Source of the DNA: Candidatus Micrarchaeota archaeon CG1_02_51_15
GTDB lineage: Archaea > Micrarchaeota > Micrarchaeia > Norongarragalinales > UBA8480
DNA length: 35,899 nucleotides
Reading direction: 5' to 3'
NCBI GenBank assembly: GCA_001871495.1
Contig: MNVG01000053.1
Coordinates: 1-35,899, forward strand
Numbering within the stretch: the first letter of the stretch is position 1; every line of letters begins with the position of its first letter. The notes under the pieces are model-generated. The model had not been told where the DNA came from. It saw only the letters and a program-made list of their open reading frames with translations, and searched no databases. A program made the translations under genes and the position numbers. Below, piece by piece: positions 1-35,899 of the stretch.

Positions 1-22
1 GCAACTTACTTGGTGGTTTGAA

Positions 23-271
23 TTGAACGTACATCCTGTTGCAGTCGGGTGCGTCGTCAACGGCGGCCGTGTGCTTTTAGTCCATCACAATGCGCTTGGT
101 TTGTGGCTGCCGCCGAGCGGTCGCATCGAAGAAAACGGGGTTCCCGACGATGCGGTCAAGCGCGAACTTCGTGAAGAACTTGGGTTGGATGTCGAGCTCG
201 TGCAGTGGAGCGGCTTGTCCTTGGAAGGCAAGATAGTTCGGCAGTTGGCACAGCCGTTTAGGCTCTTTTGA
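23..271 (+). pseudogene. Truncated Nudix hydrolase
   Basis: The 82-residue product carries the N-terminal half of a Nudix fold: a beta hairpin (VGCVVNGGRVLLVHH), then LWLPPSGRIEEN and a Nudix helix ending RELREELGL. Nudix enzymes hydrolyse nucleoside diphosphates linked to another moiety and are usually about 130-150 residues, so roughly the last third is missing. The first conserved Glu of the Nudix box (G-x5-E) is Gly here, which would weaken the fold or metal site. The start is TTG with a GGTGG-like ribosome site just upstream. The reading stops 12 bases before a palindromic element, and I found no continuation of the fold in any frame after it. Probably a dead gene; the family call is firm, activity is doubtful. 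Confidence 0.7.
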
Positions 272-282
272 GGCAGAACCCT

Positions 283-354
283 ACGGACTTCATTCGTTTT
301 GCCGCTGCAAAACGATGCATCTTTTTGTTTGCGGACAAAAAGCTTGTAGTCCGT
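283..354. repeat. Palindromic element copy 1 (double hairpin)
   Basis: Two perfect hairpins lie side by side: TCGTTTTGC-CGCT-GCAAAACGA at 294-315, and CTTTTTGT-TTGCGG-ACAAAAAG at 321-342, separated by TGCAT. An outer stem ACGGACT (283-289)/AGTCCGT (348-354) encloses both, so the unit could fold as a three-way junction. The first stem and spacer (CGTTTTG...CAAAACGATG) match the copy at 24660-24712. It follows directly on the truncated Nudix gene, so its arrival may have caused or accompanied the truncation. Confidence 0.7.
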
Positions 355-380
355 GGATGAATGCCTCATAGAAGGGGTTT

Positions 381-402
381 GTAAGGGGATTTTTCCCCTT
401 AC
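381..402. repeat. Hairpin with 9-bp stem
   Basis: GTAAGGGGA-TTTT-TCCCCTTAC is a perfect 9-bp stem with a T4 loop, followed by TGGATTG and T5. It could be a terminator-like hairpin or another member of the local palindrome population; its sequence does not match the double-hairpin family. Nothing else between the Nudix remnant and the IS200-like element reads as a gene. Confidence 0.5.
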
Positions 403-507
403 TGGATTGTTTTTGTTTGCTTAGCGGCTACTTTATCGTTGGGTAGCGCGTGGCCCGCCCTTCGGGCGGGCCCTTTGGATGTTCGCGCCACCGGACGTGA
501 TGAGTGT

Positions 508-1030
508 ATGAGTAGCGTGAGCTTTGATTTGCAGGGGGGCATGGAAGTGCGTTTGGCGGCGCAAATTTCCATTTTATTTTTACGCCTATGTATCGCGCCA
601 AAGCATTTTCAGACAAAGGGATTAAACAAGCTTTTCGCCTGCAGGCGAAAAGATGTCGTACAAACCGCCAGCGAGCGGTTTGTTCCGAGAGGCTTGCGAA
701 CGCGAGGCGTTCGCAATCGCAGGGCGTTTGAAGGTGGAGGTCGCTGCTTCAGAGTTCGGTCCGGACCACTGGCACTTGTTTGTTGTGCGCGCGAAAAACT
801 ATTCTGAGGTGGAACTAGCGCGGCGTTTCAAGGGCGCGACAAGCCGCGCCTTGCGGCGGGACTTGCTGCAGCAAGTCAGGAAATACGAGTGGGGCGACCA
901 CTTCTGGTCGCACGGCTATTTTTCAGAAACAATAGGACGCGTAACCACTGAAACAATCAAACACTATATCGAAAAAAGCCAAACCAAACACTGGCCACAA
1001 TCCAAACAAACCACACTAACCGCCTACTAA
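508..1030 (+). pseudogene. tnpA: IS200-type Y1 transposase (tnpA), two frame breaks
   Basis: TnpA proteins cut and rejoin single-stranded transposon ends with a HUH motif and one catalytic Tyr. The HUH motif appears as GPDHWHLF and the Tyr helix as FWSHGYFSETIG...IKHYIE, both typical. The protein is spread over three frames. The start ATG (508) reads MSSVSFDLQGG; after the G6 run at about 534-539 the frame changes to HGSAFGGANFHFIFTPMYRAK...KGIKQAF; from about 686 it changes again to REACEREAFAIAGR and runs to the stop. The second shift is explained by about 50 nt of palindromic sequence (636-685; 50 = 2 mod 3) that has no counterpart in TnpA proteins. The first break may be a lost G. The longest single-frame piece lacks the N-terminus, so the gene is probably inactive unless frameshifting occurs. 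Confidence 0.82.
631..716 (+). repeat. Palindromic element copy 2, inside tnpA, plus a third hairpin
   Basis: The first hairpin is a perfect 22-nt palindrome with half-sites CTTTTCGCCTG/CAGGCGAAAAG (631-652). Spacer ATGTCGT leads to the second, ACAAACCG-CCAGCGAG-CGGTTTGT (660-683), then TCCGAG. A third hairpin, TTGCGAACGC-GAG-GCGTTCGCAA (694-716), lies in sequence that reads as normal tnpA coding (CEREAFAIA). The first two align base by base with the copy at 24330-24380 read on the minus strand: same TTTCGCCTGC apex, same TCGTACAA junction, same TTGTTCCGA end, with compensated stem differences. The insertion is out of frame. Confidence 0.8.
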
Positions 1031-1099
1031 AACAAACCGGACGCCTGCCGCTTCAGCGGCAGGTAGTTCACGTTTGCCAATGGCAAGTATAAAGAAATC

Positions 1100-1561
1100 A
1101 TGGTTGTTCCCAAAGAGTCTTATGGCCTTTGGATAAAAACATCCTCTTCTGTCGATTCTACCCAAGAATTTTTTATAAAAGCCAAAGACTTGTTTGCAGG
1201 CCGGACCGCGTTTGTCGAAGTAGGCGGAAATGCTAAAGCAGATAGGATCGAAGTTAGCTTGAACCTAGGCCCGAATCCGTCAAGGTATCCCAGTGGCGGT
1301 ATCAAATTGGCTTCATTCGGGTTCTTTGGGGTCGAACCGTACGGGGAACGGGTATTAATGTCCCAGCGTTTGCCCGACTCATATTATTTTTCCTATGACG
1401 GAATCAGCACTAACGGAATAACTTACGTCTGGGACGCCAGTTGGGCGGACGGAAGCTATTACGCTGGAAAAACAGGCGAGGGCGAGGATGCAATCAAATC
1501 CTGGCTTTTGTTCTTCAAAGCAGGAAACGTGCCGTATTTCAACGTAACTCTAGTTCCTTGA
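1100..1561 (+). CDS. Hypothetical beta-rich protein, probably 5'-truncated
   Basis: I do not recognise this protein. The 153 residues are rich in Gly, Ser, Tyr and alternating hydrophobic residues (SYYFSYDGISTNGITYVWDA), as expected for a beta-sandwich or surface domain, with no signal peptide or membrane segment. Protein-like reading continues upstream of the ATG (FTFANGKYKEI) back to a stop at 1064 that belongs to the right end of the IS200-like element. The true 5' part was therefore probably lost when the element inserted, or lies before it. No clear ribosome site precedes the ATG. It is followed by tRNA-Gln on the other strand. Confidence 0.5.
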   Translation: MVVPKESYGLWIKTSSSVDSTQEFFIKAKDLFAGRTAFVEVGGNAKADRIEVSLNLGPNPSRYPSGGIKLASFGFFGVEPYGERVLMSQRLPDSYYFSYDGISTNGITYVWDASWADGSYYAGKTGEGEDAIKSWLLFFKAGNVPYFNVTLVP

Positions 1562-1603
1562 TGGTTAAGAGGCAATACGGCATCAGTGGCGGAAAAGAAG
1601 AAT

Positions 1604-1675
1604 AGCCCCGAGCGGATTCGAACCGCTGTCAGGAGGTTCAGAGCCTCCTATCCTTGACCGCTAGACGACGGGGCT
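1604..1675 (-). tRNA. tRNA-Gln (anticodon CUG)
   Basis: The minus strand folds into a complete cloverleaf. The acceptor is AGCCCCG/CGGGGCT. The anticodon arm is GGAGG-CTCTGAA-CCTCC, placing CUG at positions 34-36, and the T arm is AGCGG-TTCGAAT-CCGCT. It has 72 nt, no intron, a short variable loop and no encoded CCA. The A1-U72 first pair is a known identity feature of tRNA-Gln for the archaeal GatDE amidotransferase route, supporting Gln rather than Glu. A T-rich run follows the 3' end. Confidence 0.93.
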
Positions 1676-1701
1676 TTCTTTCAATGATTGTGCGCGCCTA
1701 A

Positions 1702-1710
1702 ACTTTTATG
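1702..1710 (-). promoter_or_regulatory. TATA box for tRNA-Gln
   Basis: CATAAAAGT on the minus strand is centred about 30 bases upstream of the tRNA 5' end, the usual distance of an archaeal TATA element from the transcription start. Confidence 0.55.
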
Positions 1711-1721
1711 GCTTTTCTCCG

Positions 1722-2114
1722 CTAGTTTATGGGCGAGGCGGGGAAGTGAAGGAGGTCGTGCATAACTAATAGCGTTGAAAAAAGATCGGTTTTGGTTTTT
1801 AAGTAGTGTTTTGCAAAATTTCTTTGAAAACAGTGCGGCAAACCATAAGCTTCAGGACCAGCGCGTGCACTGCCCCGCGCCTTACTTCCGGTCGTTCGTC
1901 TTCGGGCATTGCGGTTGTCGAAGACGAACGGGCGAGGACGCTTCCGCGCGCGGTCGCCCTCGCGCGCGAATTCATTTTTTGAACGCATAAACCTTTTAGT
2001 TTCCGTAGCGGGGTCGGTTGCTTGCATGACTTTTACAATTGCCGCGAGCCTCTTTGTCTGGTCATGCCTTGCTTCTTTAATGTGCGGGTCTAATTCCGTT
2101 TCGTTGTTTAACAC
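1722..2114 (-). CDS. Hypothetical protein, doubtful
   Basis: This 130-codon ORF is weakly supported. Its first 40 residues look like an amphipathic helix (HIKEARHDQTKRLAAIVKVM), but the middle is a run of Arg/Ala-rich residues encoded by two strong hairpins (1893-1968), and the end has no recognisable feature. Overlapping plus-strand ORFs are no more convincing. It may be a small gene invaded by palindromic sequence or simply non-coding. No ribosome site or neighbour context decides it. Confidence 0.25.
   Translation of the reverse strand: MLNNETELDPHIKEARHDQTKRLAAIVKVMQATDPATETKRFMRSKNEFAREGDRARKRPRPFVFDNRNARRRTTGSKARGSARAGPEAYGLPHCFQRNFAKHYLKTKTDLFSTLLVMHDLLHFPASPIN
1893..1968. repeat. Double hairpin of a second type
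   Basis: CGTTCGTCTTCG (1893-1904) pairs perfectly with CGAAGACGAACG (1919-1930) across a 14-nt loop. Fourteen bases later CGCGCGCG pairs with a second CGCGCGCG across GTCGCCCT (1945-1968). The paired architecture resembles the double-hairpin family elsewhere in the window, but loops and spacer do not match it, so relatedness is uncertain. Confidence 0.55.
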
Positions 2115-2161
2115 TTTGCCAAGCTCGTTTTAATTTTCTTGCCCAGCCGGAGTCGTTTGTC

Positions 2162-2587
2162 TTAAGCGAAAGTGGCTTCAAGCAGGAATCGCAATCCGGA
2201 TATTTCCCGCGAGTTTACTGCAAGGGCTAGTGCCTCTTCCTGTGGCGCGTCTAGTCCGTAAAGGAAGTGCGCGAGGGAGCTTACGCGGCGGTCGGCGTGT
2301 TCGAAAAAGTTGCGGAGTTTGTCGTAGGGCGCGTACCATGCGCTTCCGAAATCTGCTCCGTTTTCTTCCGCGCGTCCTCTAACGCGCAGGGCTTTTAGGA
2401 AATGGGGAGAGTGCGTTTGACGCACGGTCAACGCCATTGCCGCCGTCCGGCGTTCTTCAACGTGTTTGCTGTCAAGTCCTTTGCTAACAAATTGGTGTTC
2501 GGGGTCGAACGCTAGCGCAAAGCGTGCGGTTTCGGCATCCCTTGCTTTTTCTAGGAGGCGATTATTGTTGTGGGGGGTCTTCAGCAA
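2162..2587 (-). CDS. Hypothetical protein
   Basis: Unrecognised 141-residue protein with a TTG start and no obvious ribosome site. It is helix-rich, with Ala/Leu/Arg-rich segments (LLEKARDAETARFALAFD and SLAHFLYGLDAPQEEALALAV), and shows no signal peptide, membrane segment or catalytic motif. It stands alone between accessory sequence and the archaeosortase/CarS pair. Composition matches neighbouring genes, and no strong competing frame is present, which is the main reason to accept it. Confidence 0.42.
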   Translation of the reverse strand: MLKTPHNNNRLLEKARDAETARFALAFDPEHQFVSKGLDSKHVEERRTAAMALTVRQTHSPHFLKALRVRGRAEENGADFGSAWYAPYDKLRNFFEHADRRVSSLAHFLYGLDAPQEEALALAVNSREISGLRFLLEATFA

Positions 2588-2718
2588 GTATTTTTGCTGG
2601 AATTCTTATTCTCCAATCAGGGTGGTTCGAAAGCATCATCAGCGGATCGTGCGGTAGAACGCGTTTTTTTTTCTTTTCTGTAGGGTCTTTTTACTATTTT
2701 ATCGCTCGTGTCAGATTC

Positions 2719-3183
2719 TTATTTTGATGCGTTTGCCCAAATAAACAATACTACTCCTGCGTCGACGAACCATAGCAGTGCGTGGATTATTTCCAGTGCA
2801 ATTGGTCCGAAAACGGTTCCGGTTGTTAAAGTAAGCAGTAGGCGCAGGATGTTGAAAGCAAGCAGGAACGGCGCGAATATTGCAAGCGTGCGTAGTCGTT
2901 TCTCTTCTTTCAGCGGAGTTGACCATAATAGGGCGGAAAGCATTATTATCGAGACGAGGCCCGTGCAGTCGGCTGCTATTTTAAACGCTGTTCCGTCTAC
3001 GCTAAGCAGAGTGCCTTGCAACGCGGTTTGGTAGCCGAGGCTATTAAGCAGGGTTTGTTCGGCGGTTGCGACTGCTTGTGCGACTGCAGTCAAGTCGATC
3101 AAGTGTATTAAGGCGAAGGGGAGGAAGAATAGGGGAATGAATCTCGCGAGGAATGCCTTGCCTTCGTTGGCTTCGGTTTTCAT
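2719..3183 (-). CDS. Exosortase/archaeosortase family protein
   Basis: Archaeosortases are multi-pass membrane transpeptidases that cut a C-terminal sorting signal from secreted proteins and are thought to join the new end to a lipid. The 154 residues contain about four to five membrane helices. The three expected catalytic positions are visible: Cys in ADCTGLVSI (about residue 74), Arg in FNILRLLL (about 113) and His in EIIHALLWF (about 135). It is near the short end for the family. It begins one base after the stop of carS, so the two are almost certainly co-transcribed. I did not identify a substrate with a matching sorting tail in this window. Confidence 0.75.
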   Translation of the reverse strand: MKTEANEGKAFLARFIPLFFLPFALIHLIDLTAVAQAVATAEQTLLNSLGYQTALQGTLLSVDGTAFKIAADCTGLVSIIMLSALLWSTPLKEEKRLRTLAIFAPFLLAFNILRLLLTLTTGTVFGPIALEIIHALLWFVDAGVVLFIWANASK

Positions 3184-3184
3184 C

Positions 3185-3715
3185 TTACCACGGGACTGAC
3201 TTTAGTTTCAGCCGGTGTGCAATTACGTTGAATAATATGTGAAGTACGAACGTGAGTACTGCCAGGAATACGAGGCCAGGTATTCCTGCTTGGGTTGGGA
3301 AGTACGGTGCGGCAAACGCGAGTGCAAAAAAGAGGAAGGTCAGTTGGTCGAGTAGCAGCGAGGGCTGGCCGCGTTCCATTCCTGTCCTTCTTTTGAAGAA
3401 GCTTCCTGCCAAGTCTCCGCATAACGCGCCTGCTGCAAGCAGGCCGCCTGTCAATAATTTTGTTCCAAATCCAGCTGCTGTTGTTGCGAACAAGTCGGGG
3501 ATTGTCGCTGCGAGCGCTGCTGCTGTTAGTATTCCGCACATTAGTCCGCCTATCAGGCCGTAGAGTGTCTTGCCGTCGCCGAGTATCCGTCTGCCGTCGC
3601 CGAGGCTTTTTCCCGAATCCAGTTTTGGGCCGCCTCCTAGTATTACCGGCATTGCGTTTGCAACGTAGGCGGGCAGAATAAAAAGTATTAGTTCCAAAAC
3701 AATTTGTAAATCCAT
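3185..3715 (-). CDS. carS: CDP-archaeol synthase (CarS)
   Basis: CarS transfers CMP from CTP to unsaturated archaetidic acid (digeranylgeranylglyceryl phosphate) to give CDP-archaeol, the branch point of archaeal polar lipid synthesis. The 176-residue membrane protein shows the family signature: LPAYVANAMPVILGGGPKLD near the N-terminus, GDGRRILGDGKT, then GDLAGSFFKRR and LLLDQL, interspersed with about five membrane helices. The ATG at 3715 gives the usual N-terminus (MDLQIVLELILF) and is preferred over a longer reading. Genes for isoprenoid precursor supply follow 6 kb away. The archaeosortase gene lies immediately downstream. Confidence 0.92.
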   Translation of the reverse strand: MDLQIVLELILFILPAYVANAMPVILGGGPKLDSGKSLGDGRRILGDGKTLYGLIGGLMCGILTAAALAATIPDLFATTAAGFGTKLLTGGLLAAGALCGDLAGSFFKRRTGMERGQPSLLLDQLTFLFFALAFAAPYFPTQAGIPGLVFLAVLTFVLHILFNVIAHRLKLKSVPW

Positions 3716-3788
3716 TGCGCTAAAAGATAGCACTAGGGTTTTTATTAAACTCGCGCAAAACAATTTGCGTATTGGAGGTTGCTTTTAA

Positions 3789-3947
3789 ATGACAGTAATT
3801 GGAGACGATTTGATTCGCCATTGCCCTGAATGTTATTCCGTAGAAGGGTATTCGATTCCGCTTGTCCAGCGGAGCGGAAAACTGGTTTGTTCTAGGAATT
3901 CGTTGCACTGCTATTGCATAAAAGCGGGATTGCTTGAACGGACTTGA
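3789..3947 (+). CDS. Zinc-ribbon miniprotein, 52 residues
   Basis: A short ORF starting at ATG 3789 with GGAGG (3774-3778) upstream. The product has a CPEC pair at residues 12-15 and a second group, VCSRNSLHCYC, at 33-43, with His and Tyr residues between; this arrangement suggests a small zinc ribbon. The 3' end overlaps the next gene by 14 bases, suggesting translational coupling. TTTTAAAT just before the ATG could double as a TATA-like element, though it lies too close to act for this start. Function unknown; possibly nucleic-acid binding. Confidence 0.6.
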   Translation: MTVIGDDLIRHCPECYSVEGYSIPLVQRSGKLVCSRNSLHCYCIKAGLLERT

Positions 3948-4476
3948 GTTGATTTACTTGACTGAAAAACCTTCGCAGAAAGACGTTGAAAAGCTAATTG
4001 AAGAGTCCACTAAAGTAGGCGCGGTGTTGGCTAACTTTTACTTCGATGCCCAAGGCCGCGACCGCGAGTCGCTCCAGAATTCTTTGGTTGACTTTGTTGC
4101 AAGGATTGCCAAAGAAAGGGGCGTGCTTTACTGTACGGGTGAAATAGAGAAGGCAATAGAGTCAGAGGGAATGTTTTCGTCTTACGGTGAAGTCCGCATT
4201 CTTGCAAAGTCTTTTGCTGACTTGCACAACGTTGCATTGGCTTACGGGCCTATTTCGGTTGAAGTGCTCAAGCCCCGTGAAATAAAGCTTAATCTTGACG
4301 AAGTGCACTCCGTTCTTTTGGACGCTTCGCAGTCCAGCCAGGATTTCGTGAAGTACATTACGGAAAAGACGATGAACCTTGAAGATCGTGCCAAGTACGA
4401 CGAACAATTGCGTCGCAGGGCCGAGTTGGGAAAGGCTTTGAGGGAAAAACGCGATCCTGCAAAGCAACTGCCTTAA
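3934..4476 (+). CDS. Conserved-looking archaeal protein of unknown function
   Basis: Unrecognised, 180 residues, TTG start inside the end of the zinc-ribbon gene. It reads as a compact alpha/beta protein: LELIYLTEKPSQKDVEKLIE, a conserved-looking VGAVLANFYFDAQGRD, an acidic helix, YGPISVEVLKPREIKL, and then a charged helical tail. The strong secondary-structure pattern and absence of low complexity argue it is real. It converges on the deoxyhypusine synthase gene with a 6-base gap. No enzymatic motif is evident. Confidence 0.62.
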   Translation: MNGLELIYLTEKPSQKDVEKLIEESTKVGAVLANFYFDAQGRDRESLQNSLVDFVARIAKERGVLYCTGEIEKAIESEGMFSSYGEVRILAKSFADLHNVALAYGPISVEVLKPREIKLNLDEVHSVLLDASQSSQDFVKYITEKTMNLEDRAKYDEQLRRRAELGKALREKRDPAKQLP

Positions 4477-4482
4477 TCTGTG

Positions 4483-5448
4483 TTAAAGCAACGCGGTTGC
4501 AAGCAAAGGCAGCACTAATGTTGCTTCTGCTTCGACAAACGCGCTGTTGCGCTTGTCTTTCAACTTGTTCCAGCTTACTGCTTCGGTTGGCCTTGCGCCT
4601 GAGAGCGACCCATCATATTGCGTTCCGGTTCCCACGTAGATCGCGTAATCCAATCCATTGCGCAGTATTGCTGCGCCAATAAGGTGGTGCTTTGCGATTC
4701 CACCGCCTATTGTAAGTCCGGCCGTGTTTTTGGCTTCGAGAATCATTTTATAGAATGAAGCAAGGTCGCCTGCCTGGTCGACTACCAACGGTTTTTTCCG
4801 GCCTTGGTTGAAGAAGAACACGTGGTCGCCTATTGCTCCGTCTACGAAACCGGGGCAGTATATGGGGACATTGTGTTTGTTTGCCTGGAAGAGGAAGGAG
4901 TTTTCGTCCTTGATTCGGGTGCCGACTTTTTTGCAGTACTCGGAAGGAACCAATTGCCCGTCGTTTTCTTCATAGACTTCTTGGAGAATTGCGTTGTCTT
5001 GTTGTTCGAGCCAAGCGTAGGACTCGTCGGGAACGAATACGTTGCCTATCCTGTTTAGCCCTTGTTTTTTGACTTCAGTGTCGTCCGCGTCGAAGTCGCC
5101 TATTAAAAACGGCGCGTGCGTCTTCATGAAGTCTTCTTCAATTGCGCCTGTGCTCGTGATTATGGCTGCAAATGCATTGCGGGAAGTGAGTTGTGCAATG
5201 ATTTCCCGCAGGCCGCAGGAGATTATGTTGGACGTCATTGAAAGGAAAAGCGGAATTCGTTTGTTTCTTACTTCGCTTAGTAGGCAATGGGCCCGGCCCA
5301 GTTGGGTTGCCTGAAAGCCCAGTGACGAATAGAGGGAGGGTAATTCGGCTATAGTAAGGTCGTTCCGTATCGGGAAGCCCTGCGTTTCCTCGGAAAAAGC
5401 CCGTTTTTCCGTGCGTTTTCTCTTGAACGAAACGTTTTCGAAAGACAT
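4483..5448 (-). CDS. dys: Deoxyhypusine synthase
   Basis: Transfers the 4-aminobutyl group of spermidine to a lysine of translation factor aIF5A using NAD, the first step of hypusine formation. The 321 residues show the family's conserved blocks: IISCGLREIIAQL near residue 80, EEDFMKTHAP, then GGGIAKHH, YVGTGTQYDGSLSGARPTEA and the active-site lysine in AVSWNKLK near the C-terminus. Length is normal. It lies 13 bases downstream of endA on the same strand, with GGTG-like ribosome-site sequence before the ATG, so both are likely one transcript. The substrate gene is not in this window. Confidence 0.95.
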   Translation of the reverse strand: MSFENVSFKRKRTEKRAFSEETQGFPIRNDLTIAELPSLYSSLGFQATQLGRAHCLLSEVRNKRIPLFLSMTSNIISCGLREIIAQLTSRNAFAAIITSTGAIEEDFMKTHAPFLIGDFDADDTEVKKQGLNRIGNVFVPDESYAWLEQQDNAILQEVYEENDGQLVPSEYCKKVGTRIKDENSFLFQANKHNVPIYCPGFVDGAIGDHVFFFNQGRKKPLVVDQAGDLASFYKMILEAKNTAGLTIGGGIAKHHLIGAAILRNGLDYAIYVGTGTQYDGSLSGARPTEAVSWNKLKDKRNSAFVEAEATLVLPLLATALL

Positions 5449-5461
5449 TCAAAACACCTTC

Positions 5462-6619
5462 TTATGGTTGCACCCATTCTATTTCGTAGTACTCGTACTT
5501 GGATTTAGGCAGTTCTATTCTTTTTACGCGGTAGTCGGTCACTGCAGTCTCGCGGTCGCATATGCTTAGTATAAGGTCTAATCCCAACTGCCGTGCCTTC
5601 AATAGTGCCTGCGCCAACTCTGCTCCGCCGATTTCCTCTTCCTCAGACAACGCCAGCATCACGTACTTTGGACTGTCGGCTTTCGGGGTTTCGATTTCGC
5701 CTTTCTTGCGGTGGTAAAGCAGGAAGTCGAGTTCGGCTGCTGCTTCCTTCTTGACGCCGGGGATTGCAAGAATGAACGTTTTTTTAACTCCGTGTGCCAC
5801 GCGGATGGCGCGCGCCCATTCGCTTATCAGCATTTTAGCCTCGCGCGGGAAAACGTGTATGACGTGCTTGGAGTGCATCCATTCTTCCTGACCTAAAATT
5901 GGTTTGGCGCTCGGAAAATAGAGCCTGAAATGCGTGCCGAACTTGAAGCCCGTTTTCAAGACAAAGCCCCGCAGCCGCAGGTCTTCGTAAACGTCGTAGA
6001 GCGCCTTGAAGTCCGCGCGTCGTTTCGTTGCTTCTTTGAGCAACCTCGTTTCTTTTACGTTGAGCTTCAGTCCGCCGTGCCTCAAGAGGAACAAGGTCTC
6101 GTAAGCGTCGAGCTTCAACAACCGCCCGTGCTTTTTGGCCTTGTAAGTCCCCCATTGGCCGAACCAATTTTCTTCGTAAAGAGTTTTTGCCTTATCTTCG
6201 TCCAAGATGCTCATCATGTCGTCGCCGAAATAAACGGCCTTGAACGCAGCTGCCGGGCAAGCGAAATCGGTAGTAGGATATTTTATTACCGGGCTCCTTC
6301 CGTAAGGACCTGTTGCTTCCGTGATTGGTCGGGCAATCAACCCGCGGTCGCGCCAGTCGCGGTAACAAAAATAACGCGCCAAAAACTTAGGGCAGTCCTT
6401 AAAACCCGTGGTTGCCTGGTTGAATGAAATGCCGCGGCCTTTACGGACGCACTCTGCGTTCCTAACGTCAAGCAAATAAAGCGCCTCTTCAGGCTTGAGT
6501 TCCAAAACAGTCTTCTTACCTTGGAAGTCGCTACCGAAAAAACCGCGGTCAAGCGCCTGCACCGAAATAAGGTCGCGCACCAAAAACCTTCCGTCTTCAA
6601 ATTCGAATTGAACTCCCAA
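5462..6619 (-). CDS. endA: tRNA-splicing endonuclease, three-unit type
   Basis: Cuts introns from pre-tRNA at bulge-helix-bulge motifs. By comparison with the Methanocaldococcus enzyme, the catalytic triad is Tyr234 (FRLY), His249 (MHSKH, the first His) and Lys280 (AHGVKK), all in the middle of the protein. At 385 residues it is longer than homodimeric alpha2 enzymes (about 290-305). There is a degenerate N-terminal unit (YRDWRDRGLIARP, no triad), the catalytic unit, and a further C-terminal beta-like unit (LILSICDRETAVTDYRVKR). That order matches the alphaN-alpha-betaC arrangement of the epsilon2 class described in ARMAN archaea. The TTG start is fixed by GGAGGT about 8 bases upstream. Confidence 0.88.
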   Translation of the reverse strand: MGVQFEFEDGRFLVRDLISVQALDRGFFGSDFQGKKTVLELKPEEALYLLDVRNAECVRKGRGISFNQATTGFKDCPKFLARYFCYRDWRDRGLIARPITEATGPYGRSPVIKYPTTDFACPAAAFKAVYFGDDMMSILDEDKAKTLYEENWFGQWGTYKAKKHGRLLKLDAYETLFLLRHGGLKLNVKETRLLKEATKRRADFKALYDVYEDLRLRGFVLKTGFKFGTHFRLYFPSAKPILGQEEWMHSKHVIHVFPREAKMLISEWARAIRVAHGVKKTFILAIPGVKKEAAAELDFLLYHRKKGEIETPKADSPKYVMLALSEEEEIGGAELAQALLKARQLGLDLILSICDRETAVTDYRVKRIELPKSKYEYYEIEWVQP

Positions 6620-6732
6620 GCAAATTACCTCCAGCAGCCCGGCCTCAAAAAAGGCGGTGCAACCGACTGAGTTTACAACGTTCCCGTCCCTTCAAAAAAA
6701 CTGCGGAAACAACGTATTGATTATGGCTGCCG

Positions 6733-6741
6733 CCGTATAAA
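6733..6741 (+). promoter_or_regulatory. TATA box for the coiled-coil gene
   Basis: CGTATAAAAA lies about 60 bases before the ATG at 6802 in the divergent gap between endA and the coiled-coil gene, and is the best TATA match there. Transcription would start near 6760. Confidence 0.45.
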
Positions 6742-6801
6742 AACCGCTTCCAACGCCTGCGCGCAACCTCTTAAAACTTGTCGCACAATATTCTGTCTGC
6801 A

Positions 6802-8082
6802 ATGGACTTCAAACGGCTTTTTGAAAAAATGGCTTTCCTATTCCACAAGTCCGCGGCATCAGTCGAACCACCTGCGGAACAGGTTCCCAAAGGCGTGCTT
6901 GAAACCAACGTGCGTGGCCTCGAAACCGAACTGCGCGCCGCACGCGCCGTCGCTTCCAAAGAATACGAAAAGCCGCTGTTGTTAAAAGCAGCTGAAATAG
7001 CTGCCGAAGCCAAGGTTCTCCTTCCGTTGCTGGACGCGCTTTCCAAAAAAGAACTTCACGAAACGATTCCCCAGTACAAAATAGGCTTGCAGGAACGCGA
7101 CGCGTACTCCAAACGCATTAGGCCGCTACTTTTGCAGTTGGCTGCGCTCTTAACTTCAGTCGAATCGTATTCATCGGAGCTCTCGAATGCAGTTTCTTCG
7201 TTGTTGAAGGCAACTTTCGACAACCGTTACATCTTCCACTTCTTTCAAGATGAAATGAATGCAATGGGTGCGCCCATGAAGAAAATAGGCGAGTTGAGCG
7301 CGCAATACGAGGAAGAAGCAACTAAAGTGCGTTCGCAACTGGCGGAATTCGACGCCGCACTAGCCAAATGCGTTGAAACGCAAGCTGCACAAGAAGACTG
7401 CTTTAAAGGCTTTTCGGAAAAAACGAGGTTGCAAGTGGATTGCGGACAGGCGCGCAGCTCGCTTGAAGAACTGCTTGCCAAACACTCTTCGACCGAAACC
7501 GAGAATGCAAGAACGCAACTTACTTCACTTGAATCCGACTGTTCTTTGGCAAAAGAAGCCCTTGCTAACGCCCTCAATCCGTTTCAACGTAGTTTACGCA
7601 AGCACGCCAAAATGCTTGAAGACGAAAAATCGGCTGCATTCGCCTCTTCCTACGCCGAAACGCCTGTCGAAGCAGTGCTCGTGGAATTCCGTGAAACGGG
7701 GGATTTCAAACAACTTAGACAGCTTCTCGAAGGCCTGGCTGCCGCAGTAGAAGAAGGCAGGATTACCGACGACGACAAGGAACGGCTGAAAATACTTGGC
7801 GAAGCAACCCGCGTATGCGGCGGTTCAATACGGCCTCAGTTGGAAAAGTTTTTTGCATGCGAAAAAACCGCCCGTGAAATAAATGAAAAAATCGCTTCCC
7901 TTGAAACAGGCGACCGCATTGTAGGGCGCGAAAAACAACGGGTGCAGGCGCTGGAAACGTCTTTGGCGGAAGCCGAAAAACAAGGCAGCGAATACGAGGA
8001 AAAACGTGATGTTGCGTTTGCCGCGCTGCAAACTTCTGCCGAAAAACTGCTTGCAAGAAAAGTAGTGCTAAAAATAGGTTAA
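6802..8082 (+). CDS. Coiled-coil protein
   Basis: A 426-residue, almost entirely helical protein with long heptad-like runs (LETELRAARAVASKEYEKP, LAEFDAALAKCVETQAAQE, REKQRVQALETSLAEAEKQ). It has no membrane segment and no nucleotide-binding motif, so it is not an SMC or Rad50 protein. The ATG at 6802 is chosen; an in-frame TTG at 6778 would add eight residues. Its 3' end overlaps the convergent PP-loop gene by four bases. Such proteins are often structural or scaffold proteins; no specific role can be read. Confidence 0.7.
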   Translation: MDFKRLFEKMAFLFHKSAASVEPPAEQVPKGVLETNVRGLETELRAARAVASKEYEKPLLLKAAEIAAEAKVLLPLLDALSKKELHETIPQYKIGLQERDAYSKRIRPLLLQLAALLTSVESYSSELSNAVSSLLKATFDNRYIFHFFQDEMNAMGAPMKKIGELSAQYEEEATKVRSQLAEFDAALAKCVETQAAQEDCFKGFSEKTRLQVDCGQARSSLEELLAKHSSTETENARTQLTSLESDCSLAKEALANALNPFQRSLRKHAKMLEDEKSAAFASSYAETPVEAVLVEFRETGDFKQLRQLLEGLAAAVEEGRITDDDKERLKILGEATRVCGGSIRPQLEKFFACEKTAREINEKIASLETGDRIVGREKQRVQALETSLAEAEKQGSEYEEKRDVAFAALQTSAEKLLARKVVLKIG

Positions 8083-9038
8083 ATCCTTTGCGCGTCGGTC
8101 GACTCGGATGCAACTACTTCCTTTCCGTTGCACGAAATCCCGTTTGTTCCTTTGGAATTTAATAGTATGAGCCGGGCGGTCTCTTTCAATGCATGGTTTC
8201 CTACTTTCTTTCCGCAATTACTAACAAAGGCAGTTGGCGCAGGGAAATCCGGTTCTAACAATGCTCCGTTTGCTTCCGCGTGGCGTGCAATGAACTCGTT
8301 TTCCGCTTTGTCCCGGCCTAGCACTGCCTTTTCTCCGGATTTCAAACGATAGTGTTTACCTACGCGTAGAAACAGTAGGTCGGTTGCCGAAAAAGGCTTG
8401 TGCTCAAAGAGTTCGGTTGCCTTCTTGCAAAAGCCTTTTTCAGTAAGCAAACAACCGCCTGCTGGTGAAGGAAAAGACAGTCCGCAGGCGCGCGCAAACT
8501 CTATTTGTCTCTCCCTCTGCCTGCCTTTAAGTTCCCATAGTTTCTTTCGGTCCACCAAGCCCGTTTCTTCTGCTTCAGTTGCAGGCAATGCTTTTGCCGA
8601 CAACGGCCTCAACAGTTTTCCCTCCAAGCACGTCTCGCGCTCTATAAGCCTCAGCTTGCCCAAAGTTTGCGACATCGGTCGTTGGCCTATTACTTCGCCG
8701 GTTGCAATAAAATCCGCGTTCTTTTCCGCCATGAGATTGCGCGCCAGCTTAAGCGAGTAAATGCGGCAGTCAATACACGGGTTGAACGCATTCCCGCGTC
8801 CGTGTTTTGGGTTCTCAAGAATTTCAAAGAATGCCTTTCCCTTGTCGATGACGGTCAGCGGGATTCCGAGCTGTTCTGCCGCATGCCGTGCTGCGTTCGT
8901 CCTTTCCGACGGTTCAAGCGGTCCCGAAAAAGGGTCTGTAAAAACCACGCCCTCTACTTCGATTCCCTGCTCGAGCAAAAGCTTAGCTGCAACTAGGCTA
9001 TCCAAGCCGCCGGACAATAAGACGAGTGCTTTGGCCAT
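8079..9038 (-). CDS. PP-loop ATPase, tRNA thiouridine synthase-like
   Basis: The N-terminus has the PP-loop SGGLDS that activates tRNA bases or carboxyl groups by adenylation. It is followed by a Rossmann-like half and NPCIDCRIYSLKLARNLM, in which the CxxC pair suggests sulfur or metal chemistry. ATGEVIGQRPMSQT matches the MnmA/ThiI-like group annotated as tRNA 2- or 4-thiouridine enzymes. A second cysteine cluster (SPAGGCLL) and a C-terminal domain of about 90 residues follow. ATG 9038 (MAKALVLLSGG) is preferred to an upstream start. Exact tRNA position modified is not determined. A short hairpin AGCAGT/ACTGCT lies in its probable leader. Confidence 0.72.
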   Translation of the reverse strand: MAKALVLLSGGLDSLVAAKLLLEQGIEVEGVVFTDPFSGPLEPSERTNAARHAAEQLGIPLTVIDKGKAFFEILENPKHGRGNAFNPCIDCRIYSLKLARNLMAEKNADFIATGEVIGQRPMSQTLGKLRLIERETCLEGKLLRPLSAKALPATEAEETGLVDRKKLWELKGRQRERQIEFARACGLSFPSPAGGCLLTEKGFCKKATELFEHKPFSATDLLFLRVGKHYRLKSGEKAVLGRDKAENEFIARHAEANGALLEPDFPAPTAFVSNCGKKVGNHALKETARLILLNSKGTNGISCNGKEVVASESTDAQRI

Positions 9039-9155
9039 CCTTAGTTTATTGGAAGTCAACTCATTTAAGCAGTTAGTTCCGACTGCTCATTGTGCAGTGC
9101 ATCGGCGCGCAAATAACTATAAAAACTGTTTTTATCCAAAGACGGACTGTTTGGG

Positions 9156-9560
9156 TTAAACGACTTTGAACTTGAACCCGTAGGCGATTAATCCTTCTTT
9201 GCCGTCTTCGAAAATACGGCGGAAACACATTTTCACATTCGTGCCGATCTTCACTTTCTCTGCAGGCGAGTCAACCAACTGCGTCAGCAGGTGCACTCCG
9301 TTTTCCAGTTCTACTATTGCAATGTAGTACGGCGTTTCGTGCTCGAAGCCCGCAGGCGCCGCGTGCACGTGAGTAAACGAATAGATTTTTCCGTCAGTGG
9401 GCATTTGTTTTGCAGAAAGTTTTCCTCTCCTGCGGCAAGTCGGGCAGACGACGCGTTCTGGAAAATAGTCTTTCCCGCACGTTTCGCAGTGGTTTCCCGC
9501 CAGGTTGTAGCGTGCGGCGCTGTTTCTCCAAATCAATGGCGTTGCATTTTTCATACTCAT
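9156..9560 (-). CDS. DUF35 OB-fold/zinc-ribbon bridging protein
   Basis: The 134-residue protein starts with a rubredoxin-like zinc ribbon (CETCGKDYFPERVVCPTC) followed by an OB fold (IYSFTHVHAAPAGFEHETPY). In archaea the DUF35 protein binds both acetoacetyl-CoA thiolase and HMG-CoA synthase and forms the channel between them, letting the favourable second step pull the unfavourable first. The gene order here, HMGS-thiolase-DUF35 on one strand, supports that role. Its ATG overlaps the thiolase stop (ATGA), a sign of translational coupling. Confidence 0.9.
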   Translation of the reverse strand: MSMKNATPLIWRNSAARYNLAGNHCETCGKDYFPERVVCPTCRRRGKLSAKQMPTDGKIYSFTHVHAAPAGFEHETPYYIAIVELENGVHLLTQLVDSPAEKVKIGTNVKMCFRRIFEDGKEGLIAYGFKFKVV

Positions 9561-10717
9561 AACCTCTTGTAAACGTGTACTACGCAAGTGGCCCCGCTTC
9601 CGCCAACGTTGTGCGTCAAACCTATCTCGGCGTTCGAAACCTGCCGTTTTCCAGCGCGCTGCTGCAATTGCAGCGTTGCTTCCACTGCTTGCGCTATTCC
9701 TGTTGCACCAACAGGGTGGCCTTTTGCTTTCAGGCCTCCTGAAGCGTTAATCGAGACTTTTGCATTCAACGCGGTTTCGCCTGCGGCTGCGGCGGGGCCT
9801 CCCTTTCCCTTTTCGAAGAAGCCAAGGTCTTCAGTCGCCATTACTTCGGCAATCGTAAAACAATCGTGGACTTCTGCAAAGTCAACGTCCTTGGCTTGAA
9901 TCTTGGCTTGGGTGTATGCCTGCCTTGCTGCCTCCTTCGTCGCCTTCATTTCGGTCAGAGTAGTTCGCTGTGCCAATGCAAGCGTGTCGCTTGCCTGGCC
10001 GGAAGCGATTATTTCAACTGGAGTGTCGCAATACTTTTTCGCCTTTTCTGAAGAACAAAGAATCACGGTGGCCGCGCCGTCGGTAATAGGCGAACAATCC
10101 AACAGCTTCAAAGGAGAAGCAATGTAACCCGACTTCATCACGTCTGCTATGGTAACCGCCTTGCGGTACCGCGCAAACTCGTTGTTAACCGCATTGGCGT
10201 GGTTCTTGACCGCGCAAGCGGCCATTTGCTCTTCACTGGTGCCGTATTCCTGCATGTGTCGTCTTGCCATCAACGCGTACAACGCCGGAAAAGTCGCGCC
10301 GTTAAACAACTCCCATTCCTGGTCGCCTGCGCCGCCTAAGGCAGTTGATGCTTCTTCAGTGCTGACTTCAGTCATTTTTTCGGCTCCGCCCACTGCAACC
10401 ACGTCGTAAGCGCCTGAAGCAACTGCCATTATTCCAGCTCGCAACGCAACTCCGCCCGAAGCACAAGCTGCCTCCAAACGCGTGGAAGCAACGGGATTCA
10501 TTCCCAGTTGGTCTGCAATCAACGCGCCTATGTGTTCTTGGCCTAATAGCCTGCCTGACGCCATGCAGCCGCCGAAAATCGCTTGCACGTCCTGTCCATC
10601 AACGTGAGCGTCGGTAATTGCCTTGCCTGCTGCTTCAGAAATCAATTCCCTGAACCCGGCGTTCCAGTGTTCACCGAACTTCGTAAGCCCCACTCCGATA
10701 ATCGAAACTCCTTTCAT
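9557..10717 (-). CDS. Acetyl-CoA C-acetyltransferase (archaeal thiolase)
   Basis: Condenses two acetyl-CoA to acetoacetyl-CoA, the first step of the mevalonate pathway. The 386-residue protein has the nucleophilic Cys in LEAACASGGVAL (about residue 85), the archaeal/SCP2-type FAEVHDCFTIAE motif and the His of AKGHPVGATG near the C-terminus, followed by NVGGSGATCVVHVY. It starts 12 bases after HMG-CoA synthase and overlaps the DUF35 gene by 4 bases, the arrangement of the known three-protein thiolase/HMGS complex. Confidence 0.92.
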   Translation of the reverse strand: MKGVSIIGVGLTKFGEHWNAGFRELISEAAGKAITDAHVDGQDVQAIFGGCMASGRLLGQEHIGALIADQLGMNPVASTRLEAACASGGVALRAGIMAVASGAYDVVAVGGAEKMTEVSTEEASTALGGAGDQEWELFNGATFPALYALMARRHMQEYGTSEEQMAACAVKNHANAVNNEFARYRKAVTIADVMKSGYIASPLKLLDCSPITDGAATVILCSSEKAKKYCDTPVEIIASGQASDTLALAQRTTLTEMKATKEAARQAYTQAKIQAKDVDFAEVHDCFTIAEVMATEDLGFFEKGKGGPAAAAGETALNAKVSINASGGLKAKGHPVGATGIAQAVEATLQLQQRAGKRQVSNAEIGLTHNVGGSGATCVVHVYKRL

Positions 10718-10729
10718 TGCAAAAACACC

Positions 10730-11767
10730 TTATAAACTCTTTATTTTTCGCCTGTGCTTGACGTAACCTGCGTAATCGACGTACTCCTTATCCTCAATTG
10801 CATTAAGCACGGCAACCTTGGGTCGCTTGGCTTCAATTCCTTCTTTAACCGTTATTTTGAAAGCGTCGCTTCCTGCGCCGCTTCCGTATGAAACAACTAA
10901 AATGCGTTGTCCCGGTTTTGCAACGTCCAAAACCGAGCACAAGCCAATCATTGCAGCAGCACTGTAAGTGTTGCCAATAAACGGCGTAATCAAGCCCTGC
11001 ATTGCTTTTGTTTCTTCAAAGCCAAGCATCGTTGCAGCCCGCAGCGGAAACTTCCCGTTAGGCTGGTGAAACACTGCAAAATCATAGTCTTCAGGCTTCG
11101 TACCTGTTTTCGCAAGCAGGCCTTTTGCCCCGCTCAAAACGTGCTTAAAGTAAGCCGGTTCCGCAGTAAAACGCCCAGCATGCCTTGGAAACTCGGCGTG
11201 TTGCCTCCGCCAAAAATCAGGCGTGTCGGTAGTAAAAGAATAAGTCGCGTCAATATCCGCAACCGTGCCTTCCTTGCCTATAATCAACGCAGCTGCGCCG
11301 CCTCCTGCGCTGTACTCCAGTGCGTCGTTAGGCCTGCCTTGCGCAGTGTCGCTGCCAACAGCCAAGCCGTATTTGACCATTCCAGACGAAACCATGCCCA
11401 TGCACGCCTGCACCCCTGCTGTTCCAGCCTTGCAGGCGAACTCAAAATCAGCCGCCGTCATTTCAGGCGTTGCGCCGATTGCCTCGGCAACCATTGTTGC
11501 AGTCGGCTTGACTGCGTACGGCTTGCTTTCGCTACCCACAAAAACCGCGCCAATGCCTTTAGGGTCTGCGCCGCAACTCTTTAATGCAACCCTGCTTGCT
11601 TCCACTGCAAAACTGCAGCTATCCTCGTCAAAAGAAGCGACCGCTTTCTCATTAATTCCCAGGCCTTTGCTTATACGCGCGCCTTCTTTGCCCCACACTC
11701 GCGCAATCTCGTCGACTTTAACCCGCATCCGCGGAACATAAGTGCCATAACCTACAATTCCAACCAT
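10730..11767 (-). CDS. Hydroxymethylglutaryl-CoA synthase
   Basis: Condenses acetoacetyl-CoA and acetyl-CoA to HMG-CoA. The 345-residue archaeal form (related to FabH/HMGS) shows the catalytic Cys in FACKAGTAGVQA (about residue 110) and the His in VFHQPNGKFP (about 234), plus VVSYGSGAGSDAF near the end. The ATG at 11767 gives MVGIVGYGTYVPRMRVK, the normal N-terminus; a longer in-frame reading upstream lacks family similarity. First gene of the operon, facing the HMG-CoA reductase gene across about 190 bases. Confidence 0.93.
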   Translation of the reverse strand: MVGIVGYGTYVPRMRVKVDEIARVWGKEGARISKGLGINEKAVASFDEDSCSFAVEASRVALKSCGADPKGIGAVFVGSESKPYAVKPTATMVAEAIGATPEMTAADFEFACKAGTAGVQACMGMVSSGMVKYGLAVGSDTAQGRPNDALEYSAGGGAAALIIGKEGTVADIDATYSFTTDTPDFWRRQHAEFPRHAGRFTAEPAYFKHVLSGAKGLLAKTGTKPEDYDFAVFHQPNGKFPLRAATMLGFEETKAMQGLITPFIGNTYSAAAMIGLCSVLDVAKPGQRILVVSYGSGAGSDAFKITVKEGIEAKRPKVAVLNAIEDKEYVDYAGYVKHRRKIKSL

Positions 11768-11957
11768 TAAACAAACAACTCCGTAAAAGCTCGGTGTAAG
11801 AAAGACAATAAACCCCAAACTAAATAAACGTATTCCACTTCGTCAATCGACGCTGCAAGTGTTTTTATGTCGGGTCTGGCGTTTCAAACTGGTCTGCCCA
11901 ATCGTTTACAATTATATTTCATCGCTTCCAAACCGTTTTAACAAAGGAAGTGAAAAA
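11768..11957. promoter_or_regulatory. Divergent promoter region, HMGS operon / HMGR
   Basis: The gap holds TATA-like elements in both directions. For HMGR, ACAATTATATTTC at about 11908-11920 sits about 40 bases before the ATG, with GGAAGTG at 11946-11952 as ribosome site. For the HMGS operon the minus strand carries TTTATTTAG near 11820-11828, about 55 bases before its ATG. A weak inverted pair CGTC-AATC-GACG lies between them. Shared space allows joint control of thiolase, HMGS and HMGR, but no operator is proven. Confidence 0.45.
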
Positions 11958-13223
11958 ATGTATATTGAATTAAGGAAACTCTCGGTCAACGAACGCTTGG
12001 AGGCGCTGGTTAAGGCAGGAATTATTTCGCAGGAGCAAGCTTGCGTACTGGGCAAAGATGGTCCGTTGTCGCTTGAAGCAGCTTCGCACATGATTGAAAA
12101 CGTTGTCGGAACCCACTCGTTGCCTTTTGCACTGGCAACCAATTTCGTGATAAACGGAAAAGATTACATGGTTCCAATGGCGGTCGAAGAACCGTCGGTG
12201 GTTGCCGGAGCATGCAACGCAGCCAAACTCTCGCTTCCAAACGGCTTTGTCGCTTCTGCCGACGAGTCGATTATGATTGGCCAAATCCAGTTGGTTAAAC
12301 TGCCCGACTGCACTGCGGCTGTTGCGAAAATACTTGCAGTAAAACAACTGCTTATCGAACGGGCAAACGCCTGCGACCCTGTTCTCTTAAAGTTTGGCGG
12401 AGGCTGTAGGGGCGTCGAATGCCGTGAAATTGATTCCCCGCGTGGCAAAATGCTGGTAGTCCACTTGCTTGTCGACGTGCGGGACGCAATGGGCGCCAAT
12501 GCTGTAAACTCGATGGCCGAATCAATTGCTCCCGAACTCGAGCGCATTACCGGCGGCCAAGCGCGTTTGCGCATTCTTTCCAACCTGGCTGATAAGCGGT
12601 TGGTGCGTGCGAAAACAGTTTGGACCAAACAGGCGTTGGAAGAAAGCACTAAAGGTGCAATGAAAGGCGAAGAAGTCGTAGAAGCGGTTTTGGACGCGGG
12701 GGCTTTTGCGCAAGCCGATTCCTACCGCGCTGCAACGCACAACAAAGGCATAATGAACGGAGTCGATGCAGTAGTCGTCGCAACTGGAAACGACTGGCGG
12801 GCAATCGAAGCAGGCGCGCATGCTTTTGCCGCGCGCACAGGAAAGTACCTGCCGTTAACCAAATACCGCAAGACCGCAGAAGGCGACTTGGAAGGAGAAA
12901 TCCAGTTGCCCGTGGCAGTCGGCTTGGTCGGGGGCGCAACCAAAACGCATCCGACTGCGCAGATTGCAGTAAAGATTCTCGGCGTAAAGACGGCTCAAGA
13001 GCTGGCGCAAGTAATCGCTTCAGTGGGATTGGCGCAAAACTTTGCCGCACTCAGAGCGCTTGCAACTGAAGGAATAAACCGCGGCCACCTCAAGCTGCAC
13101 GCGCACAACCTTGCAATAGCAGCAGGCGCAGGCGGCGCTAAAGCCGAGGCGATTGCCGCGCAAATGGCTACCGAGGGTAAAGTGAGCGCGGCCCGCGCTA
13201 AGGAACTACTTGAACGGACGTAA
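11958..13223 (+). CDS. hmgA: HMG-CoA reductase, class II
   Basis: Reduces HMG-CoA to mevalonate. The 421 residues match class II reductases (Pseudomonas mevalonii, Archaeoglobus, Thermoplasmatales type). Visible features are MAVEEPSVVAGA (catalytic Glu), DAMGANAVNSMAE, THNKGIMNGVD (catalytic Lys), GNDWRAIEAGAH (catalytic Asp) and HLKLHAHN (catalytic His), with VGLVGGATKTHP between. Most archaea carry class I instead. ATG 11958 has a good ribosome site; an upstream in-frame start would add residues with no similarity. It leads a plus-strand operon with the GNAT-lipoprotein-GNAT genes, five bases ahead of the first. Confidence 0.94.
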   Translation: MYIELRKLSVNERLEALVKAGIISQEQACVLGKDGPLSLEAASHMIENVVGTHSLPFALATNFVINGKDYMVPMAVEEPSVVAGACNAAKLSLPNGFVASADESIMIGQIQLVKLPDCTAAVAKILAVKQLLIERANACDPVLLKFGGGCRGVECREIDSPRGKMLVVHLLVDVRDAMGANAVNSMAESIAPELERITGGQARLRILSNLADKRLVRAKTVWTKQALEESTKGAMKGEEVVEAVLDAGAFAQADSYRAATHNKGIMNGVDAVVVATGNDWRAIEAGAHAFAARTGKYLPLTKYRKTAEGDLEGEIQLPVAVGLVGGATKTHPTAQIAVKILGVKTAQELAQVIASVGLAQNFAALRALATEGINRGHLKLHAHNLAIAAGAGGAKAEAIAAQMATEGKVSAARAKELLERT

Positions 13224-13228
13224 CTGTT

Positions 13229-14036
13229 ATGGCTTTGTCATTGGAGTACAAAAAGCACGGCTTGAAAGTATTCAGCAGGCCTGATTTCAAGCGCCTTGCT
13301 TTGAAGACCGAACCCGTAAAAAACAGGGAGAACCGGCCGACTCACTGGATTGTAGAACACGAGGGACTGACTGCCGTACCTATTCGTTCAAAGAACGGCG
13401 AGGTGGTGCAAGTGCTTCGAGACCCGTTTCCGCAAACGCAGCCTCTCGGTTATTCGAAAGAAAAATACGTCGACTGCGTTTGGCGAAACCGAGTTGTTTT
13501 CCTCGCGCGCGGGAATTGAAACCAAGATCGGCGAAATAGATATTGGGCCGAGCGAAGGAGACTCGAGAGTAGCGTACTTCAACTTTGCCGGCATAGTGCC
13601 TTTTGCGTTGAGGAAGGGAGTTTCGCGTAATGAACACGCGCTGCTCCTCGAAAAAAGGATGAATGCGCTAGCGGCTGAAAAGGAAAAGCTTAATGCCGCG
13701 CAGGGCGCGGGAAAGAATGGCGAAGCGGAAATCTCGAAGCTTCAGGAACGTCACTTGGACGCGTACGTTGAATTGTTTCACTTGAAGCAAAGTCTTTCAA
13801 ATTATCCTGCGGCTCCGTCAAAACCTTCGGGTCAAAAGTTATTGGGGTACCGGGGCAAGAAGCTGGGCAAGCTTTTGCTGGCTTTTGGAGAGGAAATTGC
13901 GGCAAAAGAGGGCAAGAAAACCATTGAAGCAGAATTGGACAAGCGTACTCTCGGCAGGGACCCGGAGAAACACGGCTGGGAAATAATTGAAGACAGGAAG
14001 TTTGCCAACAGTTACTACCGCAAGAAAATCGCTTAG
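13229..14036 (+). pseudogene. GNAT-like acetyltransferase, frameshifted (paralog 1)
   Basis: Two overlapping frames form one protein related to the gene at 14772. The first (from ATG 13229, MALSLEYKKHGLKVF, IVEHEGLT, VLRDPF) aligns with MELAYGRHSLEVF, LVEHEGRS, LLKDPV of the paralog. The second resumes as AFGETELFSSRAGIETKIGEID, aligning with FGEPFGKYNL...QQIGAIEL. The shift falls at the A5 run at 13461-13465 and needs one base skipped; the joined reading is 268 residues. The C-terminal acetyl-CoA-binding loop is GYRGKKLGKLLLAFGEEI, and LGRDPEKHGW closes it. It could be a recent mutation, a sequencing error in a homopolymer or programmed frameshifting. Substrate unknown. Confidence 0.72.
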
Positions 14037-14105
14037 TTCAACACTGTTTTATACTGTAGCGGTCTTCGTTTTCAGGACGTAACTTTGAAGGAGGTCGGAT
14101 TTGTT

Positions 14106-14771
14106 TTGAATAAAGTTGTTTATTTGCTTGCAATTGTCGCGTTGTTGTTCGCAGGCTGTGTGGAAATGACGGTTTCGCAGACAGTTGAAAAAGACGGTTC
14201 GTCTGTTGCTGCAATGTCGGTTGACGCAAGCAAGATGAGTGAAGCAGTTGGAACTGATTTGAGCGACTCGTGCGCCAACGTCACCGACCTCGCAGTTAGC
14301 TGCACTGCCACTCGTACTTCCTTCAGTGTCTCCAAGCGCTTTTCGACTCCCGAATCTTCGGGCTTTTATGAATTCGTTGTTGAAAACGGTTTTCCCGACG
14401 TCGTCTATACGTTGACGGTAAAGAAACTGCCCGTGTCGTCGTTCGGTTTGCCTAGTGAAGACGACGAAAACAGTCAGGCGCTGGGAAAAGAGTTTTCTTC
14501 CGGAGCTGCTGCCGAATCGGTTTCCATGATGAAAATGATGGGAATCAAGCTATCTTACGACGTCACCGTTCCCGGCGAGATAGTTTCCGCAACCCCCGGC
14601 GGCAAAGTTTCAGCCAACAACGCTAAATTCGACTTGCTTGACGTGTTGGACGAAGAGGAAAACATAGTAGTCAAGTCAAGGGAACTGAACCTTCCTTACG
14701 TCGCAGGCGCTGCAATAATCCTGCTGGCAATAATCGCGTGCGCCGCGTGGTTCGTAAGTAAACGGAAGTGA
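14106..14771 (+). CDS. Lipoprotein with C-terminal membrane anchor
   Basis: Start TTG 14106 has GGAGGT 10 bases upstream. Residues 1-17 form a signal peptide ending in a lipobox (LLFAGC), so Cys may be lipid-modified outside the cell. The body of about 170 residues is beta-rich with Ser/Thr/Val, including two Cys pairs (SCANVTDLAVSC), and a C-terminal helix (AGAAIILLAIIACAAWF) followed by SKRK suggests a second membrane anchor with a cytoplasmic tail. Function unknown. It sits between the two GNAT paralogs, with its stop codon touching the next ATG. Confidence 0.72.
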   Translation: MNKVVYLLAIVALLFAGCVEMTVSQTVEKDGSSVAAMSVDASKMSEAVGTDLSDSCANVTDLAVSCTATRTSFSVSKRFSTPESSGFYEFVVENGFPDVVYTLTVKKLPVSSFGLPSEDDENSQALGKEFSSGAAAESVSMMKMMGIKLSYDVTVPGEIVSATPGGKVSANNAKFDLLDVLDEEENIVVKSRELNLPYVAGAAIILLAIIACAAWFVSKRK

Positions 14772-15488
14772 ATGCTGAAAATGGAACTTGCCTACGGCCG
14801 GCATTCTCTTGAGGTGTTCAAGCAGGCTCCGTTTGCCGATTTGAGTGTCGAGCCTGTTGAAAAAAAGACTCGCTGGCTAGTGGAACACGAAGGCAGGTCT
14901 ATTACCGTAATGAAAAAGCATTTGGAGTACGGCGAATTGATTCATCTGCTTAAGGATCCTGTGCATAAAGGTAACTTGATTGCAGTCAGGAAAGAAGGCG
15001 GATTCGGCGAACCCTTCGGAAAATATAACCTGACTACTTTTCGGAGCCACGGAATGGAACAACAGATTGGCGCGATCGAACTCAGTGAAGAGAAAAAAGG
15101 TAGTTTCATTAACGAAGTACAGGTAATGCCCGGAACCTTTAAAAAACGAGTTTCAAAAGAAGGCCTTTACGGCCACCTTACCGGAATTTACGGCAGGGGC
15201 GAGAATACGATAAAACTGAGCAACGAGTTTCAACGCATTGAAGACGCGACTTCACCCTATATGATTAAGTTCGAACCGCCTAACGTTGGCAAGTATTACG
15301 GCTACCGCAAGAAAGGACTGGGGCGGTTGCTCATTCAATTGGTTGAAGAAATATCCCGCAAGCACGGCCACGACAAAATAGAGGGTTTCTTTCACTCCCG
15401 AACTACCGGGCGTTTCCTTCCGAAACACGGTTGGACAATACACCCTTCGGAACAAGCTTACGTGCATGGAGAAAAAAAGCTGAATTAG
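14772..15488 (+). CDS. GNAT-like acetyltransferase (paralog 2)
   Basis: Intact 238-residue relative of the frameshifted gene at 13229. The C-terminal third has the GNAT acetyl-CoA loop GYRKKGLGRLLIQLVEEI and RTTGRFLPKHGW, close to the paralog's LGRDPEKHGW. The N-terminal 100 residues (WLVEHEGRSITVMKKH) are shared only with that paralog and may form a substrate-specific domain. An alternative ATG three codons in is possible. It directly follows the lipoprotein gene, so the HMGR-GNAT-lipoprotein-GNAT unit is probably one transcript. A link to lipid metabolism is only positional. Confidence 0.68.
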   Translation: MLKMELAYGRHSLEVFKQAPFADLSVEPVEKKTRWLVEHEGRSITVMKKHLEYGELIHLLKDPVHKGNLIAVRKEGGFGEPFGKYNLTTFRSHGMEQQIGAIELSEEKKGSFINEVQVMPGTFKKRVSKEGLYGHLTGIYGRGENTIKLSNEFQRIEDATSPYMIKFEPPNVGKYYGYRKKGLGRLLIQLVEEISRKHGHDKIEGFFHSRTTGRFLPKHGWTIHPSEQAYVHGEKKLN

Positions 15489-15592
15489 CAGATTCAACGA
15501 CCTCTTCCGCTTTTCAAAGTCTTCCTAAAGCAGAACAAGAATCATGACTTGCATTTATCCCAGGGTGCATTGTTGTCGCTACTTCGAGAATG

Positions 15593-16636
15593 TCATTCGC
15601 TAAACTCTTCAACAGTTATTCCTTGGAAGTCGAACTGCGCGGGAATCGCCTTGAAGCCTTTTCCGCCAAGCGCCTCTTCGACATTTTCCTTTACTTCGTT
15701 TTCAACCAACGCCAACGCCGCTCCTGCGGGCCCGCCTGCTCCTGTTAGTTTCGCGCCAAGCGCGCCTGCTTCCAACGCAGTTGCAATTGCCGCCTCAATC
15801 CCCTCGCTGGAAACACCGTACTTGCGCAACAAACCATGGTTTTCGGAAAGTGCTTGACCCAGTTGTTCTGCGTCGCCCTCTTGACGCAGTTGCGATTCAA
15901 CGCGAATAACAACAGGGTCGAACTCGTTGCAAACCGCTTTTCTTTCTTCCGGCGTGACTTCCGAAGGAAGTTTTTCAAACTTGTTTCTCGCGAAAAAGGC
16001 AACCAATTCACCGGTTGTCATAGGTTTTTCGTCGCCGCGTTTCGAGTCTATTACTATCAGCGCGGTTCCTTCAGGAAGGCGCAAGTCTAAGTCATTGAAA
16101 AAAAATTTCGTGTTTCCGTTCGAGTCCCATTCCTTGCGAAAACCCTGAGGTTTTCCTGCAATGACCGTTCGTGCGTCGATTCCGCTTGCGCTTCCTCCGA
16201 CTACTCCGTTTTCCTCAATCTGCACCGCATCGAAAAGCTCGTCGCGCGAAAGGGTTCTTCCGAGCCAGGTGTAAGTCGCGGAAGCAAGGGCGGCCGCAAT
16301 CGACGCGCTGTTTCCCGTTCCTTTAGGCGCTCCGCCCAAGTGCCGGGTTGCCTTCAAAGCCCCGGTTTCATCGAGCGTCTTGTTGCATTGTCTGAAAATG
16401 TGCTGCAGCATTGCAGCCGCGCCTTTCAACAGAGGGTGGCCGGAAAAAACTCCGTTCGCGTCGTACTCGAACGAAAATTGTCCCGCGTCAAACGCAAAAC
16501 GCGGCGCGCCCTCCAATTCAGTTAGTTCAACTGCATTCCGTATCGAAAGCGGAACTGCAACTGCACGACCTCCGTAAACCACTGCGTGCTCGCCGCAAAT
16601 AATGAGCTTGGTAGGGGCGGAAGCAAATAGTTTCAT
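15593..16636 (-). CDS. mvk: Mevalonate kinase
   Basis: Phosphorylates mevalonate to mevalonate 5-phosphate with ATP. The 347-residue GHMP kinase has the N-terminal SAPTKLIICGEHAVVYGG, a phosphate-binding loop GAPKGTGNSASIAAAL (slightly off the usual PxGxGLGSSA), the catalytic Asp region GSASGIDARTVIAG and the C-terminal KLTGAGGPAGAALAL. The ATG at 16636 is chosen because it gives MKLFASAPTKLI; the longer reading upstream is not family-like. It is transcribed away from the UbiX operon, whose enzymes act on its product. Confidence 0.93.
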   Translation of the reverse strand: MKLFASAPTKLIICGEHAVVYGGRAVAVPLSIRNAVELTELEGAPRFAFDAGQFSFEYDANGVFSGHPLLKGAAAMLQHIFRQCNKTLDETGALKATRHLGGAPKGTGNSASIAAALASATYTWLGRTLSRDELFDAVQIEENGVVGGSASGIDARTVIAGKPQGFRKEWDSNGNTKFFFNDLDLRLPEGTALIVIDSKRGDEKPMTTGELVAFFARNKFEKLPSEVTPEERKAVCNEFDPVVIRVESQLRQEGDAEQLGQALSENHGLLRKYGVSSEGIEAAIATALEAGALGAKLTGAGGPAGAALALVENEVKENVEEALGGKGFKAIPAQFDFQGITVEEFSE

Positions 16637-16747
16637 TAGTGGGTTATTGACCGCGTTTAATAAAAAAGCGGCGAGTGTTCGCCGTTTGTCGAACTTCCGC
16701 GAGTTTTTATTGGTTGTCAAGCTTAATTGAAAAGAAGTGATTATCTT
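16637..16747. promoter_or_regulatory. Divergent promoter region with inverted repeat, MVK / UbiX operon
   Basis: For mevalonate kinase the minus strand has TTTATTAAACGCGG about 20-30 bases before the ATG. For UbiX the plus strand has GAGTTTTTATTGG about 35-45 bases before its TTG start. Between them lies a perfect inverted repeat CGGCGA-GTGT-TCGCCG (16669-16684), placed where a regulator could cover both promoters. No regulator gene is adjacent. Confidence 0.45.
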
Positions 16748-17296
16748 TTGAAAGTAGTGTTGTGCGTAACCGGCGCATCAGGCGCCCAGTACGGGCTCAG
16801 GTTGGCGCAAGAGTTGAAGAAAAAGACAGAGCTTTCCATAGTTGTTACTGACGGCGCGAAGAAAGTTTTTTCCTACGAACTGCCTACTGCATTAGCCGAA
16901 TTCCGCAAGTGCGGAAAGCTTTATACCGAAGGGGAAGTTGACGCGTCGTTTGCCTCAGGTTCGGCTGGCTTCGACGCGGTGGTAGTATGTCCTTGTTCGA
17001 TGAAGACGCTTGCGGCAATTGCCTGCGGGTTTTCCCACAACGCCGTAACTCGGGCGGCAGACGTTGCATTAAAAGAACGCAAGAAGCTGGTGTTGGTGCC
17101 GCGGGAAACTCCGCTGAGCGAAATTCATTTGGAGAACATGCTTAAGCTCTCTCGCGCAGGCGTCGTGATACTTCCGGCGTCTCCTGGTTTTTATCACTCG
17201 CCAACTGAAGTGGATGACTTGGTTGCATTCGTAGTCGGCAAGGCAATGGATGCGCTTGGTGTAGAGAATAACGTCTTCAAAAGGTGGACTAAATGA
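16748..17296 (+). CDS. ubiX: Flavin prenyltransferase (UbiX)
   Basis: Makes prenylated FMN from FMN and dimethylallyl phosphate; the cofactor serves UbiD-family decarboxylases. The 182 residues begin with the FMN-binding VVLCVTGASGAQYGLRLA and contain VVVCPCSMKTLAAIACGFSHN and LVLVPRETPLSEIHLENM, all typical. TTG 16748 fits the family N-terminus; a TTG at 16727 is the alternative. It overlaps the UbiD-like gene by 4 bases (ATGA), so enzyme and client are co-made, which also supports a role in the modified mevalonate pathway. Confidence 0.92.
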   Translation: MKVVLCVTGASGAQYGLRLAQELKKKTELSIVVTDGAKKVFSYELPTALAEFRKCGKLYTEGEVDASFASGSAGFDAVVVCPCSMKTLAAIACGFSHNAVTRAADVALKERKKLVLVPRETPLSEIHLENMLKLSRAGVVILPASPGFYHSPTEVDDLVAFVVGKAMDALGVENNVFKRWTK

Positions 17297-18591
17297 GTTT
17301 CAGGCAATTCGTTGAAAAACAAAAGATGACTGGCAAGCTTAAGATTGTTGGAACGCCGGTCTCCAAGCACTTGGAGGCAGCAGGGTTGCTTAATTCCTTG
17401 GACGGCACGCCGGTACTGCTTGAAAAAGTCGAAGGCACTCGGTTCGGAATTGCGGGAAACGTTTTTTCCTCCAAGCAATTGATTGCAGAGTATTTTGGCG
17501 TAACGCCGCAGCAACTTACTCCCCTGATGATCAAAGCGCTTGAAAACCCTTCAGAGCCCAGGGTAATTGAAAGTCCGGCTTGCCAGGAAGTCGTAGAAGA
17601 CGGGGTTGACTTGGATGCTCTTCCGTTGCTGTTCCACTGCGAAAAAGACGGCGGGCCTTACGTCTCGTCGGGCGTGGTTGTTTCCCGCGACAAGGAGTTG
17701 GGGCTGAACGTGAGTTTCCACCGTTGCATGCAAATATCGAAAAGCAAGTTTGCCTTGCGTATCCTAGAACGCCACGCCGACGCGTTCCTCAAGCGGAACG
17801 GCGGCGAACTCGACGTGGCAATTTGCGTGGGCAATTCTCCTAACGTCCTTCTTGCAGGCGCAATGTCCGTAGGACTTGGAGTAAACGAATTCACGATTGC
17901 CAACTCGCTTGCGCCGCTTTCGCTTGCCCGTGCGAAAACAGTTGACGTAATGGTTCCGTCAGACTGCGAGTTCGTAATCGAGGGAAGGATTACTTCCGAG
18001 TTGCACGACGAAGGGCCGTTTGTGGACTTGACCGAAACTTACGACGTTGTTCGCAAACAACGCGTAATGGAGGTAAATAAAATCACGCACCGAAAAAATG
18101 CTTTGTGGCAGGCACTATTGCCTGGAAAGCTCGAGCACAAACTGCTAATGGGCATGCCGCGCGAGCCAACTATATTTAAGGAAGTCAACAAGGTCTGCAA
18201 TTGCACTGACGTTTCCATAACTCCCGGCGGCTGTTCGTGGCTGCACGCAGTAGTCGCGATAGATAAGAAAAACGAGGACGACGGACGAAAGGCAATCGAA
18301 GCCGCTTTCAAAGGACACGCGTCTCTAAAGCTTGCGACGATAGTCGATTCGGACATCGATGTTCTGAATCCGCTGGAAGTAGAGTGGGCGGTTGCAACCC
18401 GTTTTCAAGCCAAGAGCGATTTGGTGGTAAAACCCGATGAGAAAGGCTCGTCTTTAGACCCTTCGGCCGATCCGATTACCCGCGCTACCTCGAAAATGGG
18501 CTTGGATGCAACCAAGCCTTTAGTCGTAAAGGGAAAGAATTTCGGCAAGGCCGTGTACAAGAAAGTAAACCCGGCAGACTACATGGAGTGA
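17293..18591 (+). CDS. UbiD-family decarboxylase, likely trans-anhydromevalonate phosphate decarboxylase
   Basis: UbiD enzymes decarboxylate unsaturated acids with prenylated FMN. The 432-residue protein shows the family's PYVSSGVVVSRDKELGLNVS, GNSPNVLLAGAM, EFVIEGRIT and EGPFVDLTETYD (acidic active-site region) and the C-terminal hexamerisation part. In archaea with aconitase X and isopentenyl phosphate kinase, the UbiD homolog converts trans-anhydromevalonate 5-phosphate to isopentenyl phosphate. Here it lies between UbiX and both aconitase X genes, so that assignment is strong by context, though substrate cannot be read from sequence alone. Confidence 0.9.
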   Translation: MSFRQFVEKQKMTGKLKIVGTPVSKHLEAAGLLNSLDGTPVLLEKVEGTRFGIAGNVFSSKQLIAEYFGVTPQQLTPLMIKALENPSEPRVIESPACQEVVEDGVDLDALPLLFHCEKDGGPYVSSGVVVSRDKELGLNVSFHRCMQISKSKFALRILERHADAFLKRNGGELDVAICVGNSPNVLLAGAMSVGLGVNEFTIANSLAPLSLARAKTVDVMVPSDCEFVIEGRITSELHDEGPFVDLTETYDVVRKQRVMEVNKITHRKNALWQALLPGKLEHKLLMGMPREPTIFKEVNKVCNCTDVSITPGGCSWLHAVVAIDKKNEDDGRKAIEAAFKGHASLKLATIVDSDIDVLNPLEVEWAVATRFQAKSDLVVKPDEKGSSLDPSADPITRATSKMGLDATKPLVVKGKNFGKAVYKKVNPADYME

Positions 18592-18597
18592 TGCGAT

Positions 18598-19788
18598 TTG
18601 AAACTAACTAAAGGAGAGCAACGGATGCTTGAAGGCAAAGACGGTCACGCGGCTCAAAAAAGCATGGAAATTCTATGTGCACTGGGCGAAATTTACGGCG
18701 CCAAGCGCCTAATAGAAGTTGCTTCCGTACAAGTTGCCGGCGTTTCCTACCATAACCTTGGGGATGCAGGGTTAGAGTTCCTGCGGGAACTAGCGCGCGA
18801 CGGCCACGCGCGTGTGGTCACCACCCTGAACCCTGCAGGTATGGACTTGGAGAATTGGCGCAACCTTGGAATAAGCGAAGACTTTGCCCGCAAGCAACAC
18901 GAAGTAATCGCGGCTTTTACTGCAATGGGAATAATTCCATCCTGTTCGTGCACGCCTTATTTGGCAGGCAATCTTCCGGCAAAGGGAGAGCACGTTGCCT
19001 GGAGCGAATCATCGGCGGTGTGTTTCGCCAACTCCGTTCTCGGCGCGAGGACGAACCGCGAAGGCGGGCCTTCTGCACTGGCAGCTGCGCTAACTGGAAA
19101 AACTCCAGAGTACGGAATGCACTTGGACGAAAACCGCAAGGCCCAAGTTACAGTTAAGGTTAAGGCAAAGTTGGAGACCAACGCCGACTTCGGCGCTATG
19201 GGCTGGTGCATAGGACAGAAAATCAAGAACAAAATCCCGTTCATTATAGGAGTAAAACACGCGAGCGTGGACCAGCTCAAGAGCTTTTCCGCGTCAATTG
19301 CCACTTACGGTGGAACTGCATTATTCCACCTGAAAGGAATTACTCCCGAACGCACTCTAAAACCAAATGAAGAAATAACAATTACTCCCGAAGATATTCA
19401 AATCGCGTTTACGGCGCTTAATGAAGAGGAGACTGACGTGGACTTCGTGGCCGTCGGTTGTCCGCACGCGAGCATAAAAGAAATCCGTAAAATAGCCGAA
19501 CTCCTAGACGGAAAAAAAGTAGTTGCGGAACTCTGGATTGCAACTGCAAGACAAACGAAGTTGCTCGCCGACCAAATGGGTTACTCTAAGACAATAGAGG
19601 TTGCCGGTGGAAAGTTCGCTTGCGACACTTGTATGGCAGTCGCGCCATTGAAAGGAAGATTCAAGGTATTGGCAACGGATTCGGCTAAAGGCTGTTACTA
19701 CGGTCGTGGCTCCAACTCGTTCAAAACACGGTTCGGTTCATTGGAAGACTGCATTAACTCGGCGGTGAGTGGAAAATGGAAGCAATAG
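18598..19788 (+). CDS. Phosphomevalonate dehydratase large subunit (aconitase X catalytic)
   Basis: Dehydrates mevalonate 5-phosphate to trans-anhydromevalonate 5-phosphate with an iron-sulfur cluster. The 396-residue protein carries the AcnX signatures: [38 protein letters not shown] (cluster and active-site Cys region), [11 protein letters not shown] and [17 protein letters not shown] near the C-terminus. Start is TTG, six bases after the UbiD stop. The small subunit follows with a 13-base overlap, as in other archaea where the two are split. Confidence 0.93.
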
Positions 19789-20171
19789 GAAGAAAAATAG
19801 CCAAAGGCAGTGCCGAAGGCGAGGCACTGGTTTCGTTACAGCCGATTTCGTTTTACGGAGGCGTCGACCCTTCCAACGGAGTAATTGTCGAAAAGGGCCA
19901 CGAGCTAGAGGGAAAAAGCATTTCCGGCAGGGTTTTGGTTTTTCCACAGGGAAAAGGTTCGACGGTTGGCTCTTACACCCTCTATCGTCTGAAGAAGAAC
20001 GGCGTTGCTCCGATTGCAATAATCAACAAGGAAGCAGAAACCATTGTCGCAGTAGGCGCAATAATCTCGGAAATCCCGATGGTTGACCAACTGCCTTCCG
20101 AAGCCTATGCCGCGCTTAAAACCGGAACAAAAATACGCGTCAATGCCGACGAAGCGAAAGTAACTTTCTAG
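19776..20171 (+). CDS. Phosphomevalonate dehydratase small subunit (aconitase X swivel domain)
   Basis: The 131-residue swivel domain closes over the large subunit's active site. Typical motifs are [37 protein letters not shown] (the conserved Ser region) and [24 protein letters not shown]. Length is normal for the detached small subunit. It is the last gene of the UbiX-UbiD-AcnX operon; its 3' end overlaps a convergent ORF by 32 bases. Confidence 0.93.
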
Positions 20172-20562
20172 GTTCTTTGGCGCGCAAGTGCGATTCCAGC
20201 AATCCTAGTGCCGCGTGGTAACCCGGCATTATTTTTTCGGGCTTTTCCAAAGCCATTCTCCTTGCTTCACTCAACGGAATCAGAACAGGCATTGAAAGCT
20301 CGTTGGAAACAGACGCGCTAGGCGCGCTTGCCGAATGCGTTAGTGCCGCCTCGAATTTTTCGAAGCGAAGAAATGAGGGCAACTCATTTTGTTTGAGTCT
20401 TACTGCCAGTACGTGCCCGTGAATGGACGGCGTGTTTTGCGAAGTTCCTTCCGAAGGCGGCGCCAGGTGAGACGGCGCTCTGCCCAAGTAGGTTACGCTT
20501 GAAACCTGCTCTTTTCTCAACGGCAGTTCATCCTGCATTTCGTCAAGTAACGGGCGTACCAT
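20140..20562 (-). CDS. Hypothetical protein
   Basis: Unrecognised 140-residue ORF between the AcnX operon and isopentenyl phosphate kinase. It has a hydrophilic N-terminal part, a Ser/Ala-rich stretch ([15 protein letters not shown]) and a C-terminal segment ([17 protein letters not shown]...[13 protein letters not shown]) that looks like a helical pair. No catalytic motif. It overlaps the end of the convergent AcnX small-subunit gene. Another ORF of about 44 codons upstream on the same strand, in a different frame, begins MAGGPELTSSDK, so the true 5' end is unsure. Confidence 0.4.
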
Positions 20563-20758
20563 TTCGCGTTTTTTCCCTTGAACGCCGAGTGAAGAAAGCC
20601 GCGTGACTCCCCCACTTTATCCGAACTGGTGAGTTCCGGTCCACCTGCCATCCTTTTTTGTCCTGCGTTGCGAAAACAAAACCCAGGGCTCTCCTTTGAT
20701 TAGGCAATAGCCGATTGCAACCAATCCAAACAATTCTCGGGCGCCTTGCATTGCCACA
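20563..20758. other. Intergenic stretch, nothing identified
   Basis: About 196 bases between the hypothetical ORF and isopentenyl phosphate kinase. The minus strand has a short open frame starting MAGGPELTSSDK with AAAGG before it, but no family. I see no RNA gene, repeat or terminator that I could defend. Confidence 0.3.
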
Positions 20759-21565
20759 TCAAATCTTTACCAAGGTTCCTTTGACTTTCTTTCCAAGTAA
20801 TGCCTTCTGCACGCGTTTTGCGCGGTTGCCGTTCACTATGAAAATGGGCGTAATTTTTGCTTCTTCAAGCAACTCGTTGATTTTGCCTTTCATTCCTCCT
20901 GTAACGTCAGTTGTTTTCGCGCCTTCAAGCTTCGCAAGCACTTCATACTTATTCTTTTCGCACACCAGCCGCACGCAAACCGCGTTGGGATTGGTTTTAG
21001 GATCAGAGTCACACACGCCGTCCACGTCGCTGGCAAAAACCATTCGCGTTGCCTTCAACTCGCGAGCAAGATAGGGCACTATTTGGTCTCCGCTCACAAC
21101 CGACCCTCCTTGAACCGAGTCGAGGACAAAATCCCCGTAAAAAACGGGAACCATCCCGAACTCAATAAATTGCCTTACTTTGGTTAAATCGAAGTTAGCA
21201 ATGCGTTTGTTTTCCTGGTTTAGCAGGGAAGATGGAGGCAGGCCGATTGCGGGAACTCCAGCGTCCAACAATGCGCGCACTATAATTTGGTTCAACTGGT
21301 TTACGCACCAGTGAGTGTCGGCAAACGCAATTTTTTGTTCCAACGTGCGCACGCCGTCTTTAATCTCGTGTTTTTTTACAACTGCGTGGCCGAAACATCC
21401 TGCGCCGTTGACCAGGATCAACGAAAGCCCGGGTTGTTCCAAACGCGCTTGCGCAATCGCCTTCGCCAGTCTATTAATTGCACCTTTGCGGGATTGCATA
21501 ATCCCGTTTTTGATTGTGACTACGCTGCCGCCGAGCTTCAAAACGACCAATTCAGACATAACCAA
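20759..21565 (-). CDS. ipk: Isopentenyl phosphate kinase
   Basis: Phosphorylates isopentenyl phosphate to IPP, closing the modified archaeal mevalonate pathway. The 268-residue amino-acid-kinase fold shows LKLGGSVVTIKNG at the N-terminus and the IPK substrate His in GAGCFGHAVVKKHEI (the usual GGGSFGH is GAGCFGH here). It also has VPVFYGDFV, GDQIVPYLA, ASDVDGV, and VTGGMKGKI near the end. An ATG two codons in is an alternative start. It lies alone on the minus strand, about 600 bases beyond the AcnX genes. Confidence 0.92.
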   Translation of the reverse strand: MVMSELVVLKLGGSVVTIKNGIMQSRKGAINRLAKAIAQARLEQPGLSLILVNGAGCFGHAVVKKHEIKDGVRTLEQKIAFADTHWCVNQLNQIIVRALLDAGVPAIGLPPSSLLNQENKRIANFDLTKVRQFIEFGMVPVFYGDFVLDSVQGGSVVSGDQIVPYLARELKATRMVFASDVDGVCDSDPKTNPNAVCVRLVCEKNKYEVLAKLEGAKTTDVTGGMKGKINELLEEAKITPIFIVNGNRAKRVQKALLGKKVKGTLVKI

Positions 21566-21684
21566 GTTGAAGGGACTAAATACTTTAATACGCTGCCTTG
21601 CCCGCGTCGCTTCCGACCAAGGTTTCCCGGAAAGTCGTCACGACCGCGTTACGAAAGGGAGTAAAGGTAAGCGTGCGGTTGCGT

Positions 21685-22257
21685 TTAAGGCGTTTGTTCC
21701 TGCTGAAAGTGTTCCCTTATTTTGCGGACCGTTTCGGTTAAGAGGGCGTCGAAGTTTCCGGCGTTCCTCACGCTTAAGCGTGCGCCCGCGATTATTTCGG
21801 GAAGCCCTGCTTGGACTTTAACTTGGTTCCGTTTACGCAGGTTGGCTTTAGAGTCCTTGCGGGTCAATTGTTTCCGGTGCGCGTGCATTGCCTGCCTGAA
21901 GCTTCGGTTGGCGGTAACGTTTACTATTAGCAACCGGTCCGCGGGAAAACTTGATTTCAACAGTTCGTACAATCCCGAATCGTACACTCCTTCAACCACC
22001 ACGGGGCCGTTCTCGGCGTGTTTTTTTATTTCCCTTAACACGTGCGGCCGCAGGTTTTCAAACGCGGGTTTTACTCCCGTGTGCTTGAAAAAATCCGCCA
22101 AATGAGCGTATCCTTCGAGCCTAGCGCGTTCGCGCATCATCTCGCTTGCGTTTACCGTGCGTGCTTCGAGTTCCCGGGCCAGTGCAGGGCTGAGCGTGCT
22201 TTTTCCAACCGCGGAGCGCCCGGTCAACAATATTATGGGGTGTTCCATTGGTTTCAC
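21685..22257 (-). CDS. P-loop kinase (AAA_18/dephospho-CoA-kinase-like)
   Basis: The N-terminus has a Walker A motif LTGRSAVGKSTL, with a basic lid-like region (RKQLTRKDSKANLRKRNQ) after about residue 125, as in small nucleotide or nucleoside kinases. GPVVVEGVYDSGLYELL and LLIVNVTANRSFRQ are core strands of this fold. At 190 residues it is the size of dephospho-CoA kinase or adenylate kinase relatives, but the substrate cannot be assigned. Its start overlaps the stop of the Nudix gene by 4 bases, so it is part of the MTase-PRTase/Nudix/kinase unit. Confidence 0.7.
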   Translation of the reverse strand: MKPMEHPIILLTGRSAVGKSTLSPALARELEARTVNASEMMRERARLEGYAHLADFFKHTGVKPAFENLRPHVLREIKKHAENGPVVVEGVYDSGLYELLKSSFPADRLLIVNVTANRSFRQAMHAHRKQLTRKDSKANLRKRNQVKVQAGLPEIIAGARLSVRNAGNFDALLTETVRKIREHFQQEQTP

Positions 22258-22670
22258 TTGCGTGCGCGCAATAATCTTGCAATCATTTTACGCGTGTCGC
22301 GCGTTAAATCCAGTTTCAACGCGTTTTTCGGGCAGGTTATCCGGTAGCCGCAGTGTTCCTCGCTTAAAGTCGGCTTTCCGGCAAATCGTCCGGCGTAAAC
22401 AAATTCCACTACGTGATAATCGTCTTGCCCTATCCTTACGCGGTTTGCATCCGCGTCCAATAACGTAATCCCTATCGGGGTTAAACCGGTTTCTTCAAGC
22501 GTTTCGCGCATTGCGGCTTGTCGCGGAGTCTCGCCCCAACTTATTTTTCCGCCCGGAAGCTGCCACTGCGCGGCCCCCCAAGTGCTTTCCTTCCGTCTCT
22601 TAAGCAAAAGTATCCTGCCTGCCGGGTCGCTGAGGAGGCACCTTGAAACGCAGGTTATTTTCTTGTTCAT
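22254..22670 (-). CDS. Nudix hydrolase
   Basis: Complete 138-residue Nudix protein with an intact box: GGKISWGETPRQAAMRET then LEETGL, satisfying G-x5-E-x7-RE-x2-EE-x-G. The WQLPGG segment precedes it. It resembles nucleotide-pool enzymes such as dNTP or NADH pyrophosphatases, but substrate specificity is not readable. It is coupled by overlap to the kinase gene and starts 13 bases after the MTase-PRTase fusion. It is unrelated in context to the damaged Nudix gene at the window start. Confidence 0.85.
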   Translation of the reverse strand: MNKKITCVSRCLLSDPAGRILLLKRRKESTWGAAQWQLPGGKISWGETPRQAAMRETLEETGLTPIGITLLDADANRVRIGQDDYHVVEFVYAGRFAGKPTLSEEHCGYRITCPKNALKLDLTRDTRKMIARLLRARK

Positions 22671-22683
22671 CCGGAACTCCTTT

Positions 22684-24063
22684 TCAGTATTTTACCAGCG
22701 TATGCAAATCGTATTTGCCCAAGCCCCGCCTTGCGTTCAGGCTTTCAAGTTCAACTATTGCGAATATCCCGGCTATTCTGCCGCCGGAGTGTTCCGCCAT
22801 TCGGGACATTACGCGCATTGTTTCGCCGGTCGCCAGTATGTAGTCCACCAACAAAACCCTGCTTCCCTTCCGTATCGCGTGTTTCTGGAGATTTACCACG
22901 CGTTGAGGGTTGTATTCGTGTTCGTAGCACGCGGTTATGACTTCGCCGGCCAAGTCCTTGCGGAACATCGGCACCACCCCGCAACCCAGCGCGTTGGCTA
23001 TTGCCCCCGCCCAAACGAGGCCCTGCATGTCCTTCGCAATCACGTAATCTATCCCGTAGCCGGAATACTTTTTTTTAGCGTAACCTATTATGTCCCGAAA
23101 CAACGCAGCATTCCTCATGAGAGGAGTGGTGTCCCTAAACACCATTCCCTTGACTGGGAAATCAGGCACTGAGTTTATTGCCTTCCGTATCCTCCGCGCT
23201 AGCCCGAGTGCCTGCGGGTTCCCGTCGGCTTGTTCGGTCGCGGTTTTTGTGCTGTGCTTGTAAACCCAAATGTATTCGTGCATTGCTTCAAGCGTACGCA
23301 ATCCGTTCGCCGTCGTCGTCTTTTCGGCGATTGCGCTTATCACCTTCTTCCTGCGTTGCGCCGAAAGTCCGTTCCACCTGTCCCCGAACATGAACGACAG
23401 CAGGCGGTTTCCGTTCTTTCCGGGGTTGAATTCGCCGTTCTTGAAGCACGACGACAGGTTTATGCTCGACGCAACCGTTTCCGCATAATGGGGTATGCCA
23501 AGCTCCTTGAGTTTCTTCCTGATGGTTTCGCCGGTTGTCTTTCCGCCGCCGGCTATTCTTTTTATCGCGGTGTGGCTGCTTTCGGCGCTCCTTACGACTA
23601 TCACCGCCGTGCCGTTTTCTTTCAGGCAGCCGTAAATTTTTTCCAAAGCGTTTGCGCCCGCCTTGGCCTGCCAGTCCAAGAAATAGACCACGTTTATGCA
23701 GAGTACCAAGTCGTATTCGTCTTTCAGGTTTCGGGATTCGAATCGTTCGGTCCAAACATTCCTTATGTTACCGGACAAGCCGAGCAGTTTTGCGCGGCGG
23801 AGGAACTTTCCGCGCATTTGGGCAGACGGGTCCAGGTAGTCTATTTCAAGGTTCTTGCGCGGAAGCCTGGCCAACACCTCCAAGTCGTCTTCGCCCGAAC
23901 CGCCCCCCACGCACAGCACTCGCCGGCAGCCGAGCTTCGCGCGCATTATTTTCATTGACAAGTATCTGCTTACAATGCGTTTCTGGTCGATGTTCTGCAG
24001 GAACATCGAATAGAACGCCGCGTTTTTCTTAAAGAAGTCAAGTACCTTGCCGTTCGTGGCCAT
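22684..24063 (-). CDS. Methyltransferase-phosphoribosyltransferase fusion
   Basis: Two domains in 459 residues. Residues 1-about 265 are a class I SAM methyltransferase: VLCVGGGSGEDDLEVLA (motif I), LEIDYLDPS, YDLVLCINVVYFL, similar in style to small-molecule N-methyltransferases. Residues about 290-459 match adenine phosphoribosyltransferase: SVPDFPVKGMVFRDTTPLM, YVIAKDMQGLVWAGAIA and the PRPP loop VLLVDYILATGETM. That loop departs from the usual VDDxLATGGTM at two places (DY for DD, GE for GG), so base specificity or activity may differ. No stop or start separates the halves. It heads a unit with the Nudix and kinase genes beside an insertion element. Confidence 0.82.
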   Translation of the reverse strand: MATNGKVLDFFKKNAAFYSMFLQNIDQKRIVSRYLSMKIMRAKLGCRRVLCVGGGSGEDDLEVLARLPRKNLEIDYLDPSAQMRGKFLRRAKLLGLSGNIRNVWTERFESRNLKDEYDLVLCINVVYFLDWQAKAGANALEKIYGCLKENGTAVIVVRSAESSHTAIKRIAGGGKTTGETIRKKLKELGIPHYAETVASSINLSSCFKNGEFNPGKNGNRLLSFMFGDRWNGLSAQRRKKVISAIAEKTTTANGLRTLEAMHEYIWVYKHSTKTATEQADGNPQALGLARRIRKAINSVPDFPVKGMVFRDTTPLMRNAALFRDIIGYAKKKYSGYGIDYVIAKDMQGLVWAGAIANALGCGVVPMFRKDLAGEVITACYEHEYNPQRVVNLQKHAIRKGSRVLLVDYILATGETMRVMSRMAEHSGGRIAGIFAIVELESLNARRGLGKYDLHTLVKY

Positions 24064-24134
24064 TTCCCAATCGGTATAGCTTGCGCGCGTTTTCGTTATT
24101 AATGTTCTGCCCCCGCGAGCTTTGAATATGGTGA

Positions 24135-25001
24135 TTAGGGCATTTTCGGACCAAATTGACGGATTGTGCTAATAAGTAAAGGGTAAAGTTGTTCGTTTCG
24201 GTGGTTGAATCTGAATTCCATTTTTTTGACGTATTCGGGGTAGTTTTTGCGGTTGATTCCGTGGTATTTGTGGAAGCGTTCTTTGGCGAATGACCAGAAG
24301 CCTTCGATGCCGTTGATGTGGTTGTCGGAACAACGGCTTGCAAGCCGTTGTACGACGACGTTTCGCCAGCAGGCGAAACGCTCGTGTCCTTTGCCGAATG
24401 TTTTTGAGTGTTTGACTCGGTTGTGTTTGCCGTATTGTTTCAAGTCTTTGTAAGACTTGAAGTCGTCAGTGTAAAACATCGAACCTTTCCGCGTTTTCTT
24501 TTGAATGTGTTCGAACAATGTTTTTGCGGAAACGTCGTCAACAACTGCAGTGTAAACGCGGCCGTTTAGCTCTAAGATTCCGAATACTGCTTGCTTGTTG
24601 AACGCTCCGCGGCCGCGATTGCCTTTGCGTCTTCCACCGGAATAGGACTCGTCTGCAAGCGTTTTGTCCTGCCGGACAAAACGATGTGTCGAAAAGCCCG
24701 CCAGCTTTTCGAACACTTCGACGAGTCCGCGTAGTTTCTTGAACTCGTTTTCAGAGTATTCGATGATTGCTCGGCGAAACGCGGCGTAGCGTTTCGCAAC
24801 TGTTTCGTAATCCAAACAGAGTTCACGAGCGCACTTGCGTGCGCTTACTTCTAAATAAAAATAGTACAAGACTTTCAAATCGCGTTTGAGCTTGATCAAA
24901 CTATATTTTTTGCGGCAATTCTTACACTTTATACGCTTGTCACCGAGACGCGACAAACCATAATTGCCACAAAACCAGCACTTGCGACCATGTTCGTACA
25001 T
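24135..25001 (-). CDS. IS1595-family (ISXO2-like) DDE transposase with two palindromic insertions
   Basis: The product has an N-terminal zinc ribbon (CWFCGNYG...IKCKNCRKKYSL), a helix-turn-helix region (ARELCLDYETVAKRY) and the ISXO2-like core: DESYSGGRRKGNRGRGAFNK, VYTAVVDDVSAKTLFEHI, MFYTDDFKSYKDL and HINGIEGFWSFAKERF, holding the acidic catalytic residues. Compared with what the family normally reads, two stretches are extra. One is 20 residues (FEKLAGFSTHRFVRQDKTLA) between GLVEV and DESY, the other about 20-22 residues (ERFACWRNVVVQRLA...) between GKGH and HINGIE. Both are encoded by double hairpins and keep the frame. ATG 25001 (MYEHGRKCWFC) is the likely start. Whether the enzyme tolerates them is unknown. 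Confidence 0.87.
   Translation of the reverse strand: MYEHGRKCWFCGNYGLSRLGDKRIKCKNCRKKYSLIKLKRDLKVLYYFYLEVSARKCARELCLDYETVAKRYAAFRRAIIEYSENEFKKLRGLVEVFEKLAGFSTHRFVRQDKTLADESYSGGRRKGNRGRGAFNKQAVFGILELNGRVYTAVVDDVSAKTLFEHIQKKTRKGSMFYTDDFKSYKDLKQYGKHNRVKHSKTFGKGHERFACWRNVVVQRLASRCSDNHINGIEGFWSFAKERFHKYHGINRKNYPEYVKKMEFRFNHRNEQLYPLLISTIRQFGPKMP
24330..24380 (-). repeat. Palindromic element copy 3, in frame in the IS1595 transposase
   Basis: Read on the coding (minus) strand: CGTTTCGCC-TGCT-GGCGAAACG, spacer TCGTCGT, then a perfect 22-nt palindrome with half-sites ACAACGGCTTG/CAAGCCGTTGT, then TCCGAC. It aligns with the copy in the IS200 tnpA almost base for base at apex, spacer and end, with stem bases changed in compensating pairs. 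It encodes the extra segment between GKGH and HINGIE. Confidence 0.85.
24439..24461. repeat. Inverted repeat inside transposase core coding
   Basis: TTCAAGTCTT-TGT-AAGACTTGAA, a perfect 10-bp stem with 3-nt loop. It encodes FKSYKDLKQ, which is ordinary transposase core sequence, so unlike copies 3 and 4 it is not an obvious insertion. Confidence 0.7.
24660..24712 (+). repeat. Palindromic element copy 4, in frame in the IS1595 transposase
   Basis: On the plus strand: CGTTTTGTCC-TGCC-GGACAAAACG, spacer ATGTG, then TCGAAAAGC-CCGCCA-GCTTTTCGA. The CCTGC apex, ATGT spacer and CCGCCAGC loop match copy 2, and CGTTTTG...CAAAACGATG matches copy 1. The inserted 60 nt fall between coding-strand GGACTCGTCGAAGTG and GACGAGTCC, i.e. 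in the loop of a native 9-bp palindrome (GLV.../DES), immediately before the catalytic Asp codon. Orientation is opposite to copy 3 within the same gene. Confidence 0.85.
24774..24797. repeat. Inverted repeat in the transposase helix-turn-helix coding region
   Basis: GCGAAACGC-GGCGTA-GCGTTTCGC, a perfect 9-bp stem. It encodes AKRYAAFR, normal for the family. A further 7-bp stem AGCGCAC/GTGCGCT lies just beyond, near 24828-24845. Confidence 0.65.
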
Positions 25002-25074
25002 AGCACTTCCAACAACCATAGACGCAAAAACACGCTAAAAGTAGTTAAATTAGTCCGTTTTTGTCACAATCACC

Positions 25075-25232
25075 AAAAGAAATTCGGCGACCAACTCAAA
25101 AGCAAAAACAAGACCGCAAGAATAAACGAACTACTCTGCAAAATCATTGCCTACAACATAACCGTCCTAATAGCCGAAATGTACGAACTCGGCATAAAAC
25201 CTGAATTCTGCAATTTAAGTGCCGAAAACTGA
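25075..25232 (+). pseudogene. Remnant of an IS4/IS5-like transposase, C-terminal end
   Basis: The 52-residue open end reads KKFGDQLKSKNKTARINELL then KIIAYNITVLIAEMYELGI. This is the typical C-terminal segment of DDE transposases of the IS4/IS5 type common in archaea (FGD-LRSK-T-A--NE-L-K---YN--VLI--MYELGI). It begins exactly where the IS1595 element ends, and no upstream part of the protein is visible on the far side. The second element either inserted into it with a deletion or recombined with it. Confidence 0.72.
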
Positions 25233-25254
25233 ACCTAAAGAAAAGCCTTTAAGT

Positions 25255-25410
25255 GCAAAGCTGCCCCCGCGCGAGGCAGCCGGTGCCACCGAGGACGGCG
25301 GTCGATTCCGTCCGGCCGTTTCGACCCCCGGCATTTCTCGGCTTGCCTGCAGAAAGAGGCTCGGAAACAAGGTTGGGCAAGCGATTTGTCGCGCACCGCA
25401 ACCGTTTTTT
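25255..25410 (+). other. GC-rich foldable tract, candidate structured RNA
   Basis: Between a TATA-like TTTAAGTG (25248-25255) and a T6 run (25405-25410) lie several possible stems: GCTGCC (25260-25265)/GGCAGC (25275-25280), GGACGG (25293-25298)/CCGTCC (25308-25313), GCTTGCC (25341-25347)/GGCAAGC (25376-25382), and GCGA/TCGC at 25381-25392 just before the T run. Open frames cross it but read as low-complexity Arg/Pro/Ala. I could not match it to RNase P, SRP, 5S or tRNA by their core motifs. It may be a non-coding RNA gene or merely GC-rich spacer. Confidence 0.3.
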
Positions 25411-25467
25411 AAAGCCCGCATTCTGTTTATTGTGAGACTGCATTCAAGCAAAGGAGTTGATTTTCAC

Positions 25468-25839
25468 TTGGTTAATAACAAGAACTGGCATTTGGAGGCG
25501 GCGCGGGCTCACGCGGCTTCGAAAGGAAAGATAATTGAGGAAGGGCCCCACGCGTCGGTTTGCGTGGCTATGCACACTCCGATTGCAGTGAGGTACGTTA
25601 CTTCGCGTAACGGAGAGGCTAATGCGTACATTTTCCTGTTGCCTGAAGAAATGAAGGGAAGCCAAGACGAACGCCAAGTAAGGAAGTTTTTGGCAACCGC
25701 AAAGGCGGCTTTACGCGTTTCGGCCGCTCACAACCAACTTAAAGGCGGCGGGCCCAACGGCATAACCATACCTCAGTTCAACCAGTTGCATCTTGAGCTG
25801 ACTACTGCGAAGTTATTGCTCGACGCCCACGGCAAGTAA
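25468..25839 (+). CDS. Hypothetical protein
   Basis: The TTG start at 25468 is fixed by AAGGAG at 25451-25456; upstream in-frame codons belong to the GC-rich tract and are not protein-like. The 123-residue product begins VNNKNWHLEAARAHAASKGK and contains HASVCVAMHTPIAVRYVTS, YIFLLPEEMKG and a C-terminal helical region (IPQFNQLHLELTTAKLLLD). It looks like a compact alpha/beta protein without membrane segments. It is not recognised. TTTATTG at 25427-25433 may be its TATA element. It converges on the IPP isomerase gene, 10 bases away. Confidence 0.58.
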   Translation: MVNNKNWHLEAARAHAASKGKIIEEGPHASVCVAMHTPIAVRYVTSRNGEANAYIFLLPEEMKGSQDERQVRKFLATAKAALRVSAAHNQLKGGGPNGITIPQFNQLHLELTTAKLLLDAHGK

Positions 25840-25849
25840 GCCCAATGGC

Positions 25850-26353
25850 CTAGCCGAGTGTTTTTTCCGCTATTTTCCTGAACCACGGCGTGTACTTCTC
25901 CGGGTTTTGGGCTAGGTCCTTACGCAATTCCGAGGGTGCAATCCACTTTGTTTCGCACACTTCCTCGGGATTAGGGTTGACTTGTCCGTCGTACTCGCCG
26001 AAGAAAACGTGGTCGAACTCGTGTTCCGTCAAGCCGTGGTCCAACTCGGCCTTGTAGGTGAAAGCGTATTTTTCCGCAAGCGGGCAGTCGAAGCCCATTT
26101 CTTCACTCAGGCGGCGGTGGGCTGCTTGTTCGACGGCTTCGCCTTTGCGGGGGTGGCTGCAGCAAGTGTTTGCCCAAAGGTCGCCGCAGTGGTACTTGGA
26201 GTGGGCGCGGCGCTGGAGCAAAACGTCTCCGCTCTTGTTGAAGACGAGCACGGAAAACGCGCGGTGCAGTCTGGCCTGGCGGTGGACCCGCATTTTTTCC
26301 ATCAAGCCTGTTTCGCAGTCGTTTTCGTCAACTAGTATTACTTGTTCAGTCAT
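25850..26353 (-). CDS. idi: Isopentenyl-diphosphate isomerase, type I
   Basis: Interconverts IPP and DMAPP with a Nudix-fold metal enzyme. The 167 residues show HRAFSVLVFN, the active Cys in WANTCCSHP (about residue 64), the Nudix helix EQAAHRRLSEEMGF and the glutamate motif LTEHEFDHVFFGEY (about residue 110-123). Many archaea use the unrelated flavin-dependent type II enzyme, so type I is notable. DMAPP is needed both for prenyl chain start and, as dimethylallyl phosphate, for the UbiX cofactor. ATG 26353; promoter is shared with galT. Confidence 0.93.
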   Translation of the reverse strand: MTEQVILVDENDCETGLMEKMRVHRQARLHRAFSVLVFNKSGDVLLQRRAHSKYHCGDLWANTCCSHPRKGEAVEQAAHRRLSEEMGFDCPLAEKYAFTYKAELDHGLTEHEFDHVFFGEYDGQVNPNPEEVCETKWIAPSELRKDLAQNPEKYTPWFRKIAEKTLG

Positions 26354-26437
26354 GTTGCATTGCCGGTAATTGAATGTAGGGGTGGGCTTATTATTTTAAG
26401 GGCGCGTTTTGGGGTTTAAGGCGGAGTTGGTTGGAAA
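26354..26437. promoter_or_regulatory. Shared divergent promoter, idi / galT
   Basis: GCTTATTATTTTAAGG (26387-26402) reads as a TATA-like element on both strands, as it is nearly self-complementary in its A/T core. It lies about 40 bases from the idi ATG and about 40 from the galT GTG. One TBP site could therefore serve both genes. Confidence 0.5.
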
Positions 26438-27397
26438 GTGGTTTTGGAGTATAGGGAAGATTCTACTAAAGGCGTTTTGACTGTTGTTTCCACAGAGAGG
26501 GGCAAGCGACCGTCCGTGGCCGGAAAGGGCGCCAGGAAGGTTTGCCCGTTCTGCCCCGGTTCCGAGTCCATGGTGCCGCCGGCGGTTTTCGAGTCCGAGG
26601 GTAATAAAGGCTGGAGCGCCCGCGCGTTTCCCAACAAGTTTGCGATAGTGCGGCTTCCGGCGGTTGGAGAGCGGATTGCGTGCGTTGAAGGCGATTTCGG
26701 GCATTCGTTTGGTAGTGGCGTGCACGAAGTAATTGTCGAAACCAGGGCGCACAACCGTTTGTTCCAAGACTTTACCGACTCTGAGGCAATGCATTGTCTT
26801 GAAGTCTACAAGAATCGTTTTCGCGAACTAGGTGAGTTGAAGGGAGTTGAAAGCGTTTTTTTGTTCAAAAACCACGGCGGGAAAGCAGGCGCCAGTGTGG
26901 AGCACGAGCACGCGCAAATCATTGCACTGCCGTTCGTTCCGCCCATACTGGCGGAAGAGGCGCGGTTTGTTAAGAAAACCTTGAGGCAGGGAAGGTGTTG
27001 GTTCTGCAGGAACGACGAGTACCTGGAGCGCCACAAGGGGTTGGAGCTCGCGGAGACGAAACACTTCGTGGCGTTTTGCCCTCCGTTTGGCCGTTTTCCG
27101 TTCGAGTCTTGGATTGTTGCCAAGCGGCACGTGCGTTCTTTCTTGGAGTTCACGCCTGAAGAAGATAATGAGTTAATGAAGTTGTTGCGCCGCGTTGTCC
27201 GCGCAGTTCACGACGTTGCTTCGGAAGATTACGTGATTTTATTCCACAACGGGTTCAAGGGCGGGGAAATGCATTTTCATGTCGAAATAGCGCCGCGACC
27301 CAACGTGTGGGGCGGGCTTGAACTCGGTACGGGAATAATAGTTAACTCGGTTGCCGGAGAAGAAGGAGTCAAGAAGCTGCGCAAGGCGATGAAGTGA
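26438..27397 (+). CDS. galT: Galactose-1-phosphate uridylyltransferase-like protein
   Basis: Transfers UMP between hexose 1-phosphates and UDP-sugars. The 319-residue protein contains two HIT-like halves. VCPFCPGSESMVPPAVF (zinc-binding CPFC) lies near residue 35, NHGGKAGASVEHEHAQI near 148, RCWFCRNDEYL near 187, and the nucleophile region GEMHFHVEIAPRP near 280 (HxH in place of the usual HPH). This matches the archaeal GalT type rather than the E. coli one, and could act on another sugar nucleotide. Start GTG 26438; a TTG two codons on is possible. No galactose genes are adjacent. Confidence 0.85.
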   Translation: MVLEYREDSTKGVLTVVSTERGKRPSVAGKGARKVCPFCPGSESMVPPAVFESEGNKGWSARAFPNKFAIVRLPAVGERIACVEGDFGHSFGSGVHEVIVETRAHNRLFQDFTDSEAMHCLEVYKNRFRELGELKGVESVFLFKNHGGKAGASVEHEHAQIIALPFVPPILAEEARFVKKTLRQGRCWFCRNDEYLERHKGLELAETKHFVAFCPPFGRFPFESWIVAKRHVRSFLEFTPEEDNELMKLLRRVVRAVHDVASEDYVILFHNGFKGGEMHFHVEIAPRPNVWGGLELGTGIIVNSVAGEEGVKKLRKAMK

Positions 27398-27483
27398 ACG
27401 AGCGGGAAATGCCGAAACTTCCTGCTTCGGAGGCGGCGCTGGAGCGGTTCAAGAAAGCGGGAATGGGTCGCAGGCGGTCTTGA
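27394..27483 (+). CDS. 29-residue ORF coupled to galT, doubtful
   Basis: A GTG codon overlaps the galT stop (GTGA). It opens a short frame reading VNEREMPKLPASEAALERF and ending in a basic tail MGRRRS. The overlap and helical, basic composition make translation possible, but the length gives little statistical support. Otherwise the gap before the next gene is empty. Confidence 0.25.
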   Translation: MNEREMPKLPASEAALERFKKAGMGRRRS

Positions 27484-27542
27484 CTTTGTTGCAGGGTTGA
27501 TATTATCAAAAACTAGGTGGCATTACCGGGGTAGCGGCATTT

Positions 27543-28895
27543 TCATTTCTGGCGTGAGAGTTGCAGTATTGCTTCGTTGTATTTGTTGTTTACGTTTCCT
27601 GGTTTAAGCGGTTTTGTCATGTCGTGTTGTTTAAGCCGGTTTTCGGGATCCCTTTTCCTAAGCAGTACGCCGAGTCGTTCGGCTATCCGCGCCAACGGGG
27701 GATATGCAGGGTGCAGTTCGATGAAATTGTTTGTTTCGCGTTCCAAAACCGTTTGAGGTTTGGAGTAGGGTAGGCCGTGGAATGCACGGACTATTGCGTC
27801 TTTTTCCGGCGGCAGTCTTGCCGCAAGCAGTTTTTCGCGAGTGAAATCGGCTTCTTGGAAGATTAACGGTTTGTCGTGCAGGATGTGCTTAAGAGTTGCC
27901 AGCGCGGAGTAGTAGAGGTTGCGGCTTTCGCTTTTTACTTTGGGTCGGCCGAAACGGTCTTGTTCAATTTGTTTCATCAACGGCCCGAAGTGCCTATTTA
28001 CTTCCGTAAAAGAAGGGTTTGGCTGTGCGGCAATGAAAGAGTTGGCGTGGCGTGCGGCTTTCGCTTTTTCTAGCGGCATTGCGTTGATTTCCTTCTCACT
28101 GAACGAAAGTCGGTGGATTGCCCGCAAGGCGAACTGCTGGCCTTGAGGCAATCGGTTTATTCCCGCGGCAATTTCTGCGTCCGAGTATTCGCGGGAAGGG
28201 TAGTGAGGCAAGCCCGGCAGCGCGAGTTTTTGACGCAGGGAAGCAATGCTTTCGGCAGGCTTGGGCGGTTTTTCGTGCTTCCTTACTTTCTCTGCGATTT
28301 CTTTGACTTCAGTCGGTTCGGTTATTTTTATCGACGCGTTTTTCCGCCGTAGTCTTGCTATTGCTGCGTGCACTATTTGGCTGACGCGGTTCGCAGGGTT
28401 TGCCGGAACGTGTTCTTGCGTGAGCGGAAGTATTTTTTCGCCTACTGCGCGCAAGTCGTTTTCGCCGTGTTCTTCAATGAATTTGTTTACGATAATTGCA
28501 TGGCTTGCTTCCTGCGGTTTCATTGCGGCAATGGCTTCGGAAGTGAACTGCAGTCCTTTTGCGGCGCGTAGTACGAGTTGGTCGCGGAAAGGCAGGGCGT
28601 TTAAAAGCAGGCTTGCAGTTTGAGCGTGTTCTTCCTTGCTTGGCCGGGGTTCGGGCGGTTCGGAAGCGAATTTTTCCACAAGCGACATGTCGTCTTCTCG
28701 TGCCGGCGTCTCGAGGGAAATAAGTTGTCCTCGTCTTTCGGTTGCCCGGGCCGCCTTCAGCGCATCCTTAACCGCGTTTGCAATGGTCTTTCCATAGTAA
28801 GCGTCCGGGTTTTCCGGCGACGGATTGCGTTCTATCGCGCGCCGCAGCCTGATTCTGGCGTGCGCTGCAAACTCTTCTCTTTCAATCGGGTTCAT
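27543..28895 (-). CDS. Sigma-factor-like protein with three region-4-like repeats
   Basis: The 450 residues start like a bacterial ECF/sigma-70 protein: NPDAYYGKTIANAVKDALK (residues 29-47) resembles region 2, and LISLETPAREDDMSLVEKF with EPRPSKEEHAQ resembles the linker. Three repeats of about 90-110 residues follow, at about 97-185, 246-340 and 357-447. Each opens with a region-4-like core (ALPFRDQLVLRAAKGLQFTS, RLPQGQQFALRAIHRLSFSE, RLPPEKDAIVRAFHGLPYSK). Each then has N-FI (VNKFIEE, ANSFIAA, TNNFIEL) and ends in a helix (AAIARLRR, SALATLKH, NEAILQLS). Archaea lack sigma factors, so this is probably a repurposed DNA-binding protein; similarity is by eye. It lies downstream of S6e and a 25-residue ORF. 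Confidence 0.6.
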   Translation of the reverse strand: MNPIEREEFAAHARIRLRRAIERNPSPENPDAYYGKTIANAVKDALKAARATERRGQLISLETPAREDDMSLVEKFASEPPEPRPSKEEHAQTASLLLNALPFRDQLVLRAAKGLQFTSEAIAAMKPQEASHAIIVNKFIEEHGENDLRAVGEKILPLTQEHVPANPANRVSQIVHAAIARLRRKNASIKITEPTEVKEIAEKVRKHEKPPKPAESIASLRQKLALPGLPHYPSREYSDAEIAAGINRLPQGQQFALRAIHRLSFSEKEINAMPLEKAKAARHANSFIAAQPNPSFTEVNRHFGPLMKQIEQDRFGRPKVKSESRNLYYSALATLKHILHDKPLIFQEADFTREKLLAARLPPEKDAIVRAFHGLPYSKPQTVLERETNNFIELHPAYPPLARIAERLGVLLRKRDPENRLKQHDMTKPLKPGNVNNKYNEAILQLSRQK

Positions 28896-28969
28896 GGCGC
28901 TTTTGCGGCGCTCGCCTGGATGCGCGGCTCGTACTTTTCCAACAGCTTCCTGAAGCGTTCTTCGCTCAT
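28892..28969 (-). CDS. 25-residue ORF overlapping the sigma-like gene
   Basis: ATG at 28969, 16 bases after the S6e stop, reads MSEERFRKLLEKYEPRIQAS and ends with an ATGA overlap onto the start of the sigma-like gene. The sequence resembles the first helix of sigma region 2 (FRKLLEKYEPRI). It is either a coupled leader peptide or the original N-terminus of the downstream protein separated by a frame break. Confidence 0.4.
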   Translation of the reverse strand: MSEERFRKLLEKYEPRIQASAAKAP

Positions 28970-28985
28970 CAATCGGATTATCGCT

Positions 28986-29402
28986 TCACTTCTTTTCTTC
29001 TTTTGCTTCTGCCTTCTTTTCTTTAGCTTTAGGCGTGAAGCCGAGTTCTGCAAGCGGTTTTTGTCCGTATTCCTTGATTTTTGCGTTTAGTTGTACCGTG
29101 TTTGCCGAGATTTTGTTTCCGGTTACGGTGCGTTTCCTGCGGACTCCCTTAATCGAGTGGCGGATTCCTGCTCCTTTTGAAAGGTAGGCCTTGACGCGGC
29201 GTTGTCCGTCGATATCGTGGCGCATTGGAAAGCCGTCCTTGTCGCTTCCACCAGTTATTGTTAGAGTGTAGCCGGGCAGCCCTGCAATGCCGCCTTCAAT
29301 GTCGTCGCCAATCTTCTTGCCTGCAAACTGGGCTTCCTTGGTTTTTTCAACTTCCTTCTGGAAACAATTGCCTGTCTTGCAGTCTGCTATCACTATCTTC
29401 AT
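28986..29402 (-). CDS. rps6e: Ribosomal protein S6e
   Basis: Small-subunit ribosomal protein specific to archaea and eukaryotes. MKIVIADCKTGNCFQKEVE, GGSDKDGFPMRHDIDGQRRV and KGAGIRHSIKGVRRKRTV are the conserved blocks, and a Lys/Glu/Ala-rich tail ends the 138-residue protein. The ATG at 29402 is the family start; the longer reading adds MTGGRSK. It leads a minus-strand unit with the small ORF and the sigma-like gene. Confidence 0.95.
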   Translation of the reverse strand: MKIVIADCKTGNCFQKEVEKTKEAQFAGKKIGDDIEGGIAGLPGYTLTITGGSDKDGFPMRHDIDGQRRVKAYLSKGAGIRHSIKGVRRKRTVTGNKISANTVQLNAKIKEYGQKPLAELGFTPKAKEKKAEAKEEKK

Positions 29403-29548
29403 TTTACTTCGACCTCCCGTCAAATAATTTGGTCCGCTCAGTTTACGTCCCGAACGGTTGCAACCATTATGCTCCCGCCCGCTTTTATTGGTTGCGGCCG
29501 CAAGCGGTTTTTAAACGGAGCGCGCTTATTTTTAATGAGGCAGGAATC
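29403..29548. promoter_or_regulatory. Divergent promoter region, S6e / helical-repeat gene
   Basis: On the plus strand TTTTTAAA (29508-29515) lies about 35 bases before the ATG at 29549, suggesting a very short leader. On the minus strand CCAATAAAAGCG (29480-29491) is the best TATA candidate for S6e, about 80 bases before its start. Confidence 0.45.
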
Positions 29549-30529
29549 ATGGGGTCGCGCAAATACGAAGTAGTTAGTTCGGCAGTAGAGTATAGTTTGA
29601 AACGGCTTGATGACGAGCAGCACTTGCGTGCGGTCGTGCATCATTTGGACGAGCGGCAAATTGTGGCTCTTTGGAAAAAAGAGGTCGAATCAGGCAATTA
29701 CGGACGGGCCGTCAATTTGCTGCATGCTGCAGTTGACGCAGGAAAGTACGGCAAGCGCCAGGCTCAATTGTTCACGTTTTCGCAAGTTGGTTCATTGCTT
29801 GAAGCGCACAATTTTCTGGAGTTTAAAGGCCTTTTGAGAGCAGTTGTTTCCAAGGGGCTGTTGTTTGACGAGGGCGCGTCTCTTGCCAAGTTTTCAAAAA
29901 AGCTCGTTAGTGCCGGCAACAATCCGCTGGCGCGCGAGGTATTCGGCCTGGGTTTGGAACGTAACTCGTTTTTTGGCAAGCGGGGCCCGGACTCAAGGTT
30001 GGTGTTGGGCGTAATAGGCCACGCGATTGAAAACAAAGAGTTTTTTTTGGGTGCCGAGTGGTTGAGCCAGGTGGTTGAAAAAAAATTGGTTTTGCGCGAG
30101 CACGCCAAACCGGTTTTCGGCAAGCTAGTCGAGTCTACGCGTGCTCATAATACGGGCGCGTTTTTGCTTGTCTTGCGGAAGGCGGTTGAGGCCAAGGCAC
30201 TCAAGAAGCCGGGGCGGCTTTTTCAAGAGGCGTTTGAGCTGGTGCGGCGGAATCCACGGGATGCTTCCGACTTGCTTGAACTGGGTTTGATGTATGACTT
30301 GTTGGAAAAAAACCACGCGGAGAACCTGCTTGACCAAATGGAGGTGTTGCCGCACTGGGCCAGTAATAGCAGGGATCATCAAGTGCAGAGCTTGCGGGGC
30401 CGTCTGTACGCAGTTGCCGGCGAGCACGATAATGCCCAAATGATTGCAGACTGGCTGGGGCAGCAGGGTGAGGCGCACGAAGGAAAGTCGGCTTTAGTGA
30501 TTCACGAGATTGAGCGCAGGCGGCGTTGA
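29549..30529 (+). CDS. Helical-repeat (TPR/solenoid-like) protein
   Basis: The 326 residues are a chain of paired helices of 30-38 residues (EVESGNYGRAVNLLHAAVDA, LEAHNFLEFKGLLRAVVSKG, FLLVLRKAVEAKALKKPGRL, LRGRLYAVAGEHDNAQMIAD), with TPR-like spacing and Ala/Gly/Leu at packing positions. There is no signal peptide or enzyme motif. Such proteins usually serve as protein-interaction scaffolds or RNA-binding solenoids. ATG 29549 is chosen because it follows the TATA element and gives a clean N-terminus MGSRKYEVVSSAVEYSLK. Confidence 0.68.
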   Translation: MGSRKYEVVSSAVEYSLKRLDDEQHLRAVVHHLDERQIVALWKKEVESGNYGRAVNLLHAAVDAGKYGKRQAQLFTFSQVGSLLEAHNFLEFKGLLRAVVSKGLLFDEGASLAKFSKKLVSAGNNPLAREVFGLGLERNSFFGKRGPDSRLVLGVIGHAIENKEFFLGAEWLSQVVEKKLVLREHAKPVFGKLVESTRAHNTGAFLLVLRKAVEAKALKKPGRLFQEAFELVRRNPRDASDLLELGLMYDLLEKNHAENLLDQMEVLPHWASNSRDHQVQSLRGRLYAVAGEHDNAQMIADWLGQQGEAHEGKSALVIHEIERRRR

Positions 30530-30621
30530 ACGCGTTTGTTTTCCAACTTTTTTGTAAAGAGTTATTAACGATTGCGGTGATAACGGGTTTCCGTAACGAG
30601 AGTTAAACGGAGGTTTTTTCA

Positions 30622-31815
30622 TTGAAGGCAGGAACAAGGTTGTCGAAAGTCAAGTACGCCATCCGCGACGTAATGCTGGCCGCAAAGCAAGTGGAAGCAA
30701 GCGGAAAGAAGGTTTTGAAGCTCAACCTCGGCGATCCTAATGCGTACGACTTTGACGTTCCGCCGTATGTTAAGAAGGCGCTTGTCACGGCTTTGGATTC
30801 GGGCAAGAGCGGTTACTGCGATTCGCAAGGCGATTTGGCGTTGCGCAACGCGGTTGTAAAGCAGAACAGCAGGCGCGGCTTTGACTCGAGTGCTGACGAA
30901 GTGATGGTGTGCAGCGGCTTGAGCGAGGGGTTGTCTATGCTTTACGGTGCGGCAATGGAGCGGCACGAGAACGTGTTGATTCCGTCTCCGACTTACCCTA
31001 TGTACGAGTCGCTCGCGCATTATTACGAGTTCGAACCGCGTTTTTATTCGTGCGACGAAAGCAACGGTTGGCAGCCTGATGTTGACGATTTGCGCAAGAA
31101 AATGGACGAGCACACTCGGTTTGTCATAGTAATTAACCCGAATAATCCTACTGGCGCGCTGTACGACGAAAAAGTGTTGAAGGAAATAATCAATTTGGCA
31201 GGCGAGTTTGGGGTTCCGGTTGTTTCAGACGAGATTTACGACGAGCTGTACTTTGGAAAAAAACCGGTTTCAATGGGGAAGCTTGCAGGCGACGTGCCTT
31301 GCATTGTGATGAACGGGTTGTCGAAAAACTATTTCGCGCCTGGCTGGAGAATAGGGTGGATGACGTTCCTCAACTGCAGCCAAAGCCCGTTGTTTGAGGC
31401 AGTAAACCAGGTTTCCCGCATTCGGTTGTGCTCTTCTTCCGTTGGGCAGGCGGCTGCGGCGCATGCGTTGGAAAACGAAGGGGAGTACGCAAAGTTCTTG
31501 CCTGCGCAGCTTGCGAAACTCAAGCCCCGGCGGGATTTGGCGTTCAAGCGCTTGAACGAAATAAATGGCTTGAGCTGCGTAAAGCCCGAAGGCGCGTTTT
31601 ATGCCTTCCCACGAATTGAGTCCGGGCCTTGGGTTGACGACAAGGAATTTTGCTTGGACCTACTGAAGGAAAAAGGGGTTCTCACTGTTTTCGGCAGCGG
31701 TTTTGCAGAAGCACAGGGTTCGAAGCATTTCCGCATTGTCTTCCTGCCGCCTGAAGATGTTTTAAACCCGGCTTTCGACGCGATTGAAGAGTTTATGAAA
31801 GAAAAAGGAGCGTGA
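30622..31815 (+). CDS. Class I aminotransferase, probably alanine/aspartate type
   Basis: PLP enzyme of fold type I, 397 residues. The PLP lysine is in NGLSKNYFAPGWRIGWM (about residue 234); NPNNPTGALY (about 173-182), SDEIYDELYFG and HFRIVFLPPED (substrate-carboxylate Arg) complete the active site. LNLGDPNAYDFDVPP matches archaeal alanine/aspartate aminotransferases. TTG start with GGAGGT at 30609-30614. It overlaps the next gene by 4 bases (GTGA), linking it to an alanine dehydrogenase-like enzyme, so alanine is the likely shared metabolite. Confidence 0.88.
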   Translation: MKAGTRLSKVKYAIRDVMLAAKQVEASGKKVLKLNLGDPNAYDFDVPPYVKKALVTALDSGKSGYCDSQGDLALRNAVVKQNSRRGFDSSADEVMVCSGLSEGLSMLYGAAMERHENVLIPSPTYPMYESLAHYYEFEPRFYSCDESNGWQPDVDDLRKKMDEHTRFVIVINPNNPTGALYDEKVLKEIINLAGEFGVPVVSDEIYDELYFGKKPVSMGKLAGDVPCIVMNGLSKNYFAPGWRIGWMTFLNCSQSPLFEAVNQVSRIRLCSSSVGQAAAAHALENEGEYAKFLPAQLAKLKPRRDLAFKRLNEINGLSCVKPEGAFYAFPRIESGPWVDDKEFCLDLLKEKGVLTVFGSGFAEAQGSKHFRIVFLPPEDVLNPAFDAIEEFMKEKGA

Positions 31816-32786
31816 ATTTCGAAATGGACACTTTGATACTAGGAAAAAAAGACGTGCAGGAAGTGCTGTCTATGAGCGGCGCGATAACCGCGTTGGAAAC
31901 CGCGTTGCGCAAAAACTTCAGCATGCCTCCTAAAGTTTATTTGGACGTCGGCAGCCGAGGCGACTTTCGGGCAATGCCTTGCTTTCAAGAACCGTATTGT
32001 TCACTGAAGTGGGTGAACGTTTACCCTGATAATTCAAAGCAGGGCCTTCCGACTGTAATGGCGACAATAATCCTTAACGACGCGACGAATGCCGTGCCCT
32101 TGGCTGTAATGGACGGTTCGTTAATCACGGCTTTCAGGACCGGTGCAATGGCTGCGTTGGCAACCAAGTACTTGGCTAGAGAAAATTGTTCCGTGCTGGG
32201 TTTGGTTGGCGCGGGAATGCAGTCGCGCACGCAGCTGCTGGCAATCCAGGAAGTCGTTTCGCTTAAAGAAGTTCGCGTTTGCGACGCGCGACCGGAAGCG
32301 GCGCAAACGTTTGCCTCTGAAATGGCGGTCAAAACACGTGCGAAGATAGTTGTTGTACCCGGCGTGGAACAGTGCGTGAAGGGAGCCGATGTTGTTTCGA
32401 CGATTACGCCTTCGCGTTCGCCCATAGTAAAAAGCGAGTGGGTTGGCGAAGGAATGCACTTGAACTGCGTGGGCGCTGATGCTGCAGGAAAGCAAGAGCT
32501 TGAATCTTCAATTCTTAACCGCGCAAAAGTGGTTGTGGACAATCGCGAGCAGGCCGTTCACAGCGGCGAAATCAACGTTCCAATATCTAGTGGCTTATTC
32601 AAGGAAAACCAAATTGTCGCTGAGCTCGTGCAAGTGGTCCGTGGCGAGAATAAAGTGCGTTATTCGCCTGACGACTTGACTTTGTTCGTTTCAACCGGAT
32701 TGGCAATCCAGGATTTGGCCGTCGCATCAATGGTCTACGAAGCAGCCAAGGCAAAAAGAATAGGGGTAACAACCGAGTTCGTGTAA
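31812..32786 (+). CDS. Ornithine cyclodeaminase/mu-crystallin family, likely alanine dehydrogenase
   Basis: NAD(P)-dependent enzyme of 324 residues. The substrate Lys is in CSLKWVNVYPDN (about 69), ITAFRTGAMAALATKYLA is conserved, and the nucleotide fold opens with LGLVGAGMQSRTQLLAI (about 134). The Asp/Gly-rich VGADAAGKQELE follows. The archaeal member from Archaeoglobus (AF1665) is an alanine dehydrogenase, which fits the adjacent aminotransferase. Ornithine cyclodeaminase or pyrroline reductase remain possible. GTG 31812 overlaps the previous stop; an ATG four codons in would also give a normal protein. Confidence 0.82.
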   Translation: MNFEMDTLILGKKDVQEVLSMSGAITALETALRKNFSMPPKVYLDVGSRGDFRAMPCFQEPYCSLKWVNVYPDNSKQGLPTVMATIILNDATNAVPLAVMDGSLITAFRTGAMAALATKYLARENCSVLGLVGAGMQSRTQLLAIQEVVSLKEVRVCDARPEAAQTFASEMAVKTRAKIVVVPGVEQCVKGADVVSTITPSRSPIVKSEWVGEGMHLNCVGADAAGKQELESSILNRAKVVVDNREQAVHSGEINVPISSGLFKENQIVAELVQVVRGENKVRYSPDDLTLFVSTGLAIQDLAVASMVYEAAKAKRIGVTTEFV

Positions 32787-32806
32787 GAAAAATAAGGCGA
32801 GCGTAT

Positions 32807-33061
32807 TTGGTTGAACGTCCTTTTCCAAAGAAGCCGGTTTCGTGGCTGCACTTGAACCAAGAGCAGCGGACGGACTTGAAAGAAAACCGCAAAGAAACCC
32901 CGCTTGCGATTTTCCACCCGTCTTATTTGCAAGAACACGGCGGGTTGAAAGACAAAGTGGCTGACAACACGTTTTTGGAAAAGCTGGCGGGTGCTACGCG
33001 TAGCCGCGTGGTTTTTCTTTTTGCAGACCAAAACGGCGCCACCAATTGGGCAAGGGATTAA
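32807..33061 (+). CDS. Hypothetical protein, N-terminal piece
   Basis: 84 residues, TTG start, 20 bases after the dehydrogenase. VERPFPKKPVSWLHLNQEQR and LAIFHPSYLQEHGGLKDKV look like real protein, and the end RSRVVFLFADQNGATN forms a strand running into a loop, then stops abruptly. The next frame opens with a 16-base overlap and continues in similar style. It may be the first part of a frameshifted gene. A 12-nt palindrome GCTACGCGTAGC lies at 32993-33004. Function unknown. Confidence 0.5.
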   Translation: MVERPFPKKPVSWLHLNQEQRTDLKENRKETPLAIFHPSYLQEHGGLKDKVADNTFLEKLAGATRSRVVFLFADQNGATNWARD

Positions 33062-33408
33062 AGCCGTTCATAAATAGTCTTTCGAAAAATGCAAGGGGCG
33101 TTGTTCTTGTACCGACCGAATTTGCGAATGCAACTCCTTTTGTTCCGCATTCGTTCCGTGCGGACGCTTCCAGAATGGTGCGGTTGCCTAACGAAAAGAC
33201 TTTTCTGTCCGGCCATTTCAAAGCGCACTCCGTTTATCCAAAAACAGGCGCGTGGGATATGTTGGCCGATTTTTTCAAAAACCACGGAATCTTGGACTTG
33301 GACGTTGTGGGCGTAATGTCGGTCAACATGGAAGACCGGCGAGGGTTTGAAATTGAGGCTCATCACGCCAGAATCCGTGAAGAAGTCGCTCCGCGGTATC
33401 TGTATTAA
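33046..33408 (+). CDS. Hypothetical protein, middle piece
   Basis: 120 residues from a TTG that overlaps the end of the previous ORF by 16 bases, in the -1 frame relative to it. NARGVVLVPTEFANATPFVP, FLSGHFKAHSVYPKTGAWDM and LDLDVVGVMSVNMEDRRGFE look like an alpha/beta domain. It is not recognised. It is either translationally coupled to the previous ORF or the continuation of the same protein after a frame break. Confidence 0.52.
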   Translation: MGKGLKPFINSLSKNARGVVLVPTEFANATPFVPHSFRADASRMVRLPNEKTFLSGHFKAHSVYPKTGAWDMLADFFKNHGILDLDVVGVMSVNMEDRRGFEIEAHHARIREEVAPRYLY

Positions 33409-33526
33409 AAATCCTGATTTCGTGGTTTTGCTAGGCTGCGTGCCCAAGTGCCGCTATGAATTACACTCGCGCGGAGTATGGGTGCACATTCCCAAAGGCC
33501 TGACGCTCCCGCATTCGGAGGAGTAA
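33377..33526 (+). CDS. Hypothetical 49-residue C-terminal piece
   Basis: The frame returns to that of 32807 and reads VKKSLRGICIKNPDFVVLLG, then CVPKCRYELHSRGVWVHIPK and ends LPHSEE. The frame is open from 33317. It has a convincing protein-like pattern with two closely spaced Cys, but no ribosome site before the GTG. Together with the two preceding ORFs it could be one protein broken by two compensating shifts. Confidence 0.35.
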   Translation: MKKSLRGICIKNPDFVVLLGCVPKCRYELHSRGVWVHIPKGLTLPHSEE

Positions 33527-33532
33527 CCCGTT

Positions 33533-35299
33533 TTAGAATAAGGAGTATCCTTTTATCTTCTTTATTTCACTTATGAGCGCGTGCTCGCCTTCACTGAAGG
33601 CCTGCTTGTATTTTTCGGCAATGGTGTTCATATCTTCCTTGCTCATGTTGGAGTAGAGCAGTTGTTTGGCGAAAACTTGCCTGCCGAAGGTCGGGCCGGT
33701 TATTGAAACTGCGATTTGCTGTCCTTTCTTTGCCTCGTCAAGCGGTTTTTTCTCGTGCTGGATTCCCTGCACGCGGCCTACTTCCACTCCCTCTGCGTTA
33801 AGGAGTTCCACGTCTTTCCGCAGCGTTCCTTCCATTACTTCCACGCCTACTACGCACGGGTGGTTGACCCTGAAACACGAGTCGGGCAACACCATTATTT
33901 TTGCAGGAGGAACGAGTTTGGTGAATGCTTCTTTTTTCTCGCGCGTCTTCTCCTCGTCCACCCAGCGCTTGTAGGTCTCTATCAGGTTGTAAATCACTTT
34001 TTCTTCGAAGATTTTAACGCGGTTTTCTTCTGCGAACTTCCTTACTTCCTCTTCAATAGGCACGTTGAAGGCGAATACGACTCCTTTGCACGCGTCTTTT
34101 TCCCGCACTCCATTGGCTTCTACTATGTCATGGCGTGAAACGGGTCCGATTGCCGCGCGGCGTACCGAAATTTTTTCTGACGCAAGCAGCTTCGTTATTG
34201 CCTCCAGGCTTCCTAAGGTATCTGCTTTGAATACTGCGCCCAGTTCGTTGCTTTCGACGACTATCTTCCGCACTTCGCCTAACAACGCTTCTTTAAGCTT
34301 TTTTTCCTCCTCGGCGTTTTTGACGCAGTAAATAGAAGAGCCGGCAAGTGCTTCGTCCGCGTGTTCGCACGCTATTTTCACTCCGCTTGCTGCAAAAACT
34401 TGCTTGACCGGATTGAATTTCTGCCTTGGGTCTCGCATTTCGTCCAAAGGCTTGGGCTTTAGCAACGCTTTTACTTTAGAGGTGGCTACGTTCGACTGGG
34501 TTGCAAAAACGATGGTGTCGCCTTCCGAAAGCGAGCCGTCGTACAGTATCACGTCCAGCGTCTTGCCCAGCCCGGGTTCTTCACGGACTTCGAGGATGCT
34601 TCCCTTCCCGCCTTGGTCGCTGTGGAGTTCCAATCGTTTTTCCAAAAACTTTTGCGCCAATCCCGCGACGTACATCAATAATTCTTGAAGTCCTTCGCCT
34701 GTGCGGGCGCTCACAGGAACAATAAGAATTTGTTTGGTGAAGTCTTCCACGCGGTCGAAGCGCTCGGCTGAAAAACCGCGTTCGTACAACGAGCCCACCA
34801 ATTCGTAGAGCTTCTTGTCCAAGTGTTCTTGGACGTCCAGCCTTTGGCGTGATAATGTTTCTGAAAAGCACGCGTTCTTGTCGGCAATCCAACCGCTCAT
34901 TGCATCAACTTTCGTTGCCGCAACTATAAAGGGCACTTTGTATTCGCGGAGTATATCCAGCGCTTCTTTGGTTTGGTTCTGGATTCCCTGGTTTATGTCC
35001 ACTACCAGTATTGCGATGTCGGCAATGCTTCCCCCGCGTTTGCGGAGGTTGGCGAACGCCTCGTGGCCCGGCGTGTCGATGAAAAGCAGGCCAGGAAGCG
35101 TCAATGACAGTTTCGTCTTGCCCAACAGCTTTTCACAACGTTCCCGTATTACTGAAACAGGCACTTCGGAAGCGCCCACGTGCTGGGTGATTGCGCCCGC
35201 TTCTCGGGACTGCACACTGGACTTGCGCACGGCATCCAACAGCGTGGTCTTGCCGTGGTCAACGTGGCCTAACACAGTTACAATAGGCTGGCGCAACAT
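33533..35299 (-). CDS. infB: Translation initiation factor aIF5B
   Basis: GTPase that joins ribosomal subunits and positions initiator tRNA. 588 residues, the archaeal length. Motifs are GHVDHGKTT (G1), [10 protein letters not shown] (G3), [10 protein letters not shown] (G4) and VSARTGEG (G5). G4 has Thr where NKxD proteins have Asn, which is unusual but the rest is intact. Domains II-IV follow ([56 protein letters not shown]). ATG 35299 gives [16 protein letters not shown]; a TTG three codons earlier is also possible. It follows ndk, an order common in archaea (L7Ae-S28e-L24e-NDK-aIF5B). Confidence 0.95.
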
Positions 35300-35325
35300 T
35301 GTTTTCAACTTTTTTTATTTTTTAC

Positions 35326-35899
35326 CTAGCCGAACATGGCTTTTTCGTCGGCGCGCTTGTACGCGTAAATTTCGTTGGGCTTGAACCACAACCCGATTTC
35401 GTTTTCGGCTTCGCCTTTGTTGCCTGAAGCGTGCATTATGTTGCGGATAGGCCGCTTGCGCACGTTCGCCAAGTAAGACGAGTCAATCGAGTAATCGCCG
35501 CGGATTGTTCCAGGTGCGGCCAAAGTCGGAAGCGTGTTTCCGCAGTGCTTGCGGATAATGTCTATTGCGCAGTGGCCTTCCCAAATCATTGCCACTACTG
35601 GGCCTGATGAGAGGTATTCGCAAAGCCATTCCTTGACTTTTTTGCCTATTGACAAGTCGTCACTGCAACCCATGTCCTTGGCAACGTCCAAGTTGTGTTC
35701 TTTGTAAAAAGAAACCGTTTTGTTGCCCACGCTGCGCAACCAGCCTTCGTCCGAAGGATAGTGCTTTGCAACGAATTCCTTTGACGGTTGCACCATCTTC
35801 ATTGCGACCAACTTGAGTCCGCAGCGTTCGAAACGCGTTATGCAGTCGCCTATTATTCCCCGTTGCACTCCGTCTGGTTTTATTGCTACAAAAGTCCTT
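35326..35899 (-). CDS. ndk: Nucleoside diphosphate kinase, 5' end beyond window
   Basis: Transfers the gamma-phosphate between nucleoside tri- and diphosphates through a phospho-His. The frame is open to the window edge and reads [18 protein letters not shown], so the true start is a few codons outside. The active His is in [20 protein letters not shown], and [20 protein letters not shown] is the conserved middle. There is an insertion of about 25-30 residues after the substrate helix ([20 protein letters not shown]...), as in some archaeal NDKs, making it longer than the usual 140-150. It is probably in one transcript with aIF5B, 26 bases upstream of it. Confidence 0.93.

Follow-up and report, generated by a model that had tools for sequence, protein, structure and literature searches.

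Double-hairpin elements inserted in frame in an archaeal IS1595 transposase gene, and similar twin hairpins in other DPANN genomes

Described palindromic elements and the interrupted IS1595 gene

An oddity already known from Rickettsia and some other bacteria is the in-frame insertion of palindromic elements into coding genes. REP dimers and RPEs are described as entering genes in this way, adding 20-30 amino acids and occasionally occurring twice in one gene (PMC3733652). The CGTC REPs, which include Rickettsia RPE-4 and RPE-6, have stems of 8-9 bp and loops of 4-5 nt and are mostly arranged as head-to-head dimers; no dedicated transposase is known for them, and they have been described only in bacteria (PMC3733652). 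Double-hairpin elements of Allomyces mitochondria, and repetitive hairpin elements related to them, occupy genes and spacers and have no flanking duplication, according to the account of Paquin et al. (2000) given in PMC2800124. In the open-access literature searched, we found no archaeal counterpart of in-frame palindromic elements.

We analyzed a stretch of 35,899 nucleotides, hereafter the window, which contains an IS1595 transposase gene with the following features.

24135..25019, minus strand: IS1595-family transposase gene, 294 aa, or 254 aa without inserts; Pfam PF12762 (DDE_Tnp_IS1595)
24130..25074, minus strand: probable extent of the IS1595 element, with inverted ends GGTGATT..., read by eye
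24657..24716, plus strand: insert I1, a double hairpin of 60 nt with the layout AAG-hpA-ATGTG-hpB-CAC, lying antisense to the transposase gene
24660..24683, plus strand: hairpin A of I1, 10-bp stem, 4-nt loop TGCC
24689..24712, plus strand: upper stem of hairpin B of I1, 9 bp with a 6-nt loop; below it, GTG/CAC pair as a lower stem, and 1 nt is bulged
24645..24653, plus strand: left palindrome arm GGACTCGTC beside I1, made of host codons and missing from relatives
24720..24728, plus strand: right palindrome arm GACGAGTCC beside I1
24324..24383, minus strand: insert I2, a 60-nt double-hairpin element GAG-hpA-TCGTCGT-hpB-TCCGAC, in frame

On the coding (minus) strand, GGACTCGTC GAAG is followed by 60 nt and then by CAGACGAGTCC. 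The original prediction had described these 60 nt as a double hairpin inserted in frame and adding 20 residues right before a catalytic Asp, and the DNA proved to be as described. Both hairpins are perfect, with a DNA folding z of -6.8 vs shuffles, and the segment is stop-free, adds 20 aa before the first catalytic Asp (D123), and appears as an exact 60-nt gap in a DNA alignment with three relatives. The coordinates first given were a few bases off: the sequence supplied with them lies at 24654-24713, while the best placement, 24657-24716, reproduces the E-A-D of the relatives with an ambiguity of 1 nt. Removal of the insert had also been expected to restore GLVEVDESY; since the relatives read VE-A-DESY, the motif obtained is GLVEADESY.

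The second insert, I2, had gone unnoticed, and it adds 20 aa directly before NHINGIEGFW. I1 and I2 are the only internal gaps in the DNA alignment with the three relatives, each of exactly 60 nt, and they lie in opposite orientations relative to the transposase gene. A protein alignment, which had been proposed as a check, showed uninterrupted relatives as anticipated: both segments were missing from all 15 intact sequences, which came from DPANN archaea and bacteria. With the two inserts left out, PF12762 matched over the full profile, at 103.3 bits compared with 80.8 bits for the interrupted protein. We also considered two other hairpins in the gene, at 24439-24461 and 24774-24797; relatives show no indel at these positions, so they are ordinary coding sequence.

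No 8-bp target duplication was seen by eye around the IS1595 element. A MITE of this host IS1595 was rejected as the source of the inserts, as the ends AAG...CAC are unlike the IS ends GGTGATT... and there is no duplication. Two contig ends of the same genome (C19 and C48) overlap exactly with the IS1595 element, over 55 and 78 nt, so a second, partly collapsed IS1595 copy may share its middle with the inserts. At 22684-24063 of the window, methyltransferase and phosphoribosyltransferase domains are joined in a single ORF.

Further copies in the same genome and twin hairpins in related ones

Near the other end of the window, we found two more copies of the element.

628..689, plus strand: E4, a 62-nt copy AAG-hpA-ATGTCGT-hpB-TCCGAG, which frameshifts a Y1 transposase
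543..1030, plus strand: gene for an IS200-like Y1 transposase, divided by E4 between two frames
289..345, minus strand: E3, a divergent intergenic copy

E4, like I2, had gone unnoticed. Leaving out its 62 nt, with the same ends (AAG...GAG), gave one open frame. The Y1_Tnp score was 92.2 bits without E4 vs 72.2 with it, and profile coverage went from 34-120 to 5-120; the empty site of E4 was deduced here through frame restoration, not from a relative. I1, I2, and E4 have a common architecture and common ends, with a placement ambiguity of 1-2 nt, and no target duplication was found at any of the three. E3 and a copy on contig C26 (L067 10597-10700) are embedded in a common repeat of ~100 nt, GGCAGAACCCT...ATGAATGCC, whose fold is a three-way junction; changes occur in its outer stem.

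The genome to which the window belongs (G000) amounts to 1.13 Mb, of which 775 kb of stretches were scanned in addition to whole-genome searches. A covariance model trained on three copies, one with two loop bases trimmed, detected untrained copies on contigs C13 (E 8.6e-11), C20 (1.7e-9), C9 (5.7e-9), and C26 (5.7e-6), plus weaker ones; I1 itself scored 5.4e-6. By this model, the family comprises about a dozen copies, mostly intergenic. Several apparent in-gene copies (C5, C13) were left out of the intragenic count because the probable start codon comes only after them. Among 195 other genomes searched, only three had matches at E<=1e-3, and none of these three came from the genus or family of G000. 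In an alignment of eight copies, which was fitted to the structure, 97.9% of cells were paired, compared with 40-51% in slid controls, and double changes occurred at 14 of 18 pairs with a single G-U. Thus, stems differ between copies yet remain palindromic. One copy (L053 1483-1540; C36:7894-7953) lies in the spacer between 16S and 23S rRNA, only a few bases ahead of the 23S start. For the element, no Rfam match exceeded the gathering score; tRNA alone matched in the window.

On evidence that is comparative throughout, the 60 nt very likely belong to a mobile palindromic repeat of about 60 nt that is dispersed and non-coding and consists of two adjacent hairpins with a short linker. Such an element would enter genes, rRNA spacers, and DNA between genes, and leave no target duplication.

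A scan based on structure only, whose first detection required Watson-Crick stems, was used to count twin hairpins. It returned 18 in the 775 kb of G000 (23/Mb), 44 in 343 kb of G136 (128/Mb), 21 in 288 kb of G047 (73/Mb), and none in 138 kb of G001, a genome of the same genus as G000; shuffled sets gave 0 or 1 each. A few matches are native coding palindromes, such as G047 L263 3175-3220. Within G047, six copies of equal length had double changes at 15 pairs, one-sided changes at none, and the middle linker of the elements covaries with both outer linkers. Requiring Watson-Crick pairs biases detection against G-U, and a G-U-permissive scan lessens this bias but does not remove it; in that scan, real twins were in excess at 0-1 G-U pairs and shuffled twins had at least 2. 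Scarcity of G-U therein points to palindromes at the DNA level, with a detection bias persisting. The linker signature is not the same across G000, G047, and G136, so the three families are alike by structure and common descent is not implied.

Some of these copies also lie in frame within genes. A phosphohexomutase of G047 carries an in-frame twin hairpin of ~22 aa in a variable-length loop between domains II and III, an insert that is missing from its relatives and from solved structures. In-frame copies are present in small proteins of G136. Ribosomal protein S2 of G136 (L244 788-1753) has a twin hairpin in frame within its C-terminal tail. The same genome holds arrays of 3-5 adjacent perfect hairpins with short linkers (L232 223-351, L235 1203-1333, L241 7360-7511), which are denser than in the genome of the window, and one array is in frame within a pilin-like ORF. 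In an Aenigmatarchaeota sequence (L102 2406-2456), an independent 46-nt twin hairpin frameshifts a related IS1595 transposase. Small DPANN genomes dense in double-hairpin families, with stems changing on both sides at once, supply many natural replicates for studying the movement of such elements, their action as DNA or as RNA, and the tolerance of proteins for added peptides.

Likeness to the CGTC REPs lies in dimeric arrangement and in-frame intragenic copies (20 aa each for I1 and I2, ~22 aa for the G047 mutase), and in part in stems of 8-10 bp and loops of 4-6 nt. The CGTC REPs carry an unpaired CGTC (or TGTC/CCTC) tag at one end of the hairpin. Here, [CT]GTC stands before hairpin B in I2, E4, and the copies on C36, C13, C20, and C9; it does not occur in I1, the C26 copy, or the G047 and G136 elements. 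The CCA tail of the CGTC REPs is found as outer tails in the G047 elements, whereas G000 tails read CGA, and stem sequences vary strongly among copies here. With a tag that is not constant, the element is at most a candidate member of the CGTC REPs. With the Allomyces elements, as reported in PMC2800124, the likeness lies in two adjacent hairpins, lack of target duplication, and a frequency that varies between related species. It is one of behavior, those elements being mitochondrial and unrelated in sequence. Yeast mitochondrial GC clusters are likewise short, mobile, palindromic, and structurally constrained, but they have AG or ACT duplications and conserved stems (PMC4478555), unlike the variable stems without duplication seen here. 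GTAG REPs and REPINs with their RAYT share paired hairpins, some of them bulged, and recognition of a single-stranded DNA hairpin would be plausible in both; they differ in that our search turned up neither a GTAG tag nor a linked RAYT. By analogy, the CGTC REPs/RPEs and the Allomyces double-hairpin elements appear to be the closest systems in behavior. The best reading would be that DPANN archaea, probably Micrarchaeota to judge by named relatives, carry an element that behaves like the bacterial REP dimers/RPEs and the double-hairpin elements of mitochondria.

Consequences for the transposase and possible modes of movement

Structure prediction had been proposed to see whether the added residues form a surface loop, and the models do not support such a loop. 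The corresponding Asp of an uninterrupted relative, D103, is predicted to lie inside strand 99-107, with a mean pLDDT of 81.5. In the AlphaFold2 model of the window protein, the position of strand beta1 is largely taken by the first residues of the insert, and D123 is found in a low-confidence coil (mean pLDDT 67.6). The models suggest that I1 occupies the strand that normally bears the catalytic Asp rather than a surface loop; because model confidence is low, this structural reading is only suggestive. Both inserts would probably impair or abolish transposase activity. Outside the inserts, the protein has 6 unusual changes at 155 invariant columns, as compared with 3-11 in other sequences, and pairwise dN/dS, where computable, is 0.07-0.10. 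The low dN/dS and the lack of an excess of unusual changes would be consistent with a recent insertion.

We weighed other explanations for the 60 nt. That they encode a variable loop which the transposase has had since ancient times, with codons that make hairpins by chance, has practically nothing to recommend it and is refuted by the alignments: the segment is missing from every aligned relative, and the two inserts have exactly 60 nt, common ends, and same-family copies outside the gene. A second view is that removal of the 60 nt from RNA, in the manner of an archaeal bulge-helix-bulge intron, or else translational bypassing keeps the 20 residues out of the transposase (RFVRQDKTLADESY is the stretch that unspliced reads or un-bypassed peptides would run through). 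This would suit a gene that appears constrained while the inserts break the catalytic strand in the model. Recent insertion, however, explains the constraint equally well, many copies are intergenic, and fungal mitochondrial double-hairpin elements are reported to stay in transcripts (PMC2800124). Given the opposite orientations of I1 and I2 and the frameshifts caused by E4 and the L102 copy, we regard RNA-level removal as very unlikely.

Two further proposals concern how the element moves. The original prediction held that the insert had entered the loop of an existing hairpin, and that its removal restores a native 9-bp palindrome. The palindrome around I1 does exist, with p of about 0.0015 for random flanks, but it was not found in the aligned transposase relatives, so it is native at most for the window copy. 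A general rule of entry into hairpin loops, with cruciform or single-stranded DNA as the target, would draw on the perfect 9 bp at I1, on 11 bp at the C5 copy, and on a few bacterial REP families reported inside small palindromes (PMC3733652). Against it, neither I2, whose empty site is known, nor E4, whose empty site is deduced, has a flanking palindrome, and flank complementarity is at chance level in 11 of 14 copies. The remaining three are I1, C5, and E3 (6 exact bp, p 0.05), too few for loop targeting to be general, and we judge it an unlikely rule; entry as single-stranded or cruciform DNA is possible. Derivation from IS200/IS605 (Y1, HUH) elements, as miniatures moved by TnpA in the way REPs are moved by RAYTs, is doubtful. 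It would fit the eight Y1_Tnp matches in G000, the position of E4 within a tnpA, and the resemblance to IS200/IS605 ends and REPs in hairpin ends, a bulged hairpin B, and the lack of target duplication. Yet the resident IS200 copies of G000 end in different hairpins, no GTAG tag was seen, and G047, with 73 twin hairpins per Mb, has no Y1_Tnp match at 89% completeness; hence a Y1 transposase does not seem to be required. The candidate of a PATE or other IS200 derivative was rejected on the same comparison with resident IS200 ends, which gave no match.

As a dispersed mobile repeat, the element would most likely be non-autonomous and act at the DNA level. The mobile form would be DNA, probably a single-stranded hairpin on which some enzyme acts in trans, and the near absence of G-U pairs and one-sided changes would reflect recognition or arm-to-arm copying at the DNA level. 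Intragenic copies would be read through as ordinary codons, and in genes under selection only frame-keeping copies would survive. As a conjecture that is unlikely to hold, DPANN archaea might harbor many kinds of mobile double-hairpin DNA that form one large class by their structure and not by their sequence. Each copy keeps perfect Watson-Crick palindromes with changing stems and almost no G-U or half-changed pairs, so that, under this conjecture, one arm might be copied anew from the other by folding back during a single-stranded DNA mobility cycle driven by some enzyme. Elsewhere in G000, on contig C11, an MCM-like helicase ORF of 1209 aa (L049 2329-5958) contains an apparent intein-like insertion, as read by eye.
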